A stretch of DNA of 64,000 nucleotides from Embleya hyalina. Lineage in GTDB: Bacteria; Actinomycetota; Actinomycetes; Streptomycetales; Streptomycetaceae. Below are positions 1 to 64,000 of the stretch, in pieces; positions within the stretch are counted from its first letter, which is position 1, and the number at the start of each line of letters is the position of its first letter. The position numbers were made by a program, and so were the translations under genes. The notes under the pieces were generated by a model. That model searched no databases, had not been told where the DNA came from, and was given only the letters and a program-made list of their open reading frames with translations. The DNA is taken from assembly GCF_003967355.1 (NCBI RefSeq), contig NZ_BIFH01000037.1, positions 26,277-90,276 of the forward strand, read 5' to 3'.

Positions 1-205
1 TCGCCGGAAACCCCAAGCCACGAAAGCCCGACCGCCGCCAACGGCCCACCCACCGACCCGGGCCGCCCCCGCACCAGCCACCCGCCGACCAAGACGCAGC
101 GCTCGCCGCTCAGCGAGGCCGTAGGCAGCCGCGTTCGGACCGGCGGCGGCGCCCGGCACTTGGAGGGTGCGAGGGCGTCGCCGGTCCGTGTGGCAGGTGT
201 GAACT

Positions 206-397
206 CTAGGTTGCCGAGCGCTTGTTCTTGAGGGCGGTCAGGAATGGAGTCCAGGTGGCTTCACGGAAGAGGAAGGTGCCGTGGGCGGGGGCCTTGGAGT
301 CGCGTATCGAGATTGCGTCGTCGAGGATGCGGGCTCCTTCGAGGCAATCGTTGTCCGGAATGCTGTAGCTGGACTTGAACCACTCGCTCGTAGCCAC
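206..397 (-). CDS. DUF397 domain protein
   Basis: This is a 63-residue protein of the DUF397 family. Such proteins are usually encoded next to an XRE regulator with a DUF5753 domain and are thought to work with it as a WhiJ-type regulatory or antitoxin-like pair. The family signature is visible: an N-terminal W-F-K-S-S-Y-S stretch, a central acidic Cys-containing segment, then I-R-D-S-K and a C-terminal W-x-x-F-L-x-A-L-K. The start is GTG with a good AAGGAG about nine bases upstream. It lies three bases downstream of the XRE gene stop, so the two are almost certainly cotranscribed. Function is inferred from family context only. Confidence 0.9.
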   Translation of the reverse strand: MATSEWFKSSYSIPDNDCLEGARILDDAISIRDSKAPAHGTFLFREATWTPFLTALKNKRSAT

Positions 398-400
398 GGA

Positions 401-1282
401 TTACATCTCCTTGATTACCTCGTGGATCATCTCGCGCGCTTCTTGCGGACCCGGGGCAAGCGCTTGGAGATCGCTGAAAGCGCGCTCGTAACCGTCGATC
501 ACGGTTGCTTGGCCTACGACCCAGCTCGCGGCCATGTTCTCCAGGTAGACGATCGGCCTCAACGTGGAGTTGTTGGCAAATCGGATCAGGGTGAACGGCC
601 CGCTCATGCCCGTGTGGATCCCCAGACTGAACGGCAGCACCTGCACCTGCACGTTGTCGAGGGTCGAAACCTCCGCGATGTGCTTGAGCTGCTCGCGTGC
701 CACGGCCGGACCCCCTGCATGGCGGCGCAGTACGGACTCGCTCAGGATGACACGGAGGTCTACAGGAGCGTCCGCTCGGTGCAGCACCTCTTTTCGGGCC
801 ATCCGAGTCGCGACTCGTGCCTCGATCTCCTCGGTGCTGAACATCCCCGGCACCGTCATATGGGTTGCCCGGGCGTATGCCTCGGTTTGCAACAATCCCG
901 GCACGTAGTCGGATGCGTGGCAACGGAGGGCGACTGCCGAGGCTTCCAGTCCGATGAAGGCGTGGAGGGTCGGCCGAATGAGGGCGTCATCCCTGTCGGA
1001 TGCCCACCGGTCCTCTTTCGTCTTGGTCACCACGGCATAGTCCTTCAGCAGCGTCGACGTTGCCGGATCCGTCCTGTACAACTCGCACAGCATCACCGCG
1101 TCTTCCGGCTCGACCACCACGTTGTCCCCGTATTCCAGTCGCGTTACCTTCGACGGGCTCCACAGGAGCCTCTTCGCCACCTGACTCGACTTCATACCGG
1201 CCCCATGGCGCAACCGGCGCAACTCCGCGCCCAGTTGCAGGCGGCACAGGGCGGGTGTGGCCGACTCGATATCCTCGATCAT
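401..1282 (-). CDS. XRE-family regulator with DUF5753 domain
   Basis: This is a predicted DNA-binding protein of 293 residues. Residues about 10-70 form a Cro/XRE helix-turn-helix (A-E-L-R-R-L-R, then S-S-Q-V-A and S-P-S-K-V-T-R-L-E). The rest is a DUF5753 domain ending in a motif resembling P-F-x-L-I-R-F, followed by V-V-Y-L-E-like residues. An ATG further upstream at 1390 is open in frame, but I chose ATG 1282 because GGAGGAA lies about eight bases before it and the HTH begins directly after. Together with the DUF397 gene it makes a WhiJ-like module, a family linked to developmental control in Streptomyces. The target genes cannot be deduced here. Confidence 0.92.
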   Translation of the reverse strand: MIEDIESATPALCRLQLGAELRRLRHGAGMKSSQVAKRLLWSPSKVTRLEYGDNVVVEPEDAVMLCELYRTDPATSTLLKDYAVVTKTKEDRWASDRDDALIRPTLHAFIGLEASAVALRCHASDYVPGLLQTEAYARATHMTVPGMFSTEEIEARVATRMARKEVLHRADAPVDLRVILSESVLRRHAGGPAVAREQLKHIAEVSTLDNVQVQVLPFSLGIHTGMSGPFTLIRFANNSTLRPIVYLENMAASWVVGQATVIDGYERAFSDLQALAPGPQEAREMIHEVIKEM

Positions 1283-1496
1283 CTTTCGTTCCTCCGCACA
1301 CGATTTCAGTGTCTCGGCGAACGTCCCGCCCCGGCAAGAACGTTCTGCGCCACAGCGGGAATTACCGTTGACGAGTGCATCGTGGAGCACTCGTAATCGG
1401 TGATTCCCCTCGTAATGCTAGTTCCCGAAACTCACCGAATGCCGCCGAATCGGCGCATTGGGTGATCATGGGATCCGTGTGCGTGGAACCCCGCGA

Positions 1497-2198
1497 CTAC
1501 CAGGGCACCACCTCGCCGTTCAGGTCCAGGAACTGGAGTCCGGGGGCGCCCGCTTGCGCTTCCAGGACGTCGACCACGGCCGGGATGCTCTCCTCGGGGG
1601 CCAACGGTGCGTCGAAGCCGCCCAGCCTGGTCCGGTTGTGGCCCGGGTCGATGAGCAGCTTGGTGTGGTCGTCGTCCGCGTGGCGCGTCGTGTAGCTGCG
1701 CATCAGCTGGTTGAGGGCGGCCTTGCTGGCCTTGTACAACTCGTAACCGCCCTCGGTGTTGCGCGAGATGCTGCCCTGGTCGGACGACATGACCGCGACC
1801 GTTCCGCCCGGCGCGACGAGTTCGCGCAGTGCTTCGAGGGTGCGCAGCGGGCTGAACGCGTTGGTGATCATCACCTCGGTGAACATCTCCGTCGGGACCT
1901 GGTCGATCGGCAGATCGCCCCGGTCGATCGCGGCGTTGACGAAGAGCAGATCGAGTCGTGTACCCGCCAAGTGCTTGCGCAGTGAGGCCAGATCCTCCGC
2001 GCTGGTCATCTCCAACGACTCGACCGTCAGCCGGCCTCCCGACCGGCGGGCCATCGCGCGCAGTTCGTCGCCGTCCGCGCGCACGGTCGCGGTGACCTGC
2101 CAGTCGCGCCGAACCAGTTCGTCGGCGAGGACGAGCCCCAGGCCTCGGGACGCGCCGATGACGAGGGCCCGGCGCGGGGACGTGGTGGTGCTGGACAC
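1497..2198 (-). CDS. Short-chain dehydrogenase/reductase
   Basis: This is an NAD(P)-dependent oxidoreductase of the classical SDR family, 233 residues. Visible features are the nucleotide-binding G-A-S-R-G-L-G near the N-terminus, the N-A-A motif around residue 90, a Ser near residue 140 and the catalytic Y-x-x-x-K (Y-K-A-S-K region, preceded by G-Y-E-L). The start is GTG with AAGGAG six bases upstream. It is divergent from a TetR regulator across about 110 bases that hold a near-perfect 22-bp palindrome, so the regulator probably represses it. The substrate is unknown; similar SDRs act on short carbonyl compounds. Confidence 0.9.
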   Translation of the reverse strand: MSSTTTSPRRALVIGASRGLGLVLADELVRRDWQVTATVRADGDELRAMARRSGGRLTVESLEMTSAEDLASLRKHLAGTRLDLLFVNAAIDRGDLPIDQVPTEMFTEVMITNAFSPLRTLEALRELVAPGGTVAVMSSDQGSISRNTEGGYELYKASKAALNQLMRSYTTRHADDDHTKLLIDPGHNRTRLGGFDAPLAPEESIPAVVDVLEAQAGAPGLQFLDLNGEVVPW

Positions 2199-2230
2199 AT
2201 TCGCTCCTTCGTGGGGTCGATGCCTCCAAT

Positions 2231-2252
2231 CTAGACGCGACGTCGTGTCTAG
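2231..2252. promoter_or_regulatory. Palindromic operator between SDR and TetR genes
   Basis: The 22 bases start with CTAGAC and end with GTCTAG around a core CGACGTCG. The whole is symmetric except for one base pair on each side. A second weaker symmetric element (GACG-TTG-CGTC) lies at about 2257-2267. The position between divergent SDR and TetR genes is typical of a TetR-family operator controlling both promoters. Confidence 0.7.
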
Positions 2253-2307
2253 ACAAGACGTTGCGTCAAGACTGGATCACGGTGGCGCCGACCGGTACGG
2301 TGTCCCC

Positions 2308-2910
2308 ATGTCCGCCGCCAGCTCTTTGCCCCCCAGGGCGCACTCCGGGAATCGGCGCGACGAGGCCGCGCGTCTGGCCGTGCTCCACGCCGCAGACGAC
2401 CTGCTCGTCGAGCACGGCTTCGGTGCGCTGACCGTCGAGTCGATCGCCCGCCGGGCCGGTGTCGCCAAGCAGACGATCTACCGCTGGTGGTCCTCGAAGG
2501 TCGAGATCCTGCTCGACGTGCTCATCGAGGACAGCGACAAGCGTTTCCCGGTGCCGACGCAGGAGCGGCCGACGGCCGACGACATCCGTCGTTACCTGCG
2601 GGCCTTCGCACGTTTCCTCACCCGCGATCCGGCGGGCCGGGTCCTGCTCGCGCTTCTGGCCGAGGCCCAGCACCACGCCGCCACGGCCGCCACGCTGCAC
2701 GAGCGTTATCTCGACCCCCGCCGCGCCGCCGAGCGCGCCCTGCTCGCCCGCGCCACCGCCGCCGGCGAGATCGCCCCCGACCTGGCCCCCGACGCCACGA
2801 TGGATGCCCTCGTGGGCCCGATCGTCTACCGCGCGATGACCGGCTCGACCATCCCGCGCGCCCTGGTCGACACCCTCGTCACGGACCTGCTCAAGCCGCC
2901 TTCGCACTGA
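2308..2910 (+). CDS. TetR/AcrR-family transcriptional regulator
   Basis: This is a 200-residue repressor. The N-terminal HTH is clear: A-A-D-D-L-L-V-E-H-G-F, then T-V-E-S-I-A-R-R-A-G-V-A-K-Q-T-I-Y-R-W-W. The remainder matches the C-terminal ligand-binding domain of the TetR_C_16/TetR_C_11 type (F-A-R-F-L, L-L-A-L-L-A-E-A-Q, ending with R-A-L-V-D-T-L-V). The ATG at 2308 directly precedes the conserved domain, and the long in-frame upstream extension is antisense to the SDR gene and not credible. It is divergent from the SDR gene and shares its operator region, so it most likely regulates that gene and itself. Confidence 0.92.
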   Translation: MSAASSLPPRAHSGNRRDEAARLAVLHAADDLLVEHGFGALTVESIARRAGVAKQTIYRWWSSKVEILLDVLIEDSDKRFPVPTQERPTADDIRRYLRAFARFLTRDPAGRVLLALLAEAQHHAATAATLHERYLDPRRAAERALLARATAAGEIAPDLAPDATMDALVGPIVYRAMTGSTIPRALVDTLVTDLLKPPSH

Positions 2911-3132
2911 CGGCGAATTGTCGGACGAGCTCCGCACGACTGCTGCCCCCATCGGCGCCCAACCGCCGCCCGACAGCCGGCCCCCTCTGTGCGCGGGCTC
3001 CCGCTACCCCCATTCGAGGGACATGGGTCGTGGGCCGGCCGCACGGTGGAAATCCTCCGGATGGCGTCGGGTGTGAGCGATGCCGCCAGGCGCACTTCCG
3101 TGCCGATGTCCCTCGTGAAGGAGAGCATCACC

Positions 3133-3465
3133 ATGGCCACTTTCGGCTCCGCCGGGCGTTCCCCGCGTCGTATCGGCGCTCGGACGTTCGCGACCCTCGT
3201 CGCCCTGCTCGCCACCGGTGCAGCCACTCTCGGTACCGCCGGCGCCGCCCCCGCGCGGACCACGCGGGCCGGCGAGGTGTTCCAATGCGAGCAGGTTCGC
3301 CTCTTGCCGCCCAATGCCGTGAGCGCCCAAGCGTGCGACACCGATTACGTGGGCGCGGTCTCCGACTTCGTCGTGGACGGACTGGTGGGCGGAGCCTGGC
3401 ACTGCGCGAGCGGCCAGGTGGACGCCTCGCACCGGATCCGGGGCTTCGGCTGCAGCCGGGTTTGA
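3133..3465 (+). CDS. Small secreted four-cysteine protein
   Basis: This is a 110-residue predicted exported protein of unknown function. Residues 1-40 form a Sec signal peptide: an Arg-rich start, a hydrophobic Ala/Leu/Val core, and a likely A-G-A-A-P cleavage zone. The mature part is about 70 residues and contains four Cys (in F-Q-C-E, A-C-D-T, W-H-C-A and F-G-C-S contexts) that could form two disulfides. ATG 3133 was chosen over an in-frame ATG at 3106 because AAGGAG sits nine bases upstream of it. I do not recognise a domain. Confidence 0.75.
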   Translation: MATFGSAGRSPRRIGARTFATLVALLATGAATLGTAGAAPARTTRAGEVFQCEQVRLLPPNAVSAQACDTDYVGAVSDFVVDGLVGGAWHCASGQVDASHRIRGFGCSRV

Positions 3466-3775
3466 GAAGGTATCGGGCAATTGCGGTCGGCGATCCGATG
3501 CCGGTGGATCGCCCCCCAGGCGGGAGCGAGACCGACACCCGCAACCGAACGTGATCATCGCTCACCACCCGGCGACCGGCCGGCCACCCGGCCCGCCCGC
3601 GTACACCCGCAGGCGGGCCGCACCCCCGCGCGGCGGCGAGTGCCCCCGGCCCGGTACGTCGCCCAGGCAAGTAGCCTGTGTGGCAACGGCATTGCGGACG
3701 CTCGACGACGCGGGCGAGGTAACCCCCTGGTAGGGTCCGCCGAGGCTGCCACGACGTGATGCGACGGAGAAGGTC
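3466..3775. other. Intergenic region upstream of prenyltransferase
   Basis: These 310 bases hold no convincing gene. A possible -10 box TAGGGT lies at 3731-3736 and GGAGAAGG lies just before the next start, so the promoter of the prenyltransferase is probably in the last 60 bases. GC-rich inverted stretches around 3600-3640 could fold but give no clear terminator. Confidence 0.4.
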
Positions 3776-4558
3776 ATGAAGCTGCTCCCGCTGTTCATTC
3801 GACGGCCGATCGAGGCGGTGTACGAGCGCCGGCTGGCCTCGACCCTGGTCGGGCTGCCGCGTCCGCAGAACGTCGGGATCATGCTCGACGGCAATCGGCG
3901 CTGGGCGCGCAAGGCGGGACACTCCGACGTACGCGAGGGATACCGCGCCGGCGGCGCGAAGGTGACCGAGTTCCTGGGCTGGTGCAGCGCCGCCGGGATC
4001 GAACACGTGACCCTGTTCATGCTCTCCGACGACAACCTCGGCCGGCCCGCCGAGGAGCTCGGCCCGCTGATCGAGATCATCGAGGAGACCGTCCGGGACA
4101 TCACCGCCGAGGGCCGCTCCTGGGAGGTCCAGGTGATCGGCTCGCTGGACATGCTGCCCGGTGCCGGTGCCCGGGTGCTCAAGGAGGCCACCGCCGCCAC
4201 GGCCGGGCGTGGCGGGCTCAGGGTGGACGTCGCGGTCGGTTACGGCGGCCGGCGGGAGATCGTCGACGCGGTCAAGAGCGCGTTCGAGCAGCACATGGCG
4301 GCCGGCGGCGACCCGGCCGAGCTGGTCGAGCGGTTCGAGATCGAGGACATCTCGCGGCATCTGTACTCGCCGACCGCCGCGCACACCGACTTCATCATCC
4401 GCACGTCCGGCGAGCAGCGGCTGTCCGGCTTCCTGCTCTGGCAGTCCGCGTACGCCGAGATGCACTGGGTGGACTGCTACTGGCCGGCCTTCCGGCACGT
4501 CGACTTCCTGCGCGCACTGCGCTCGTACGCCACACGCGAGCGCCGCTTCGGCAAATAG
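3776..4558 (+). CDS. Isoprenyl (cis-prenyl) transferase
   Basis: This is a cis-prenyltransferase of the UppS family, 260 residues. It condenses isopentenyl diphosphate onto an allylic diphosphate, giving Z-configured prenyl diphosphates. The hallmark I-M-L-D-G-N-R-R-W-A-R is at residues 35-45, with catalytic Asp38. The C-terminal signature R-T-S-G-E-Q-R-L-S-G-F and W-x-x-x-x-E is also present. The sequence resembles the shorter actinobacterial paralog (Rv1086 type, Z-farnesyl diphosphate synthase) more than the main undecaprenyl enzyme, but the product length cannot be settled from sequence. The RBS is GGAGAAGG. Confidence 0.93.
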   Translation: MKLLPLFIRRPIEAVYERRLASTLVGLPRPQNVGIMLDGNRRWARKAGHSDVREGYRAGGAKVTEFLGWCSAAGIEHVTLFMLSDDNLGRPAEELGPLIEIIEETVRDITAEGRSWEVQVIGSLDMLPGAGARVLKEATAATAGRGGLRVDVAVGYGGRREIVDAVKSAFEQHMAAGGDPAELVERFEIEDISRHLYSPTAAHTDFIIRTSGEQRLSGFLLWQSAYAEMHWVDCYWPAFRHVDFLRALRSYATRERRFGK

Positions 4559-4565
4559 TGGCCGA

Positions 4566-5183
4566 TCAGTCGTCGTCCTGATCCCGGCCGCCGAAGCACC
4601 AGGCGTGCGCCTCGATGCTCGCGTACAGATCGGCCCGCGCGTACGGCCCGCGCGCGAGCAGCGCCGTCGCCGCGGCGTGGTCCGGGAGTTCGGCCAGGAT
4701 CGCGGTGCCCAGCCACTGTGCACCGTCCTCGGACAGCAGCGGCCCGCACACGATCAGCGACCCGGCGTGTTCGCCGTCGAGCAGATGGCGGCGCTGTTCG
4801 GCGTGCAGCGCGTCCCGAGCCGCGGTGCTGCCGGGTCGGGCGTGGGCGAGGATCAAGAAGCGCGGCCCGGGCGGCGCACTCCCCTCGAAGTCCCACATCG
4901 TCCGGCCGAGGGTGTTGCCCCACCGGCGGATCAGCACCTCCGGCTCGTAGACGCCCGCCCGGTGGTTCGGCTCGTCGTAGGCGAACCTCCGGACCGCGTC
5001 GGCGTCCGGCAGATCGACGATGTGCACACTGCCGGTCACCGTCTCCCCGTCGGCGGCGAACGTCGGCCCCCGGGCGATCATGCCCTCGGCATAGCCGTCC
5101 ATGAACGTCCGATGTGCTTCAAGCAGTTCGTCGCGCAGCGGCCGTGTTCTCGGCCGGTCGCGACAGTAGAACAGGTACTCCAT
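4566..5183 (-). CDS. Tandem YCII-domain protein
   Basis: This 205-residue protein contains two YCII-like (dimeric alpha-beta barrel) halves. The first starts M-E-Y-L-F-Y-C-R-D and includes H-R-T-F-M-D and the D-P/D-E-P-N-H-R-A-G-V turn. The second starts F-L-I-L-A-H-A-R-P-G and contains a similar R-x-x-H-L and G-P-L-L-S-E-D segment. Such proteins are related to EthD or chlorite-dismutase-like folds and are often of unknown enzymatic role. ATG 5183 has GGGGGA six bases upstream. The gene is convergent with the prenyltransferase, seven bases apart. Confidence 0.8.
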   Translation of the reverse strand: MEYLFYCRDRPRTRPLRDELLEAHRTFMDGYAEGMIARGPTFAADGETVTGSVHIVDLPDADAVRRFAYDEPNHRAGVYEPEVLIRRWGNTLGRTMWDFEGSAPPGPRFLILAHARPGSTAARDALHAEQRRHLLDGEHAGSLIVCGPLLSEDGAQWLGTAILAELPDHAAATALLARGPYARADLYASIEAHAWCFGGRDQDDD

Positions 5184-5335
5184 GCCCGATCCCCCGTGCG
5201 GTGTCGCCATGTGCGTCCGACCGGAGCACAGTACGACAGGCCGCCGAGGCTGTCGACGACGCGAGCGTGTGCGCCGCGGGCCGGCGGGGGAGCAACCCCC
5301 ACCGGCCCGTCGGTCGTTCGCCGCGTCCCGCCGTC

Positions 5336-6235
5336 CTACCCGTGCGGGAAGGTCGTCTTCGCCGGCCGCACCAGGTCGTCCGCGTAGTTGGCGATCAGGT
5401 CCAGATTACGATCGGCCAGGTGGTCGAACACCTGCGGCACGCTCGAACCCGGGGTCAGCGACGCCAACGCGCGCTCCGGGTCGAGCCGGGCCGAGACCCA
5501 GCCCTCGTGTGAGGACCCGCGCGCGATCACCTCGGCGCCCGGCGTGACGATCATCGAGTTGCCGAAGTACAACACGCCCGCCGGGTCGCTGCCGGTGGCG
5601 TTGGCCCCGACGACGTAGACGTGGTTGTCGTACGCCCGTGCGCGGTTGGTGAGTTCCCACAGGTCGGCGGAGCGCAGCAGTGCCGACGGGCGGCAGATCA
5701 CCTCGGCGCCCCGCACGGCCTGGATCCGGCTCAGCTCCGGGTAGTCGCCGTCGAAGCAGATGATCATGCCGATCCGACCGAGGTCGGTCTCCACCACGTC
5801 GACGTGCTCACCGGGCGTGACCCACCCACCGCGCGAGCGCAGTTCGGGGCCGAAGGGGTGGGTCTTGCGGTAGACGCCGAGCACCCGCCCGTCGGGACCG
5901 GCCAGCACCGACGAGTTGTACACCTCGCCGCGCTCGGCGCCGCGCTCGTACGTGCCCCACACCAGGTGCACGCCCAACTCCCGGGCCCGCTCCTGGAACG
6001 GCTCGGTGAGCCCGCCGGGGATGGCGTCGACCAGGTCCCACAACTCCTCGGCGGGCAGCGCCGGGGTGAAGCCCGTGGTCACGCTCTCCGGCAGGACCAC
6101 CAACTCCGCGCCGGTCGACTCGACGCAGCGGGTCACCCATTGCAACGCGTGGGTGATGTTCGCCTCGACCACCGCCGCCGTGAGCGGCCCCGGGCGAGGC
6201 ACGACCTGAACGGCCGCGGCCGTGAACGCACGCAT
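5336..6235 (-). CDS. Nitrilase-superfamily carbon-nitrogen hydrolase
   Basis: This is an amidase or N-carbamoyl-type hydrolase of the nitrilase superfamily, 299 residues. The catalytic triad is visible: Glu50 (L-V-V-L-P-E), Lys124 (Y-R-K-T-H) and Cys160 (I-I-C-F-D-G-D-Y-P-E). The fold is usual length for aliphatic amidase or carbamoylase-like enzymes. It is the last gene of a minus-strand run that begins with an NCS2 permease and continues through a Mo hydroxylase and CoxG. Context suggests that it cleaves an amide or ureido group of an intermediate made by the hydroxylase. The substrate itself is inference. Confidence 0.9.
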   Translation of the reverse strand: MRAFTAAAVQVVPRPGPLTAAVVEANITHALQWVTRCVESTGAELVVLPESVTTGFTPALPAEELWDLVDAIPGGLTEPFQERARELGVHLVWGTYERGAERGEVYNSSVLAGPDGRVLGVYRKTHPFGPELRSRGGWVTPGEHVDVVETDLGRIGMIICFDGDYPELSRIQAVRGAEVICRPSALLRSADLWELTNRARAYDNHVYVVGANATGSDPAGVLYFGNSMIVTPGAEVIARGSSHEGWVSARLDPERALASLTPGSSVPQVFDHLADRNLDLIANYADDLVRPAKTTFPHG

Positions 6236-6267
6236 GGTTGTCGCTCCCTTCCCGAAAACGAACCGGA

Positions 6268-6930
6268 TCAGCGCCGACGCGCGATCACGCCGCCGACGAT
6301 CGCGCCGAGCAGCGCCACCGCCGCGCCGAACAGCGCGCCCTTGGCGAAGTCGTCGCCGGAGAAGGCGGACGCCGGGGCCGCGTACGTACCCGCCGGAGCC
6401 GCGACCGCGCCGCCATCCACCGTCGCCACCACGGGAGTTCCGTTGACCGCCGCCGGCACGCCGCCCTTCGGCGCGGCCGTGAGCGGCGTCTGCCCGGTCA
6501 GGATCTTGTCCACCGACTTGAAGAACTCGCCGGCCGTCTTCTTGGCCACCCCGGTCAGCATGCGCTGCCCGACGCCGCCGATCACGCCGCCGACCACGGC
6601 CTCCGCGTCGTACTCCAACCGGGTCCGGCCGCCGTCGATGTCCTCCAGCGTCACCTTCACCTCGGCGCTGACCGTGCCCGGACCACCCGAACCGGAGGCC
6701 TTGAGCATGAACGAACCCGGCGGTACCTGGTCGGTGAGCTGCACGTTGCCCAGGTAGGTGCCCTTGATCGAGGCGACGCCCATCGTCACCGTCATCCGGT
6801 ACGCGTCGGGACCGGTCTCCTCCAGCTTCTCGCAGCCGGGGATCGTACGGGTGAGCACGGCCGGGTCGTTCAGCGCCGCCCAGACCTTGTCGGCAGGGGC
6901 GTTCAGGATGGCGTTTCCTTGGACCTTCAT
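6268..6930 (-). CDS. coxG: CoxG-family SRPBCC protein with C-terminal membrane anchor
   Basis: This 220-residue protein has an N-terminal SRPBCC domain of the CO dehydrogenase subunit G family (residues 1-145). It starts with M-K-V-x-G and holds P-A-D-K-V-W-A-A-L-N-D and I-P-G-C-E. A Pro/Ala/Gly linker and one C-terminal hydrophobic segment ending in A-R-R-R follow. In Oligotropha, CoxG recruits CO dehydrogenase to the membrane and is not part of the catalytic complex. The gene lies 15 bases downstream of the CoxL-like gene, consistent with anchoring this hydroxylase to the inner face of the membrane. Confidence 0.9.
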   Translation of the reverse strand: MKVQGNAILNAPADKVWAALNDPAVLTRTIPGCEKLEETGPDAYRMTVTMGVASIKGTYLGNVQLTDQVPPGSFMLKASGSGGPGTVSAEVKVTLEDIDGGRTRLEYDAEAVVGGVIGGVGQRMLTGVAKKTAGEFFKSVDKILTGQTPLTAAPKGGVPAAVNGTPVVATVDGGAVAAPAGTYAAPASAFSGDDFAKGALFGAAVALLGAIVGGVIARRR

Positions 6931-6945
6931 GCTGGGTCGTGCTCC

Positions 6946-9375
6946 TTAACGGTGGGTGCCGGCGGCATGGTCGGCGCCCCGGCGCAGCGCCGGGATCTCG
7001 CCGGCGGCGAACCGCTTGCGCAGATGGAAGAGTTCGGACGGCTGGATCGGCATCCGCGTGATCGGGAAGCCCTCGGCGTCCTCGATCGCGGACGCGAACA
7101 CCGCCGCCGCGGGGATCACGCCCGCCTCGCCCGCGCCCTTGATGCCGAGCGGGTTGAGCGGGGAGGGCGTCTCCAGGTGGTCGATCTCGATCTTGGGGAC
7201 CTCGCTGGCGTACGGCATCAGGAAGTCCATGAACGACGCGTTCACCAACTGCCCGTGCTCGTCGTACTCCATACGTTCGTACAGCGCGCCGCCGACGCCC
7301 TGGGCGACGCCGCCGTGCACCTGGCCCTCGACGATCATCGGGTTGATCAGATGCCCGCAGTCGTGCACGACGCAGTAGCGCAGGATGCGGATCTCGGCGG
7401 TGTCGGGATCGGTCTCCACGATCACCGCGTGCATCCCGTTGGCGAACGTCGCGGTCGGCGGCGAGTAGTAGTCGCGCCCCTCCAGGCCCGGTTCGTCGTC
7501 CTCGGCGACCGGCGGCTTGGAGAAGTCGGCCTTGCCGGTCAGCTGGGTGGCCGCCTTGGACGCCTCGTCGAACGCGTAGCGCAGCGGGTTGGACAACACC
7601 GCCACGGTGCCGAGCGCGACCGACGCGCCGGGGCTGCCCTTGACCCGCACCTGGCCGTCCACGATCTCCAGGTCGCGCGGGTCGGCCTCCAACGCCTCAC
7701 CGGCGATCCGCAGCGCCTTGGCCTTGACGTTGCGCGCGGCCAGCGCGATGGCGTTGCCGCTCATCACCGCCGCGCGCGAGGCGAACGTGCCCACCGCGTA
7801 CGGGAATCGGCGGGTGTCGCCGGTGGTGACGGTGACGTCCTCGATCGGCACGCCCAGTTCGTCGGCGACGATCTGCGCGAACACCGTCTGGTGGCCCTGG
7901 CCCTGACTGGTCAGGCCGGTGGCGACGACGACCTTGCCGGTGGTCTCCACCTGGACGTGACCACCCTCGTACGGGCCGACGCCGGTGCCCTCGACGTAGC
8001 ACGCCACGCCGATGCCCACCCGGCGGCCCTCGGCCCGCGCCCGGGCCCGGTACGCCTCGAACTCGTCCCAGCCGACCAGCTTCTTCAACGCGTCCAACGA
8101 GCCGGGGAAGTCGCCCGAGTCGTAGATCAGCGGCCGGCCGTCCTGGAACAACAGCCCGTGGTCGTACGGCATTTCGTCGGGCTGGATGAAGTTGACCGCG
8201 CGCACCTCGGTGCGGTCCTTGCCCAGGTGGTCGGCGATCGCGTCCATCGCCCGCTCCATCGCGAACACGCCCTGCGGGCGGCCCGCGCCGCGATACGGGG
8301 TGACTATCACCGTGTTGGTGTACAGGCTGCGGAAGTCGACCCGGTACGCGCCGGGCTTGTACGGGCCGAGCAGCTGCGTCGAGGTGATGATCGGCACGAT
8401 GATCCCGTACGGGGTGTACGCGCCGTTGTCGTGCAGGATCTCCACGTCCAGGCCGAGCAGTCGGCCGTCGTCGTCGAACCCGACCCGCACGGTCTGGAGT
8501 TGGCCGCGCTCGTGGGCGGCGGAGATGAAGTGTTCGCGGCGGTCCTCGGTCCACTTGACCTCGTGGTCGAGCAGCCGGGCCGCCCACGGGATCAGGATCT
8601 CCTCGGGCCACGGGTGCACGATCTTGACGCCGAAGCCGCCGCCCACGTCGGGGGTGACGCATTCGACCCGGTCCAGCGGGAGGTCCAACTTGGCCGCCAC
8701 GGCGGCGCGGACACCCGTGGAGGTCTGGGTGGAGGTGTACACGCGCAGGCTCTCGTCGGCCGCGTCCCAGCGGGCGTAGACGCCGCGGCCCTCCATCGGC
8801 ATGCACGCGCTGCGCTCGATGTCCAGCTTCAGTTCGAGCCGGTTGGGCGCGGCGGCGATCGCGGCCGGCGCGTCGCCGACCTCCTGGACCAGGTGCGCGG
8901 CGCAGTTGCCCGGCACGTCGTCGTGCACGAGGCGGTCCGCGCGGTGGGCGTTCTCGATGCCGACCACCGGCGGCAGCGCCTCGTACTCGACGGTGATCCG
9001 CTCGCAGGCGTCCTCGGCGAGGTAGCGGTCGGTGGCCACGACCATCACCACGGCCTCGCCGACGTGGTTGACGAACTCCTTGGCCAGCGGGTACGCGGTG
9101 CGCCCGTGGGTGAGCGCGGGGTGCGGGATGAGCAGCGGCAGCGGCTCGGCGACCCGGCCGGTCAGGTCCTCGTAGGTGTAGATCGCGATCAGGCCGTCGA
9201 CGTCGAGCGCGCCGGTGACGTCGATCCCGGTGATTCGGGCCCGCGCGTGCGGGCTGCGCACGAAGGCGGCCTCGTAGGAGCCCTCGCCCAGGTCGTCGAG
9301 GTAGCGGCCGTTGCCGACCAGCAGGCGCAGGTCCTCGGTGCGCTGCACCGGTGCGCCGAACATCTTGGTGGTCAT
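6946..9375 (-). CDS. CoxL/XdhA-type molybdopterin-binding subunit of Mo hydroxylase
   Basis: This is the large, Mo-cofactor-binding subunit of a xanthine-oxidase-family hydroxylase, 809 residues. The N-terminal a/b hammerhead domain (R-T-E-D-x-x-L-x-x-G-x-G-R-Y) is followed by the Mo-binding domain with G-G-G-F-G and the active-site Glu in K-G-A-G-E-A-G near residue 735. The loop that reads A-Y-R-C-S-F-R in true form I CO dehydrogenases reads P-Y-R-G-A-G-R here. This is therefore a form II type enzyme and not a proven CO dehydrogenase. The ATG overlaps the CoxS-like stop as ATGA. Substrates in the family include purines, aldehydes and N-heterocycles. Confidence 0.93.
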   Translation of the reverse strand: MTTKMFGAPVQRTEDLRLLVGNGRYLDDLGEGSYEAAFVRSPHARARITGIDVTGALDVDGLIAIYTYEDLTGRVAEPLPLLIPHPALTHGRTAYPLAKEFVNHVGEAVVMVVATDRYLAEDACERITVEYEALPPVVGIENAHRADRLVHDDVPGNCAAHLVQEVGDAPAAIAAAPNRLELKLDIERSACMPMEGRGVYARWDAADESLRVYTSTQTSTGVRAAVAAKLDLPLDRVECVTPDVGGGFGVKIVHPWPEEILIPWAARLLDHEVKWTEDRREHFISAAHERGQLQTVRVGFDDDGRLLGLDVEILHDNGAYTPYGIIVPIITSTQLLGPYKPGAYRVDFRSLYTNTVIVTPYRGAGRPQGVFAMERAMDAIADHLGKDRTEVRAVNFIQPDEMPYDHGLLFQDGRPLIYDSGDFPGSLDALKKLVGWDEFEAYRARARAEGRRVGIGVACYVEGTGVGPYEGGHVQVETTGKVVVATGLTSQGQGHQTVFAQIVADELGVPIEDVTVTTGDTRRFPYAVGTFASRAAVMSGNAIALAARNVKAKALRIAGEALEADPRDLEIVDGQVRVKGSPGASVALGTVAVLSNPLRYAFDEASKAATQLTGKADFSKPPVAEDDEPGLEGRDYYSPPTATFANGMHAVIVETDPDTAEIRILRYCVVHDCGHLINPMIVEGQVHGGVAQGVGGALYERMEYDEHGQLVNASFMDFLMPYASEVPKIEIDHLETPSPLNPLGIKGAGEAGVIPAAAVFASAIEDAEGFPITRMPIQPSELFHLRKRFAAGEIPALRRGADHAAGTHR

Positions 9376-9908
9376 CGGGCGTCCCCCTCGGCGTGCGCGC
9401 AGCCCTTGCGTTCTTCCGTGATCTCGGCAGCGCGCAGCACGGACTTGACGATGTTCTGGTAGCCGGTGCAGCGGCACAGGTTGCCGGAGACCGCCTCGCG
9501 GGCCTCCTCCTCGGTGGGCGTCGGGTTCTCCTCCAGGAAGGCGGAGACGACGGTGAGGAAGCCGGGGGTGCAGAAGCCGCACTGGAGGCCGTGGCACTCG
9601 CGGAACGCCTGCTGTACGGGGTGCATGGTGCCGTCGGGCTCGGCGAGGCCCTCGACGGTGGTGATCTCGTGGCCCTGGGCGCTGACCGCGAACATCAGAC
9701 AGGCGCGCATCGGCTTGCCGTCGATGCGCACGGTGCACGCGCCGCAGACGCCGTGTTCGCAGCCGACGTGGGTGCCGGTCAGGCCCAGGTCGTGGCGCAG
9801 GCAGTCGGAGAGCAGCCGGCGCGGGGTGACGGTGGTGGTGTGCGGTACGCCGTTCACGCTCAGCCGGATGTCGAGCCGCTGCTCGGTGGGGATCTGCGTG
9901 TCGGTCAT
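9372..9908 (-). CDS. CoxS-type 2x[2Fe-2S] subunit of Mo hydroxylase
   Basis: This is the electron-transfer small subunit, 178 residues. The plant-type [2Fe-2S] site uses Cys50, Cys55, Cys58 and Cys70 (G-C-E-H-G-V-C-G-A-C, then R-A-C). The second cluster uses Q-C-G-F-C-T-P-G-F and N-L-C-R-C-T-G-Y-Q. An N-terminal extension of about 10 residues and a slightly longer Cys-containing tail are minor differences. Start and stop overlap both neighbours as ATGA, which shows tight translational coupling of the three subunits. Confidence 0.95.
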   Translation of the reverse strand: MTDTQIPTEQRLDIRLSVNGVPHTTTVTPRRLLSDCLRHDLGLTGTHVGCEHGVCGACTVRIDGKPMRACLMFAVSAQGHEITTVEGLAEPDGTMHPVQQAFRECHGLQCGFCTPGFLTVVSAFLEENPTPTEEEAREAVSGNLCRCTGYQNIVKSVLRAAEITEERKGCAHAEGDAR

Positions 9909-10822
9909 CGGGCGCTCCGCTCGGTGCTGGTGGTGCCTGTCGTGCCGTTCGGGTCGACCAGGGCCGCGCGCTCGGTGGCGGTGCGCAGCGCCCGGACGGT
10001 GAGTACGCCCGCCAGTTGGGCGCGGTATTCGGCGGTGGCGTGGATGTCGCCCTCGGGCTCCAGGCTCCCGGCGGCCAGCGTCGCCGCGTCCTGCCACACG
10101 GCGGTGTCGGCGGTGCGGCCGATCAGCGCGTCGGTGAGGTCGAGTACGAGCGGGACGGGGGAGAGCGAGAGGTAGGCGGCGCGGGCCGAGACGATGCGCA
10201 GGTCGTCGTCGACGGTGACCGCCGCCGCGACCCCGCACATCGCGTAGTCGCCGTGCCGGCGGGCGATCTCGACGAACTCGGTGCCGGTGCGGCCCGGCAG
10301 GCGGGGGAAGTAGGCGGCGACGGCGAGTTCGCCCTCCTCGATGGACGCCTCCAGCGGGCCGACGAAGAAGTCCTCGACGGCCACCGTGCGGGTGGAGCCC
10401 TTGCGGGCCAGCGTCATCGAGCCGCCGAGCAGCGCGAGTACGGCGGTCATCTCGCCGGAGGGGTCGGCGTGCGCGAGGCTGCCCACGGTGGTGCCGCGGT
10501 TGCGGATCACCGGGTGGGCGACCAGGCGCAGACCCTGGCGCAGCAGCGGGACCACCGCGTGTGCGGCCTCGTCCGCCTCGACCTCGGCGTGCCGGGCGAG
10601 CGCGCCCACCGCGACGCCGCCGGGGTCGGTGCGGACGTAGGCCAACTCGCTGAGCCCGTTGATGTCCACCAGGTGGGCCGGGGCGGCGAGTCTCATGTTG
10701 AGCATCGGGATCAGGCTTTGGCCGCCGGCGAGGACCTTTCCGTCGTGGCCGACCTCGGCGAGGGCGTCGAGGGCCTCGGCCAGGTCGGTCGGTGCGTGAT
10801 ATCGGAATGCCGGCGGCTTCAC
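9905..10822 (-). CDS. CoxM-type FAD-binding subunit of Mo hydroxylase
   Basis: This is the medium subunit that binds FAD and passes electrons to the acceptor, 305 residues. It has the family motifs V-L-A-G-G-Q-S-L-I-P-M-L-N-M-R and R-N-R-G-T-T-V-G-S-L-A-H-A-D-P, which bind FAD, and a CO_deh_flav_C domain at the C-terminus. The start is GTG at 10822 with GGAGGG eight bases upstream. The longer ATG-led frame runs into the permease gene and is not used. The gene is 46 bases downstream of the permease. Confidence 0.94.
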   Translation of the reverse strand: MKPPAFRYHAPTDLAEALDALAEVGHDGKVLAGGQSLIPMLNMRLAAPAHLVDINGLSELAYVRTDPGGVAVGALARHAEVEADEAAHAVVPLLRQGLRLVAHPVIRNRGTTVGSLAHADPSGEMTAVLALLGGSMTLARKGSTRTVAVEDFFVGPLEASIEEGELAVAAYFPRLPGRTGTEFVEIARRHGDYAMCGVAAAVTVDDDLRIVSARAAYLSLSPVPLVLDLTDALIGRTADTAVWQDAATLAAGSLEPEGDIHATAEYRAQLAGVLTVRALRTATERAALVDPNGTTGTTSTERSAR

Positions 10823-10868
10823 GTGTCGTCCCCTCCAGGTGGTGCGTGCGGTGGTGCGGGTGGGTGGG

Positions 10869-12332
10869 TCAGCTCTGCGGCGGCGGGGGCGCGGCACTGC
10901 TGCCGGCCAACGGCTTGCCGCCGGGCGGGTGTTCCTCCACGGTGCCCAGGGACAGCGCGGTGCCGCCCTCCAGTTCGACGTCCGCGGGCGCCTTGGGGTC
11001 GCGCATGTGTGCGGGGGCCAGGGCGTGCAGGGCGTGGTAGACCACCAGGGTCACGATGGTGCCGAGCGCGATGCCCTCGATGACGAAGTCGTCGTTGAAC
11101 TTGATCGCGACGCCGCCGATGCCGATGACCACGCCGGCCGCGACCGGGACGAGGTTGATCGGGTTGGCGAAGTCGACCTTGTTCTCGATCCAGATCTTGG
11201 CGCCGAGCAGGCCGATCATGCCGTAGAGCACGACGGTGATGCCGCCGAGCACGCCGCCGGGGGTGGCCGCGATCAGCGCGCCGAACTTCGGGCACAGGCC
11301 GAACAGCACGGCGACGACGGCGGCCACGTAGTAGGCGGCCGTGGAGTAGACCCGCGTGGCGGCCATCACGCCGATGTTCTCGGCGTAGGTGGTGGTCGGC
11401 GAGCCGCCCACGGCGCTGGCCATCATGGTGCCGACACCGTCGGCGGTGATCGCCTTGCCCAGGCTGCCGTCCAGGTCGGCGCCGGTCATCTCGGAGACGG
11501 CCTTGACGTGGCCGGCGTTCTCCGCGATCAGCGCGATCACCGCGGGCAGCGCGACCAGGATCGCCGAGGTCTTGAAGTCCGGGGCGTGCGTGGAGGGCAT
11601 GCCGAACCAGTCGGCCGAGGTGACGCCGGAGAAGTCGACCCGGTCGTGGGCGAACTCCTTGCCGTCGTGCTGTCCGGGCTGCACCGAGGTGATCTGCCCG
11701 AACCCCTTGTCGAACAACCACGACAGCACGTAGCCGAAGACGAGGCCGAGGAAGATCGCGATGCGCGACCAGAAGCCGCGCAGCAGCACGGTCATCGCGA
11801 TCACCGCGGTCATCGTCAGTATCGCGATCCACTGGTCCTGCGGCCAGTAGGTCTTGGCCACCACGGGGGCCAGGTTGAAGCCGATCAGCAACACCACGGC
11901 GCCGGTGACCACCGGCGGCAGGGCCTTGTTGACCACTTCGGCGCCGAGCAGGTGGATCAACACGCCCGCGAGCGCGAGTACGGCGCCGGCGACCAGGATC
12001 GCGCCGGTGACCGTCGCGCTGGAGCCGCCGGAGGCGCGGATCGTGGTGACCGCGCCGACGAACGCGGCGCTGGTGCCGAGATAACTGGGGATCTTCCCCT
12101 GCACGACGAGCAGGAAGACCACGGTGGCCAGACCCGACATCATGATCGCCAGGTTCGGGTCCAGGCCCATGATCACCGGGAAAACGAATGTCGCGCCGAA
12201 CATCGCGACGATGTGCTGTGCTCCCAGACCGATGGTCCGACCCCACGAGAGCCGTTCGTCGGGGCGTACGACCTCACCCGGAGGTGGGGTGCTGCCGTCC
12301 CCGTAGAGCTTCCATCCCAAGCCGAGTGCCAT
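10869..12332 (-). CDS. NCS2-family nucleobase permease (uracil/xanthine type)
   Basis: This is a 487-residue membrane transporter of the NCS2 (UraA/UapA) family that imports nucleobases such as uracil, xanthine or uric acid. Numerous hydrophobic segments are visible. The conserved helix-8 region reads A-E-N-A-G-H-V-K-A-V, and the NCS2 signature region reads Y-A-E-N-I-G-V-M-A-A-T-R. The C-terminal 60 residues are a Pro/Gly-rich cytoplasmic tail. It leads the minus-strand run with the Mo hydroxylase and lies just downstream of the PucR gene, which suggests that its substrate is the compound degraded by the cluster. Confidence 0.93.
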   Translation of the reverse strand: MALGLGWKLYGDGSTPPPGEVVRPDERLSWGRTIGLGAQHIVAMFGATFVFPVIMGLDPNLAIMMSGLATVVFLLVVQGKIPSYLGTSAAFVGAVTTIRASGGSSATVTGAILVAGAVLALAGVLIHLLGAEVVNKALPPVVTGAVVLLIGFNLAPVVAKTYWPQDQWIAILTMTAVIAMTVLLRGFWSRIAIFLGLVFGYVLSWLFDKGFGQITSVQPGQHDGKEFAHDRVDFSGVTSADWFGMPSTHAPDFKTSAILVALPAVIALIAENAGHVKAVSEMTGADLDGSLGKAITADGVGTMMASAVGGSPTTTYAENIGVMAATRVYSTAAYYVAAVVAVLFGLCPKFGALIAATPGGVLGGITVVLYGMIGLLGAKIWIENKVDFANPINLVPVAAGVVIGIGGVAIKFNDDFVIEGIALGTIVTLVVYHALHALAPAHMRDPKAPADVELEGGTALSLGTVEEHPPGGKPLAGSSAAPPPPQS

Positions 12333-12591
12333 GTTCAGCCGCCTTCCAGGCGTAGGGGGGTGCGAGGGCGATTCGTTGTCGCACGACCCGGCACGGTGAG
12401 CGCGATCCGGTGGAGTCCGCCGGTCTCGCCACGAGGTTGGGGGAAGGTTATGGACGGGTCCGTCACCGGGGCTTGGGTGATAGGTGACAGAGCTCGCCCG
12501 GTGGTGTTGTGGAATTCACCCAAGGTTTGTTGCCGTCGCGTGTCGGCGTATGGATGAACGACCAAGGCTTTCTCCGTACGTGCGCGCCGCG

Positions 12592-14337
12592 CTACAGCCC
12601 GCGCATGCGGCGCACCTGGAGCGCCAGCATGATGTTGAGCCGTAGATGCGAGTCGGTGGTGAACGCGCCGAGCAGTCGTTCCAGCTTGCCGATCCGATAG
12701 CGCAGCGTGTTGTAGTGGAAATGCAGGATCCGGGCCGTCTCGGCCACGTTCAGGTTGGTGTCCAGGAGCACCTCCAGGGTGGTGCGCAGATCGGTGGTCT
12801 CCTCGTCCTCGCGGCTCGCGAGTTCGCCGAGGGTCTCCCGCATGAAGCTGGTCAGTTCGGCGGAGTCGGGGACCAGGCTGAGCAGCCGGTACACGCCCAG
12901 GCTGTCGAAGTCGGCGATGCCGCCCGGGCCGTGCATCTGGCGGCCCACCTTGGCCGCGCGGCGGGCCTGTTCGTACGCCTCGGGCAGCAGCGCCGGATCG
13001 GTGACCACGCGGCTGACCCCGGTGGAGAACGACCGGCGTCCGCCGCCGCCGTCGCCGGAGACCTGGGTGACCATCTGGCGGACCGTCTCGCCGGGCGCGG
13101 TGCGCTGGGAGGCGCCCATCACGACCACCACCTCCTGGCTGTAGCCGACCACCGCCGCACGCGAGTCGCGCTCGCGGACGACCATGCCCCAGGCGGTGGC
13201 GAAGCGCTCGTGGGCGGGCCGCAGATCGTCGGAGTCGGGGTCGGGGCTCTCGCCCGGCTCCAACTGGGCGACCACCACGATCAGCGGGCGGTCGATGGCC
13301 CAGCCGAGCGAGGCGCAGTGCCGCACGGTGTGCGCGGGATCGCCCGCCCGGCCGGCCAGCAGGTCGCGCATGAAGTCGCCCTGGTACTTGCTCTCCACGG
13401 CGGCGACCGCGAGGTCCTTGGTGATCACCAGGGCGGCGGTGGCCGCGGCCCGTTCGAGCACCTGGATGTCGCTCTCGTCCAGGGTACGACCGGCGGAGAT
13501 CAGGACCACCCGACCATGGTCGAGGGCGCCGGCCAGGATCGGTACGAGCGCCACGCCGGTACCGGGATCCTCCAGCGCGCCGGCGCCGTGCCTGAAGCGC
13601 TCGACGCGGAAGCGACCGGAGGCGTCGAACAGCGCGCGGCGAGCGGTGGGGGCGGCCTGCTTCGCCGCCTCGCCCTCGTCCCGGGAGTCGGAGGACGCCA
13701 GGAGCCGGCCGTCGGGGGTGGTGACCATGACGGTGCCGCCGAGCAGGCGGCTGAGCTCGTCGGTGATCGCTTCGAGGGCGCCGCCGGCCAGTACGACGCT
13801 GACCAGCGCGCGGTGCGCCTCCTCGGAGCGGGCCAGCACCGCGGCCTGCCGATTGAGGATGTCGGTGAGCACCTGGTTGAGGATGTCGTCGAAGGCGACG
13901 TCGTCGGGCAGCCGGATGATGGGCAGGCCGACCCGGTCGGCGGCGGCCAGCATGTCGGCGGGCAACTCGTCCAGGTAGCGGCCGAGCTTGATGCCGACCG
14001 CGGCCAGCCGGCGCGATTCGAGCGCGGTGACCAGGTCGCACAGGGACTGCGGGGTCTCGCGCAGGGGGTAGCCGGTGGTCAGGAGGAGTTCGTGCGGCTT
14101 GGTCCACGGCAGGATGTCCGGGACCTCCATCACGTTGAGTCGCTGCACGACGCGGTCCAGGCCGCGCTCGCCGGCCATCAGTTCGGCGCCCGACAGGCTG
14201 GAGAGGCTGAGCACGTCGCGAACCGGGACGCCGCGAACGAGCGTGCCGGTACTCGCGGTTCGCACCCCGCCGGGGCCTCCGCCAGGGCTTGGCAGATTAC
14301 GCGAATTAAGTGCGCCAAGGTTGGCAACTTGCTCCAT
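12592..14337 (-). CDS. PucR-family transcriptional regulator
   Basis: This is a regulator of purine-catabolism type, 581 residues. Residues about 35-155 match the N-terminal PucR domain (V-R-D-V-L, L-L-L-T-T-G-Y). A CdaR GGDEF-like domain fills the middle. The C-terminal HTH_30 (D-T-N-L-N-V-A-E-T-A-R-I-L-H-F-H-Y-N-T-L-R-Y-R-I-G-K-L) is textbook. No clear Shine-Dalgarno precedes ATG 14337, and an internal start is possible because the first 30 residues are low in complexity. The gene is divergent from allH and upstream of the permease, so it is the obvious regulator of both flanks. The 259-base gap 12333-12591 should hold the permease promoter. Confidence 0.93.
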   Translation of the reverse strand: MEQVANLGALNSRNLPSPGGGPGGVRTASTGTLVRGVPVRDVLSLSSLSGAELMAGERGLDRVVQRLNVMEVPDILPWTKPHELLLTTGYPLRETPQSLCDLVTALESRRLAAVGIKLGRYLDELPADMLAAADRVGLPIIRLPDDVAFDDILNQVLTDILNRQAAVLARSEEAHRALVSVVLAGGALEAITDELSRLLGGTVMVTTPDGRLLASSDSRDEGEAAKQAAPTARRALFDASGRFRVERFRHGAGALEDPGTGVALVPILAGALDHGRVVLISAGRTLDESDIQVLERAAATAALVITKDLAVAAVESKYQGDFMRDLLAGRAGDPAHTVRHCASLGWAIDRPLIVVVAQLEPGESPDPDSDDLRPAHERFATAWGMVVRERDSRAAVVGYSQEVVVVMGASQRTAPGETVRQMVTQVSGDGGGGRRSFSTGVSRVVTDPALLPEAYEQARRAAKVGRQMHGPGGIADFDSLGVYRLLSLVPDSAELTSFMRETLGELASREDEETTDLRTTLEVLLDTNLNVAETARILHFHYNTLRYRIGKLERLLGAFTTDSHLRLNIMLALQVRRMRGL

Positions 14338-14537
14338 TCGAGGACCATAGCCATTGGATTACGTTCACAACAGACATAGAGCCGGTCCGATTCAAATCGG
14401 TTCGGAAGAGACGCCCCACCGGTGCACTCGCGCCTCCGGCGTCACGGGCACACCGTGTCCACGGGTGACTTCGTACCGTTTCCAGCCCATACGGAACCCA
14501 CTTCGCACCGCATCGCATCGCACCGGGAGGCACGACC

Positions 14538-15533
14538 GTGGCAGACCCGGGAGAGGTGAGCCGTGTGCCGGCGCCGGTGGGCGCGGGGACCGTGCCGGGG
14601 GCGGCGACGGTGTCGGGTGCCGCCGTGCCGGCGGGCCCGGTGTCCGTGCCCGGGTCGGCGTCGGCGGTGTTGCGGGCGGGGTTGGCGGGGCCCGAGCGGC
14701 CCGCTCGGGTGCTCGGGGTGTTTCCGGCCGCGGTGTACCTGGCCGATGTCGGCTCCGGGGAGGTCGTGGCGGTGTGTACGCATGACGCCGTGCGACTGCC
14801 GAATGCCGTCGTGCTCGCCGCACGGACCCAGCGGTCGCCGTTTCCGGCGGCGGCCGGTGCCACCGACGCGTGGATCGGCGGTGGTGCGCTCGGCGTCGGA
14901 CCGCTGCGGGTCGACGTGGTTCGGTGGTGGACGCCGCCGCGACCGCCCGCGCCCGGTGACGTGCGTACCCGCGCACACGGTGTGACGACCCTGCGTGCCG
15001 CGCTGGACACCGCCGCCACCGGGCTGCCCGCCGGCGCCCGGGTCGATCTGGCCGAGCTGAGCCGGTACGCGTACACCGACCCCGAGCGGGCCACCGGCGC
15101 CGCGCTGCGCCTGATCGGGCTCGGCCCCGGCCTGACCCCCAGCGGCGACGACGCGCTCTGCGGCTTCCTGCTCGCGCTGCGCCACCTCGACCCCGGAGCG
15201 GCCGGCGCCCGGCACGCGCACACCCTCGGCGCCCGCGTCGCCGCACACGCCCCGGGCCGCACCACCGACCTGTCCGCCGCACTGCTCGGCCACGCCGCCC
15301 GCGGCGACGGCTGTACGCAACTGATCGACCTGATCGGCGCGATGGGCCGCGACACCGACGTACTCCCGTGCCTGCGCCGCCTGCTGACGGTGGGTCACAC
15401 CTCCGGCGCGGACCTCGCCCTCGGCGTGCTCGCCGGCGCCGAGGCGATGCGCACGGGCGCCGCACCAGCCGAACTCCCGTACCCGAAACTCCCGTACCCC
15501 GAAGGAAGGAGCGCCCGTGAGCAGCGCGCTTGA
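14538..15533 (+). CDS. allH: DUF2877 protein, AllH-like oxamate carbamoyltransferase subunit
   Basis: This 331-residue protein belongs to DUF2877 (E. coli YlbF/AllH). AllF, AllG and AllH together were assigned as oxamate carbamoyltransferase, which splits oxalurate with phosphate into oxamate and carbamoyl phosphate at the end of ureide breakdown. The family core G-L-G-P-G-L-T-P-S-G-D-D is present at about residues 193-204, and T-S-G-A-D lies near the C-terminus. The first 45 residues are Ala/Gly/Pro/Val-rich and may be a start-site artefact or a local extension. The gene is the first of three overlapping genes and is divergent from PucR. Confidence 0.85.
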   Translation: MADPGEVSRVPAPVGAGTVPGAATVSGAAVPAGPVSVPGSASAVLRAGLAGPERPARVLGVFPAAVYLADVGSGEVVAVCTHDAVRLPNAVVLAARTQRSPFPAAAGATDAWIGGGALGVGPLRVDVVRWWTPPRPPAPGDVRTRAHGVTTLRAALDTAATGLPAGARVDLAELSRYAYTDPERATGAALRLIGLGPGLTPSGDDALCGFLLALRHLDPGAAGARHAHTLGARVAAHAPGRTTDLSAALLGHAARGDGCTQLIDLIGAMGRDTDVLPCLRRLLTVGHTSGADLALGVLAGAEAMRTGAAPAELPYPKLPYPEGRSAREQRA

Positions 15534-16995
15534 GCTGCGCCGCGGAACATACCGAGACTCGGTCAGCCTGATGCAGGTGAGCCGATCGGTATCCGCGGTG
15601 GACGGGGTGACCAAGGCGCTCGTCGCCATGGCGACCGAACTCAACGTCGGCCTCTTGGCGGGCATGGGCTTCGAAACCCCCGACGGCGCCGGACCCAACG
15701 ACCTGATCGTGGCGATCCGGGCCGAGGACGAGGACGCGCTGAGCCGCGCCAAGGCGGTCCTGGAGACGTCCCTGGAGCTGTCCACCGGCGGTGGCGGCGG
15801 GATCGGCTCGGCCGGCGGCGTGCCGCCGCGCACGATCCGCACCGCCGCGGCCTCCGGCACCGACGCCACCCTCGCCCTGATCTCGGTCCCCGGACCGCAC
15901 GCCTTCGCCGAGGCCGTCGACGCCCTGGAGGCGGGCTTGGACGTGCTGATCTTCAGCGACAACGTGCCGGTCGAGCAGGAGATCCGGCTCAAGGACATGG
16001 GCCGCGAACGCGGCCTGCTCGTGATGGGCCCGGACTGCGGCACCGCGCTGGTCGGCGGCGTCGGCCTGGGCTTCGCCAACACCGTGCGCGGCGGCCCGAT
16101 CGGGATCGTGGCCGCCTCCGGCACCGGCTCGCAGGAACTCATGTGCCTGCTGCACGCGGCCGGCAGCGGGGTCAGCCACTGCCTCGGCGTGGGCGGGCGC
16201 GACCTGAGCGAGGCCGTCGGTGCCCGCTCCACGCTCCAGGCGCTGGCCATGCTGGACGCCGACCCGAACACCGAGCTGATCGTGGTGGTGTCCAAGCCGC
16301 CGGCCGACGCGGTGGCCGCCGAGGTCGAGCGTTACGCCGCGACCCTGGGCACGCCGGTGCAGTTGGCCTTCCTCGGGCAGGGCCGGGACGACCTGACGGC
16401 CGCCGCCACCAAGGCGCTCGCCGCGATCGGCCACGCCGGCGTCGAGGACCGGGTGTGGCCGGCCGAGTCGCCGCGCGCCCCGCGTACCGGCGCGCTGCGC
16501 GGGCTGTTCTGCGGCGGCACGTTGTGCGACGAGGCGATGATCATCGCCGCCGACCGGCTCGGACCCGTCGCGTCCAACATCCCGCTGCGGCCCGAGTGGG
16601 CGCTGCCCGCCGACATGCACGCGGCCGGCCACCTGATGATCGACTTCGGCGACGACGGCCTGACCGCGGGCCGCCCGCACCCGATGATCGACCCGAGCCT
16701 GCGCCTGGAACGCCTCGCCGAGGAACTGGCCGACCCGGCCGCCGCGGTGCTGCTCCTGGACGTCGTACTCGGCCACGGCGCGCACGCCGACCCGGCCGCC
16801 GACCTGGCCGCGGTGTTGCGCACGGCCGGGCCCGACGCGCCCGTCGTACTGATCTCGCTGTGCGGAACCGACCTGGACCCGCAGGACCTGGAGGCCCAGG
16901 CCCGCACGCTGGCCGACGCCGGCGCCGAGGTCCACCTGTCCAATGCCGAGGCCGCCCGGCGCGCCGTGGCGATCGTAGAAGGGCTCGACGCGTGA
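15517..16995 (+). CDS. fdrA: FdrA/AllF-type acyl-CoA synthetase-like subunit
   Basis: This 492-residue protein is of the FdrA family (AllF), related in fold to the succinyl-CoA synthetase alpha subunit. Visible are a CoA-ligase-like Rossmann segment (I-G-I-V-A-A-S-G-T-G-S-Q-E), M-G-P-D-C-G-T near residue 170, and a C-terminal ligase-like half. E. coli FdrA is somewhat longer. It is the probable catalytic partner in oxamate carbamoyltransferase. The GTG start overlaps allH by 17 bases with GGAAGGAG six bases upstream inside allH. Confidence 0.88.
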   Translation: MSSALELRRGTYRDSVSLMQVSRSVSAVDGVTKALVAMATELNVGLLAGMGFETPDGAGPNDLIVAIRAEDEDALSRAKAVLETSLELSTGGGGGIGSAGGVPPRTIRTAAASGTDATLALISVPGPHAFAEAVDALEAGLDVLIFSDNVPVEQEIRLKDMGRERGLLVMGPDCGTALVGGVGLGFANTVRGGPIGIVAASGTGSQELMCLLHAAGSGVSHCLGVGGRDLSEAVGARSTLQALAMLDADPNTELIVVVSKPPADAVAAEVERYAATLGTPVQLAFLGQGRDDLTAAATKALAAIGHAGVEDRVWPAESPRAPRTGALRGLFCGGTLCDEAMIIAADRLGPVASNIPLRPEWALPADMHAAGHLMIDFGDDGLTAGRPHPMIDPSLRLERLAEELADPAAAVLLLDVVLGHGAHADPAADLAAVLRTAGPDAPVVLISLCGTDLDPQDLEAQARTLADAGAEVHLSNAEAARRAVAIVEGLDA

Positions 16996-18401
16996 GCGCT
17001 CCCAACCGTCTTCTCACCCAGGACCCGTCGGTGGTCGCGGTCGGCGCCGAACTGCTCGCCGACGCTCTCGCCGCGCAGGCCGTGCCGGTGACCGCCGTCG
17101 ACTGGCGCCCGCCACTGCCCGGCACCTCCGACGCGCTGGCCCGCGTACTCGCCGACGAGCGGCGCGACGCGGCCGACAAGGTCGCGATCGAGCGGGTGTT
17201 GGCCTCGACCCCGCACCTGGTCGACGTCAAGCCGGCGAGCGAGGCACTGGGCCTGACGGCGGGTCAGTTCCGGCACGCGGGGCCGCCGATCGACTGGGCG
17301 CGGGCGTCCGGGCCGATGCGCGGCGCGCTGATCGGCGCGGTGCTCTTCGAGGGCCTGGCCGACACCCCCGAGGCGGCGGAGAAGTTCCTCGCCGACGGGC
17401 ACGCCGAGCTGGACTCCTGCCACCACCACCACGCGGTGGGGCCGATGGCGGGTGTGGTCAGCCCGTCGATGTGGATGTTCGAGCTGGAGGACACCACGCA
17501 CGGCACCCGCGCCTGGTGCTCGCTCAACGAGGGCCTGGGCAAGGTGCTGCGCTACGGCGCGTACGGGCCCGAGGTGATCGAGCGGCTGCAGTGGATGTCG
17601 GCGGTGCTCGGCCCGCTGCTGCGCACCGCGGTGCGCGCGGGTGAGCCGATCGACATCCGCGCGATCATCGCGCAGATGCTCCAGATGGGCGACGAGGGCC
17701 ACAACCGCAACCGCGCGGGCACGCTCATGCTCCTGCGCGAACTGCTGCCCGGCATGGTCGAAAGCGGCGCGCCCACCAAGGACATCGCCGAGGCGGCCCG
17801 CTTCGTCGGCGGCAACGACCACTTCTTCCTGAACCTGGACATGCCGGCCTGCAAGCTGGCCATGGACGCGGGCCGGGACGTCCCCGGCTCCTCGCTGGTG
17901 GTCGCGATGGCCCGCAACGGCACCGACTTCGGCATCCAGGTCTCCGGCACCGGCGACCGCTGGTACACCGGCCCGGCCGAGGTGCCGGACGGCCTGTACC
18001 TGGGCGCCTACGGCCCCGACGACGCCAACCCGGACATCGGCGACTCGGCGATCACCGAGACGGCCGGCATCGGCGGCTTCGCGATGGCGGCGGCGCCGGC
18101 GATCGTGCGCTTCATCGGCGGCGAGGTCGACGACGCACTCGCCGCGACGCGGCGGATGTACGAGATCACGCTGGCGGAGAACCCGGCCTACCAGATCCCG
18201 GTCCTCGACTTCCGGGGCACACCCACCGGCATCGACGTCACCAAGGTCGTCCGGACGGGCATCCTGCCCCAGATCAACACCGGCATCGCCGGCAAGGTGG
18301 CCGGCACCGGCCAGGTGGGCGCCGGCCTGGTGACCCCGCCGGCCTCCTGCTTCACCGAGGCCATCGAGGCCCTGGCGGAGGCGGCCCCGCCCCTCGCCTG
18401 A
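16992..18401 (+). CDS. allG: DUF1116 protein, YlbE/AllG-like
   Basis: This 469-residue DUF1116 protein corresponds to E. coli YlbE (AllG), the third subunit of oxamate carbamoyltransferase. Conserved stretches include D-S-C-H-H-H-H-A-V-G-P-M-A-G-V, G-D-E-G-H-N-R-N and G-G-N-D-H-F-F-L-N. The His run and the N-R-N motif are family-specific and likely form the active site. The GTG start overlaps the fdrA stop as GTGA, and the long in-frame extension upstream is a shadow of fdrA. A strong hairpin ends the unit. The carbamate kinase that completes the pathway in E. coli is not in the window. Confidence 0.9.
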   Translation: MSAPNRLLTQDPSVVAVGAELLADALAAQAVPVTAVDWRPPLPGTSDALARVLADERRDAADKVAIERVLASTPHLVDVKPASEALGLTAGQFRHAGPPIDWARASGPMRGALIGAVLFEGLADTPEAAEKFLADGHAELDSCHHHHAVGPMAGVVSPSMWMFELEDTTHGTRAWCSLNEGLGKVLRYGAYGPEVIERLQWMSAVLGPLLRTAVRAGEPIDIRAIIAQMLQMGDEGHNRNRAGTLMLLRELLPGMVESGAPTKDIAEAARFVGGNDHFFLNLDMPACKLAMDAGRDVPGSSLVVAMARNGTDFGIQVSGTGDRWYTGPAEVPDGLYLGAYGPDDANPDIGDSAITETAGIGGFAMAAAPAIVRFIGGEVDDALAATRRMYEITLAENPAYQIPVLDFRGTPTGIDVTKVVRTGILPQINTGIAGKVAGTGQVGAGLVTPPASCFTEAIEALAEAAPPLA

Positions 18402-18412
18402 CCCCACCCGAA

Positions 18413-18452
18413 AGAGGGCCCGCCGCGCCGACCCCCGAGCGGCGGGCCCTCT
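18413..18452 (+). terminator. Hairpin terminator after allHFG
   Basis: Two perfect 14-base arms (AGAGGGCCCGCCGC and its complement) at 18413-18426 and 18439-18452 enclose a 12-base loop directly after the allG stop. There is no long U tract, which is common in high-GC actinomycetes. Confidence 0.85.
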
Positions 18453-18615
18453 TCGCCATACGCACCCCCGCGGGAACGCCACCGCCCCGAGCCGCCGCCG
18501 GGCCGATTTGGCTTCCGCGCCGCGCGTTCCGGTGCGCCGCGCGATCCCCGCGCCGACAATCCCCGTATCGGGTGCCGCGTACGCTGGGAGTCCCGAAACG
18601 CGAGGACTCGACACC

Positions 18616-19368
18616 GTGCCGCACAGCCCCGAAGAGCAGATCATCCGCATCGCCGCGGCCGCCGGCGGACCCTTCGGGGTCGCCCTGGGCGGCAGTCGGG
18701 GACTGGGGCGGCACGGGCTCGTGGATCGGGACGGTGACACCGTCGACCTCGCCCTGGCCGCGCGCGACGGCAAGCGGCTCGGCGCCGCCCGGGGCGCGAT
18801 CGTGGCCGCGTTGGGCGAGGCCGGGTTCGGCGTGCGCGTCGACGGCAAGGCGGCCACGAAGACCCGGGTCCGGCTCACCGTGCGGCCGGCCGGGGTCAAG
18901 CGGGCGATCCCGGTGAGCCTGTACGTCGGGCCGCGTCGGCACGAGCCGGTCGTGGTGGCCGACGTCGCCGTGCTGCATCCCGACGACCTCGCCGCCGCGA
19001 AGGTGGTCACCCTGGGGTCGCGGGCCGAACTCCGGGACGCCTTCGACGTGTTCGCGCTCTCCGCCGGCTACGACACCGGGCGGCTGCTCGAACTGGCCCT
19101 GGCCTACGATCCCGAACTGCGGGCCGAGGACTTCCTGACCGGGTTCAAGCACGTCACCGAGCGCGAGGACGCGGACTTCCGCCGACTGGGGTACACCGCC
19201 GCGCGGGCCGACGCGGTGCGCGCGTACTTCCAGGACTGGTTCGCCGAACTGTCCGCCCGTGGCAGCCGCCCGATCGCCGCCGCCCTGGACCCGAAGGTGT
19301 CGGCCGCACTCGCGCGGCTCGCGCGACTCGCCGAACCGACGGCGGCCGAAGGGGACGAGGACGCGTGA
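18616..19368 (+). CDS. AbiEii-like nucleotidyltransferase protein
   Basis: This 250-residue protein resembles the nucleotidyltransferase AbiEii/AbiGii toxin family and related actinobacterial proteins. It starts with a G-G-S-R-G-L-like nucleotidyltransferase loop at about residue 24 and later carries V-L-H-P-D-D-L-A-A-A-K and R-A-E-L-R-D-A-F-D-V, typical of the AbiEii helical part. The expected acidic pair after the G-G-S loop (D-G-D-x-V-D) is present in modified form. GTG 18616 was chosen because GAGGA lies nine bases upstream. No antitoxin gene is adjacent, so it may not be part of a toxin system. Confidence 0.65.
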   Translation: MPHSPEEQIIRIAAAAGGPFGVALGGSRGLGRHGLVDRDGDTVDLALAARDGKRLGAARGAIVAALGEAGFGVRVDGKAATKTRVRLTVRPAGVKRAIPVSLYVGPRRHEPVVVADVAVLHPDDLAAAKVVTLGSRAELRDAFDVFALSAGYDTGRLLELALAYDPELRAEDFLTGFKHVTEREDADFRRLGYTAARADAVRAYFQDWFAELSARGSRPIAAALDPKVSAALARLARLAEPTAAEGDEDA

Positions 19369-19374
19369 GCCGCC

Positions 19375-20052
19375 TCAGGACCGCCGGCCGCCGGGCGTGA
19401 CCAACCCCGTCTCGTAGGCCAGCACCACGGCCTGCGCCCGGCTGGACAGGTGCAGTTTGGCCAGGGCCCGGTTGAAGTGGGTCTTGACGGTGGACTCGGT
19501 GACCACGAGCGTGCCGGCGATCTCGGTGTTGGCCAGGCCCTTGCCGACCAGGCGCAGCACCTCCAACTCCCGTCCGGTCAGCGCGTCCAGGGCCGGCGGG
19601 ACGTCGTCGGCCGGCGGGGTGGGCGCGGCGGCGACGTACGTCTCGATCAGTCGCCGGGTGACGCTGGGCGCGAAGAGCATGTCGCCGGCCATCACCGCGT
19701 CGATCGCGGCGAGCAGTCGTTGCGGGCCGATCTCCTTGAGCAGGAACCCGGAGGCGCCGGCGCGCAGTGCGGCGTAGACGTACTCGTCCAGGTCGAAGGT
19801 GGTCAGCACGACGATCCGGGGCGGATTGCCGTCGGCGGCGGCGAGGATGCGTTCCGTGGCGACCACGCCGCTCACCCCGGGCATGCGGATGTCCATCAGG
19901 ATCAGTTCGGGTCGCAGCTTCGCCGCCATGTCCACGGCCTCGGCCCCATCGGACGCCTCGCCCACCACGTCGATGCCCGGGGCCGCGCGTAACAGGGCGG
20001 CCAGTCCCGCCCGGATCAGGACCTGGTCGTCCACGACAAGTACCTTGGTCAC
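19375..20052 (-). CDS. NarL/LuxR-family response regulator
   Basis: This 225-residue response regulator has a receiver domain (V-V-D-D-Q near the N-terminus, phospho-acceptor Asp in L-I-L-M-D-I-R-M-P-G, Thr in V-L-T-T-F, Lys in L-L-K-E) and a C-terminal LuxR HTH (L-T-G-R-E-L-E-V-L-R, N-T-E-I-A, E-S-T-V-K-T-H-F). It starts with GTG 36 bases downstream of the histidine kinase gene, so the two form a two-component system. The regulated genes are unknown. The pair sits between the allHFG and coxDEF-like blocks. Confidence 0.95.
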   Translation of the reverse strand: MTKVLVVDDQVLIRAGLAALLRAAPGIDVVGEASDGAEAVDMAAKLRPELILMDIRMPGVSGVVATERILAAADGNPPRIVVLTTFDLDEYVYAALRAGASGFLLKEIGPQRLLAAIDAVMAGDMLFAPSVTRRLIETYVAAAPTPPADDVPPALDALTGRELEVLRLVGKGLANTEIAGTLVVTESTVKTHFNRALAKLHLSSRAQAVVLAYETGLVTPGGRRS

Positions 20053-20088
20053 CCCGTCGTTCCTTCCGTCACGTCGGTCCGAGGCGAC

Positions 20089-21378
20089 CTAGCTGTCGCC
20101 CGTGCCCCCGACCTTGCCGCCCGACGTGCCGGGCTCGGCCGGGATGGGCAGGACGAGGCCGACCTCGAACCCTCCTTCCGGGCGCGGTTCGGCGGAGAAC
20201 GTCCCGCCGTAGAGCCTGGCGCGCTCGGACATGCCGATCAGGCCGTGTCCGGTCGCGCCCCCGATTGTGCCCGAATTCCCGGTCCGTGGGGCGGCGTCGG
20301 GGTCGGGTTCCCCGCCGTCGTCGCAGACCGCCACGCGCAGACGGGTGGGTTCGTACTCCACCGTCAGTTCCACCCGTGCGGTGCGGGCGTGTTTGAGCAC
20401 ATTGGTCAGTGCCTCCTGGACGATCCGGTACGCGCACAACTCGACGCCGGGCGACAGCGGACGGGCGACGCCGATCCGCCGGATGGTCACCGTCACCCCC
20501 GCCGCCCGGATCCGGCGCACCACGTCGTCCAGGCGGGCCAGGCCGGGCGCCGGATCCATGTCGTCGTCGGCGGCGGGCCGGTCCGGGCCGGTCACGCGCG
20601 CCTCGTCCAGGTCCGCGGGATCGGCGCGCAGCAGCAGCAACATCCGGCGCATCTCGTCCAGCGCCTCGCGGGTGGTCTCCCCGATGGTGTGCAACGCCGC
20701 CCGGGCGGTGGGCGGATCGGAGGTGATCACGTACTCGGCCAGACCGGCCTGTACCGAGATCACCGAGACGTGGTGGGCGACCACGTCGTGCAGTTCGCGC
20801 GCGATGCGCACCCGCTCGTCGGTGACCGCGCGCCGCGCCCGGGCCTCCTGTTCGCGGGCCAGTTTGGCGGTCAACAGCGCCAACTGCGCGTTGCGTTCGC
20901 CCAGTCGGCGGGCGGCCGTGCCGAACCAGCAGACGACCGGCGGAACGGTCAGGATCTGCGCGACGACGGTGACCATCGAGCCGCCGTCGGCGGCGAGGCC
21001 GGCGTAGATCCAGGTGGCGCCCACGGCGGCGATCGCCACCGCCGCGATCCGCACGGGCCGATGCGAGGCGACCGTGTACAGCGCGAGCAGCGAACCGAGG
21101 GAGTTCACCACCGGCCAGTAACCCAGGGCGATGAACCAGATCTGGAGCGCGAGCATCACGAACAGCACGGCGACGGGGGCGCGCCTGCGGACCAGGAGGG
21201 GGAGATTGATCAAGACGATCAGGACGAAACCGAACGTATCGGTATGTCGCCAGTTCCCGGTCGGGTCCTCGCGCGCCAGCAGCAGGCTGACCACCATGTC
21301 GGCCCCCGCCAGCGTCACGTCCACGGCTCGCGGAGGGACGCCGGCGGGCAGTCTCTTCCACACCGTTCGGGCCCGCAT
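20089..21378 (-). CDS. NarL-type sensor histidine kinase
   Basis: This 429-residue membrane kinase of the HisKA_3 family pairs with the adjacent response regulator. The N-terminal third has about five hydrophobic segments (residues 20-150). The dimerisation box with the phospho-acceptor His is R-I-A-R-E-L-H-D-V-V-A-H-H-V-S. The ATPase domain has Y-R-I-V-Q-E-A-L-T-N-V-L-K-H-A, a D-D-G-G box and G-H-G-L-I-G-M. No periplasmic sensor domain is visible, so the signal is probably sensed within the membrane. ATG 21378 fits the start of the hydrophobic region. Confidence 0.94.
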   Translation of the reverse strand: MRARTVWKRLPAGVPPRAVDVTLAGADMVVSLLLAREDPTGNWRHTDTFGFVLIVLINLPLLVRRRAPVAVLFVMLALQIWFIALGYWPVVNSLGSLLALYTVASHRPVRIAAVAIAAVGATWIYAGLAADGGSMVTVVAQILTVPPVVCWFGTAARRLGERNAQLALLTAKLAREQEARARRAVTDERVRIARELHDVVAHHVSVISVQAGLAEYVITSDPPTARAALHTIGETTREALDEMRRMLLLLRADPADLDEARVTGPDRPAADDDMDPAPGLARLDDVVRRIRAAGVTVTIRRIGVARPLSPGVELCAYRIVQEALTNVLKHARTARVELTVEYEPTRLRVAVCDDGGEPDPDAAPRTGNSGTIGGATGHGLIGMSERARLYGGTFSAEPRPEGGFEVGLVLPIPAEPGTSGGKVGGTGDS

Positions 21379-21690
21379 CGGCGCAGCGTAGCCCGCCGCC
21401 GATGCCGCGTCGTCAAACCGGCGGTCCAGGCGCGCATACCGCGCTGGTTGTAGGCCGGTTCGCCGGGCGGCGCGGAGGTCCGGGGGCGGGATCCGGCGAG
21501 ACCGGCGGCGGGATCCGCGTCGGCACGGCCCGATTCGGGCAGGTAAGAATGACAGGGATCGGGTCGCTCTTTGGCACATGTTGCCGTCGAGAGTGCGGCC
21601 GGTACAGCGTGTACTGAACACCGATCGTTCGGGCGGGGCGACGCCGAGTGCCCCCGCCCGGGCGTTACGGGTGTGGCGAAAGGTGTGGGC
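21379..21690. other. Divergent intergenic region before moxR-like gene
   Basis: These 312 bases separate the kinase gene from the coxD-like gene. The MoxR reading frame is open upstream to 21571, but the sequence before 21691 has no family similarity. A possible -35 TTGCCG is at 21581. I see no clear operator or terminator. Confidence 0.35.
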
Positions 21691-22593
21691 GTGGCGCAGG
21701 CGTGGTGGGGCGGCGAGGACGTCGACGGGCCGGAGGCGGTGGCCGCGCGCCTGGACGGCGTGGACTACCTGGCCGGGGACGGCATCGGTACCGCCGCCTA
21801 TCTCGCGCTGCGGATGGGCCGGCCGCTGCTGGTCGAGGGCGAGCCCGGCGTGGGCAAGACCGCACTCGCCCAGGCCCTGGCGCAGGCGTTCGCCGTACCG
21901 CTGTTCCGACTCCAGTGCTACGAGGGCCTGGACGCCTCGCAGGCGCTCTACGACTGGGACTTCCCACGCCAGATGTTGCACCTGCGGGCGGCCGGCGCGG
22001 CGGGGGAGAGCGACGCCGCGACACTGGAGGCGGGGCTGTACGACCGGCGCTATCTGATCTCCAGGCCGGTGCTGGCGGCCATCGAGGCGTCGCCGGCGGT
22101 GCTGCTGGTGGACGAGGTGGACCGGGCCGACGACGAGTTCGACGCGTTCCTTCTGGAGGTGCTGTCCGATTTCGCGGTGACGGTGCCCGAGTTGGGGCGG
22201 ATCGCCGCGGCGGTGCCGCCGCTGGTGGTGCTCACCTCCAACCGCACCCGCGAACTGCACGACGCGCTCAAGCGGCGCTGCCTGTACCACTGGCTGGACC
22301 ACCCCGACCACGCCCGCGAGGTGGCCATCGTGCGCCGTCGGCTGCCCGAGGTGGGCACGAGGCTCGCCGAGGACGTGGTGCGCGCGGTGGGCCGGCTGCG
22401 CGCGGCCGACCTGGTCAAGCCGCCCGGCGTCGCGGAGACCCTGGACTGGGCGGGCGCGCTGCTCGTGCTCGGCGTGCGCGAACTGGACCCGGAGGCCGCC
22501 GCCCGCACCCTGGGCGCGGTGCTCAAGCACCGCGAGGACCTGGAGAGCGTACGGTCGGCCGGGTTCGACCGGCTGCTCGTGGCGGGCGGCTGA
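21691..22593 (+). CDS. coxD: MoxR-family AAA ATPase, CoxD-like
   Basis: This is a MoxR-type AAA+ ATPase of about 300 residues. It has Walker A (G-E-P-G-V-G-K-T), Walker B (L-L-V-D-E-V-D-R-A-D) and a sensor segment (V-V-L-T-S-N-R-T-R-E). In CO dehydrogenase clusters CoxD helps assemble the [CuSMoO2] or related active site, working with CoxE and CoxF. Several in-frame GTG codons are possible starts; 21691 follows AAAGG by about seven bases. It is one base from the coxE-like start and belongs to the same operon. It probably matures the Mo hydroxylase encoded about 12 kb to the left. Confidence 0.9.
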   Translation: MAQAWWGGEDVDGPEAVAARLDGVDYLAGDGIGTAAYLALRMGRPLLVEGEPGVGKTALAQALAQAFAVPLFRLQCYEGLDASQALYDWDFPRQMLHLRAAGAAGESDAATLEAGLYDRRYLISRPVLAAIEASPAVLLVDEVDRADDEFDAFLLEVLSDFAVTVPELGRIAAAVPPLVVLTSNRTRELHDALKRRCLYHWLDHPDHAREVAIVRRRLPEVGTRLAEDVVRAVGRLRAADLVKPPGVAETLDWAGALLVLGVRELDPEAAARTLGAVLKHREDLESVRSAGFDRLLVAGG

Positions 22594-22594
22594 G

Positions 22595-23764
22595 ATGAGC
22601 GCGCGCAGCCCCCTGGACGCCGCCACGCTGCGCGCCGCGGCGAACGCGCCGACCCGCCGGGACGGGGTGGAGGTCCTGGTCGGGTTCGCCCGCACGGTGC
22701 GGGCCGCCGGGGTCGCGGCCGACCCCGAGCGGGTACGGGTGTTCCTGGCCGCCGCCGCCGAACTGGGCGCCGATCGGCCCGAGCACACCTACTGGGCCGG
22801 GCGGCTCGCGCTGTGCTCGGCGCCGCAGGAACTGGCCCGCTACGACGCCGCGTTCGCCGCGTACTTCGGCGCCGAACAGCCGGTGCCGGGCCGCCGTCGC
22901 CCGCACGTGGACGTCGAGCGCGCGGTGGGTGTGCCGGACACGGCGTCCGCCCCGCCGCGGGAGGACGAGCGGGACGGGGAGGCGCGGGTGGCCGCCGCGG
23001 ACCGGACCGAGATCCTGCGCCGGCGCGACATCGCCTCGCTCGACCCGGCCGCGCGCGCCGAACTGCGCCGACTGCTGGCGCTGCTGCGCCCGGCCGCGCC
23101 CACCCGCCGTACCCGGCGCCGCCGTCCGGCCCGACACGGCCGGATCGACCGCACCCGCACGGTGCGGGCCGCGCTGCGCACCGGCGAGTTGGACCGGTTG
23201 CACCGGGCCGAGCGCACGGTGCGACCGCGCCGCCTGGTGCTGCTCCTGGACGTCAGCGGCTCGATGGCGCCGTACGCGGACGCGCTGCTGCGACTCGGCC
23301 ACGCCGCGGTGCGCCGGCGTCGGGGCACCGAGGTGTTCACCGTCGGTACCCGGCTGACCCGGATCAGCCGCGAGCTGGGCCACACCGACCCGGACCGGGC
23401 GTTGGCCGCCGCGTCCGCCGTCGTGCCCGATTTCAGCGGTGGCACCCGGCTCGGCGACCAGTTGCACGCCTTCCTGACCCACTGGGGCCGGCGCGGCGTG
23501 GCCCGGGGCGCCGTCGTGGTGATCGCCTCCGACGGCTGGGAACGCGGCGACCCCGAGCCGCTGGCGGTGGCCATGGCCCGCTTGCACCGGCTGGCGCATC
23601 GGGTGATCTGGGTCAATCCGCACCGGGCCCGGGACGGGTATCAACCCCTTGCGGCGGGTATGGCCGCGGCCCTCCCGTACGTTGACGATTTTGTGGCCGG
23701 GCACAGCCTGGCCGCCCTGGAGGAACTGTGTGCACTGCTGGTCGACGAGCGAGGGGCCCGGTGA
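22595..23764 (+). CDS. coxE: CoxE-like von Willebrand factor A domain protein
   Basis: This 389-residue protein has a CoxE-type VWA domain in its C-terminal half. The metal-ion-dependent adhesion site is visible as L-L-L-D-V-S-G-S-M, with the later F-S-G-G-T-R-L-G and I-A-S-D-G-W elements. The middle region is Arg-rich. MoxR ATPases and VWA proteins act as a chaperone pair for inserting metal cofactors, and this pair stands next to an XdhC gene, which fixes its role in Mo hydroxylase maturation with fair confidence. Confidence 0.92.
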   Translation: MSARSPLDAATLRAAANAPTRRDGVEVLVGFARTVRAAGVAADPERVRVFLAAAAELGADRPEHTYWAGRLALCSAPQELARYDAAFAAYFGAEQPVPGRRRPHVDVERAVGVPDTASAPPREDERDGEARVAAADRTEILRRRDIASLDPAARAELRRLLALLRPAAPTRRTRRRRPARHGRIDRTRTVRAALRTGELDRLHRAERTVRPRRLVLLLDVSGSMAPYADALLRLGHAAVRRRRGTEVFTVGTRLTRISRELGHTDPDRALAAASAVVPDFSGGTRLGDQLHAFLTHWGRRGVARGAVVVIASDGWERGDPEPLAVAMARLHRLAHRVIWVNPHRARDGYQPLAAGMAAALPYVDDFVAGHSLAALEELCALLVDERGAR

Positions 23765-23770
23765 TCGGCC

Positions 23771-24868
23771 GTGCGTGAACTGCTTGACCACCTCGAGGCG
23801 TGGTACCGGACCGGACGTACGTTCGCCCTGGCCACGGTGGTGTCCACGCTGCGCAGCGCGCCGCGCGACGCCGGTGCGGTGATGGCCGTCTCCGCCGACG
23901 GCGTGGCGCTCGGCAGCGTGTCGGGCGGGTGCGTCGAGGGGGCGGTGTACGAGCTGGCCATGGAGGTCGTCGAGGACGGTCGACCGCGCACCGCGGCCTA
24001 CGGGATCAGCGACGACGACGCGCTGATGGTGGGCCTGACCTGCGGCGGCACCCTGGAGGTGTATGTCGAGCCGGTCGATCCGAGCCGCTTCCCGGAGTTC
24101 CCGGAGCTGATCGCCGCGCTGCGCGAGGGCCACCCGATCGCGGTGGCGACGGTGGTCTCCACGCCCACGCCGGAACGACTGGGTACGCGGGTGCTGGTCG
24201 GTCCCGCCGCGAGCGACGGGGACTCGCCGCGGACGGCCTCCATACGCGCGATGCTGGACGCCGATCGCACCACGCTGGCGAGCTCGGACGGCGACGGGCT
24301 CGTCCCGGTCCGGGCGCTGGGGGTGCGGCAGGACGAGGTGGTCTTCGTACGCTCGCACCTGCCGCGTCCGCGCCTGCTGGTGTTCGGCTCCAACGACTAC
24401 GCGGTGGCCATGGCCCGGGCGGGCGCGTTCGCCGGGTTCCGGGTCACCGTGTGCGACGCGCGGCCGGTGTTCGCCACCGCGGACCGCTTCCCGGGCGTGG
24501 ACGAGCTGGTGGTGGACTGGCCGGACCGCTACCTGGCGGACACCCGGGTCGACGCGCGCACGGCGATCTGCGTACTCACCCACGACCCGAAATTCGATGT
24601 GCCGGTCCTGGTCCGGGCGTTGCGGATGCCGGTCGGCTACGTGGGCGCGATGGGCAGCCGCCGCGCACACGAGGACCGACTGCTGCGGTTGCGCGAGGCG
24701 GGGGTGACCGAGGCGGAACTGGAGCGTCTGCACTCCCCCATCGGTCTGGACCTGGGCGCCCGCAGCCCCCAGGAGACCGCCATCGCGGTGCTGGCCGAGA
24801 TCATCCGGTCCCGCCACGGCGGCACCGCCCACTCCCTGTCCCTCACCACCGGCCGCATCCACCGCTGA
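23771..24868 (+). CDS. XdhC/CoxF-family Mo cofactor maturation protein
   Basis: This 365-residue protein is of the XdhC/CoxI family, which binds Mo cofactor and promotes its sulfuration before insertion into xanthine-oxidase-type enzymes. The N-terminal XdhC_CoxI domain contains G-S-V-S-G-G-C-V-E-G and L-T-C-G-G-T, each with a conserved Cys. The C-terminal Rossmann domain has L-L-V-F-G-S-N-D-Y-A, V-C-D-A-R and the family end motif Y-V-G-A-M-G-S-R-R, then G-L-D-L-G-A-R-S-P-Q-E. The GTG start is a few bases after the coxE stop. Function follows from the family; the client is inferred to be the CoxMSL-like enzyme here. Confidence 0.93.
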   Translation: MRELLDHLEAWYRTGRTFALATVVSTLRSAPRDAGAVMAVSADGVALGSVSGGCVEGAVYELAMEVVEDGRPRTAAYGISDDDALMVGLTCGGTLEVYVEPVDPSRFPEFPELIAALREGHPIAVATVVSTPTPERLGTRVLVGPAASDGDSPRTASIRAMLDADRTTLASSDGDGLVPVRALGVRQDEVVFVRSHLPRPRLLVFGSNDYAVAMARAGAFAGFRVTVCDARPVFATADRFPGVDELVVDWPDRYLADTRVDARTAICVLTHDPKFDVPVLVRALRMPVGYVGAMGSRRAHEDRLLRLREAGVTEAELERLHSPIGLDLGARSPQETAIAVLAEIIRSRHGGTAHSLSLTTGRIHR

Positions 24869-24892
24869 CCCCGACCCCGCACCACGCGGGTT

Positions 24893-25627
24893 TCAGCCCC
24901 CGACGGGCCCGACCGCCGGGGCCGCGCCGCGAGCGGTCCGGCCCCGGAGCGCCAGGGCGCCGCCGGTCACGGCGCCGGTGAGGCAGGCGGTCAGGTGGCC
25001 GATGTCGGCGACGTTCGCGTGGGCGAGGCCCTCCGGCCAGGAGAGCGCGTTCCAGGTCAGGAGGGTGATCGCCGGGGCGCGAATCGGCCATCGTCGGCCG
25101 GTCAGGGCGACCGCCGCCAACGCCGCGATCACCAGGTAGGACGGGCCGACGTCGGTCATGTCGCGCAGGTCGGTCGGGGCGTGGCGGAGGGCGATCCGGG
25201 CGGCGAGCAGGCCCTGGCCGACCGTTGTGCCGATCACGTGTGCCGCGCCCACGATCAGCCCGGCCCGAAGGTTGCCGAAGCGGTCGACCAGGGCGGCCAA
25301 CGCGAGTACCGCGATCGTGAGGTGCGACCATCGATCGGGTTCGAGCACGAAGGCCGAGCCGGCCAGGGACTCGATCGGTCGGCCGCGCAGGTTCGTCAGG
25401 TTCGTCGAGGCCCAGTCGACCAGCGCGGCGCGCTCCGTCGGCTCGAACATCCAGGACTGCAGCGCCGTGAGCATTCCGGCCGTCAGCAGGAAGGCGATCG
25501 GCAGCGACATCGCGCGCACGCGGTCTCGGTATCCGGAGGCGACGATCGGGACCACTCCTCGAGGTTCGGCGGGAATCGGGTCCCCTCGAACCTCGCAGCC
25601 GGGCACCCGCCGGCGCGTCCGGCGCAC
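24893..25627 (-). CDS. Rhomboid-like membrane protein
   Basis: This polytopic membrane protein has up to 244 residues and roughly six hydrophobic segments. It matches the actinobacterial rhomboid-like group: a G-P-S-Y-L-V stretch resembles the catalytic Ser loop (G-x-S-x), and G-H-L-T-A-C-L-T-G-A-V-T-G resembles the His helix H-x6-G-x3-G. Proteolytic activity is possible but unproven. The GTG at 25627 gives a 39-residue non-hydrophobic lead-in, and a start at GTG 25555 or ATG 25510 is equally credible. It is divergent from the next kinase gene. Confidence 0.7.
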   Translation of the reverse strand: MRRTRRRVPGCEVRGDPIPAEPRGVVPIVASGYRDRVRAMSLPIAFLLTAGMLTALQSWMFEPTERAALVDWASTNLTNLRGRPIESLAGSAFVLEPDRWSHLTIAVLALAALVDRFGNLRAGLIVGAAHVIGTTVGQGLLAARIALRHAPTDLRDMTDVGPSYLVIAALAAVALTGRRWPIRAPAITLLTWNALSWPEGLAHANVADIGHLTACLTGAVTGGALALRGRTARGAAPAVGPVGG

Positions 25628-25736
25628 GACAGACCGCGGTGCGTCGGTCTCGCGACGAACACCGGGTCGGGGCTACGACCTGAGAACGACTCCCGGGTGG
25701 GTCCGCAGACAGAGGCCGCGCCCGCGCCCGCGCGCG

Positions 25737-25742
25737 TAGCGT
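25737..25742 (+). promoter_or_regulatory. Leaderless -10 box of histidine kinase gene
   Basis: TAGCGT ends seven bases before the GTG at 25749. This is the spacing expected when transcription starts on the first base of the start codon. No Shine-Dalgarno is present, which agrees with a leaderless mRNA. Confidence 0.65.
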
Positions 25743-25748
25743 CGATAC

Positions 25749-27143
25749 GTGAACCGGACCAAGCCACAGGCGTACACCTCGAACGAGGGCCCGATTCGGC
25801 GGCCGCGCCCGGCCGTGGACGTGGCGCTGACGCTCGGCATCGGCCTGCTCCTGTCGGGCGGCGTCGACCAGGTCGCGCGACGTGAACGCCTGCCCGAGGC
25901 AGTGGTGTTCGCCGCGATCTGGGTCTTCGCAGGGGTGTTCGTGCTGCGCCGATTCGCGCCGCTGAGCGCGATGGTGGTCGGCTCGGTGGTGTTGCCGGTG
26001 ACGACCGTCACGCCGTGGTTCCTGCTGGTGTGGATGGCGATGGCCACGGTCGCGTACGGAGCGCAGTCGAGTACGCCGAGGGCGGCGGTGTGCGCACTGG
26101 GGACGTCCTTCGTGGCCGAGACGACGGTCGCCCTCCTGGTCGAGGCGCACGCGGGACGGCAGGCCTTCAACACCGGGTGGCCGGTACAGCTGATGATCGT
26201 GCAACTCGCCGCCTGGGTCACCGGATGGTCGGCGGCTCGGGGCCGAGCGCACACCGAGGGCCTGCGTCGTCAGGCGGAGCAGCGCGCGGCGATCCAGGTG
26301 GCCCGGGCACGGCGCGCGGTCTCCGAGGAACGCCTGGACATCGCCCGGGAGTTGCACGACGTGGTGGCGCACAGTCTCAGCGTGATCGCGGTGCAGTCCG
26401 GGGTCGGGAACCACGTGATCCATACCCGACCGGCCCAGGCCGCCGCGGCGTTGGCGGCGATCGAGGAGGTCAGCCGGTCGGCGCTGATCGAACTGCGGTC
26501 GCTGGTGGGGCTGCTCCGGGACGGCGACGCGGCGGAGTATTCGCCCGGAGCGCTGGCCGACCTGGAGGGCCTGCTCGCGCGCAGCGCCCAGGCCGGGGTA
26601 CGGGTGGACGCCACGGTGAGCGGTGGCCTCGACGAACTGCCGCACGGGCTGGACCGGGCGGCGTACCGGATCGTCCAGGAGGCGCTGACCAACGTGGCCA
26701 AACACGCGGGGACCGACCGGGCCCGGCTGACGGTCTCGGTCGACGACGCCGGGATCGGGATCGAGGTCGTCGACGACGGGGCGGGGCGGGCGGAGCGGGA
26801 GCGGGTCGGGACGGATCCGGTGCGGTCGGAGTCTTCGAAGGCGACCGCAGGCCCGAACGGCGCCGCGGTTTCGCAGGGTTCGGCGACCTCGGCGACCTCG
26901 GCCGGCTCGGCCGAATCAGCCGAACCAGCCGATTCGGTGGGTTCGGCCGGGGAAGGGGAGTGGGATCGGCCCGCGGGGCACGGGCTGATCGGCATGCGGG
27001 AACGGGCCGCCCTATACGGTGGTCGGGTGAGCATCGGGCCACGCGCCGAGGGCGGCTTCCGGGTCGCGGTCTGGTTGCCGGTGCCTCGGGAACAGCCGGT
27101 ATACGTGGGCGCGTTCGGCGCGGGTGGGACGGGGGCGGCGTGA
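25749..27143 (+). CDS. NarL-type sensor histidine kinase with Ala/Ser-rich insert
   Basis: This 464-residue sensor kinase has about five N-terminal hydrophobic segments, the His box D-I-A-R-E-L-H-D-V-V-A-H-S-L-S, and an ATPase domain with Y-R-I-V-Q-E-A-L-T-N-V-A-K-H-A, V-D-D-G-A-G and G-H-G-L-I-G-M-R-E-R. Between the D-D-G-A-G and G-H-G-L boxes lies an insert of about 45 residues rich in Ser, Ala, Glu and Pro. This is unusual because these boxes form the ATP lid and are normally close together. The gene overlaps the response regulator start as GTGA and appears to be read from a leaderless promoter. Confidence 0.93.
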   Translation: MNRTKPQAYTSNEGPIRRPRPAVDVALTLGIGLLLSGGVDQVARRERLPEAVVFAAIWVFAGVFVLRRFAPLSAMVVGSVVLPVTTVTPWFLLVWMAMATVAYGAQSSTPRAAVCALGTSFVAETTVALLVEAHAGRQAFNTGWPVQLMIVQLAAWVTGWSAARGRAHTEGLRRQAEQRAAIQVARARRAVSEERLDIARELHDVVAHSLSVIAVQSGVGNHVIHTRPAQAAAALAAIEEVSRSALIELRSLVGLLRDGDAAEYSPGALADLEGLLARSAQAGVRVDATVSGGLDELPHGLDRAAYRIVQEALTNVAKHAGTDRARLTVSVDDAGIGIEVVDDGAGRAERERVGTDPVRSESSKATAGPNGAAVSQGSATSATSAGSAESAEPADSVGSAGEGEWDRPAGHGLIGMRERAALYGGRVSIGPRAEGGFRVAVWLPVPREQPVYVGAFGAGGTGAA

Positions 27144-27817
27144 CGATTCGGGTGTTCGTCGCCGACGACGAGAGCCTGGTGCGCGCGGGGTTCGGCGTAC
27201 TGATCGACTCCGACCCGGAGTTGACCGTGGTCGGCGAGGCCGGCAACGGGCGCGAGGCGGTGCGGCTGATCCGGGAGAGCCGTCCCGACGTGGTGCTGAT
27301 GGATGTCCGGATGCCGCTGCTCGACGGCATCGAGGCGACCCGCGAAGTGATGGCCGACGGCGGTCCGAACGGGCCCCGGGTGCTGATCCTGACCACGTTC
27401 GGGCTGGACGAGTACGCCTTCGGCGCGTTGCGCGCGGGCGCCAGCGGATTCCTGCTCAAGGACACCCGCCCGGCCGAACTGCTGGCCGCGATCCGGGTGA
27501 TCGCCACCGGTGAAGCGCTGTTGGCGCCGCCGGTGACGCGGCGGTTGATCGAGGAGTTCGTCAGCCGCCCCGCCGTACGGCGGCAATCGCTCGCGAGCCT
27601 GGAGAGTGTCACCGATCGCGAGCGTGAGGTGTTGTACCTGATCGCCACCGGCTTCTCCAATGCCGAGATCGCCGCGCAGTTGTTCCTCGCCGTCGGCACG
27701 GTCAAGACGCACGTCAGCCGACTGTTGACCAAGCTGGGTGCGCGGGATCGGGCCCAATTGGTCATCGCCGCCTACGAGAACGGGCTGACGGGCGGGTCGC
27801 CGACGGCTCGGGCGTGA
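27140..27817 (+). CDS. NarL/LuxR-family response regulator
   Basis: This 225-residue regulator is the partner of the kinase just upstream. The receiver domain shows F-V-A-D-D-E, phospho-acceptor Asp in V-V-L-M-D-V-R-M-P, T-T-F and L-L-K-D. The C-terminal LuxR HTH is L-x-x-V-T-D-R-E-R-E-V-L, N-A-E-I-A and V-G-T-V-K-T-H-V-S-R. The GTG start is translationally coupled to the kinase stop. Regulated targets are unknown. Confidence 0.95.
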   Translation: MTIRVFVADDESLVRAGFGVLIDSDPELTVVGEAGNGREAVRLIRESRPDVVLMDVRMPLLDGIEATREVMADGGPNGPRVLILTTFGLDEYAFGALRAGASGFLLKDTRPAELLAAIRVIATGEALLAPPVTRRLIEEFVSRPAVRRQSLASLESVTDREREVLYLIATGFSNAEIAAQLFLAVGTVKTHVSRLLTKLGARDRAQLVIAAYENGLTGGSPTARA

Positions 27818-27887
27818 GCGCACGGCGGTGGGCGGCGCGGGCCGGCCCCGGGTGCGCCGACGTGCGGCGCGCGGTTTCCCGATTGGC

Positions 27888-27914
27888 GTTGACGCCGACG
27901 TCAACCTCTAGCGT
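27888..27914 (+). promoter_or_regulatory. Inverted-repeat operator and -10 box before NTF2-like gene
   Basis: A perfect inverted repeat GTTGACG-ccga-CGTCAAC at 27888-27905 is followed by a TAGCGT -10 box at 27909-27914. A repressor bound there would block the promoter. The first ATG downstream is at 27924, and one with a better RBS is at 27957. Confidence 0.6.
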
Positions 27915-27956
27915 CGGGTTCCGATGCGGGACGACGGCGACGAGGGAGTGGGCGCG

Positions 27957-28370
27957 ATGGCCGGGACGAGCGGTGTGGACACGCACGACGGGCGCGAGGT
28001 GGTCGGGGCGGATCTGGCCTTCTTCGACGCGCTGGTCCGGGCGGACGGGGCCGCGTTGGACGCGTTGCTGGCCGACGACTTCGTGCTGGTGGACGTCATG
28101 GCCGGGTCGGTGATCCCGAAGGCCGACCTGGTCCCGCTGATCGCGTCGCGGCGGCTGGAGTTCGAGACGATCGGGGCGGACGGGGAGGAGCCGTTCGTAC
28201 GGTTCTTCGACGCGACGGCGATCGTGATCGGGCGTACTCGGATGTCCGGCCGCTTCGAGGGGGAGGCGTTCACCTCGCGCAGCCGCTACACCCACGTCTT
28301 CGTCACCGATCCGGCCGGGCGCGTCGGCGGGTGGACGCTGGTCAGCGCGCAGGGCACCCGGATGGAGTGA
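27957..28370 (+). CDS. NTF2-like (SnoaL/DUF4440) protein
   Basis: This protein of about 137 residues has the NTF2/SnoaL-like cone fold seen in DUF4440 proteins. It shows an N-terminal helix with F-F-D-A-L-V-R-A-D-x-x-A-L-D-A-L-L-A-D-D-F-V-L-V-D and a beta-rich C-terminal half ending in G-G-W-T-L-V-S-A-Q-G-T-R. Members include isomerases, hydrolases and many proteins of unknown role. The start could instead be ATG 27924, only ten bases after the -10 box; 27957 has GGGAG upstream. It appears to be expressed alone from its own operator-controlled promoter. Confidence 0.75.
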   Translation: MAGTSGVDTHDGREVVGADLAFFDALVRADGAALDALLADDFVLVDVMAGSVIPKADLVPLIASRRLEFETIGADGEEPFVRFFDATAIVIGRTRMSGRFEGEAFTSRSRYTHVFVTDPAGRVGGWTLVSAQGTRME

Positions 28371-28423
28371 TCGCGACGCGGGATCCGCCTGCGGTGGTCG
28401 GGGCGCCGGTCACCATGTGATCC

Positions 28424-28915
28424 ATGAGTGAGCGGGGAATCGCGCTGCTCGCGGCCGGGTCGGCGCTCGCCGGTGGCCTGATCACCGGCTGGTTCGCCCG
28501 CGTGCCGGGATGCGTCGGCCCGACGCATCCCGGCACGCGGGCGACCGGCAGGCGGACGCCCTCCTGGAGACCGTTCGCACCACGCTGGACGAACAACGCG
28601 CGGAGCGACCGACCGACGCCCGCCGCCGGACCTGTCTGCGTTTCCTCGAAGCGGCCGAGACCTGATCCCGACCCGCCGCACCGGCAGCGGCGGCGGCCAC
28701 GACGACCTGCCCGCGTTGCAACGGGCGTTCGGCGCGCTCCGGTTGGAGGGCCGGACGAAGCGACCGACGCGGTCCGCGCGTTCGTCGCCGAGCCGCGTCG
28801 GAACGGCCCCTTCGACGAGCTGGAGCGGCTACGCGTGGCCCTGCCGTCCGCCGCGCGGCCCGCCCCGGTCCGGCGCCGAACCCGCCGTCACCGGGGCGGC
28901 CCAGTCGGGCGCCGG
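28424..28915 (+). pseudogene. Decayed gene for small membrane-anchored protein
   Basis: Coding-like sequence can be followed only by changing frame three times. It begins with ATG 28424 and a hydrophobic stretch (residues 5-24, ending G-W-F-A). It then moves to a second frame after a 51-bp palindrome (Q-A-D-A-L-L-E-T-V-R onward, to a stop at 28663). It passes to a third frame near 28700 (L-P-A-L-Q-R-A-F-G-A-L-R-L-E) and back to the first at about 28750 (P-D-E-A-T-D-A-V-R-A-F-V). The order resembles small actinobacterial proteins with an N-terminal membrane helix and a helical cytoplasmic tail. I do not recognise a named family. Confidence 0.6.
28494..28544. repeat. 51-bp perfect palindrome
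   Basis: Two perfectly complementary 25-base arms (left arm begins TCGCCCGCGTGCC) flank a single C at 28519. It sits inside the decayed gene, exactly where the first frame change occurs. As RNA or single-stranded DNA it could form a nearly loopless cruciform arm. Confidence 0.95.
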
Positions 28916-28920
28916 CCGAG

Positions 28921-30279
28921 TCACGTGTGGTCGGCGAACCACGCAAGCACGAGTGGCGCCGAGCCGATCCCGGACGGATAGTGCCCGATGTCGCCGAGAT
29001 CGGTCACCCGGACGTCGGCGCCGCGCGCGCTCAGCGTGCGGGCGCAACTCTCGGTGTTGGCGAACGGCACCTCCCGGTCGCCCCGGGCCGCGAAGAGCAC
29101 GACGGGCACACGCGGGCGCCACGCACAGGTCGTGTCGTTCTCGCGCATCGCGGCGAGGAAGCGGCCGGCGGCCTCGTTGCGGCCGGCCAGGAACTCCGCC
29201 TGGAACAGCGCCTCGCGACGGTCGGGAAGACCGGCCAGGATCTGCTCCTCGGTATGCCGCCCGTCGAACAGCCGCAGCACGTTGGCCACTTGGTCCGGCA
29301 GGAAGACCTCCTCGGGGTGCCGGTACAGGGGACGCGCCGCGTTCCAGCCCAGGACCAGATAGCCGAGCGCGAGGTTGACCGCGCGTGCGTCGCCGGTGGT
29401 ACCCATGGCGGCCGGCAACATCACCCCCTCCAGGTCGTAGGGCCCACTCGCCGGGGCCAGCCCGCCCAGGGTCAGCCGTGGATCGGCGCCCGCGTCCAGG
29501 GCCTTGGCCAGCGCCATCGCGGCGTGCCCGCCCTGGGAGAACCCGGTGACCAGGACCCGCTCGTCGAGCCGCACACCCTCGCGCCGGGCCGGTTCGCGCG
29601 CCGCCCGCAGCAGGTCGACGGACGCCGACGCCTCGGACGCGGCGTGATCGTACGGGTGCCGGCCCGGACCCAGACCGAGGCCGAGGTAGTCCGGCGCCAC
29701 GGTGAAGTAGCCCGCGCCCGCGTAGAAGAGCGGGAACGCCCGGTTGTCGTCGGCCCGTTCCCCGGACGGCGCGCCGACCTTCTCCACCGTGGTCCCGTGC
29801 TCGAAGGCGAGCACCCGCTGCGTCCGGGCCCCGCCCCGGGGCACCGCGACCAGGCCGCTTGCCACGGTCGGCCGCCCGGCCGCGTCGATCGTGCGGTAGA
29901 CCACGACATAGGTGACCACGCCGTATTCGGCGGCCGGTGCGTTCAGGTCGTACGGCGACAACTGCTCGCGGACCCGGTCCCGATCCAGGACGTCCACGCG
30001 GCGTACCGAGACCACGCTGCCCCGCCCGTACGCGGGAGCCCGCTCGGTGTCGGCGACGGCCGCCCGGCTCCCGGAGGGCGCCGCGTCGGGCCGGCCGGCG
30101 GCATGCGCCGGTACCGCGCCGTTCGCGAGCAGTAGCAGCAACGCCGCGCCCGCCGGCCCGGCGACGGCCCGACCCCATCGGCGCCGCCGGGTCGTCGACG
30201 CCCTCCCGCCGGTGCGCAAGGTTGTACGAACTCGCTTCGTGTCTAGGGCATTTGGTGCCGCGTTCTGAGCAAATCGCAT
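28921..30279 (-). CDS. Secreted alpha/beta-hydrolase lipase
   Basis: This is a predicted extracellular lipase or esterase, 452 residues. A long N-region with many Arg precedes a hydrophobic signal segment (about residues 38-60, ending A-H-A-A). The catalytic nucleophile is Ser in V-T-G-F-S-Q-G-G-H-A-A. The acid is probably Asp in A-A-R-G-D-R-E-V-P, and the His lies in D-I-G-H-Y-P near the end. The overall layout resembles the secretory lipase (LIP) family. ATG 30279 lies seven bases after a TAGCGT -10 box, supporting a leaderless start. It is downstream of the lanthipeptide synthetase on the same strand (105-base gap) but has its own promoter. Confidence 0.88.
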   Translation of the reverse strand: MRFAQNAAPNALDTKRVRTTLRTGGRASTTRRRRWGRAVAGPAGAALLLLLANGAVPAHAAGRPDAAPSGSRAAVADTERAPAYGRGSVVSVRRVDVLDRDRVREQLSPYDLNAPAAEYGVVTYVVVYRTIDAAGRPTVASGLVAVPRGGARTQRVLAFEHGTTVEKVGAPSGERADDNRAFPLFYAGAGYFTVAPDYLGLGLGPGRHPYDHAASEASASVDLLRAAREPARREGVRLDERVLVTGFSQGGHAAMALAKALDAGADPRLTLGGLAPASGPYDLEGVMLPAAMGTTGDARAVNLALGYLVLGWNAARPLYRHPEEVFLPDQVANVLRLFDGRHTEEQILAGLPDRREALFQAEFLAGRNEAAGRFLAAMRENDTTCAWRPRVPVVLFAARGDREVPFANTESCARTLSARGADVRVTDLGDIGHYPSGIGSAPLVLAWFADHT

Positions 30280-30285
30280 ACCCGG

Positions 30286-30291
30286 ACGCTA
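30286..30291 (-). promoter_or_regulatory. Leaderless -10 box of lipase gene
   Basis: On the minus strand TAGCGT followed by CCGGGT leads directly into ATG 30279. The same TAGCGTCCGGGT string precedes the GTG of the kinase gene at 55420. Confidence 0.7.
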
Positions 30292-30384
30292 GCCGGCCGG
30301 GAAGCTCCCGGCACTCCGGTCACGCCCACCTTCGCAGTGGGCCCGGACCCACCCCGAACCGGAGGCCACCACCAAACGCGCCGC

Positions 30385-32973
30385 TCAGGGACCCGTCGAC
30401 GGAGCCAACAGCCTCGGCCCGCCGCGCTGTCGCACCCGTCGGAAGAAGGAGAGGACACCCGCGCCGCCCGTGGCCCACGCCGGGCTCGACGCGGCGCGGG
30501 TGTTGTCCGGGAGCAGGGGGCGGCGTGTGCTGCCGCCGCTGCGCGCCAGGATCAGGCCGATCACGTCCTCGGCGGCCCGCCACAGTTCGTCGTCGCCGGT
30601 CGCGACGGCGGCGTCCACGAGCAGTTCGCCGATGCCGGACAGGCCGCAACACTGGGACACCAGGCTCATCCGCGGCGCGAGGGAGTGGCACAACCGGGCG
30701 CAGCGCAGGCCGAGTTCGAGCAGTTTCGGGTCCCGATCCGCGGCCCCGGCGGCGATCAGCGTCGTACCGATGCCGGCCATGCCGCGGCACCATGACCCGA
30801 AGTTCCGGGCGGCGCCGGGGAGTGCGGCCGAGGCGAGCAGGTCGGGGGTGCGCGCGGCGAGGTCGGCCAGACCCTCCCGGGCGGCGGCGTGCACGGCCGG
30901 CGCCGCGTCGGGGTCGGTGCGCCGGTACGTGTCGAGGAAGTACACGATGCCGGCCCGACCGTGCGCGAACCCGTGGGCGTAGGCCGCGCGGGAGGAGGCC
31001 GGGGGCAGCCCGAGTTCGTCGGGTCCGGGCTCGCCCTGCCGGGCCAGGAGCATGCCGGCGCGGTCCGCGGCGGCGGCCAGGTGCACCCCCGCCCGCTCCG
31101 GGTCGCCCGCCGCCCGGGCCGCGGCGGCCAGCAGCAGGTGCCCGGTACCGCCGCCGGCCGCGCCGCCGATCTGGTCGCCGGTGTCGTCGTAGGGCCCGGC
31201 CGCGGTCGGCGTGTTCGGGGCCGGCGCACCGCCCGGGAGGTCGGCGGCGGCCCGGAGGAAGAGGTCGATGCCGGTGCGGCCGGTGTACAACGTGTCGGAG
31301 AGGTCGCCGAGTTCGGGGTGGGCCGCGGTGCGCCGGGCGAGGTGCGCGACGGCGGTGGCGACGTCCGGGCGGTCGGTGTGGCGCAGCAGTTCGAGGCCGA
31401 CGCCGGCGGCGCCCACGTACAGGGTCAGCGTCGAGCCGGGACGCGGACCCGAGGCGGCGGGCCAGTCGGCGACACCCCGGACACAGGCGGCGACGGTGTG
31501 GCCGATCACGTCGTCCAGGAGCGTGGGGGTGACCCGGGGCGGCGCCGGCAGTCGGCGGGCGGGCATCGGCTCGGGCTGCCCCGCACGCAACCGCCGCGCA
31601 CAGGCTGACCGTTCGGCCGGATCCGGGCTGAGCAGCGCGGCGACCATGGCCCGGACCGGCCGATGGCCGACCCCGGGCAGCGCGGCCGCCAGGCAGGCGA
31701 GCGTACGGTGCCGGTTCACCGCCGGATCGGGGTCGACGATCACCGGGTCGAGGCCGGTCAGCGCGTAGTGCAGGGTGGCGCCCAGCGCGTACAGGTCGTC
31801 GACCGGGACGGGCGAGACGCCGTCCGGACCGGGTGCCGGGGTGTAGCCGGGGGTGCCGCCGGCCGGGCGGCGGGTGTCCAGCGCGCTGATCCCGAAGTCG
31901 ACGATCCGGGCGTTGCCATCGGCGTCCAGCACCACGTTGCCCGGTTTGAGGTCGCACACCACCACGCCGCGCTCGTGGATGCCGTCGAGCACCGCGAGCA
32001 GTCGGCGGGCCAGGTCGGAGATCCGCCGGCCGGAGCGGGCGTCGCCCGGGTAGGGGCCGTGGCCGAGCACGTCGCGGCGCAGGTCGCCGGGGCCGCAGTC
32101 GGTGGTGACCAGGTACTCGTCCTCGCCGTGCCGCAGGTGGTCGATCACCCGGGGGACGCCGTCGAGACCGGACAGCGCGCCCAATACCGCGCGTTCGTGG
32201 CGCAGCCGGTCCCTGGCGTCGAGTCCGCCGCCGTCCTCCCCGGCGTACGCCCGGGCCTGCTTGACCACGACGCGGTCGCCGGTCGCGGTGTCGAGGGCGC
32301 GGTAGACGTCGCCGTGCGGGGAGCGGGCGATGCCGCCGGTGAGCCGGTACCGGCCGCCGATCAGCCGGGCGGTGCGGCCGGGCGCGGGCGCGGCGGCGCC
32401 GAACGGGTCGGCGGCCCACGGGGGCTGCCGGTAGCGCACGGTGGCCCGCCCCGGGAAGCGCTGTCCGTCGGGGCCGGTCATCACCAGCGCCGCGTCGTCG
32501 CCGCCGCTCGCCCGGAAGGGCCCGTACCGGTAGTAGACGGGGGCGTCGGGGCGGACCCGGCGATCGCCGAGCACACGCGGCCCGCCGCGACCGGCCAGCA
32601 CCTCGGCGAGTTCGCGGCCCAGCGCGGTCACGTCCTTCTCGCGCGGGTAGACGGTGATCGCCTTGCCGACGAGGGCGGGATCGCGGACGCCGGCGTTGAT
32701 CTCCTCCAGCACGGCGGTGCCGGCCGCGAACTTGGCCAGGCAGGTGTACCGCAGCAGCACCGGGACCAGCAGGTCCAGGGTCTCGGTGAAGTCCTCGGGG
32801 CGGGTCGAGACGTGCAGCTTCCAGCCGTGGTCCAGCGCGGGCATGTTCGGATCGAACAGGTGGAGCCAGACCGAATCCGCACGGTGGCGTCGATCGTGGC
32901 CGGCGATCAGCGCGTCCAGGCGCCGACTCAGGTCCTGTACGGATCCGTCGGGCACCGCCCGCACCTTGCCCAC
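30385..32973 (-). CDS. Class IV-like lanthipeptide synthetase (LanL)
   Basis: This 862-residue enzyme has the three-part layout of class III/IV lanthipeptide synthetases. Residues about 1-195 form a lyase domain (G-W-K-L-H-V-S, V-G-K-A-I-T-V-Y-P, Y-Y-R-Y-G-P-F). About 215-460 form a Ser/Thr-kinase domain (V-V-V-K-Q, V-V-C-D-L-K-P-G-N, V-D-F-G). About 520-862 form a LanC-like cyclase (A-H-G-F-A-H-G-R-A-G). Putative zinc ligands are Cys729 (S-W-C-R-G) and Cys775-Cys776 (Q-C-C-G). Class III enzymes lack these, so class IV is favoured. GTG 32973 has AAGGAG six bases upstream. It would phosphorylate, dehydrate and cyclise the peptide encoded at 33165-33332. Confidence 0.92.
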   Translation of the reverse strand: MGKVRAVPDGSVQDLSRRLDALIAGHDRRHRADSVWLHLFDPNMPALDHGWKLHVSTRPEDFTETLDLLVPVLLRYTCLAKFAAGTAVLEEINAGVRDPALVGKAITVYPREKDVTALGRELAEVLAGRGGPRVLGDRRVRPDAPVYYRYGPFRASGGDDAALVMTGPDGQRFPGRATVRYRQPPWAADPFGAAAPAPGRTARLIGGRYRLTGGIARSPHGDVYRALDTATGDRVVVKQARAYAGEDGGGLDARDRLRHERAVLGALSGLDGVPRVIDHLRHGEDEYLVTTDCGPGDLRRDVLGHGPYPGDARSGRRISDLARRLLAVLDGIHERGVVVCDLKPGNVVLDADGNARIVDFGISALDTRRPAGGTPGYTPAPGPDGVSPVPVDDLYALGATLHYALTGLDPVIVDPDPAVNRHRTLACLAAALPGVGHRPVRAMVAALLSPDPAERSACARRLRAGQPEPMPARRLPAPPRVTPTLLDDVIGHTVAACVRGVADWPAASGPRPGSTLTLYVGAAGVGLELLRHTDRPDVATAVAHLARRTAAHPELGDLSDTLYTGRTGIDLFLRAAADLPGGAPAPNTPTAAGPYDDTGDQIGGAAGGGTGHLLLAAAARAAGDPERAGVHLAAAADRAGMLLARQGEPGPDELGLPPASSRAAYAHGFAHGRAGIVYFLDTYRRTDPDAAPAVHAAAREGLADLAARTPDLLASAALPGAARNFGSWCRGMAGIGTTLIAAGAADRDPKLLELGLRCARLCHSLAPRMSLVSQCCGLSGIGELLVDAAVATGDDELWRAAEDVIGLILARSGGSTRRPLLPDNTRAASSPAWATGGAGVLSFFRRVRQRGGPRLLAPSTGP

Positions 32974-33164
32974 GTCCGCTCCTTGCCGTTCCGGGTCGGG
33001 TGGTTCCGAACACACCGTCCGCCGAGCGACCGCCCGTCCGCCGCCGGCGTCCGCGCGGCCGGCGTGCCCGGTACGGGACCGCGCGCCCCGCGCGGATGCG
33101 TGTGCTCCGTGCGGGGCGGCCGGATCGATGGGCTCCGGGCCGGATCCGGTGTTCGGCGGGAGGG

Positions 33165-33332
33165 TCAGGCCCAGTCGCACCCCACGCGGGTGGTGGCGGT
33201 CACCCACGGCTCGGCCAGACACGACTCGATCCGGCGTTCCGGGTTGGTCTCGTCCTCGAACTCGACCAGTTCCTCCTCGACCTCGACATCGAGCGGACCG
33301 GCGTCGCGGATCTCTACCTTCACGGGGCTCAT
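33165..33332 (-). CDS. Lanthipeptide precursor peptide
   Basis: This 55-residue peptide is encoded 191 bases upstream of the LanL gene on the same strand. ATG 33332 has AGGAAGGA about six bases upstream, a strong RBS, whereas the longer open frame to 33566 has none. The first 34 residues are acidic, with P-L-D-V-E-V-E-E-E-L as a likely recognition helix, as in leaders. The C-terminal 20 residues hold Ser37, Cys38, Thr45, Thr47, Thr48 and Cys52, ending G-C-D-W-A. This gives four dehydratable residues and two thiols, enough for two rings. Two Trp (43 and 54) mark the core. I recognise no known precursor family. Confidence 0.82.
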   Translation of the reverse strand: MSPVKVEIRDAGPLDVEVEEELVEFEDETNPERRIESCLAEPWVTATTRVGCDWA

Positions 33333-33699
33333 TTCGATCCTTCCTGCGGCAGTGGCGGGCAGATCAGTACACGAACCTTCGCGGTGGTCGGCCGTCCCCG
33401 GTCGCCGCCCGCACCTGTGTCCTCCGGTGCTGGTGGGGCGGGTGGGCCGCCGTTCCGCGCCAATAGTCTCCACGCTGCGCAACAAAAGGAGAACGTCACG
33501 AATCGGTCGACTTATGGCGTGATTTCGCGTGCGTGAACGGGATTCGACGACCCCGATTCGGGACACGGGCAGGGGCCGCCGAAAGACCCGACGCCGACCC
33601 CGACGCGATCACCGCGTCGGCGGGCCGCGCAACCGCCCCGCCGGCCCCGGGGTGGGGGCGCCGGCCACCGGGTGGTTGTCGTGTGCGCACAATGGCGGC
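33333..33699. other. Divergent intergenic region upstream of lanthipeptide precursor
   Basis: These 367 bases separate the precursor from a divergent gene and hold no credible coding sequence of their own. The open frames here lack ribosome sites. A TATTGG that could serve as a -10 for the precursor lies at about 33460-33465 on the minus strand, but its -35 is weak. The region must contain both promoters. Confidence 0.4.
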
Positions 33700-34521
33700 A
33701 TGACGACGCCGAACATCCCACCGTCGCCCGACGAGTTGCTCCGGCACCTGATTGCGACCCGCATCGCGGGCCCGATCGCCACCCCACGAGAGGTCAACCT
33801 CCGGCACTACGCCGAACTGGTCCGCGGAAACCTGCGTTTTTGGCTCGGCCTGGACCTGGGCGACCGCTGGAAGACCGAGGAGGACGTGCTCGCCGTGATG
33901 GCCGAGCGCGCGGGCGTGGACCCGAACCCCGCTCATCGCACCGGCCAGGACACCATCGACCCCGACCTGACCCTGGCCGCCCTCGACCGGATGGCCGCCG
34001 TACTGCGCGACGCCGCGGCCCGCCGACTGCACGTCCTCGTCGCCACCGGCCATCCCGGCGGCCTGCTCGACGTACACCGCGCCATCGCCGAGTCGCTGAG
34101 CACGGCCGGCGCCACCGTCGTCGACATCCCGCGCGACCTGCGCACCACCGAGGGCGACGACGAAACCTGGGGCGACGTCCGCCAGTTCGGCGGCGTCGCG
34201 GTCCTGGAGCGCGGGGCCACGCTGTGGCACACGCACGCCCCGCAACCGATGAGCGCGATCCTGGACGCGCTCGCAGAGAGCGGCCGACCCCGCCCCGACC
34301 TCGTGGTCGCCGACCACGGCTGGGCGGGCCGTGCCGGGCAACACGGCATCCCCACCGTCGCGTTCGCCGACAGCAACGACCCGGCGCTGTTCCTCGGCGA
34401 GGCCGAGGGCACCGTCACGGTGACCGTTCCGCTCGACGACCACATCGTCGACGCCCGCGACTACGCCCCGATGACCGCCTATCTCCTGGCGGCCGCCGGC
34501 CTGTCCGCCGAGTCCCGCTGA
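33700..34521 (+). CDS. Conserved actinobacterial protein, annotated elsewhere as phosphatase
   Basis: This 273-residue soluble protein resembles a conserved Streptomyces protein often labelled phosphatase. Notable stretches are H-V-L-V-A-T-G-H-P-G-G-L-L-D-V-H, then V-V-A-D-H-G-W-A-G-R-A-G near residue 205, and A-F-A-D-S-N-D-P-A-L. The Asp/His content would suit metal binding, but I see no classical phosphatase signature, so the reaction is uncertain. It starts with ATG 33700 and ends before a strong hairpin. It is divergent from the lanthipeptide genes and probably unrelated to them. Confidence 0.75.
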   Translation: MTTPNIPPSPDELLRHLIATRIAGPIATPREVNLRHYAELVRGNLRFWLGLDLGDRWKTEEDVLAVMAERAGVDPNPAHRTGQDTIDPDLTLAALDRMAAVLRDAAARRLHVLVATGHPGGLLDVHRAIAESLSTAGATVVDIPRDLRTTEGDDETWGDVRQFGGVAVLERGATLWHTHAPQPMSAILDALAESGRPRPDLVVADHGWAGRAGQHGIPTVAFADSNDPALFLGEAEGTVTVTVPLDDHIVDARDYAPMTAYLLAAAGLSAESR

Positions 34522-34543
34522 CCGCACCGATCCGCCGCCCGCC

Positions 34544-34573
34544 CGGCCCGGGACACCATCGTGTCCCGGGCCG
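34544..34573 (+). terminator. Hairpin terminator
   Basis: Perfect 13-base arms (CGGCCCGGGACAC and complement) enclose the four-base loop CATC, 23 bases after the preceding stop. TTGTCGT follows. It is a clear intrinsic-type terminator. Confidence 0.88.
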
Positions 34574-34645
34574 TTGTCGTGCCCGCGCCGTCATCGTCCG
34601 CGCGCCGCCGTCGCCACGTGACCGGTGCGGCCGGGTGCGCCGTAC

Positions 34646-34677
34646 GGCGATCGACGTTCGATCGACGTTCGATCGAC
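34646..34677 (+). repeat. 11-bp tandem direct repeats upstream of phosphoesterase
   Basis: Two perfect copies of GTTCGATCGAC lie at 34656-34666 and 34667-34677, preceded by a partial copy (GCGATCGAC). An 11-base period is the layout of Streptomyces PHO boxes, which also begin GTTC, but the rest of each unit differs from the PhoP consensus. Confidence 0.7.
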
Positions 34678-34704
34678 GGGTTGGCGACCGGCGGCCGCCG
34701 GTTC

Positions 34705-34762
34705 GTTCGTACGAACTTCACGTTCCGGATCCTCCCGGACGAACCCGACGATTCCCTAGCGT
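34705..34762 (+). promoter_or_regulatory. Palindrome and -10 box of phosphoesterase promoter
   Basis: The perfect 12-base palindrome GTTCGTACGAAC (34705-34716) lies upstream of a TAGCGT -10 box at 34757-34762. An in-frame ATG six bases later (34768) would allow a leaderless start; the better supported start is GTG 34822. Confidence 0.55.
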
Positions 34763-34821
34763 CTGGGATGCACCATCGCGCACGCGGTATTCCACTCACT
34801 CCGATGTCACAGGAGACAACC

Positions 34822-35730
34822 GTGTCCGACTGGTCCATATCCCGACGCAGACACCCCGTCCGCGGCCACGTCCGCACCCACAACCGTGCCGCCCTGGCCC
34901 TCGCCGCGGCCCTGGTCGCCGCCTGGGCCTTCGTCGCCGGCGCGCCCACCGCCCGAGCCGCGGGCGGTGTACCCACTCCCGACCACACCATCGTCGTGGT
35001 CTTCGAGAACCACGCCTACAGCCAGGTCATCGGCAGCTCCAACGCGCCGTACATCAACTCGCTGAAGACCGGCGGCGCCAACCTCGGCCAGTTCTACGCC
35101 GAGACCCATCCCAGCCAGCCCAACTACCTGGCGATGTTCTCCGGTTCCACCCAGGGCATCACGGACGACAGCTGTTACAGCCCCGGGTTCAGCTCCGCTC
35201 CCAACCTCGCCTCGGAACTGATCGCGGTCGGCGCGACCTGGGCGAGCTACAACGAGTCGTTGCCCGCCCAGGGTTCGACCGTGTGCTCCAGCGGCCAGTA
35301 CGCGCGCAAGCACAACCCCTGGTTCGCCTTCTCCAACGTGCCGACCTCCACCGCGAAGACCTTCGCGCAGTTCCCGACGAACTACACCACCCTGCCCAAG
35401 GTCTCCTTCGTGGTCCCGAACCTGTGCAACGACATGCACGACTGCTCGGTGCACACGGGCGACACCTGGTTGCAGAACAACCTCGGCGCGTATGCCACCT
35501 GGGCCAAGACGCACAACAGCCTCCTGGTGGTCACCTTCGACGAGGACAACCGGTTGAGCGGCAACCGCATCGCGACCGTCCTGTACGGACAGCAGGTGGT
35601 CGCGGGCGGTTCGAGCTCCACCACCTACAACCACTACAACCTGCTCCGCACGATCGAGGACATGTACGGCACCTCGCACGCCGGACAGGCCGGATCCGCC
35701 ACCGACATCACCGGGATCTGGGTCCCCTGA
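34822..35730 (+). CDS. Secreted phosphoesterase (acid phosphatase/phospholipase C-like)
   Basis: This 302-residue exported protein belongs to the phosphoesterase family that includes phosphatidylinositol/phosphatidylcholine phospholipase C and acid phosphatases. An Arg/His-rich N-region leads to a signal segment ending A-R-A-A. The metal site is begun by V-V-F-E-N-H-A-Y and continues with H-P-S-Q-P-N-Y and V-T-F-D-E-D-N, all family motifs. GTG 34822 has AGGAG six bases upstream. The MFS and beta-propeller genes follow with a one-base gap and an overlap, so the three form an operon. Tandem repeats upstream suggest dedicated, perhaps phosphate-responsive, control. Confidence 0.88.
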   Translation: MSDWSISRRRHPVRGHVRTHNRAALALAAALVAAWAFVAGAPTARAAGGVPTPDHTIVVVFENHAYSQVIGSSNAPYINSLKTGGANLGQFYAETHPSQPNYLAMFSGSTQGITDDSCYSPGFSSAPNLASELIAVGATWASYNESLPAQGSTVCSSGQYARKHNPWFAFSNVPTSTAKTFAQFPTNYTTLPKVSFVVPNLCNDMHDCSVHTGDTWLQNNLGAYATWAKTHNSLLVVTFDEDNRLSGNRIATVLYGQQVVAGGSSSTTYNHYNLLRTIEDMYGTSHAGQAGSATDITGIWVP

Positions 35731-35731
35731 C

Positions 35732-36997
35732 GTGTATGTCGCGGACAGTCGCGGTACCGCCGCGCCGGACGCCGCCCGGAGCCCCCGCTCCGGGCGGCGT
35801 TCCGTCCTCGCCCCCTCCGCCGTCGCCCCCACGGTGCTGGCGCTGGGCACGGTCAGCCTGGTCACCGACGTCTCCTCGGAGATGGTCGCGGCCGTGCTGC
35901 CGCTCTACCTGGTGGCCGGACTGGGCCTGTCCCCACTGGGTTTCGGCCTTCTCGACGGGATCTACAACGGCGTCAGCGCGCTGGTCCGCCTGGTCGGCGG
36001 GCACCTCGCCGACCGGGGCGGCCGGCACAAGACGGTCGCCGCGCTCGGCTACGGCATGTCGGCGGCATGCAAACCGCTGCTGCTCGTGGTCGGTTCGCTG
36101 CCGCTGATCGGCATGGTGCTGGCCGCCGACCGCACCGGCAAGGGACTGCGCACCGCGCCGCGCGACGCGCTGATCTCGCTGTCCTGCGAACCCGCGGACC
36201 GCGGGCGGGCGTTCGGCGTACACCGGGCGATGGACACCGCGGGCGCGCTGCTCGGCCCGCTCGTCGCGTTCGCGATCCTGCGCGCCACCGTCGACGGCTA
36301 CGACGCGGTGTTCCTGGTCGCCTTCTGTATCGCCGTACTCGGCCTGCTCGTTCTGCTGCTGTTCGTACCGGCCCGCCCGGTCCCCCTGCCCGCACAGGCG
36401 TCCCGTCCCTCGCTGCGGGCCGCCGTCGCACTGCTGCGCCGCACCGACGTGCGCCGTCTCGCCGGATGCGCGCTGCTCCTCGGACTGGCCACGGTCAGCG
36501 ACTCGTTCGTGTACCTGCTGCTCCAGCGCCGACTCGGTGTCGCCGACCGGTGGTTCGCGCTGCTGCCGCTCGGCACCGCCTCGGCGTTCCTGCTCCTGGC
36601 CATCCCGCTGGGCCGACTCGCCGATCGGATCGGACGGCAACGGGTCTTCCTGGGCGGGCACTTCGCCCTGCTCGTGGCCTATGTGTCGTTGCTCTCGGGG
36701 GCCGACGCGGCCTGGCTGCCGTGTGTCGTGCTCACGCTGCACGGCTGCTTCTACGCCGCCACCGACGGGGTGCTGATGGCCGCTGCCGCCGAGGTGGTTC
36801 CGGCCGAACTTCGGGGCAGCGGACTGGCGTTGGTGCAGACCGGACAGGCCCTGGCCCGCTTCGTCTGCTCGATCGCCTTCGGTGCCGCCTGGACCGCCTT
36901 CGGCGACCGCACCGCACTCACCTCCGCCGCGGTCGCGCTGACCGTGTGTGCGACCGGCGCCCTGCTGCTGCGCCCGGTCGCGGAAAGGTCGCCATGA
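35732..36997 (+). CDS. MFS transporter
   Basis: This 421-residue major facilitator has about 12 transmembrane helices. The loop 2-3 motif is G-G-H-L-A-D-R-G-G-R-H-K, and the equivalent second-half loop is G-R-L-A-D-R-I-G-R-Q-R. The N-terminal L-V-T-D-V-S-S-E-M resembles a subgroup of MFS proteins of unknown substrate (YnfM/NreB-like). The GTG start is one base after the phosphoesterase stop. It may export or import a product related to the secreted enzyme; this is inference. Confidence 0.88.
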   Translation: MYVADSRGTAAPDAARSPRSGRRSVLAPSAVAPTVLALGTVSLVTDVSSEMVAAVLPLYLVAGLGLSPLGFGLLDGIYNGVSALVRLVGGHLADRGGRHKTVAALGYGMSAACKPLLLVVGSLPLIGMVLAADRTGKGLRTAPRDALISLSCEPADRGRAFGVHRAMDTAGALLGPLVAFAILRATVDGYDAVFLVAFCIAVLGLLVLLLFVPARPVPLPAQASRPSLRAAVALLRRTDVRRLAGCALLLGLATVSDSFVYLLLQRRLGVADRWFALLPLGTASAFLLLAIPLGRLADRIGRQRVFLGGHFALLVAYVSLLSGADAAWLPCVVLTLHGCFYAATDGVLMAAAAEVVPAELRGSGLALVQTGQALARFVCSIAFGAAWTAFGDRTALTSAAVALTVCATGALLLRPVAERSP

Positions 36998-38019
36998 CAC
37001 TTCGCCGCAAGTTGTCCGTGCTCGCCGCCGCGATCACGGTCCTGGCCGTGATCGCCGTCGCGGCCGTACTGCACGCCGTGCACCGCACCGACCGCAAGAA
37101 CCGTCCGCGGCCGGGCGGCCCCGCCGTGGCCGCCGGTCCCGTCTCGCTCGGCACGACCGCCGAGCCACTGCTGATGTTCCGGAACCTGGCCTGGGGGCCG
37201 CACCGGGACGAGTTGGCCACGGTACGCGCGGCCGACCCGGACGGGGCGCGGACCGCGTCCGGGGTCAAGTGCCTGCGTTTTCACGCCGCGGCGGGTACCG
37301 GGATCTGCCTTCGGGCCGAACACGGCACGCTCCGGGAGAACTACCGCGCGGTGGTGCTGGACGCCGGACTGCACGAGCGGGCCACGTACGCGCTGCCCGG
37401 CATCCCGTCCCGAGCCCGGGTCTCGCCGTCGGGCGCGCTGGTCGCGTGGACGGTCTTCGTCGGCGGCGACTCGTACGCGGGCGCCGACTTCTCCACCCGC
37501 ACCGGCATCCTCGATCTGCGCGACGGAAAACTGATCACGTCCCTGGAGGACTTCACCGTGATCCGCGACGGCGCCGACCGATCCGCCCCCGCCGACGCCA
37601 ACTTCTGGGGGGTCACCTTCGCCGACGACCGGGTCTTCTACGCCACGATGGCCACCGGGGGCCATACCCACCTGGTCCGGGGCGACTTGCGAGAGCGCAC
37701 GGTGACCTCGGTGCACACCAACGTCGAGTGTCCGTCGTTGTCGCCGGACGGGGCCACCATCGTCTACAAGAAGCGCGTCGAGGGCGCGTCGGCGGATGCG
37801 CCCTGGCGGCTGTACGCGCTCGATCCGCGCTCGATGGCCGAGACCGCGCTCGCCGAATCACGCAGCGTGGACGACCAGGTGGTGTGGTCGGATCCGCACA
37901 CGGTGGTCTACGCGCTGCCGGGTGACTACGGGGCGGATCTGTACGCGCTGCCGGCGGACGGGTCGGGGGCGCCCCGGCGGTTGACGACGGCGGCGGTGGC
38001 GCCGGCGTACCTGGGCTGA
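36994..38019 (+). CDS. Membrane-anchored TolB-like beta-propeller protein
   Basis: This 341-residue protein has one N-terminal transmembrane helix (about residues 8-28), followed by an extracytoplasmic domain with WD40/TolB-like blades. Repeated units such as R-V-S-P-S-G-A-L-V-A-W, C-P-S-L-S-P-D-G-A-T-I-V-Y and V-V-W-S-D-P-H-T-V-V-Y are visible. Such domains usually bind proteins or ligands. Its ATG overlaps the MFS stop (ATGA), so it belongs to the same operon. A perfect 10-base-arm hairpin follows. Confidence 0.82.
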   Translation: MTLRRKLSVLAAAITVLAVIAVAAVLHAVHRTDRKNRPRPGGPAVAAGPVSLGTTAEPLLMFRNLAWGPHRDELATVRAADPDGARTASGVKCLRFHAAAGTGICLRAEHGTLRENYRAVVLDAGLHERATYALPGIPSRARVSPSGALVAWTVFVGGDSYAGADFSTRTGILDLRDGKLITSLEDFTVIRDGADRSAPADANFWGVTFADDRVFYATMATGGHTHLVRGDLRERTVTSVHTNVECPSLSPDGATIVYKKRVEGASADAPWRLYALDPRSMAETALAESRSVDDQVVWSDPHTVVYALPGDYGADLYALPADGSGAPRRLTTAAVAPAYLG

Positions 38020-38049
38020 CGGGGCTGCCGGGCCGACGACGCCGGAAGG

Positions 38050-38074
38050 GGTCGCCCGGGCGGGCCGGGCGACC
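38050..38074 (+). terminator. Bidirectional hairpin between convergent genes
   Basis: Arms GGTCGCCCGG and its complement at 38050-38059 and 38065-38074 enclose a five-base loop. It lies between the stops of the beta-propeller and DUF5997 genes and can serve both. Confidence 0.8.
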
Positions 38075-38137
38075 GTCGGGGGTTGGGCCGGGCCGAATCG
38101 GGAGCGGGGGCCGGCGCGGGGGAACGAGGCGGACGGG

Positions 38138-38575
38138 TCAGGAACGGGGGCGGCGGGCCGGGGCGGGGCGCGCGGTGGGGCGCTCCTGCTCCTTGGCCTC
38201 CCTGGCCTGGTTCTTCTCCTTGATCCGGACCGCTTCCTTGCGGACGTCGGCCTGGACTGCGCGCTCGTGGAGCAGCCACTCCGGGCCCTCCTCCTTCAGC
38301 GCGTCGATCTGCTCGGTGGTCAGCGCCTCGGTGATCCCGCCGCGCGCGAGCCCGGCGATGGACACGCCCAGCTTCACCGCGACCACGGGCCGGGGGTGCG
38401 GGCCGTTGGCGCGCAGCTCGCGCAGCCACTGCGGCGGGTCGGCCTGAAGTGCGTTCAGTTCGTCGCGGGAGACGACACCTTCCCGGAACTCGGCGGGGGT
38501 GGCCTCGAGGTATACGCCCAGCTTCTTCGCCGCGGTCGCGGGCTTCATCGTCTGGGTGGTCTTGTGCGACGTCAT
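38138..38575 (-). CDS. DUF5997 family protein
   Basis: This 145-residue protein of DUF5997 is common in actinobacteria. It starts M-T-S-H-K-T-T-Q, has P-A-T-A-A-K-K-L-G-V-Y-L and F-R-E-G-V-V-S-R-D-E-L, and ends in a charged, Arg-rich tail. The family is typically encoded divergently from a LysR-like substrate-binding protein, as here. ATG 38575 lies eight bases after a TACTCT box on the minus strand, which would suit a leaderless mRNA. The function is unknown. Confidence 0.88.
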   Translation of the reverse strand: MTSHKTTQTMKPATAAKKLGVYLEATPAEFREGVVSRDELNALQADPPQWLRELRANGPHPRPVVAVKLGVSIAGLARGGITEALTTEQIDALKEEGPEWLLHERAVQADVRKEAVRIKEKNQAREAKEQERPTARPAPARRPRS

Positions 38576-38621
38576 GGGGTCAAGAGTAGCGACCGTGTGC
38601 GGTGCCACCGATCATGGCCGG

Positions 38622-38627
38622 TAACCT
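38622..38627 (+). promoter_or_regulatory. Leaderless -10 box of LysR-like gene
   Basis: TAACCT ends seven bases before GTG 38634. No Shine-Dalgarno is present. This favours GTG 38634 over the adjacent GTG 38631. Confidence 0.55.
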
Positions 38628-38633
38628 GACGTG

Positions 38634-39446
38634 GTGACAGGCGCGGAAACACCCTCTTCGTTCCGGCTCGCCTACGTTCCGGGGGTGACCCCCGCCAAAT
38701 GGGTGCGGATCTGGAACGAGCGGCTGCCCGACGTGCCCCTGGCGTTGCTCGCGGTGACCGCCGCCGAGGCGGCCGAGGCCCTGCGGAGCGGCGGCGCCGA
38801 CGCGGGTCTGGTGCGGTTGCCGATGGATCGGACCGGGTTGAACACGATCCCCATGTACACCGAGACCACCGTGGTCGTGCTCCCCAAGGACCACGACGTG
38901 ACGGCGGTCGACGAGGTCTCCGTGGAGGACCTGGCCGACTTCGTGCTGCTGCACCCCCTGGACGACCCGCTCGACTGGACCGGCGGCCCGCCCGGCGTGC
39001 CGGCCAAGGAGCGGCCGGCGACCACGGCGGACGCGATCGAGCTGGTGGCGGCCGGGGTGGGGCTGCTGATCGTCCCGCAGTCGTTGGCCCGACTGCACCA
39101 CCGCAAGGACCTGACGTATCGGCCGCTGGCCGGGGCCGGCGAGACGACCGACGAGGCCGCCGGGACTGCCGGGACCGTCGAGGTGCCGCAGTCGCGGGTC
39201 GCGCTGGCCTGGCCGGAGGGGGAGCCCTCCGAGCTGATGGAGGAGTTCATCGGGATCGTCCGGGGGCGGACGGTGAACAGCTCGCGCGGACGTACGCCCA
39301 CCCCGCCGCAGCCCAAGTCGGCGAAGGCGGCGGCCAAACGCCCCGACGCGCGCCGCAAGCCGGGCGGCGCCGGCACGGCCGGCCGAGGTGCACGCGGCGC
39401 CGGTGCCGGCAAAAGCGCCAAACGCGGAAAACCCCGCGGCCGCTGA
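38634..39446 (+). CDS. LysR-type substrate-binding domain protein lacking HTH
   Basis: This 270-residue protein corresponds to the periplasmic-binding-like effector domain of LysR regulators (F-R-L-A-Y-V-P-G-V, A-D-A-G-L-V-R-L-P, V-V-V-L-P-K-D-H, G-V-G-L-L-I-V-P-Q-S-L-A). There is no N-terminal winged HTH, so it cannot bind DNA in the usual LysR way. The last 60 residues are Lys/Arg/Gly/Ala-rich and could bind nucleic acid. The partner gene is the divergent DUF5997 gene, a conserved arrangement. A sensor role is plausible but unproven. Confidence 0.82.
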   Translation: MTGAETPSSFRLAYVPGVTPAKWVRIWNERLPDVPLALLAVTAAEAAEALRSGGADAGLVRLPMDRTGLNTIPMYTETTVVVLPKDHDVTAVDEVSVEDLADFVLLHPLDDPLDWTGGPPGVPAKERPATTADAIELVAAGVGLLIVPQSLARLHHRKDLTYRPLAGAGETTDEAAGTAGTVEVPQSRVALAWPEGEPSELMEEFIGIVRGRTVNSSRGRTPTPPQPKSAKAAAKRPDARRKPGGAGTAGRGARGAGAGKSAKRGKPRGR

Positions 39447-39599
39447 CCGAACCGGATCCCCACGCCCCAACGTCCCCACACCCCGCTTCGCGCGCACACG
39501 TCCCGCCTCCGCCTCCGCGTCCGTCCTCCGGCCCACCGGCGCACGTGTCCGGCGTGGCTCGTGCGTGGTACTCGGGGCTCGGGGGTCGGGGCTCGGGGC

Positions 39600-41126
39600 T
39601 CAGCCGAAGGAGAGGTTGGAGCACGGGTCGTCGTCGGCCGAGCGGACCTTGTCGACGACCGATGCCGGCGGGGGTGCGGGTGTCGAGGCGGTGGACCCGG
39701 TCGGCGGGGGTGGCTCGGTGGCGAAGGTGCGGCCGAGGGTGACGGTGAGGCCGGTTGCCGAGGTCGGCCGTAGTTCGGCGCCGGGGAACAGGTGGGCGAC
39801 GGTGTCGGCTCGGTCGCGTTCGCCCCGGCCGTACTCGATCACGGTCGCGATGTGGGTGCGGGAGGCGGCGGTCGCCGTGGTGGTGACGGTGAATCCGTTG
39901 GCCCTGAGGGTGTCCGCGGCGCGGGCGGCCAGGCCCGTGGTGGGGGTGCCGTTGTAGACGGCGACGCTGATTCCGGTGCCGGGTGGGGGCGCGGTGCTCG
40001 CCGGCGGCGAACCGGGGTTCGGGTCGGGGGACTTGCCGCCCGCGTCCTCGCCGTCGACGGTGCGGTCGGCGCGCAGCGCGCTCCACAGGATGTCGGCCTG
40101 GGGGCGGACGATCGCGACCCGTTCGCCCTGGTAGCGCCACGGTACCGTGACGAACTTGGTGTTGTGCAGGTCGATGTCGCGCAGGGACATCGCGAACGAG
40201 GTCAGCTTCTGTACCGACCCGAGGCCGGGGTCGACGGTCAGCGCCTTGGTGGCCGCGTCGGCGAGCGGGAACAGTGTGATCGGATCGAGGCCCTTGCCCT
40301 TGACCCGGGTGATCAGCGCGGCGACGAACGCCTGTTGGCGGCGGATGCGGCCGATGTCGGAGCCGTCGCCGAGGCCGTGCCGGATGCGTACGTAATCGAG
40401 CGCCTTGCGGCCGGAGACGTTCTGGCGGCCCTTGGCGAACAGCAGTTCGCCGCGCGCGTGGAGGTTGGGGTTCAGGTCGCCGGCGTATACGTCGGTGGGT
40501 ACGCAGACGTCCACGCCGCCGACCGCCGAGGTCATCTCGGCGAAGCCGGCGAAGTCGATCACGACGGTGTGGTCGACGCGCAGGCCGGTCAGCTTCTCGA
40601 CGGTGTTCTGCGTACAGGCGGGGTTGCCCCGGGTGGTGTCGCCCACGGAGAAGGCCGCGTTGAACATGGTGTTGGTTCTGGGCCCGGTCCAGGAGCCGTC
40701 GGGCAGTCGGCACGGGGGTATCTCCACGAGCGCGTCGCGGGGGATCGAGACGGCCACCGCGTGTCTGCGGTCGGCGTACACGTGCAGGAGGAACGCGGTG
40801 TCCGAGCGGCCGACGTCGCCCTGTCCGCCGCCGTACGCGTCGTTGCCGCCGGCGCGCGAGTCGGAGCCGATCACCAGCACGTTGTGGCCGCCGGTCTCCT
40901 CGGGGCGGTCGGGGGAGACGCCGTCGGCGGAGAAGGTCCGGATGTTGCCGTTGAGCCGCAGATAGATCCAGCCGGCGCCGGCCACGAGGAGGATGACGAG
41001 GGAGAGGGCGACGCCGACGAGCCGGCGGCGGCGCCTGCGTGGTCGGCGGGTGCGGGGCGTCTCGGTGGATATCCCGGGCCGCGGCCCCGACTCGGGCCTG
41101 GCGCCCGACCTGTGACTTCCCGACAT
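39600..41126 (-). CDS. LytR-CpsA-Psr (LCP) family cell-wall glycopolymer ligase
   Basis: This 508-residue membrane protein has a short basic cytoplasmic N-terminus, one transmembrane helix (about residues 36-56) and an extracellular LCP domain. It has H-N-V-L-V-I-G-S-D-S-R, G-R-S-D-T-A and D-Y-V-R-I-R-H, including the Arg and Asp residues that bind polyprenyl pyrophosphate. A C-terminal LytR_C domain (V-A-V-Y-N-G-T, G-L-A-A-R-A) and a Pro/Thr/Ser-rich tail follow. LCP proteins attach teichoic acids or other glycopolymers to peptidoglycan. ATG 41126 was chosen because the basic/TM start fits; the upstream frame extension is not conserved. Confidence 0.92.
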   Translation of the reverse strand: MSGSHRSGARPESGPRPGISTETPRTRRPRRRRRRLVGVALSLVILLVAGAGWIYLRLNGNIRTFSADGVSPDRPEETGGHNVLVIGSDSRAGGNDAYGGGQGDVGRSDTAFLLHVYADRRHAVAVSIPRDALVEIPPCRLPDGSWTGPRTNTMFNAAFSVGDTTRGNPACTQNTVEKLTGLRVDHTVVIDFAGFAEMTSAVGGVDVCVPTDVYAGDLNPNLHARGELLFAKGRQNVSGRKALDYVRIRHGLGDGSDIGRIRRQQAFVAALITRVKGKGLDPITLFPLADAATKALTVDPGLGSVQKLTSFAMSLRDIDLHNTKFVTVPWRYQGERVAIVRPQADILWSALRADRTVDGEDAGGKSPDPNPGSPPASTAPPPGTGISVAVYNGTPTTGLAARAADTLRANGFTVTTTATAASRTHIATVIEYGRGERDRADTVAHLFPGAELRPTSATGLTVTLGRTFATEPPPPTGSTASTPAPPPASVVDKVRSADDDPCSNLSFG

Positions 41127-41180
41127 CGCGCGGCCTCGTCCCGGTGGTTCGTTCGAGGCGAGCCGATCCGCCCCGATTCT

Positions 41181-41209
41181 TGTTTCTATAGTTGCGCAAT
41201 ATAGCAACT
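41181..41209 (-). promoter_or_regulatory. AT-rich promoter/operator upstream of LCP gene
   Basis: A short AT-rich island stands out in very GC-rich DNA. It holds AGTTGC and GCAACT, which are inverted around GCAATATA, and possible -10 boxes TATAGA or TATATT on the minus strand. It is about 60-80 bases upstream of the LCP start and is its likely control region. Confidence 0.55.
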
Positions 41210-41244
41210 GTTGTGGGTGGCCGGCCGGCACGCTCCGGTTCGAG

Positions 41245-41720
41245 GCCGGCGAATCGGAGTGCGCCGGGGTGTCGGCCCCGGTCGAGGGCGGCGTCCAGGA
41301 GGCCGAGCGGGGATGCGCCCAGGTTCGGCATCGCGGCGTGGAAGCGAGGCGGGGAGAATGCCGATACCCAGCGTGCGCGGGCCCGTTCGCGCAGGTCCGG
41401 GATGGCGAACCTGCCCCACGTGTACCGGCCGTGGGTCGGGTCGAACAGGCCGCGCCGGGCCTCGTGTACGGCGGCGGGGCCGGCCGGCGCGACGTCCTCG
41501 GTGAACCGGCGGGCCGCGTCCTCGACGGTCATCGCGCCGGTGGCATGGCGCGGCCGTGGCCGAGGTGTCCCGGGGCCACCTCGTGCACGACCATGTCGGC
41601 CATCAGGTCGCGGCTGAAGCCGCCACGCGGCCACTGGTCGCGCTCGGTCGCGGACCAGCCCGGGAGCGGGAGGCCGACATGGAACCGGCCAGGCGCGTCC
41701 GCCTCGTTCGCGGCGGCCCA
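41245..41720 (-). pseudogene. DUF885 metallopeptidase-like relic
   Basis: The minus strand encodes only C-terminal pieces of a DUF885 family protein in two frames. The upstream piece reads F-H-V-G-L-P-L-P-G-W through F-S-R-D-L-M-A-D-M-V-V-H-E-V-A-P-G-H, with the conserved H-E-x-x-P-G-H, and stops at 41529. The downstream piece starts M-T-V-E-D-A-A-R-R-F at 41532 and contains G-R-Y-T-W-G-R-F. Roughly 70-80 residues normally between these motifs are missing, as is the whole N-terminal half, and no stop ends the second frame in the expected place. It is a deleted, non-functional remnant. Confidence 0.75.
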
Positions 41721-41869
41721 GGTCGCGCCGCCCCCGCTCCGCGCCGGTCGTCGACTGTGCGGCCGGGTTGTGGGGTTGCTTTCGCTGTTCGGGCAACTTT
41801 CCCGCAGGGAGGGATGATTGTGTTGCGCCGGATCTACCGTTCCCGCAACTCGCGTTCTACGCTGCCGGA

Positions 41870-42187
41870 ATGAGGCATGTGGCGCCTGGGGCGCGTGAGA
41901 CCAGAACGGCGGAGCGGATATCGCCCCCGACCGCCGACGAACCCATCCGGATGATCGTGGCGCGCAACGTGCGGATGCTCGCCCGGCGCGACGGCTACAC
42001 CGACGGGGCCATCGGCGAGGCGCTGGGCCACGGCCGCTCCTGGGCGTGGCGTCGGTTCACCGGAGAACTGCCCTTCGACCTCAACGACGTGGAGCGCCTG
42101 GCCGAACTGTTCCAGGTCGACCCGGCACACCTGCTCGCCCCCGCTCACACGTGGGCGCCCGACCCGTCCCGGAGGGTGGTCTCATGA
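41870..42187 (+). CDS. Small helix-turn-helix protein
   Basis: This 105-residue protein has a Cro/XRE-like HTH: I-V-A-R-N-V-R-M-L-A-R-R-D-G-Y-T-D-G-A-I-G-E-A-L-G-H-G-R-S-W-A-W-R-R-F-T-G, followed by D-V-E-R-L-A-E-L-F. The ATG at 41870 lies seven bases after TACGCT (41858-41863), so the mRNA is probably leaderless. Its stop overlaps the next start as ATGA, which couples it to the hypothetical protein downstream. It probably regulates its own unit. Confidence 0.75.
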   Translation: MRHVAPGARETRTAERISPPTADEPIRMIVARNVRMLARRDGYTDGAIGEALGHGRSWAWRRFTGELPFDLNDVERLAELFQVDPAHLLAPAHTWAPDPSRRVVS

Positions 42188-42690
42188 GCACCGAACGTCG
42201 CCCGAGCAGTCGCCGCAACCGCGTCGACAACAAGCACCGCATCGAGCGGGCCACAACCCGCCGCGCCACGCGCCACAACGACGGGGCGTCCGTGCCCGCG
42301 ATGTCCTCGGAGGTGATCGAGGCCGCGCTGTACCGGGCCGCCGAAGGCGACTACGCGGCGCAGGCGACCACGTACATCCTCACCGAGGAGGGCTCCTTCG
42401 TCCGCCGCCCCGACCTGTACGCGGTGTGTCTGGACTGGTCCGACGACGGCCGCTACGCCTCGGTGCGGTGGGAGACGCTGCGCGAGGTGGTCACCGCGCC
42501 CGACGGGCCGTACCCCGACGGGGCGTTGCGCACCATCCTGCTCCTGTGTTGTTCGCTGCACGACGACGGCCCGGTCCCGCTGTCCCGCCTGGCCTCGCTC
42601 GACACCACCAACGCCCGCATCGTCTCCCGAGGCGTACACATCGCCACCGGCGCGCTCCCGTTGCGCCAAGCCCTGGGCAACACCCCCTGA
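42184..42690 (+). CDS. Hypothetical protein coupled to HTH gene
   Basis: This 168-residue protein is of unknown function. The first 40 residues are strongly basic (many Arg, Asn and His). The rest alternates acidic helices with E-A-A-L-Y-R-A-A-E-G-D-Y and a W-S-D-D-G-R-Y-A-S-V-R-W segment, then L-L-L-C-C-S-L. No membrane segment is seen. The ATGA overlap with the upstream HTH gene shows coexpression at a fixed ratio, as in regulator-effector pairs, but no toxin family is recognised. Confidence 0.65.
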   Translation: MSTERRPSSRRNRVDNKHRIERATTRRATRHNDGASVPAMSSEVIEAALYRAAEGDYAAQATTYILTEEGSFVRRPDLYAVCLDWSDDGRYASVRWETLREVVTAPDGPYPDGALRTILLLCCSLHDDGPVPLSRLASLDTTNARIVSRGVHIATGALPLRQALGNTP

Positions 42691-42776
42691 CCGGTCGCGG
42701 CGGCCGCCCGAACGCGGGCCGCCGCCGCCCGTAGCGGCTCGACCCCCGCCCTCCCGGCGGGGGCGGCCGGACGACA

Positions 42777-42822
42777 GTGGTTGCATATTAAAACTGGGTC
42801 TCCTATGGTCATGGTGGTTGCA
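42777..42822 (+). promoter_or_regulatory. Promoter with flanking direct repeats before hydrolase
   Basis: A sigma70-type promoter is clear: TTGCAT at 42781-42786, a 17-base spacer, and TATGGT at 42804-42809. GTGGTTGCA occurs twice, at 42777-42785 (overlapping the -35) and 42814-42822 (just after the -10), 37 bases apart. The repeats are suited to a regulator that loops or contacts both sides. A base composition low in GC marks the site. Confidence 0.75.
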
Positions 42823-42876
42823 AGTTGCCACCACGCGGAACGTGGACGGACCGTACGATCGAGGAGACCACCCGAG

Positions 42877-43827
42877 ATGATCGCCGCCGACGAGACCTTC
42901 CAGGGCAGCTATCCCTTCGCGCCGCACCACAGTTCGGCGCCCGGATTCCGGATGCACTACGCGGACGAAGGGGCCGGTCCGGTCGTGTTGTGCCTGCACG
43001 GCGAACCCACGTGGGGCTACCTGTTCCGGGACCTGATCCGCCGACTCTCGACCGACCACCGGGTCGTCGTGCCGGACCACATGGGCTTCGGCAAGAGCGA
43101 GACCCCGACCACGCGCTCCTACCGGCTCGGGGACCACGTCGACAATCTGGAGGCGCTGGTCCTCGATCTCGACCTGACCGACATCACCCTGGTCATGCAC
43201 GACTTCGGCGGTCCGGTCGGCATGGGTCTGGCGGCACGGCACCCGGACCGGATCGCGCGCGTCGTCGCCGTGAACGCACCGACGCCGTTCGGACAGGAGG
43301 ACCTGGGCGCGGTACTGGCCGCCAACGCCGCCGAGTCGCCCTGGTTTCGCTGGATCGCCCGCGCGCACGGCGACGGCACGCTCGAACACGTGCTGGGCGC
43401 CCTGGACTTCACCATCCTCAGTACGCTCGCGCTGAACGGATTCGAGGACACCCGGATCATCTCCCCGACCTGGATCGAAGCGTACGGCTCGGCCTTTCGC
43501 ACGCCCGAGGAATGCCTCGGCGCGATCGGCTGGGCCCGGGGCTTCGCCACCGGCGCGCATACCTTCGAGACACCGACCGCCGAGGTCCGGGCCGGGCTCG
43601 CCGACACCCCCGCGCTCGCCGTCTGGGGCACCGCCGACCGGACCCTGGCGGCCGGCCACTTCCTCCCGCTGTTCCGCGCCGCCTTCCCCCGGGGCCTGAT
43701 CACCGAGCTGCCGGGCGTGGGCCACTACAGCCTCGAGGACGCCCCCGAGACGATCGCCGCGCTGATCCGGCAGTTCCTCGCCGGGACCACCACCGACGTG
43801 CTCCGGGGACGTTCGGTGGCCGCCTGA
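42877..43827 (+). CDS. Haloalkane dehalogenase-like alpha/beta hydrolase
   Basis: This 316-residue hydrolase is closest in motif to haloalkane dehalogenases: H-G-E-P-T-W-G-Y-L-F-R near residue 41, nucleophile Asp109 in M-H-D-F-G-G-P-V-G, and a C-terminal G-V-G-H-Y-S-L with the catalytic His. In proven dehalogenases the residue after the nucleophile is Trp, which binds halide. Here it is Phe110, so halide binding may be altered and another substrate is possible. ATG 42877 has GAGGAG ten bases upstream. It has a well-formed promoter of its own. Confidence 0.85.
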   Translation: MIAADETFQGSYPFAPHHSSAPGFRMHYADEGAGPVVLCLHGEPTWGYLFRDLIRRLSTDHRVVVPDHMGFGKSETPTTRSYRLGDHVDNLEALVLDLDLTDITLVMHDFGGPVGMGLAARHPDRIARVVAVNAPTPFGQEDLGAVLAANAAESPWFRWIARAHGDGTLEHVLGALDFTILSTLALNGFEDTRIISPTWIEAYGSAFRTPEECLGAIGWARGFATGAHTFETPTAEVRAGLADTPALAVWGTADRTLAAGHFLPLFRAAFPRGLITELPGVGHYSLEDAPETIAALIRQFLAGTTTDVLRGRSVAA

Positions 43828-43935
43828 CACGGCGCGGCGACCCCGCGGACGCCCGCCGCCCGCCGTCCGTGCGGATGCCCCGGGCGGAGGGGAGCGGGAC
43901 CATGGAGGCAGGGCGACATGAGCGGGAGGTGTGCC

Positions 43936-44121
43936 ATGGCCGCCAAGTTCGAGATGTACACCGACAAGGCAGGCAAGTTCAGGTTCCGCCTGAAAGCCGG
44001 CAACGGGCAGATCATCGCCGTCGGCGAGGCCTACGAGACACGTGCGGCGTGCATGAACGGGATCGACTCGATCAAACGCAACGCCGCCGACGCCAAGGTC
44101 GTCGAACTCGCCAACGCCTGA
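43936..44121 (+). CDS. YegP/DUF1508 family protein
   Basis: This 61-residue protein is a single DUF1508 unit: A-K-F-E-M-Y-T-D-K-A-G-K-F-R-F-R-L-K-A-G-N-G-Q-x-I then S/G-E-A-Y and G-I-D-S-I-K-R-N-A. The family is widespread, of unknown molecular role, and often expressed on stress. ATG 43936 has GGGAGG about seven bases upstream and fits the domain exactly. It is monocistronic, followed by a large hairpin. Confidence 0.92.
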   Translation: MAAKFEMYTDKAGKFRFRLKAGNGQIIAVGEAYETRAACMNGIDSIKRNAADAKVVELANA

Positions 44122-44150
44122 GCCGACGTCCCGGCCGGTCCGGCGACCGA

Positions 44151-44198
44151 CGCGGGCCGGGAGCCGATGTCCGTCGTGGCATCCGCTCCCGGCCCGCG
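44151..44198 (+). terminator. Large hairpin terminator after YegP gene
   Basis: Perfect 14-base arms (CGCGGGCCGGGAGC and complement) at 44151-44164 and 44185-44198 enclose a 20-base loop. The loop itself has a GATG/CATC inner stem. It ends the short YegP transcript. Confidence 0.85.
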
Positions 44199-44239
44199 GG
44201 CGAGCCCGTTCGGCATCCGCGTCGGTGTCACCGCGACGC

Positions 44240-44600
44240 GGGCTCGCGTTCGGAAGTCGGCGCCCCGGTCCCACCGGCGGCGGCGGGGCCGCCTTCGGCA
44301 CGGTGAGCAGGGCCGGTACGCCCGCCGCCCGCCAGAGCGCCCCGCAGAGGAGGAACGCCCGGTCCGGGCCCGCCGCGCAGGCGTCGCGCAGCGTGTCCGG
44401 CACCGCGCCCCGACCGCCGGCCGGAGCCGTCGCCGCGAGTTGTCCCGCCCGGCCGCCGCCCGGGGCCTCGGCGGTCGTGTGCGGGTCGGCGGCGAGGACG
44501 GTCCCGCCCCGCGCAGCGCGTGCTCGACGCCGTCCCGAAAGACCACGCCCACCACCGCGAAGCCCGGCTGCCGGAAGGTGTCGAGCGCCCCACCGGCCAT
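44240..44600 (-). pseudogene. Possible frameshifted, unidentified coding remnant
   Basis: In the 530-base gap 44122-44651, the minus strand shows coding-like sequence from ATG 44600 (F-A-V-V-G-V-V-F-R-D-G-V-E-H-A-L-R-G). It continues sensibly only after a one-base shift in a G-rich run near 44515 (G-T-V-L-A-A-D-P-H-T-T-A-E-A, later A-F-L-L-C-G-A-L-W-R-A-A-G-V-P-A-L-L). No stop closes the second frame near its end. I recognise no family; it may be a relic or chance. Confidence 0.3.
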
Positions 44601-44651
44601 CCCGGCCCGGCCCTCGCCCCGGCCTCGCTCCCGCCGCCGAACCGGTGTGTT

Positions 44652-45833
44652 TCAGCGGGCGGACCCCATGGTCGCGGTCGCGGACATGGATGTGGACGAA
44701 GGGCCGAAGGTGTCGGGGGCGTCGGGCGTACCGCCGCCGGCTGTTCGGGTGGAGGTGGCGGCGCCGTCCACGTTGCCGGCGGTATCGGTGGTCGAGGTCG
44801 GCGATCCCGACGCCGAGGTGGGCGGGGACGTGGTCGGGGCGGCCGCGGTGGACGCCCCGTCGGAGGGGACGAGAGTCGGCTGGATGGAGGCGGTGTCGAT
44901 CAGCCGGATCGCCGCCAGCAACGCGCGCAGGCGGTTCGCCTCGATCGCGGGTTCGGACTCGGCGAACGCGCCGTCGGCCCGGGAGATGCGGTCGGGAGGC
45001 ACGTCGTGCGCGCCCGGTGTGGCGCCGACGCCCACGACGAACGAGGCCGGGTCGCCGCCTTCCGCGTTCGGCGGATCGGTCGTGCCGAAGCGCAGCGCGT
45101 ACAGCGAGGACTTCTCCGGTGCCATCGGCGCGATCACCGCGACCACGTGCTCCCCGCTCGCCAGTGCCCCCGGGTCCAGGGTCAACGGGACGCGCACCGG
45201 TACGCGGGAGCCGGGAAGCACACTCTCGGCGATGTGCCGGGCCCGTTCGGCGTCGGCGGCCGGGCCGGTGAGCGAGACCACGGCCCACGCGTCCCGCGCC
45301 CACTGCCAGGCCAGTTCGAGCCGGCCGTCGACCGGGGTCGGGCCGATCAGCCACACGGCCGGACGCTCCCGGACCGACGGCGCGCCGGCGCCGGCCGCGC
45401 TCGCCGTCGCCGGGAACCGCCCCGCCGCGTACATCGTCACCGTCGCCCGGGTGGCCGCCAATTCCGGCGCGGCCCCCGGCTTCTCCGGGCCCAGGGTCAC
45501 CCGCTGGCGAAAGCGGCCCGTCTCGTAGGACACCGGCGTGTAGCCGCCCGCCGAGCCGACCCGGAAGGTGCGCTCGCGTACGTCGAAGCCGCCCCCGGCG
45601 GCCGGCCCGAAGCGCCCGTCGCGCGACGGCGTCGCGAGCACCACCGTCACCAGCGCGATCATCGCCACCGCGACCGCGCCGCCGACCACGGCCAGCGCCC
45701 GGCGGGCCCGCACCGTGCGGCGACCGTCGCGGATCGCGCGCGCCACGTACACGCCCGGTTCGTCGCACCCGACCGGAGGCGTCTCGCGCAACGCGGCCAG
45801 CAGTCGGGCGCCCTCGTGTTCCTCGGTGTCCAT
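44652..45833 (-). CDS. Membrane-anchored partner protein of ECF sigma factor
   Basis: This 393-residue protein has a cytoplasmic N-terminus of about 44 residues, one transmembrane helix (about 45-67) and a large extracytoplasmic part. The last 80 residues are Ser/Thr/Ala/Pro-rich and of low complexity. It begins seven bases downstream of the ECF sigma gene, which is the usual place of an anti-sigma factor or regulatory membrane partner. No canonical zinc anti-sigma (H-x3-C-x2-C) motif is visible. The role as sigma regulator is inferred from position. Confidence 0.72.
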   Translation of the reverse strand: MDTEEHEGARLLAALRETPPVGCDEPGVYVARAIRDGRRTVRARRALAVVGGAVAVAMIALVTVVLATPSRDGRFGPAAGGGFDVRERTFRVGSAGGYTPVSYETGRFRQRVTLGPEKPGAAPELAATRATVTMYAAGRFPATASAAGAGAPSVRERPAVWLIGPTPVDGRLELAWQWARDAWAVVSLTGPAADAERARHIAESVLPGSRVPVRVPLTLDPGALASGEHVVAVIAPMAPEKSSLYALRFGTTDPPNAEGGDPASFVVGVGATPGAHDVPPDRISRADGAFAESEPAIEANRLRALLAAIRLIDTASIQPTLVPSDGASTAAAPTTSPPTSASGSPTSTTDTAGNVDGAATSTRTAGGGTPDAPDTFGPSSTSMSATATMGSAR

Positions 45834-45840
45834 CGCCCGC

Positions 45841-46359
45841 CTACTCCCCTTCCCATCGGGCCACGACGGGCCCGTCCAGCAGTGTGCGCAGGCGCGCGAG
45901 GCCCAACGCCGTCTGGCTCTTCACCGTGCCCTGCGAGCAGTTCAGGATCTCGGCCACCTCGGCGACCGGCAGATCGCACAGGAACCGCAGCACCAGCACG
46001 ACCCGCTGCCTGGGCGGTACCCGGGACAGCGCGATCCGCACGGCGTCGCGCGTCTCCACGTCGGGTCCGGGCGGCGCGGCGGGCAGCGGGATGTCCTGCG
46101 GCGCGCCGATCAGCCGTACCCGGGCCCAGGCCAGGCGGCGCTCGTTGAGGAACGCACGCACCAGCATGCGGTGCACGTAGCGGTCCAGGTCGTCCGCCGC
46201 GCTCGCGCGCCGCCAGTGCACGTACAGGCGCGTGATGGTGTTCTGCACGACGTCGTCCGCCCGGTCCGGGTCACCGCACAGCAGGCGGGCGACCCGGCGC
46301 AGCGCGGGCAGCCGGGCGGACACGTACTCCGTGTACGCGTGCTCGTCGCTCGCCCGCAC
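45841..46359 (-). CDS. ECF RNA polymerase sigma factor (SigE-like family)
   Basis: This 172-residue sigma factor belongs to the large actinobacterial group often called SigE family (sigma-70 domains 2 and 4). It starts R-A-S-D-E-H-A-Y-T-E-Y-V and has A-R-L-L-C-G-D-P-D-R-A-D-D-V-V-Q-N-T. Region 4 contains L-P-V-A-E-V-A-E-I-L-N-C-S-Q-G-T-V-K-S-Q. GTG 46359 has GGAGG eight bases upstream. It is followed immediately by its membrane partner gene. Confidence 0.93.
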   Translation of the reverse strand: MRASDEHAYTEYVSARLPALRRVARLLCGDPDRADDVVQNTITRLYVHWRRASAADDLDRYVHRMLVRAFLNERRLAWARVRLIGAPQDIPLPAAPPGPDVETRDAVRIALSRVPPRQRVVLVLRFLCDLPVAEVAEILNCSQGTVKSQTALGLARLRTLLDGPVVARWEGE

Positions 46360-46462
46360 CCGCCTGTCCTCCCTCGCCCAACCGCCGATGCCGGCGCCTC
46401 CCGGGGACCGTATCGACTCCGGGTCGGCCGCGATCGCCCCGGTCCGACCCGCCGCCACCCGC

Positions 46463-48265
46463 TCAGCCGGCACCGGCCGCACCCCCGTCCCGGGCGTCCG
46501 CAGCCCGGCCGTTCCCGCCGCGGACGTCCCACACCCACACGCCGCCGGTCTGCCGACTCGGCCCGAGCAGCAGTTCGAGGGTCGACCACAGCGCGTTCTC
46601 CTGGTAGTGCGGGCCGAGCACCACCGCGTCCGCGTGCCAGAAGGCGAGGTCGGCGCGGGCCTGGGCGCGGTCCCGCTCGGTCACCTCCGGAACCTTGCCG
46701 CTGTCGCGCACCTCGCGCAGCAGGTTCGAGGTCGGCCGGGTGACCGCGCCGTAGCCGCCGAGCCGGTCCGGTCCGAACGGACCGACGAAGTAGCCCTCGG
46801 CGAGCGGGAAGCCGAGGTCGGCGTCGACCTGCCAGCTCAGTGCCCGGGCATCGGAGGGGTCGGGCAGCGGCACCGTCACGATGGCCCGGCCCGACCCCAC
46901 GAAGTGGCGCCAGGTGCCGTCGGTGAAGAACGCGGGCGTCGCCTCGCGGGGCTGGGTGGTCAGCGGTTGCGGCAGCAGCGGCACCAGCGCCTGGAGCGCG
47001 GCCACGCACCACAGCAGCCGGATCCGGCGGTCGCGGGTACGGGTGGCGGCCTGCGCGCCGAGCGCGAGCAGCATGCCGAACACGGGCACGCAGACCATGG
47101 TGAATCGGCTCTCCAACACCGATTCGTACAGCGGGAGTTGCCCGAACCAGCGCCACGGCCCGTCGATCCCGGTGGGTTCGCCGTTCAGGATGATCTCCGG
47201 GCCCAGGGAGAACAGCGTGGCGCCGACGAGCACGACCGCGAGCGCCCTGGCGAGCGCGGTGCGCCACAGCGCGACGACGAGGGCGAGGGCGAGCAGGAGC
47301 AGCGGCCAGCCGAAGAACGCGTTCTCCTCGGTCCGGTTCAGCGACAGACGCGAGGAGACGTCGATGTCGCCGGCGAGGGAGCGGTCGGCGTACGCGGTCA
47401 GCGCGGCGAGGTCGTTGCCCGCCGGGCCGTGCAGCAGGTTGGTGTAGCTCTGCGGGCCGTTGAACTGCCACCACAGGGGATAGGCGACCAGCACCAGACA
47501 CAGCGCCGCGCCGATCGGGACCCCCCGGGCCAGCGGACGCAGTGCCGCGCGCGCCGCGGCGGGTGCGGCGCAGGCGTAGCCGACGGCGAACAGCGCGATC
47601 CCGGTGGAGGCGAGCAGCAGTGCCTCCTCGCCGAGGAAGATCTGATAGGTCGTCAGCAGACCGAGCAGGATGCCGTCGCGGATCGGCCGCAGGCCGCCGG
47701 CCACACGCAGCAGTCGGTCGATGATCAGCGGGATCACGAACAGCACGGCCAGGTTGGGATGCGCGTTGGCGTGCGAGATCATCGGCGGGGCGAACGCGCA
47801 GAACGCGCCGCCCAGGGCCGCGGCCGGGCGCGAGACGTCCAGGTGACGCGAGATCAGGTAGTACCAGGCGGCGGCGGTCGCGGCGAGCCCGAAGGTCAGC
47901 ACGATCGCCCAGGTCGCCGACGGCCCGAACAGCCAGGTGATCGGCGCGAGCGGGATGGACAGCCCCGGCATCGAGGTGTTCGCCATCAGGTTGACGCCGT
48001 CGGGATGGTTCTGCAGCGTCGTGGTCAGCGGGTTCTCCCCGTGCGCGACGGCGCGCGCGGTGACCGCGAAGAACCACTCCCACTGGCGCTGGTCCTGACC
48101 GCTGTCCACCAGGTAGCGCCCGGAGGGCCCACCCCACCACAGGCCGTGGTACAGCAGCAGCGAGGCGGCCAGGTAGACGCCGCACACCAGGGCGTCCAGG
48201 GCGCGCCCGGAGCGGGGCAGCGTGATCGTGCGGATCGGCGCGACGGACTCGCGCACCGCGGTCAC
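46463..48265 (-). CDS. Polytopic membrane protein, GT-C-like glycosyltransferase
   Basis: This 600-residue membrane protein has about ten or more hydrophobic helices and a soluble C-terminal part of about 150 residues. An early extracytoplasmic loop with D-S-G-Q-D-Q-R-Q-W-E-W-F and N-H-P-D-G-V-N-L-M resembles actinobacterial GT-C type proteins that use lipid-linked sugars. The family assignment is tentative. Its GTG start overlaps the stop of the GT2 gene (GTGA), so the two form a unit: the GT2 enzyme may make a polyprenyl-phosphate sugar that this protein uses. Confidence 0.72.
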   Translation of the reverse strand: MTAVRESVAPIRTITLPRSGRALDALVCGVYLAASLLLYHGLWWGGPSGRYLVDSGQDQRQWEWFFAVTARAVAHGENPLTTTLQNHPDGVNLMANTSMPGLSIPLAPITWLFGPSATWAIVLTFGLAATAAAWYYLISRHLDVSRPAAALGGAFCAFAPPMISHANAHPNLAVLFVIPLIIDRLLRVAGGLRPIRDGILLGLLTTYQIFLGEEALLLASTGIALFAVGYACAAPAAARAALRPLARGVPIGAALCLVLVAYPLWWQFNGPQSYTNLLHGPAGNDLAALTAYADRSLAGDIDVSSRLSLNRTEENAFFGWPLLLLALALVVALWRTALARALAVVLVGATLFSLGPEIILNGEPTGIDGPWRWFGQLPLYESVLESRFTMVCVPVFGMLLALGAQAATRTRDRRIRLLWCVAALQALVPLLPQPLTTQPREATPAFFTDGTWRHFVGSGRAIVTVPLPDPSDARALSWQVDADLGFPLAEGYFVGPFGPDRLGGYGAVTRPTSNLLREVRDSGKVPEVTERDRAQARADLAFWHADAVVLGPHYQENALWSTLELLLGPSRQTGGVWVWDVRGGNGRAADARDGGAAGAG

Positions 48266-49047
48266 GCGGCCCGTCCCGGGGGGAGCGGCATCTGCAGCGC
48301 TTCCGTGCCGGGGGTGCGGGCGGCGGCCGGTACCGGGCCGTGCCGCAGCCGTACCCGGGCCAGGTCGGTGAGCACTTCCAGGCAGTGTCCGGGGCGCAGC
48401 TTGGAGCCGTCCTGGTGGGTCCACGCCACCGGGACCTCGACGAAGCTCCAGCCGAACGCGAGGAAGAGTCGGAGCACTTCGATGTCGAAGGCCCACCCGT
48501 CCACGCTCGCGCGCGCGAACGCGGCCCGGGCCCGATCGCCCCGGAACAGCTTGAACCCGCACTGGGTGTCCACCGTCCCGGGCAGCGCGACGGCCCGGAT
48601 CAGCCGGCTCCCGACATCCGACAACACCCGGCGCACCGGCGGCCGGGCCACCGCGAACGCCGGCCCGCGCGAGCCGATCGCCGCGTCGAACCCGGCGTCG
48701 AGCGCCGCCTGGAGCCGGGCCAACTCGTCGATCGGGGTGGCCAGATCCGCGTCGCACAGCAGCACCCGGTCGCCGCGCGTGGCCGCGACCCCGACCCGTA
48801 CGGCGTGCCCTTTGCCTCGATTGACCGGATGTCGCACCAGCCGCACCCGCGGTTCGTCACGAGCCGTCGCCGCGGCTCCGGCGTACGTATCGTCGGTGGA
48901 TCCGTCGTCGGAGACGACCAGTTCCCAATCGCCTCCGACCTCCCGGAGATGATCGACCACCGCGGCCAGAGTCCCCGGCAGCCGCCGTGACTCGTTGTAC
49001 ACGGGTATCACGACCGAGAGCCCGATCCCACAACCAGTTCGCTTCAC
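48262..49047 (-). CDS. GT2-family polyprenyl-phosphate glycosyltransferase
   Basis: This GT-A fold family 2 glycosyltransferase, about 261 residues, is similar to dolichyl-phosphate mannosyltransferase/glucosyltransferase. The opening V-V-I-P-V-Y-N-E-S, S-D-D-G-S-T-D-D and the D-x-D motif in C-D-A-D-L-A-T-P are clear, as are N-R-G-K-G and T-Q-C-G-F-K-L-F. No membrane anchor follows. GTG 49047 is a conservative start; ATG 49110 or 49098 would add a short non-conserved lead-in. The product is likely a lipid-linked sugar for the membrane protein downstream. Confidence 0.9.
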   Translation of the reverse strand: MKRTGCGIGLSVVIPVYNESRRLPGTLAAVVDHLREVGGDWELVVSDDGSTDDTYAGAAATARDEPRVRLVRHPVNRGKGHAVRVGVAATRGDRVLLCDADLATPIDELARLQAALDAGFDAAIGSRGPAFAVARPPVRRVLSDVGSRLIRAVALPGTVDTQCGFKLFRGDRARAAFARASVDGWAFDIEVLRLFLAFGWSFVEVPVAWTHQDGSKLRPGHCLEVLTDLARVRLRHGPVPAAARTPGTEALQMPLPPGRAA

Positions 49048-49137
49048 ACCACGATGACCACCCGACTCCGGTATCGCGTTGTGTGACGTGGACCACATCT
49101 TCCATCGCATCTCGGCCGGGCGCCCGACGCCGCGACG

Positions 49138-49365
49138 TCAGCCGGTGGTCGAGCGCCGTCGGTACCGCACGCAGCCGCACGACCTGCCGTTGGGCACGAG
49201 TTCACCGACGTCGAACTCGTCCCCGCCGCACGTGCTTCCGTGGTCCGCGGGCAGATGTCCGCAGTTCGCGCAGGCGTCCGGATCGGGCTCGACCAGTGCG
49301 ATGAAGACGCCGAACAGCACAAGCGGCGTGACGCCGATGATCAGGACGATCCAACCGTTGTGCAT
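49138..49365 (-). CDS. Small membrane protein with Cys-rich tail
   Basis: This 75-residue protein has an N-terminal transmembrane helix (residues 5-25, W-I-V-L-I-I-G-V-T-P-L-V-L-F) and a short tail with five Cys and two His: A-C-A-N-C-G-H, then H-G-S-T-C-G-G and S-C-G-C. The arrangement could bind one zinc ion. ATG 49365 has GGAAGGGG about seven bases upstream. I recognise no family. It neighbours a small secreted Gly-rich protein on the same strand. Confidence 0.7.
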   Translation of the reverse strand: MHNGWIVLIIGVTPLVLFGVFIALVEPDPDACANCGHLPADHGSTCGGDEFDVGELVPNGRSCGCVRYRRRSTTG

Positions 49366-49457
49366 CGTGGGCCCCTTCCGACGGTGGGCATCGCACGTGC
49401 CACGGAGCCGGTGCGGCCTCGGTACACGTCCCTCGGGCCGCACCGGCCCGAGGTCCG

Positions 49458-49640
49458 CTACCAGCCGCCGGTCGCGCCGCCACCGCCGCTGGATCCGCCG
49501 CCGAACCCGCCGAACCCGCCGTCGGCATCGGCCGCGGCGGGGCCGGCGGCCAGTGCCAACATCGCGGTGATCCCGGCCACCGTCAGGGCCGTGACCTTGC
49601 ACGCTCGGCCGAGACGCTTGCGAAGGGTCTTTGCAGTCAC
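49458..49640 (-). CDS. Small secreted Gly-rich protein
   Basis: This 60-residue product is mostly a Sec signal peptide (basic start, hydrophobic core to about residue 37, A-A-A-D-A cleavage zone). A mature piece of about 22 residues follows that is almost entirely Gly, Ser and Phe, ending G-G-W. The start is GTG with GGAG seven or eight bases upstream. It may be a structural or adhesive surface peptide, but no family is recognised. Confidence 0.65.
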   Translation of the reverse strand: MTAKTLRKRLGRACKVTALTVAGITAMLALAAGPAAADADGGFGGFGGGSSGGGGATGGW

Positions 49641-49888
49641 GAGAGAACTCCGCTCACTAGGGTCGGATCACGGTCCGAGGCCGGATCCGAGGGAGGGTTC
49701 CTTTCCGTCGTGCAGCCGTGCAGAGCCGTGCAGGATGAGCATCGCAGCGCCCGCGGGTGAAAAGCACCAGGGAATCCCCGCCTATACGCACCCGTGACCC
49801 ACGCCCCGCACCCGAATGCGAGTGACGCGTGTCACCCTCCGGGAGCGCGCGAGCGGCTGCCGGACAGTCGAAGGGTGTGGAAACAAGC

Positions 49889-50557
49889 ATGAGATCCCGG
49901 ATCAGAGCCGGAGACCCCTACGCCTTCGAGGAGTTGTTCGCCGAGCACTCGAAGTCCGTCTACAACCACGGCTTTCGGATGACCGGCGACTGGGCCGCGG
50001 CCGAGGACGTGGTGGCGCTGACCTTCCTGGAGGCCTGGCGGCTGCGCGCCGACGTGGCCGCCGAAGGCGGTTCGCTGCGGCCGTGGTTGCTCGGCGTGGC
50101 CGGCAACGTGGTCCGCAACCAACGCCGAACTGCGCGGCGACATCGGGCGGTCCTGGACCGTGTGCCGCGCGAGCGGGCGGTGCCCGACTTCGCCGACTCA
50201 CTGGTCGACCGCATCGACGACACCAGAACGATCGCCCGGGTCCGGACGATGCTCGGCACGCTGCGCCGGCAGGAACAAGAAGTCGTCGCGCTGTGCGTGT
50301 TCTCCGGACTCGACTCCGCCTCGGCGGCCGAGGCCCTGGGGATCCCGGTCGGCACCGTGCGCTCGCGGCTGTCCAGGGCCCGCGCCAAGCTCAAGCGGCT
50401 CGCGGACCGGGAGGAAGGCGCGGCGGGTGCGGATCGGGCCTCGCCGACACCCGCGTCCGCGCCCGCTCCCGTGCCCGCTCCCGCGAAACGTGTCGACGAC
50501 GCCCGCCGGCCGGGGCGCCTGCCCGTCGGCCGACCCATCCGGAAGGAAGCCCGATGA
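49889..50557 (+). CDS. ECF RNA polymerase sigma factor
   Basis: This 222-residue sigma factor has region 2 (Y-A-F-E-E-L-F-A-E-H-S-K-S-V-Y-N-H-G-F-R, D-W-A-A-A-E-D-V-V-A-L-T-F-L-E-A-W-R) and region 4 (S-A-S-A-A-E-A-L-G-I-P-V-G-T-V-R-S-R-L-S-R-A-R). The last 45 residues are a Pro/Ala/Arg-rich extension. ATG 49889 fits the domain start; in-frame GTG 49829 or 49877 are alternatives. An inverted repeat GTGAC-GTCAC lies at 49822-49835. Its stop overlaps the next gene as ATGA, typical of a sigma/regulator pair. Confidence 0.92.
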   Translation: MRSRIRAGDPYAFEELFAEHSKSVYNHGFRMTGDWAAAEDVVALTFLEAWRLRADVAAEGGSLRPWLLGVAGNVVRNQRRTARRHRAVLDRVPRERAVPDFADSLVDRIDDTRTIARVRTMLGTLRRQEQEVVALCVFSGLDSASAAEALGIPVGTVRSRLSRARAKLKRLADREEGAAGADRASPTPASAPAPVPAPAKRVDDARRPGRLPVGRPIRKEAR

Positions 50558-51444
50558 AGCGCCCGACCGCCCACGCCGATCTCGACGATCACGTCAACAC
50601 CCATGACGCGGTGACCCACGACCTGGCCGCGCTGCTCCCGACGCCGGCCGAGCGCGACCTCCCGGCCGGCCGCGCCGAGGGAATGGCGGCCACCCTGTTC
50701 CAGGCATTGCACGACGCGGCGGCGGAGGGCGCCGCCCGCGCCCCCGTCTCCCCCCGCCGGCGGTGGGCCTGGCGGATCGGGGTACCGCTCGCGGTCCTCG
50801 CGGCGGGTGGCGGCACGATGGCGGCGATGCTCATCGACGACACGCCGGTCCGGGTGTCCTATCCCCAGCAGACGGCCTGCTCGTACACGTACACCGTCGA
50901 ACCCGCGTTCCTGTACACCGTGCACGTCGACGCCGCGCAGACCCCGGAGGAGGCGTGCGCCGCGGTCTGGGACGCGATGACCGACACCGCCCGGACCTAC
51001 CTTCCGACCGACAGCCCCGAGCGCGCCGCCCCGCGGCCCGCCGTGCCGCAGCTGGTGGCCTGTACGCGCAAGGGTGACGACAACGGCCTGTGGACGATGC
51101 CGAAACCGACCGGCGTCGGCGTGCGGGACGCCTGCGCCGCGTTGGGCATGACCCGCCCGGACGACGGCGCCCGCTACCGCGGCGCGACCATCGACCGGGT
51201 CCGCCGCCTGAACCGGCTGTTGTCGGGCCCGGCGGCGGGCGGCCGGTGTCCGAACCTCGCGGACGTTCGGGCACGTGTGGAGCGCGCCCTGGCCGAGGTG
51301 GGCATCACCACGTGGTCGATCAGGACGGAGCTCGAACCGGGCGCGGATCCGAACGTGGTCTTCCCCGTGGTCGACCCGGAACGCGCCGCCGTCGTGCTGC
51401 GCAACGGCCCGCCCGGGACCTGCGCGGAGCCGGCCGGCCGCTGA
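50554..51444 (+). CDS. Membrane partner protein of ECF sigma factor
   Basis: This 296-residue protein has an N-terminal cytoplasmic region of about 70 residues, one transmembrane helix (about 73-90) and an extracytoplasmic domain with five Cys. The ATGA overlap with the sigma gene indicates a regulatory partner. The N-terminal residues lack a zinc anti-sigma motif. It ends directly against the stop of the convergent next gene, with no bases between the two stops. Confidence 0.75.
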   Translation: MKRPTAHADLDDHVNTHDAVTHDLAALLPTPAERDLPAGRAEGMAATLFQALHDAAAEGAARAPVSPRRRWAWRIGVPLAVLAAGGGTMAAMLIDDTPVRVSYPQQTACSYTYTVEPAFLYTVHVDAAQTPEEACAAVWDAMTDTARTYLPTDSPERAAPRPAVPQLVACTRKGDDNGLWTMPKPTGVGVRDACAALGMTRPDDGARYRGATIDRVRRLNRLLSGPAAGGRCPNLADVRARVERALAEVGITTWSIRTELEPGADPNVVFPVVDPERAAVVLRNGPPGTCAEPAGR

Positions 51445-53856
51445 TCACGCCGTCGCGGCCACCGCGACGCCGAGGAGTTCCGGGAGGGTGCCCGGAAAGT
51501 CGCCCATCATGGCCGCGAACACCGCCCAGGCGTCGGGGGACAGGGGGCCGTGTCGGGCGATCAGGTCGGCGACGAGGTCGTCCGCGCCGTGGGTGGTGGC
51601 CGGGAGTGCTCGGCAGATCCGCAGCACCGCGCCGGCCGGGCGGCCCCGGGCGATCAGGTCCTCGATGGCGAACAGGCCCTCGCGCAGGCAGCGTTCCGGC
51701 CAGTCGGGGCTGTTGGGGTAGGCGCCCGGGCCGCCGTTCGGGCGGGGTAGTTCGGCGGTGTCGAGGGCGAGTCGGGCCAGGGCGGCGGACCGGGGCGCGA
51801 GTGTCGTGGCACAGCGGTCGGGGTCGGCGGTCAGCACGGCGCGGGCGACGTCGGCCGGCAGGTCGTCGAGCCGGGACAGGATTCCGGCGATCCGGATGAG
51901 GCCACCGTCGGCACGGGTCGCCCGCACGGCGGCCCAGTCCGGCTCCGCGTCGAACTCGAAGTGGCAGAGCAGGTCGGAGAGATTCGGCGTGCGCAGGTCG
52001 GCGAGGAACAACTCGGCCGCCAACTCCCGCAGGGCCTCGGCGACGACCCCGGCGTCGTCGGGGTCGGGCAGTTCGGCGAGTGTCCGGGTCAGGATCGTAT
52101 GGGGTTCGGCGCGCCCGGTGCCCCGCGAGCCGGTGACGAAGTCGCGGACGAGGTCGGCACGGCCCAGCGCGACCAGGCGCCGGCAGGCGGCGGTCTGATA
52201 CCCGGCGCACATCGCGGTCTGTGTGCGCAGGGCGTCCACGATCAACGCGGGATCGTTGCAGTGCACCCGGTGCGTGCGCGCGACGCGCGGCCACGGCGTG
52301 TCGGCGTCGGCGAACACCGACGGGTGGAGCGGGATCGCGCCGGGAGGTCCGCCGGCCGCGGCGGTGCCGGAGAGGATCCGGCGGATGGTCCGGGTCCGCG
52401 GTCGATGCTTCAGTATCAGTGCGGCGTTGACGGCGGGGTCGTCCAACCCGACCAGCGATTCCGCCACTTCGGGGTCGCCGCCGTGCCGACGGGCGAACTC
52501 GGCCCGTGCCGGCTCGTCGGCCACCGCGGCGAAGGCGGCGATCAGCGCGCCCGGCAGGGGCGATCCCTCCGGCAGGCGCGACATTTCCTCGCCCCAGCCG
52601 TCGCCGGGACCGAACGCCGGGACGGGGGTGCCGATCGCGGTGGCCCGATCCGCCGAGTGGCCGGCCGGCGAGGACGGATCGGCCGGTGCGGCGAGGGCGG
52701 CGACGACCGACCCGACGGTCGCCGACTCCGCGAGCGCGAGCAGGAACGTCCAGGGTGAGCCGCCGCTCCGGAGGGTGTGCTCGGGGTGCGGCGGATACAC
52801 CTCGGGTGGCGGCAGGAGGGCGGCGGCGCGCAGCAGTTCGGGGATGGTGCCCGGGAAGTCGCCGCGCAGGAGGGCCAGTAGCGATCGCCAGTGGGTCGGG
52901 TCGTCGCCGAGTACGCGGCGCACCGTCTCCCGCAGCGCCGCGTGTGCCTCGCGTATGCCGGGTATCTCGCGGGAGAGGACGCCGAATCCGGGGTCGGCCA
53001 GGGCGGCGAGGAGCAGTGGGGCATTGCCGGTTCGGGTGTACAGCCCACCCGGGGTGAGCACGCCGGCCCGCAGCCCGGCGACGGCCGCGTGGACCACTCC
53101 GTCGAGCGTGCCCGCGAGCAGTGGCGCGACGTCGGGGGCGGCGGCAAGGCACGCGGGGTGTGTGGCCAGGTGGTCCGCGGTGGCCGGGTCGAGGGGGTCG
53201 GCGGCGTGCAGGCGGGCCAGGGTGATCCAGTCGGCCCGCGACCAGGCCTCGAACACGACGGCGGCGAGCCGGGCGTTGCGTCGGCGGACGGCGGTACGGC
53301 GCAAGCGCGTTCGGTAGTCCGTCGGGCGCGCCGGGATCGACGCCCGGAACCACGCGTGTACGTCCTCCGGGGCGTGCGGCGGCGGTTGGCGACGCGGGCC
53401 GCGCACGTGGCGCGCCGCGTGCGCGGCGATCGTACGATCGGCCGCGGCGCGCGCCGGGCCGAGCAGCAGGCGCGAACGCGAGGCCAGGAGCCGATCCCGC
53501 AACTCCTCGGGTACGGGCGGGACGTCGGGCCCACCCGCGAGCATCCGCCGCCGCAGCGCGGCCGTTGCCGAGGGGTGGAGGTACGCGGCGACGCGCAGCG
53601 CGGGATCGCCTGCGCCGGCCAGCGCCTCCGGCACGTCCGCGTTCGGGGCCGACCCGCGGATCAGCGCGTCTCGATCGTCGCCGTCCCCCTCCTCGATCGC
53701 CCATGCGACGATCGCCGCGCGTACCTCGGGGGAGGCGGGCAGTGCCTCGGCGAGCACCTCGTGGCGTGAGGCCGCGGGCAGCCGGGTCGACAACCGGACG
53801 GCCTCGGCGGGGGAGAGGTGGTCCAGCAACGCGGCGAGATCGGCGCTTTGGTACAC
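51445..53856 (-). CDS. Large protein of unknown function with repeated motif
   Basis: This protein of about 803 residues is helical and very Ala/Leu/Arg-rich, with no signal peptide or membrane segments. The motif G-D-F-P-G-T-[IL]-P-E-L-L occurs twice, near residue 340 and at the C-terminus, and the DNA around both copies is also alike, suggesting duplicated units. Many short helices in a row recall HEAT-like repeat proteins. GTG 53856 has GGAG about eight bases upstream; ATG 53898 is an alternative. I do not recognise a family, and neighbours give no clue. Confidence 0.75.
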   Translation of the reverse strand: MYQSADLAALLDHLSPAEAVRLSTRLPAASRHEVLAEALPASPEVRAAIVAWAIEEGDGDDRDALIRGSAPNADVPEALAGAGDPALRVAAYLHPSATAALRRRMLAGGPDVPPVPEELRDRLLASRSRLLLGPARAAADRTIAAHAARHVRGPRRQPPPHAPEDVHAWFRASIPARPTDYRTRLRRTAVRRRNARLAAVVFEAWSRADWITLARLHAADPLDPATADHLATHPACLAAAPDVAPLLAGTLDGVVHAAVAGLRAGVLTPGGLYTRTGNAPLLLAALADPGFGVLSREIPGIREAHAALRETVRRVLGDDPTHWRSLLALLRGDFPGTIPELLRAAALLPPPEVYPPHPEHTLRSGGSPWTFLLALAESATVGSVVAALAAPADPSSPAGHSADRATAIGTPVPAFGPGDGWGEEMSRLPEGSPLPGALIAAFAAVADEPARAEFARRHGGDPEVAESLVGLDDPAVNAALILKHRPRTRTIRRILSGTAAAGGPPGAIPLHPSVFADADTPWPRVARTHRVHCNDPALIVDALRTQTAMCAGYQTAACRRLVALGRADLVRDFVTGSRGTGRAEPHTILTRTLAELPDPDDAGVVAEALRELAAELFLADLRTPNLSDLLCHFEFDAEPDWAAVRATRADGGLIRIAGILSRLDDLPADVARAVLTADPDRCATTLAPRSAALARLALDTAELPRPNGGPGAYPNSPDWPERCLREGLFAIEDLIARGRPAGAVLRICRALPATTHGADDLVADLIARHGPLSPDAWAVFAAMMGDFPGTLPELLGVAVAATA

Positions 53857-54236
53857 GTGTGCGGCTCCGGGGGAGAGAGGTGGGTACGCCGGCTCCATCC
53901 TGCCCGGGCCGGGCGCCCGTGGCCGCCGATTTTCGGCGGGTGCGCGGCGGGCCGCCGGCCGGGGCGCGGGACGGCGGCGGACGTGGGTGTCGCCGGCCGG
54001 AGATCGACTACCGGTGATGCCGTGACCCAGGTCACCGACACTCGTCGAGGTTCGTGCGATGAGTTTCGGCCGGGCGCTACAGTCTCCATCCCGTAACACC
54101 GGACCGGGCACCGGGCACCGGGAGCCCGGCGCTCGGAAGCCCGAACCCGAGCCCGCACCCGACCCCGACCCCGACCCGGCAAGCCCGTCCCCCCGGAACC
54201 CCGGGACCCCGGAACAAGCAAGAGGAGCACCACCCC
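53857..54236. other. Divergent intergenic region with operator-like palindrome
   Basis: This 380-base gap lies between the unknown large protein and the RibD-like reductase. It holds a perfect inverted repeat (separate entry) and a Pro/Asp-codon-like simple run of CCCGAC and CCCGAG units at about 54130-54180. No credible gene is seen. Confidence 0.4.
54022..54035. promoter_or_regulatory. Inverted repeat operator candidate
   Basis: GTGACC-ca-GGTCAC is a perfect 14-base inverted repeat about 200 bases upstream of the reductase gene and 170 upstream of the divergent gene. The symmetry suits a dimeric repressor. Confidence 0.5.
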
Positions 54237-54833
54237 ATGCGGATCGTGATCAGCGAGTTCATCAGCCTCGACGGTGTCGTCCAGGCGCCGGGCGGTCCCG
54301 ACGAGGACACCGACGGCGGCTTCGCCCACGGCGGTTGGACGCACCCGTTCTTCGACCCGGAGGTGGTCGGCGGGGCGTTCGCGGACGCGGCGGGCAAGGC
54401 CGAGGCGCTGCTGTTCGGCCGGCGGACCTGGGTCACCATGGCGGGCGCCTGGCCGGAGCGGGCCGGCGACCCGTTCGCCGACCGGTTGAACGCGATGCCC
54501 AAGTACGTGGTCTCCTCCACGCTCGGTCCGGACGACCCGACCTGGAACAACACCACGGTGCTCGCGGGCGATACGGCGCTCGCCGAGATCCGCCGGCTGC
54601 GCGAGACCGACGGCGGCGACCTGTTGGTGATGGGCAGCCCGACGCTCGCCCGCACGCTGCTCGCCGAGGACCTGGTCGACGAGCTGCGACTGATGATCAT
54701 GCCGGTGCTGCTCGGCGGCGGGAAGACGATCTTCCCGGCCGACGGCGGGTTGCGTACGCTCGAACTCGCCTCGACCGTGATCAGCGACGCGGGCGTGCAC
54801 GTGTGCACCTACCGGCCGGTCGCCAAGGGCTAG
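54237..54833 (+). CDS. RibD-C-terminal/dihydrofolate-reductase-like protein
   Basis: This 198-residue protein belongs to the RibD C-terminal domain family, whose members are NADPH-dependent reductases with a DHFR fold; most actinobacterial paralogs have unknown substrates. It shows F-I-S-L-D-G-V-V-Q-A-P-G-G-P-D-E-D, L-L-F-G-R-R-T-W-V-T-M, K-Y-V-V-S-S-T-L, G-S-P-T-L-A-R-T-L and P-V-L-L-G-G-G-K. ATG 54237 has GAGGAG upstream. No riboflavin genes are nearby, so a general reductase is more likely than a role in riboflavin synthesis. Confidence 0.92.
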   Translation: MRIVISEFISLDGVVQAPGGPDEDTDGGFAHGGWTHPFFDPEVVGGAFADAAGKAEALLFGRRTWVTMAGAWPERAGDPFADRLNAMPKYVVSSTLGPDDPTWNNTTVLAGDTALAEIRRLRETDGGDLLVMGSPTLARTLLAEDLVDELRLMIMPVLLGGGKTIFPADGGLRTLELASTVISDAGVHVCTYRPVAKG

Positions 54834-54896
54834 CCGGGTCGGTGCCCGAGTCGGGCCGGCCGTTGTGGGCCGGCCCGGGGATCGGTGCGCCCGGGG

Positions 54897-55220
54897 CTAC
54901 CGCGTCGTGTAGTAGACGTATCCGCCGAGCCCGCCGAGGAGGATCAGGTTGTACATGAAGATCTTGATCCGCCCGGCGGCCGAGACCGGCCCGCGCTGGG
55001 GGGTGTAGGCGGGGCCTCCGCCGTCTCCGCCGCCCCCGTATCCCCCGGTGCCGTTGCAGCCCGGGCACGGCTGCATCTGCGTGGTGCGACCGCCACCACC
55101 ACAACCCCCACAGCCCATCCCGTCCTGCACCACAGAGTTCTGGCCGGATCCGCCACACCCGGAGCACATGGTCTCCATCGGCATCCAGCCGTTGCCGCCG
55201 CAACTCCCGCAGTACCCCAC
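54897..55220 (-). CDS. Membrane-anchored DnaJ-type zinc-finger protein
   Basis: This small protein of about 107 residues carries four C-x-x-C-x-G-x-G motifs in its first 60 residues (C-G-S-C-G-G-N-G, C-S-G-C-G-G-S-G, C-G-G-C-G-G-G-G, C-P-G-C-N-G-T-G). This is exactly the count in the DnaJ cysteine-rich domain, which binds two zinc ions. There is no J domain. A Gly-rich linker leads to one C-terminal transmembrane helix ending Y-Y-T-T-R. GTG 55220 follows GAGGAGG closely; ATG 55259 would add a 13-residue basic lead. A membrane-tethered zinc or redox chaperone is a reasonable guess. Confidence 0.75.
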   Translation of the reverse strand: MGYCGSCGGNGWMPMETMCSGCGGSGQNSVVQDGMGCGGCGGGGRTTQMQPCPGCNGTGGYGGGGDGGGPAYTPQRGPVSAAGRIKIFMYNLILLGGLGGYVYYTTR

Positions 55221-55407
55221 CCTGCCTCCTCGCGAAGATCCCCCGCGCCGAGCTCGCATGAGGAGCGCTCGGGGGTCAACGCAATCCCGGTGAACTTCCG
55301 CACCCGGCCCGGGGTCGACCGGAGGAGAAACGACCCCTACGTGTGCGACCTCCGGACTAGGGGATCGCTCGCCGCCCCGGATGACGCCGCCGAGGGCGCG
55401 GTGACCG

Positions 55408-55413
55408 TAGCGT
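55408..55413 (+). promoter_or_regulatory. Leaderless -10 box of orphan kinase gene
   Basis: TAGCGT followed by CCGGGT leads straight into GTG 55420. The same twelve bases precede the lipase start at 30279 on the other strand. Confidence 0.7.
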
Positions 55414-55419
55414 CCGGGT

Positions 55420-56709
55420 GTGCAAAAAATCTACGCCTGGCTGCGCGTCCATCCGCTCGTGGTGGATGCGATGTACATGGTGCCGCTGCCGCTGCTGAGC
55501 GCCAGTCAGCAAAACGCCGCCGACGCGCCGACCGGTCACGCCTGGACCTGGACGTGGGTCGTCGTCGCGGTGTTCAGTCTGGGCGCGGTGCTGCGCCGGG
55601 TTTACCCTCGGGCCGCCTTCCTGGTGGTCGCGCTGGGCGGCGTGGGGCAGCTGTTCTTCACCGAGGCGATCTCCGCGGCGAGCTTCGCGGTCCCGATGGT
55701 TTTGTACACGACGGCGAAGTGGGGCAGTCGGCGGCGCGCGCGGATCGCGCTCGTCGCCGTGTTCGTCGGACCGGGACTCTACTTCGCGCGATGGGGCACC
55801 AACCTCGAACTCAACCTGCGCGACGGACTGTTCGGCTACTGCTTCCTGGTGATCAGCCTCGGTATCGCCTGGGTCCTGGGCGACTCGATGCGCACCCGGC
55901 GGGCCTACTACGCCGAACTCGAGGAACGCGCGGCGCGCCTGGAGTTCGAGCGCGACCAGCAGGCACAGATCGCGGCGGCGGCCGAACGTTCGCGGATCGC
56001 CCGAGAGTTGCACGACGTGGTGGCACACAACGTGTCGGTGATCGTGGTCCAGGCCGACGGCGCCGGACGGGCCATCGGCACCGCCCCGGACAAGGCCCGC
56101 GAGGCACTGGACACCATCGCCAAGACCGGCCGCGAGGCACTGGTGGAGATGCGCCGACTGCTCGGCGTACTGCGCGCGGAGAACGAGACCGAGGGCATGA
56201 CCCCGCAACCGAGCCTCGGCCACCTGGACGACCTCGTGGCCCAGGTCGGCCGCGCGGGGATGTCGGTGGGCCTGACCGTCGAGGGGGTACCGATCGACCC
56301 CTCCCGGACCGTCGCCCTGACCGCCTACCGCATCATCCAGGAGGCGCTGACCAACACCCGCAAACACGCCGGTCCGCAGGCCACCGCGAAGGTGCTGGTC
56401 AGATACCTGGAGCAGGCCCTGGAGTTGCGCATCGGCGACGACGGGCGCGGTGCGCAGGCACCGGGCGACGGGATGGGCCACGGGCTGATCGGCATGCGCG
56501 AACGGGTCGCGATGCTCGACGGGCGGCTGGACATCGGCCCGGATCCGGACGGCGGGTGGATGGTGTACGCCCTGCTGCCCTATGGCACGGTCGGGAGCGG
56601 GAGTCGGGCCGTGACGGCGGCGTCGACGCCCGCGCGGCGCTCCGGGGCTCGGACGGGGCCGCCCCGAGGGGACGGGGCCGCGATCCGTATGCGACGCGGG
56701 GACGCGTGA
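55420..56709 (+). CDS. Orphan NarL-type sensor histidine kinase
   Basis: This 429-residue HisKA_3 sensor kinase has five or more N-terminal hydrophobic segments and the His box R-I-A-R-E-L-H-D-V-V-A-H-N-V-S. Its ATPase motifs are Y-R-I-I-Q-E-A-L-T-N-T-R-K-H-A, G-D-D-G-R-G and G-H-G-L-I-G-M-R-E-R. The last 40 residues are a Pro/Ala/Arg-rich tail. Kinases of this type are normally followed by a NarL/LuxR regulator, but the next gene is an OmpR-type regulator with its own HisKA kinase. Its partner is therefore missing locally or lies elsewhere. Confidence 0.9.
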   Translation: MQKIYAWLRVHPLVVDAMYMVPLPLLSASQQNAADAPTGHAWTWTWVVVAVFSLGAVLRRVYPRAAFLVVALGGVGQLFFTEAISAASFAVPMVLYTTAKWGSRRRARIALVAVFVGPGLYFARWGTNLELNLRDGLFGYCFLVISLGIAWVLGDSMRTRRAYYAELEERAARLEFERDQQAQIAAAAERSRIARELHDVVAHNVSVIVVQADGAGRAIGTAPDKAREALDTIAKTGREALVEMRRLLGVLRAENETEGMTPQPSLGHLDDLVAQVGRAGMSVGLTVEGVPIDPSRTVALTAYRIIQEALTNTRKHAGPQATAKVLVRYLEQALELRIGDDGRGAQAPGDGMGHGLIGMRERVAMLDGRLDIGPDPDGGWMVYALLPYGTVGSGSRAVTAASTPARRSGARTGPPRGDGAAIRMRRGDA

Positions 56710-56800
56710 CCCGGGCCCGGTCGGCGTCGCACGCTCCGCGGTGTCCGAGCGAATTCTCGGCCATACACGATCCATATGTGTCGGCTGGGATGCTGCCGGG

Positions 56801-57472
56801 ATGCGAGTGCTTCTGGTCGAGGACGAGCAGCCGCTGGCCGGCTATATCGCCGCCGGACTGCGCAAACACGGATTTGCCGTCGATGTCGCGGGAGATGGGC
56901 AAAGTGCCCTGGATAAGGGGGAATCGACCCCTTATGACGTGGTGGTGTTGGATCGGGATCTGCCGATCGTGCACGGTGACACCGTCTGTCGGCGGCTCGC
57001 CGAGTCGGGCACCTCGCGGATTTTGATGCTCACCGCGTCCGGTGCCGTTCGGGACCGGGTCGACGGGCTCACCCTGGGCGCCGACGACTACCTGGGCAAA
57101 CCGTTCGCGTTCGCCGAACTGGTGGCCCGTGTGCACGCGTTGTCCCGTCGCAGCGCGCCCGCGCGGCCGCCGGTGCTGCGGGCCGCCGACGTGACGCTCG
57201 ATCCCGCTCGGCGCTGCGCCGAACGCGGCGGCAGGGCACTGCACTTGACGCCCAAGGAGTTCGGCGTGCTCGAACGGTTGCTCGCCGTCGCCGGGGACGT
57301 GGTCAGTGCCGAGACGCTGTTGGAGAAGGTCTGGGACGAGCACGCCGACCCGTTCACCAACGCGGTCCGGATCGCCGTCGGCACGCTGCGGCGCAAGCTC
57401 GGCGATCCGGTCCTGATCGAGACCGTGACCGGTGTCGGATACCGGATCGTGGCCCGGCCGGCGTGCGACTGA
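56801..57472 (+). CDS. OmpR-family response regulator
   Basis: This 223-residue regulator has an N-terminal receiver (M-R-V-L-L-V-E-D-E, phospho-acceptor Asp in V-V-V-L-D-R-D-L-P, L-M-L-T-A-S, Y-L-G-K-P-F) and a C-terminal winged helix (L-T-P-K-E-F-G-V-L-E-R-L-L, V-G-T-L-R-R-K-L, V-R-G/V-G-Y-R-I). The more upstream ATG 56741 adds 20 non-conserved residues and was rejected. Its 3' end overlaps the kinase gene by ten bases, so the two are a coupled two-component system. Confidence 0.95.
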   Translation: MRVLLVEDEQPLAGYIAAGLRKHGFAVDVAGDGQSALDKGESTPYDVVVLDRDLPIVHGDTVCRRLAESGTSRILMLTASGAVRDRVDGLTLGADDYLGKPFAFAELVARVHALSRRSAPARPPVLRAADVTLDPARRCAERGGRALHLTPKEFGVLERLLAVAGDVVSAETLLEKVWDEHADPFTNAVRIAVGTLRRKLGDPVLIETVTGVGYRIVARPACD

Positions 57473-58707
57473 CCGCGCGCGGTCGGCTCACCGCGCTGTA
57501 CACCGCGCTGGTCCTGGCCGCCGGGGTGGTGCTCACCGCGCTGACGTATCTGCTGGTGCGGCGGAGCCTGCGGCATCGGATCCGGATCGAGGTCCTGGCC
57601 GGCCCGGGTACCGACACCGAATCACCCCCGAACGTGGGGGAGATGACCGCACTCGCCGAACGCGTGCGGGCCACGACGTTGTCCGACCTGCTCACCCGGG
57701 CCGGGATCGCGCTCGCCGTGGTGACCGTACTGGCCGCGGCCCTGGGGTGGTTGGTCGCCGGACGGGTGTTGCAGCCGATCCGGGCCATCGCGGCCACCGC
57801 GCAGCGGCTGTCCGCCGAGAACCTGTCCGAGCGGGTGCCGGTGGGCACGCCGCCGGACGAACTCGGCGACCTCGCGGCCACGATCAACGGCATGCTGGAC
57901 CGGATCCGCGCCGGCGTCGCGCAGCGCGACCGGATCCTGGCCGGACAACGGCTGTTCACCGCCAACGCCGCACACGAACTGCGCACACCGCTCACCACGA
58001 TCCGCACCGCGATCGACGTGACCCTGGACGGCGAGCCGGACCGGGCCGAACTGCTCGCGATGGCCGACGACATCCGGGCCGCGATCGACCACAGCCGGCG
58101 TACGCTCGACGGCCTGCTCGCACTGGCCCGCAGCGAAAGTGATCCCGGCCGGCATCGCCTCGTCGACCTGGCCGAGATCGCGACCGGGATCCTGGACGGC
58201 GCCGCCGACGCGGCGAGCGCACGGCGGCTCACCTGCCGCGTCGCGGGCCGACCCGCGCGGATGTACGGCGAACCGGTGCTGCTGGAGCGGCTGATCGGCA
58301 ATCTGGTCGACAACGCCGTCCGGTACAACCACGTCGACGGCCGCATCACGGTACACACCGACCGGATCGGCGACCATGTACTCCTCCGGGTGACCAACAC
58401 CGGCCCGTCGATCCTGCGGGAGGACGCGACGGGCCTGCTGGAGCCGTTCGTTCGGGGCCGCGACACCCGCCGATCCGCCGACGGCGGCGCCGGTCTGGGC
58501 CTGTCCATCGTCCGTGCGATCAGCACCGTCCACCAGGGCGACCTCACCCTCACCGCCCGGGACGGCGGCGGGTTGGACGTCACCATCCGCTTCCCGAGCG
58601 CGCGGGAAGCCCACGCCGACGGGCCGCGTCTCGTCGGCGGGACAGACGTGGACGCGCGTAGCGAGGTTGCGGACGCGCGTAGCGGGGTCGCGGACCGACC
58701 CGTATAG
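57463..58707 (+). CDS. HisKA sensor histidine kinase with HAMP domain
   Basis: This 414-residue kinase has two transmembrane helices (about residues 10-32 and 80-100) around a short extracytoplasmic loop of about 45 residues. HAMP, the His box (A-N-A-A-H-E-L-R-T-P-L-T-T-I-R-T) and a HATPase domain (N-L-V-D-N-A-V-R-Y-N, G-A-G-L-G-L-S-I-V) follow. The GTG start overlaps the regulator gene by ten bases. Near the stop the DNA has two 21-base tandem units (GACGCGCGTAGCG...) that encode D-A-R-S-[EG]-V-A repeats in the tail. Confidence 0.95.
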   Translation: MRLTARGRLTALYTALVLAAGVVLTALTYLLVRRSLRHRIRIEVLAGPGTDTESPPNVGEMTALAERVRATTLSDLLTRAGIALAVVTVLAAALGWLVAGRVLQPIRAIAATAQRLSAENLSERVPVGTPPDELGDLAATINGMLDRIRAGVAQRDRILAGQRLFTANAAHELRTPLTTIRTAIDVTLDGEPDRAELLAMADDIRAAIDHSRRTLDGLLALARSESDPGRHRLVDLAEIATGILDGAADAASARRLTCRVAGRPARMYGEPVLLERLIGNLVDNAVRYNHVDGRITVHTDRIGDHVLLRVTNTGPSILREDATGLLEPFVRGRDTRRSADGGAGLGLSIVRAISTVHQGDLTLTARDGGGLDVTIRFPSAREAHADGPRLVGGTDVDARSEVADARSGVADRPV

Positions 58708-58985
58708 CCGGCCCGGCTCGGGGACGGCGGGCAACGCACGGTGTGCGCAAGGGCATCGGGTGAAGCGGATGTACCCGGAGGATGAATTGTCATCCGAAGT
58801 CCGCCGAAGTCTGGACGGCCGGCGCGATCGTCCGGTGGGATGGCTTCCGCTCCCGCGTCCTCGGATCGCGTCTCGCGTCGCCGACCGGTCGTGGGGAGTC
58901 TGTGAGTTCGGAGCTCGGCCGTACCACCTGCATCCCCTGCCCACGGCACTCCACACCGGGAGCGTCGGCATCCTGGAGGTATTCG

Positions 58986-59435
58986 ATGCGTCGACTGTCC
59001 ATGGCACTTGCCGCCACCGCGATGACGATCGGCGTCGGAGTCGGCGTGGCCACGCCGGTCCAGGCCGCTCCGGCGGACAAGCCGCAGGTACTCTCCGGTT
59101 GGACCCAGACCAGCGCCGCCAGCTACAACGCCTGGTGGTCCGCCCGGCAGAACCAGGGCAACTGGGCCGCCTACAACTTCGACTGGTCCACCGACTACTG
59201 CAGCGGGTCGCCCGACAACCCCTTGGGCTTCCCGTTCCAGAACTCGTGTGCCCGGCACGACTTCGGCTACCGCAACTACAAGGCGGCGGGCACCTTCGCC
59301 GCCAACAAGGCCCGCCTGGACAGCGCGCTGTACGAGGACCTCAAGCGGGTCTGCGCCCCGTACGGCGCCGTGGCCCGGGCGACCTGCAACAGCACGGCCT
59401 GGACCTACTACCAGGCGGTCAAGATCCTCGGCTGA
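58986..59435 (+). CDS. Secreted prokaryotic phospholipase A2
   Basis: This 149-residue exported enzyme hydrolyses the sn-2 ester of phospholipids. A signal peptide (residues 1-28, ending Q-A-A-P) precedes the prokaryotic PLA2 domain. That domain has the calcium-loop region W-S-T-D-Y-C-S-G-S-P-D-N-P and the catalytic C-A-R-H-D-F-G-Y-R-N-Y motif with the His-Asp pair. Four Cys should form two disulfides, as in the Streptomyces enzymes. ATG 58986 has GGAGG seven bases upstream. Length matches the family. Confidence 0.93.
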   Translation: MRRLSMALAATAMTIGVGVGVATPVQAAPADKPQVLSGWTQTSAASYNAWWSARQNQGNWAAYNFDWSTDYCSGSPDNPLGFPFQNSCARHDFGYRNYKAAGTFAANKARLDSALYEDLKRVCAPYGAVARATCNSTAWTYYQAVKILG

Positions 59436-59495
59436 CGTCGAATCCCCGGGCCGGCGGCGGCAACGTCGTCGGCCGGGGCTCGCCGATGCCCCCGA

Positions 59496-59870
59496 TACCG
59501 GTTCGACGTCCACGATCGGGGTGCCGTCGAGCGCTTCGAGGTCGCGGCCACCCATCCGCGGGCCGTCGATCGTGGTGATGTGTACGCGGTGCGACCCGAT
59601 GGGGTTGGGCCGGTCCGGCGAGCGGGCGTCGAACACGCCCCGCACGCGCGTGCGGGCGTCGCCGCGCGGGTGCACGGACAGCACGTCCCGGTCCGCCCGG
59701 TCGAGCCGGGTCGGCACCACGTCGGTGCCGACCGCCGGTTCCCGGAGCCCGTCGGCCACGTCCGGCTCGAACCCGAGCCAGTCCTCCGGTGAACCCTCGT
59801 CCCCCCGCCCGGGCGCGGACGCCCGATCCACCGGCGGGACTCGACCCGGCCGCACGCCGGCCCCGGACGC
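59496..59870 (-). pseudogene. TrmO-like (TsaA) relic
   Basis: The minus strand encodes most of a TrmO/TsaA domain, which N6-methylates t6A37 in tRNA. The visible motifs are G-D-E-G-S-P-E-D-W, L-D-R-A-D-R-D-V-L-S-V-H-P-R-G-D, F-D-A-R-S-P-D-R-P-N-P-I-G and D-L-E-A-L-D-G-T-P-I-V-D-V-E-P-V. The N-terminal G-R-V-E-S segment is in another frame, so there is a frameshift near 59840. No start with an RBS is present, and no stop follows the last motif; the frame runs on antisense across the PLA2 gene. It is most likely a decayed copy. Confidence 0.7.
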
Positions 59871-59984
59871 GCGTCGTCGTGCGTCGTTTCGCCCCCTTCG
59901 TCGTCGATCGCACCCCGTGTCGCCGGCTCGACCGACGCGGGACGGCGGATGCGACGGAGGCCGTCGGCGGGACGCGGGCTCGGG

Positions 59985-60338
59985 TCAGTCGGCGACGTCG
60001 AAGAGCACCGAGCGCACCTCGAGGTCGTCACGGGTGGGCTTGCCGTGCGGCTTCAGGCGCCACTCGGCGCCCGTGCAGTCGGCCCCCCGGTAGACGGTGA
60101 CCCGGGAATCGGTCTCGTTGTGCGGGCCGTAGCCGGGCGGGACGTCGTCCGAACCGACGCCGTACAGGTCGATGCACACGCCGCTGCGCGGGTCGTGCAG
60201 GGTGACCTGATGTTCCCGGCCCGACGTGTCGACGTACTTGTAGTGGAACCGGCCCTCGGCGGCCACGGATGTTCCGGGCAGCGACAGGACCAGTGCCAGC
60301 GCGGCCACGGCGGCGCCGGCAGCATTGCGGAGTTTCAA
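59985..60338 (-). CDS. Small secreted protein of unknown function
   Basis: This 117-residue exported protein starts at an unusual TTG with GGAAGGG about eight bases upstream. A signal peptide covers residues 1-27 (hydrophobic A-A-V-A-A-L-A-L-V-L-S-L, then S-V-A-A-E). The mature domain is beta-rich, with two Cys (V-C-I-D-L-Y and A-D-C-T-G-A-E-W) that may pair, and ends V-L-F-D-V-A-D. The family is unknown to me. It may be a small actinobacterial protease-inhibitor-like or surface protein. Confidence 0.72.
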   Translation of the reverse strand: MKLRNAAGAAVAALALVLSLPGTSVAAEGRFHYKYVDTSGREHQVTLHDPRSGVCIDLYGVGSDDVPPGYGPHNETDSRVTVYRGADCTGAEWRLKPHGKPTRDDLEVRSVLFDVAD

Positions 60339-60450
60339 GGTGAATCCCTTCCAAAAGGTTGCCTGGCCGACTTTAGAGGGAATTCACGTAAAGTAAGCGG
60401 ACATTCCGGAAGATTGCTTCGTGGCGCCCGGCGGGTCCGCGCCTTGCACG

Positions 60451-60474
60451 GTGTGTGGGTGTGTGGGTGTGTGC
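60451..60474. repeat. Short 8-bp tandem repeat
   Basis: Three adjacent units of GTGTGTGG (the last ends in C) form a purine/pyrimidine-alternating run in the gap between a TetR gene and the secreted protein gene. It is the only microsatellite-like run noticed in the window. Confidence 0.8.
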
Positions 60475-60489
60475 GGGCAGGGGGACCGA

Positions 60490-61152
60490 CTAGCCGGCGT
60501 CCGGGCGGGTCCGGGGGCGGTATCGGGCCAGGAACATGTCCACGCCGCCGGTGATCAGACGGGACGTCAGGTCCGCGTCGGGCGCGGCGCCCGTGGAGCC
60601 GTACGCGATGTGCGGCATCAGCACCAGGCCGGACAGCTGGATCGCGGCCAAGGGCACGTCGTCGATGGCGAGTTCGCCGCGTTCGACCAGCCTGGTGAGC
60701 GCGGTGCGGACCACCACGTGGAAGCGGTCCGGGCCCAGTTCCTGCCAGGTGCGGCCCAGTTCGGGCAGGCGGGGCATCGAGCCCAGCACCACGTTGTGCA
60801 GCGCGAGCACCTCCGGGGTGGCGTGGCCGGCCACCCATGCCTCGCAGATGGCGATCAGGTCGGCTCGTACGTCGGTGGAGGAGCCCAGGCGCTCCTCGAT
60901 CAGGTGCATGGAGTCGACCAGTGCCCGATCGAGCATGTCGCCGACGATCGCGATGAACAGGGCCTCCTTGCTGCCGAAGTGGTTGTAGACGGTCACCTTC
61001 GCGACGCCGGCCTCGGCGGCGATGGTGTCCATGCCCACCCCGTAGCCGTCGCGCAGGAAGGCGTCGGTCGCCGCCTTCAGGATCGCCGCGCGCTTGCGTG
61101 CCGCGCGGTCACCCGAGGGGATGCGCTTGGGGGTCTGCTCGGCTGCCCACAC
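60490..61152 (-). CDS. TetR/AcrR-family transcriptional regulator
   Basis: This 220-residue repressor has the HTH A-I-L-K-A-A-T-D-A-F-L-R-D-G-Y, T-I-A-A-E-A-G-V-A-K-V-T-V-Y-N-H-F-G-S-K-E-A-L-F, and a C-terminal TetR_C_33/AefR-like domain. GTG 61152 has GGAGGAG seven bases upstream and replaces the longer ATG start at 61227, which lies inside the operator zone. It is divergent from an MFS efflux gene across 182 bases that hold repeated GTTCA-type palindromes. It is almost certainly the repressor of that pump. Confidence 0.94.
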   Translation of the reverse strand: MWAAEQTPKRIPSGDRAARKRAAILKAATDAFLRDGYGVGMDTIAAEAGVAKVTVYNHFGSKEALFIAIVGDMLDRALVDSMHLIEERLGSSTDVRADLIAICEAWVAGHATPEVLALHNVVLGSMPRLPELGRTWQELGPDRFHVVVRTALTRLVERGELAIDDVPLAAIQLSGLVLMPHIAYGSTGAAPDADLTSRLITGGVDMFLARYRPRTRPDAG

Positions 61153-61246
61153 GGTCGGCTCCTCCGTTGGTCGTCGCGTGCGTTCGGCACGGCGCCTGAA
61201 CGCTTGATCGTTACTCAGTCTAATCAATTCTGAACCGTACGGGTTG

Positions 61247-61308
61247 GTTCAACTGAACTGCACTGTTGAGTTCATATGAACTGCACTGTATGGTTTGGTT
61301 CATCGAAC
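61247..61308 (+). promoter_or_regulatory. Promoter and triple operator of the MFS gene
   Basis: The promoter TTGAGT (61266-61271), a 17-base spacer and TATGGT (61289-61294) is well formed. Three GTTCA/GAAC-type symmetric sites lie at 61247-61258 (GTTCAACTGAAC), 61270-61281 (GTTCATATGAAC) and 61298-61308 (GTTCATCGAAC). The first two share a 13-base direct repeat TGAACTGCACTGT at 61254 and 61277, 23 bases apart. The middle site sits between -35 and -10, so binding there would block the polymerase. Confidence 0.85.
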
Positions 61309-61334
61309 GGCGGACACCTGGAAGGGGTCGGCAG

Positions 61335-62849
61335 ATGAACCACGACACGGCCACGAGGCCGAAGGCGGCATCGGCGACAAGGGTCGCGACCGCCGCCACC
61401 GCCGCGGTCCCGACGACGCCCGGTACACCGGCGCCCACGGCAACCGGCACACCGGCGACGACCACCGCGGCCACCCGGACCGGCGCCGCCTTCGCCCTGC
61501 TGGCCGCCGTACAGGCCGTCCTCAACACCTCGGTCACCATCACCTCGGCCGCCGGCCCCGACATCGCCGCCGACCTCGGCCTCGGCGCCTCCGGCCTGGT
61601 CTGGACCGGCGCCGCCTACACCCTCGCCTTCAGCGGCCTGCTCCTGCTCGGCGGCCGGATGGCCGACCGGTACGGCCGACGCAACGCCTTCCGGGCCGGC
61701 ATCGCCCTGTTCGCCGTCGCCTCGCTGGCCGGCGCGCTCGTCCCCGGCGGGGGCTCGCTGATCACCATCCGGCTGCTCCAGGGCGCCGGTGCCGCGGTGG
61801 CCGCGCCCGCCGCGATGGCCCTGGTCGGGGACGTGTTCCCGGTCGAGGCCACCCGACGGCGCGCGATGGCCGCGTGGGGCGGACTCTCCGGCGTCGGCGC
61901 CGCGTTGGGCATGCAACTCGCCGGTGCCACCGCCACCTGGGCCTCCTGGCGCTGGTCCTTCGTCGCCCTCGCACTGGTCGGCCTGGTGGTCGCGGTCCTG
62001 TCCGGGCGATACCTGCCGGCGGGCCCGACGCCGACGCGCGGCCGGGTGGACGTACTCGGCGCCGCCCTCGTCACCGGCGGCGTCGCGCTGCTCAGCCTGG
62101 GCCTGGTGGCCGTCGGCACACACGGCTGGCTCACCGTCGCCGTACTGCTCCCGATCGGCGCCGGACTCGTGCTCCTGCTCGGCTTCGGGGTGGCCGAGAA
62201 CCGGATCGCCGCGCCGCTGATGCCGCTGCGCTTCCTGGCCTCGGGGCGTCGGGTCGGCGCGCTGGCCACCGGCATGCTCGCGCCGATCGCCGGATCGTCG
62301 GCGGCGTTCCTGATGTCGCTGTACTTCCAGCGGGTGCTCGGCTGGTCCGCGTTGCGCTCCGCGCTGGGCTTCGTCCCGTACACCCTCGCGCTGATCGTAG
62401 TCAGCGCCGCCGGCGTGGCGATCGTGGCCCGGCTCGGCGCCCGGCGGACCGCGTCCCTCGGCCTGATCACGATGGCGATCGCGTTCCTGCTGTTCGGCCG
62501 GATCGACGCGGAATCCGCCTACGTCGGCGCGCCGTTGTCGGGAATGCTCGTCCTTCCCGTCGGGATCGCACTGACCGCTGCCTCGGCGGTGGTCGGCGCG
62601 ACGCGGGGCGTGTCGGCCGGGGACGCCGCGTTGGCCGGCGGTGCGTTCAACACCTCGATGCTGATGGGCCCGACCATCGGCATGGCCCTGTTCGCCTCGC
62701 TCGCCGACGCGCACACCGGCGCCGGCCCGTCCCCGGAGCAGGCCGCCACCGACGGCTACGTCTTCGCCTTCCACGCCGCGGCGGCGCTGTTCGCGGTCGC
62801 CGCGGTCGCCGTGGCGGTCCTGCGGGGGAGCCGGACGGCGCGGGCCTGA
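61335..62849 (+). CDS. MFS drug/proton antiporter (DHA2-like)
   Basis: This 504-residue major facilitator has about 14 transmembrane helices, typical of the DHA2 drug-efflux group. Motif A in loop 2-3 reads G-G-R-M-A-D-R-Y-G-R-R-N, and the motif C-like region is S-G-V-G-A-A-L-G-M. The first 50 residues are Thr/Ala/Pro-rich. ATG 61335 has GAAGGGG seven bases upstream. Expression is likely induced when a ligand releases the divergent TetR repressor from the operator array. The substrate may be a drug or an own metabolite. Confidence 0.92.
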   Translation: MNHDTATRPKAASATRVATAATAAVPTTPGTPAPTATGTPATTTAATRTGAAFALLAAVQAVLNTSVTITSAAGPDIAADLGLGASGLVWTGAAYTLAFSGLLLLGGRMADRYGRRNAFRAGIALFAVASLAGALVPGGGSLITIRLLQGAGAAVAAPAAMALVGDVFPVEATRRRAMAAWGGLSGVGAALGMQLAGATATWASWRWSFVALALVGLVVAVLSGRYLPAGPTPTRGRVDVLGAALVTGGVALLSLGLVAVGTHGWLTVAVLLPIGAGLVLLLGFGVAENRIAAPLMPLRFLASGRRVGALATGMLAPIAGSSAAFLMSLYFQRVLGWSALRSALGFVPYTLALIVVSAAGVAIVARLGARRTASLGLITMAIAFLLFGRIDAESAYVGAPLSGMLVLPVGIALTAASAVVGATRGVSAGDAALAGGAFNTSMLMGPTIGMALFASLADAHTGAGPSPEQAATDGYVFAFHAAAALFAVAAVAVAVLRGSRTARA

Positions 62850-62925
62850 TCGGGCTCGCCCGAGCGCACGACCACCCCTCGTCCGGCCCATCGACCACCC
62901 TCATCCGTCAAGGAGTTCACCGATC

Positions 62926-64000
62926 ATGATCAGCGTCGACACGACCGCCGCCCCCGCCCCCGCTTCCGCCCCCGCCACCACCTGGGTCGCGGGCTTCCGC
63001 TCCGCCGTGCTCGGCGGGTACGAGGAGATCCGGATCCAGCCCTCACGCGCCTTCCGTGACCAGACACTGCGACAGATCCTGCACATGGACGGCGGCGGCA
63101 CCACGTTGCGGGTGTTGCTGAGCAACGAATACGGCAGGGAGCCCCTGGTGATCGGGGCGGCGCGGGTCGGCTCGGCCGGCGCGGGCGGTCCCGTGGATCC
63201 GGCGGGGGAGGCCGTACTGCGGTTCGACGGGGCGGCCGAGGTGACCATCCCGGTCGGCGCCCGGATCCGGAGCGACCCGGTCGAGTTCGCCACCGAGGCC
63301 GGCACCGACCTGGCGCTGACCCTGTACTTCCCGGAGGACACCGGCCTGGCGACCTACGCGCACACCCCTTCCCAGAATGCCTACCTGGTCGCCGGCAACG
63401 CCTCGGGGCGGGCCGCGTTCGACGACGCGGAGGAGATCGACGGGCGGTACTACGTGGCCGGGGTCGACGTCCTGGCCCCCGAGGGCACCGCGATCGCCGT
63501 GGCGTTCGGGGACTCCTGGTTCGGCGGCGGTGGCACCACCGTCGGGGCCAACCTACGCTTCCCGAACCAGCTGAACCGGCGACTGGCCCGGGGCTGGGTG
63601 GTCAACCAGGGGCTCGGCGGCAACCGGCTGCTCACCGACGAGGTCGGGTTGCACGGGCTCGCGCGGTTCGAACGTGATGTGCTGTCCGTGCCGGGCGTCA
63701 CCCACGTGCTCTTCCACTTCGGCCTCAACGACCTGGGCCTGCCGGGCATGTCCGGGAAGCCGCCGGCCCGCGCGGCGGACCTGATCGAGGGCTTCATCGC
63801 GCTGGCGGCGCAGGCCCGCGCGGCCGGGCTGACCTCCATCGGCGCCACGATGGGCCCGTACGGCGGCACCATCTACCCGGGCGTGGACAGCGCCCAGGGG
63901 CGGGCGGAACGCCGTCGGGTGAACGACTGGATCCGTACCTCGGACGTCTTCGACGCGGTCGTCGACGTGGCCGCCGCGGTCCGGGACCCCGACGCCCCGG
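62926..64000 (+). CDS. SGNH/GDSL-family hydrolase, partial at window end
   Basis: The 5' part (358 codons) of a GDSL/SGNH esterase is cut off by the window edge. The first 180 residues form a beta-rich domain seen in related secreted or cytoplasmic GDSL enzymes (E-E-I-R-I-Q-P-S-R-A-F-R-D-Q-T-L-R-Q-I). The SGNH block I is A-F-G-D-S-W near residue 188, the Gly block is N-Q-G-L-G-G-N-R, and the Asn block is H-F-G-L-N-D-L-G. The catalytic Asp-x-x-His of block V lies beyond the window. AAGGAG is ten bases before ATG 62926. There is no signal peptide. Confidence 0.88.
   Translation, partial: MISVDTTAAPAPASAPATTWVAGFRSAVLGGYEEIRIQPSRAFRDQTLRQILHMDGGGTTLRVLLSNEYGREPLVIGAARVGSAGAGGPVDPAGEAVLRFDGAAEVTIPVGARIRSDPVEFATEAGTDLALTLYFPEDTGLATYAHTPSQNAYLVAGNASGRAAFDDAEEIDGRYYVAGVDVLAPEGTAIAVAFGDSWFGGGGTTVGANLRFPNQLNRRLARGWVVNQGLGGNRLLTDEVGLHGLARFERDVLSVPGVTHVLFHFGLNDLGLPGMSGKPPARAADLIEGFIALAAQARAAGLTSIGATMGPYGGTIYPGVDSAQGRAERRRVNDWIRTSDVFDAVVDVAAAVRDPDAP

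Follow-up and report, generated by a model that had tools for sequence, protein, structure and literature searches.

A 64 kb window of the Embleya hyalina genome, by which we mean the whole stretch of DNA that was analysed (64,000 nucleotides), contains a pair of genes on the minus strand, encoding a lanthionine synthetase and a short precursor peptide. The two genes and their features are as follows.

30385..32973, minus strand: lanL, class IV lanthionine synthetase, 862 aa, GTG start (NF038150 match)
30574..30987, minus strand: LanC-like cyclase domain, Pfam match over residues 663-800 (PF05147)
30646..30651, minus strand: predicted zinc ligands Cys775-Cys776 (Q-C-C-G), invariant in a 14-sequence alignment
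30787..30789, minus strand: predicted zinc ligand Cys729 (S-W-C-R-G), invariant in the 14-sequence alignment
31603..32313, minus strand: Ser/Thr kinase domain, residues 221-457 (PF00069)
32374..32898, minus strand: lyase domain, residues 26-200 (PF25816, RamC_N)
33165..33332, minus strand: lanA, SflA-family class IV lanthipeptide precursor, 55 aa (NF038148 match)
33177..33221, minus strand: predicted ring-forming stretch from Cys38 to Cys52, with Thr45, Thr47 and Thr48
33252..33260, minus strand: conserved leader element FED, residues 25-27, seen in precursor tails chosen for it
33291..33311, minus strand: conserved leader element IRDAGPL, residues 8-14 (RD[AE]GxL in 46 of 52 distinct tails)

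The precursor gene lies 5' of the synthetase gene with a spacing of 191 nt, and purine-rich stretches resembling ribosome-binding sites are located directly 5' of both starts (ggaagg for the precursor ATG and aaggag for the synthetase GTG). The synthetase scored 756.3 bits on the class IV LanL model NF038150 (NCBI curated cut-off, 650), whereas the NCBI class III model gave 315.1 bits, below its cut-off of 575. On the class II model TIGR03897, the score was 47.8 bits (cut-off, 304), with the C-terminal portion of the model as the best-aligned part, and no Pfam match to the DUF4135 dehydratase was detected in the synthetase up to an E-value of 1. The Pfam domains PF25816, PF00069 and PF05147 are all held in the single synthetase chain. 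The precursor scored 87.7 bits on the SflA-family model NF038148, for which the NCBI curated cut-off is 25. These results confirmed the original prediction of a class IV (LanL-type) enzyme with an adjacent precursor gene, and both genes are located at the coordinates given there. An assignment to class III (LanKC), with the Cys residues outside the zinc positions, was also considered and was rejected, because the class III score is below the cut-off and the Cys residues occupy the zinc positions.

The pair is conserved among the relatives. A search made with the synthetase only yielded 11 loci, every one of which has an SflA-type precursor directly upstream in the same orientation, and this arrangement, together with the full-length family matches, rules out chance as the origin of the locus. 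The relatives thus carry the precursor, and neither this finding nor the class III comparison refuted the class IV reading. The precursor family was found in 46 of 394 Streptomycetaceae genomes, in all four Embleya genomes searched, and in 3 of the 394 genomes of a class-level sample, one of these matches being below the cut-off. On the sequence evidence, the locus is a minimal class IV lanthipeptide cassette of two genes, which brings a new member from Embleya into the SflA family. The range of this known family, of which few members have been characterised, is extended by one genus; the venezuelins and SflA are given as the two class IV members characterised before a 2022 paper (PMC9576775).

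The synthetase was aligned with its relatives in a set of 70 rows. Lys52 and His54 of the lyase domain and Lys238 of the kinase domain were present in 70 of 70 rows, Asp341 and Asp359 of the kinase domain and Asp600 in 69, and His671 in 65. Catalytic roles are ascribed to these residues on the basis of what is generally known of the families, and all of the residues are intact in the window enzyme. The nearest solved structure by sequence over the full length is that of CuvL, the curvocidin synthetase (PDB 8car and 8cav). The synthetase was also modelled with AlphaFold2 (mean pLDDT, 79.1), and the model was superimposed on CuvL 8cav over 814 aligned residues with a Z score of 42.0, an rmsd of 5.0 and 38% identity.

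An all-Cys putative zinc triad, Cys729, Cys775 and Cys776, had been predicted in the cyclase domain. The residue numbers were correct, and in a phmmer alignment the three residues correspond to the cysteines in F-C-Q-G and Q-C-C-G of CuvL (8car). To describe the distribution of this site, the zinc motifs were counted in two samples. The class IV model matched 30 loci in 197 genomes of the order, and 18 of these have Cys-His-Gly, 9 have Cys-Cys-Gly and 3 were unreadable owing to a fragment or a gap. In the 70-row alignment, whose 65 zinc-type LanLs are a biased sample enriched for relatives of the window enzyme, the ligands are Cys-Cys-Cys in 46 rows and Cys-Cys-His in 19; the other 5 rows have no zinc ligands, and all of them qualify as class III, with 674 to 1110 bits versus the cut-off of 575. 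A tree of 69 rows, obtained by a quick search with long-branch warnings and with locus L079 excluded because the middle of its synthetase gene is missing, separated the 45 Cys-Cys-Cys rows, the 19 Cys-Cys-His rows and the 5 others, each on its own side of a branch (SH-aLRT 100, 99 and 99). Within this sample, Cys-Cys-Gly marks one LanL clade and Cys-His-Gly marks its sister clade. In the nomenclature of a 2024 survey, type IV stands for L-CCH, and 33 L-CCH and 8 L-CCC peptides are reported there (PMC11251773). The original description of Cys-His-Gly as the usual arrangement agrees with this nomenclature, but L-CCC is a known exception with a clade of its own. On the other hand, the view that Cys-Cys-Gly is notable in a LanL-type enzyme was not sustained. 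Among the 65 zinc-type LanLs of the biased sample, 46 carry the motif, and it is also present in the CuvL structure and in the 2024 survey, so that it is unremarkable, and its treatment as a LanL oddity is ruled out by the motif counts and by the clade on the tree. Because the zinc site divides the class IV sample into two clades, the effect of the third zinc thiolate on ring closure is testable within one class.

The cores of the precursors were compared in 52 distinct tails, which had been chosen for a FED-like element with tails lacking it dropped, so that the frequency of FED among them is not a count. Ser or Thr stands at +7 from the first core Cys in 48 of the 52 tails, and the full spacing (C, S/T+7, S/T+9, S/T+10 and C+14) is found in 39. 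The Cys and Thr spacing of the window precursor is compatible with two separate rings, and two non-interlaced rings are described for SflA in a review (PMC8358304). In 14 of the tails, including the single-Cys tails of L114 and L128, there is no Ser or Thr between FED and the first Cys. The partner must therefore follow this Cys, if it is cyclised and if the partner lies outside the leader. The tails of L126, L100, L112 and L108 contain two Cys and only two Thr, located at +7 and +11, and separate rings would therefore join the first Cys to +7, and +11 to the second Cys. In the window peptide, Thr29 sits nine residues upstream of Cys38 and would permit a forward ring, as would also be the case in some relatives, and a backward ring is therefore not forced there. 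A backward ring at Cys38 is likely. Ser37, which adjoins Cys38, is an additional possible dehydration site.

We also compared the order of Cys and Thr between precursors that stand beside synthetases of the two zinc types. The VenA-like precursors of L020 to L022, beside Cys-His-Gly LanLs, have Thr directly before the first Cys; the family of the L020 precursor was confirmed by NF038147. The precursors of L027, L030 and L066, which are also beside Cys-His-Gly LanLs, have a Cys followed by a Thr within a few residues. The L027 precursor scored above the ALQxL class IV cut-off and the L066 precursor above the VenA cut-off, and the L030 peptide matched no family. From these three precursors, the ring direction is not cleanly split by the zinc motif, and a clean link between Cys-Cys-Gly and the backward ring was rejected. 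One possible reading, held more weakly than the proposal on repeated leaders below, is that the all-Cys zinc site accompanies substrates in which the first Cys has to form its ring with a Thr further along the chain.

Precursors of the SflA family above the cut-off were also found in 4 of 10 Catenulispora genomes, directly upstream of a Cys-Cys-Gly LanL, and the full frames scored 37.8 to 51.2 bits versus the cut-off of 25. These precursors are 304 (L059), 205 (L062), 183 (L061) and 172 (L060) residues long, and contain 15, 17, 9 and 9 units, respectively, of the amino-acid motif [NS][VL]R[DE]. The repeated unit, NVR[DE]-x, is the counterpart of IRDAGPL, of which ordinary members possess a single copy. 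L059 carries a further repeat of about RVVSNKLLASADAN (SNKLLA, 11 times), which is similar to LVILDKLLAFEDTD, the second leader element of the same precursor. Each of the four precursors has one normal core at its end. A fifth precursor, L079, has 12 units and ends before any core, and the adjoining LanL is without its middle. Self-similar pairs of 24-nt windows were all in phase (1330 in L062, 2324 in L059, 564 in L061, 557 in L060 and 603 in L079), and third codon positions take 62 to 71 percent of the differences between repeats; the unit count by motif is biased to third-position differences, and the DNA windows are free of the motif but overlap, so that their counts are not independent. 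Between species, the codons of L060 and L061 differ by 23 synonymous and 13 non-synonymous changes, and those of L059 and L079 by 42 and 29. For the distant pairs, whose repeats align poorly, the numbers were 28 and 90 (L060 and L062) and 28 and 83 (L059 and L060). The in-phase pairs and the codon-position pattern indicated that the arrays are coding and held in frame, with units drifting between species. In an AlphaFold2 model of the L059 precursor, long helices were predicted, but the confidence was low (mean pLDDT, 54.5) and the model was given no weight. The repeated leader may possibly be a multivalent dock, which would hold several synthetases on one chain or keep one bound while it works, and we propose this tentatively; if it is true, the leader valence would set the speed or the completeness of modification. 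In a limited literature search, which included PMC13003496 and PMC10673953, no lanthipeptide with a repeated leader was found; linked multiple leaders are described as an engineering strategy in the former. One large genome-mining study rejected frames of more than 120 residues (PMC7268733), and the precursors of another survey were 29 to 100 residues long (PMC11251773). Published mining probably missed the repeated-leader precursors because of such length limits. Together, the backward ring and the repeated leaders outweigh the locus itself, which served as the entry point to them.

From all of these observations, the locus is very probably an SflA-family cassette that follows the modification route proposed here, with unlinked trimming and export. 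The leader (IRDAGPL ... FED) would bring the precursor to the synthetase, the kinase domain would phosphorylate Thr45, Thr47 and/or Thr48 of the core, and the lyase domain would eliminate the phosphate to give dehydrobutyrines, to which Cys38 and Cys52 would be added at the three-Cys zinc site. The most likely product would have two separate methyllanthionine rings, one between Cys38 and residue 45, with the Cys before its partner, and the other between residue 47 or 48 and Cys52. Neither the peptidase that trims the leader nor the exporter that releases the product would be linked to the pair.

In agreement with the prediction that no transporter or leader peptidase is nearby, neither ABC genes nor M1-peptidase genes were found in the 64 kb window by tblastn with 6 + 6 queries (best E, 0.033); a positive control, which covered the ABC queries alone, detected ABC genes in all 36 pairs that were run (6 self). 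When 33 loci were searched by tblastn, 6 contained ABC genes and the other 27 gave no ABC match. The flanks of 31 loci, which were chosen for holding the pair, were compared after removal of the stretch of the pair itself, and no flanking frame of at least 120 aa was common to more than 3 of them. The most widely shared frames occurred in 3 loci each, either the three Catenulispora loci or L016, L019 and L120. The flank genes of the window recur in Embleya loci, and outside this genus only weak histidine kinase matches were obtained, in two Catenulispora loci. The lipase downstream of the pair was rejected as a part of the cluster, since it matched in one other locus only (Embleya L117) and was absent from L009/L118, which belong to one genome; the locus L013/L119 is truncated by a contig end. 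The lipase had also been credited with its own promoter, which was not supported. A scan of positions 30200-33760 gave no sigma-70-like site, a result of little weight for an actinomycete, and the scan found one terminator-like site, within the 3' end of lanL. As no flank gene is common and ABC matches are mostly absent, the pair would have to depend on genes elsewhere for export and for removal of the leader. The same absences would also be expected if the peptide were not exported, but acted or were turned over inside the cell and hence had no exporter or protease beside it. We regard this as unlikely, because SflA is trimmed by an unlinked peptidase according to two reviews, in which the SflA cluster is described without an aminopeptidase gene (PMC8358304) and an unlinked AplP-like enzyme cleaves after PDLLK and trims on (PMC10885120). 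Most characterised class III and IV clusters are likewise said to be without protease genes (PMC8960859). PDLLK is present in the L018 precursor but absent from the 55-aa precursor of the window, and therefore, the SflA-type cleavage site does not explain the processing here. Exporters may be unlinked too, since a separate class IV cluster of the same genome (L066) has an ABC exporter and an S9-type peptidase. The gene order of this second cluster is LanL, S9-type peptidase, VenA-family precursor and ABC exporter; its LanL is of the Cys-His-Gly type (1010 bits), and its precursor scored 48 bits (cut-off, 35). The L066 peptidase and exporter are candidate trans-acting helpers for the SflA-type pair, although no link between them was found. 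In the same genome, eight M1-peptidase matches were obtained, and two of the six that were fetched have the GAMEN motif, which marks M1 aminopeptidases.

A further rival reading takes up the comparison with the substrate tolerance of ProcM in the original prediction: the synthetase would be promiscuous like ProcM, with an all-Cys zinc site that serves many scattered precursors. ProcM, SyncM and similar Cys-Cys-Gly LanMs do process many substrates (PMC10027976), and genome G685 has a second SflA-family precursor apart from the pair, in a 15-kb locus without LanL. However, the genome of the window has one SflA-family match, a count that covers this family alone and that precursors of other families escape, and the same is true of 45 of the 46 precursor-bearing Streptomycetaceae genomes. 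The cores of the relatives are near-uniform, as judged from the spacing described above, and promiscuity does not follow from a motif that is known and clade-wide among LanLs. The analogy is thus very improbable. That the locus is degraded or silent is hardly credible: the missing sigma-70-like site is in its favour, but the frames are open, the catalytic residues are intact, and the pair is kept in three other Embleya genomes, with identities of 98, 91 and 74% for the precursor and 94, 76 and 75% for the synthetase, the last from a copy truncated by the contig end.

Among the known class IV systems, the SflA cassette, for which we go by the description of the system of Streptomyces sp. NRRL S-1022 (Ren et al. 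2020), is the closest in its precursor, as the window peptide scored above the SflA-family cut-off and has a two-Cys, multi-Thr core, and near the window pair no M1 peptidase was found either. The two differ in that the window leader begins with MSPVKVEIRD, compared with the MPVAVPDLLK form of L018, and lacks PDLLK, and in that the window peptide has Ser37 ahead of the first Cys. The VenL/VenA-type systems have the same lyase-kinase-LanC architecture, but their zinc site is Cys-His-Gly and their clade is the sister of that of the window enzyme. Three VenA-like precursors (L020 to L022) lie downstream of their synthetases, and the venezuelin cluster is described as including an ABC transporter (PMC2843593). 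The ProcM-like class II LanMs have the Cys-Cys-Gly cyclase motif in common with the window enzyme, but have another dehydratase and many scattered precursors. ProcM too makes backward rings. The class II CCC forms are reported to make an independent clade (PMC11251773). The best structural counterpart is CuvL, a class IV-type enzyme that can be aligned with the window synthetase from end to end and has the same C ... CCG motif.

SflA-family precursors with repeated leaders were found in Catenulispora at the following positions of the compared loci.

L059:7083-7997, repeated-leader precursor
L062:1440-2057, repeated-leader precursor
L060:9409-9927, repeated-leader precursor
L061:5624-6175, repeated-leader precursor

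These proteins have 172-304 residues, and each carries 9 to 17 tandem NVR[DE] repeats, the counterpart of the leader element present once (IRDAGPL) in ordinary members, together with one normal core. A Cys-Cys-Gly LanL is encoded directly downstream of each precursor. A broken pair of this type is located in L079 (about 4000-6622; genome G025, contig C869), in which the repeated leader ends ahead of any core and the adjoining LanL is without its middle part. The break may reflect a mutation or an assembly fault.

The precursor of L131, which comes from genome G319 in a different family within the class and is accompanied by a Cys-Cys-Gly LanL, has an RDAGVL leader and five Cys in the core, and is an outlying relative scoring 24.6 bits, slightly under the SflA cut-off. 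In L124 (G606), the LanL adjoining an SflA-type precursor was seen only as a short frame, which may represent a frameshift or a pseudogene.

Genome G685 has a second SflA-family precursor (L128:7640-7807, 77.6 bits) with one Cys. No LanL was detected within its 15-kb locus, and it is a possible substrate of the LanL adjoining the other G685 precursor (L127).

The Embleya hyalina genome itself contains a second class IV cluster (L066:7227-14853, contig C35), consisting, in a row, of a Cys-His-Gly LanL, an S9-type peptidase, a VenA-family precursor and an ABC exporter, and a class III synthetase, LanKC (L003:430-3195, contig C16; 1110 bits against a cut-off of 575).

The precursors of loci L115 and L116 have cores very unlike the usual ones (e.g. 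CIYNHVTFTPFLTEVWTC). Because these are combined with the standard IRDAGPL leader, they are a sign that the core changes while the leader is kept.
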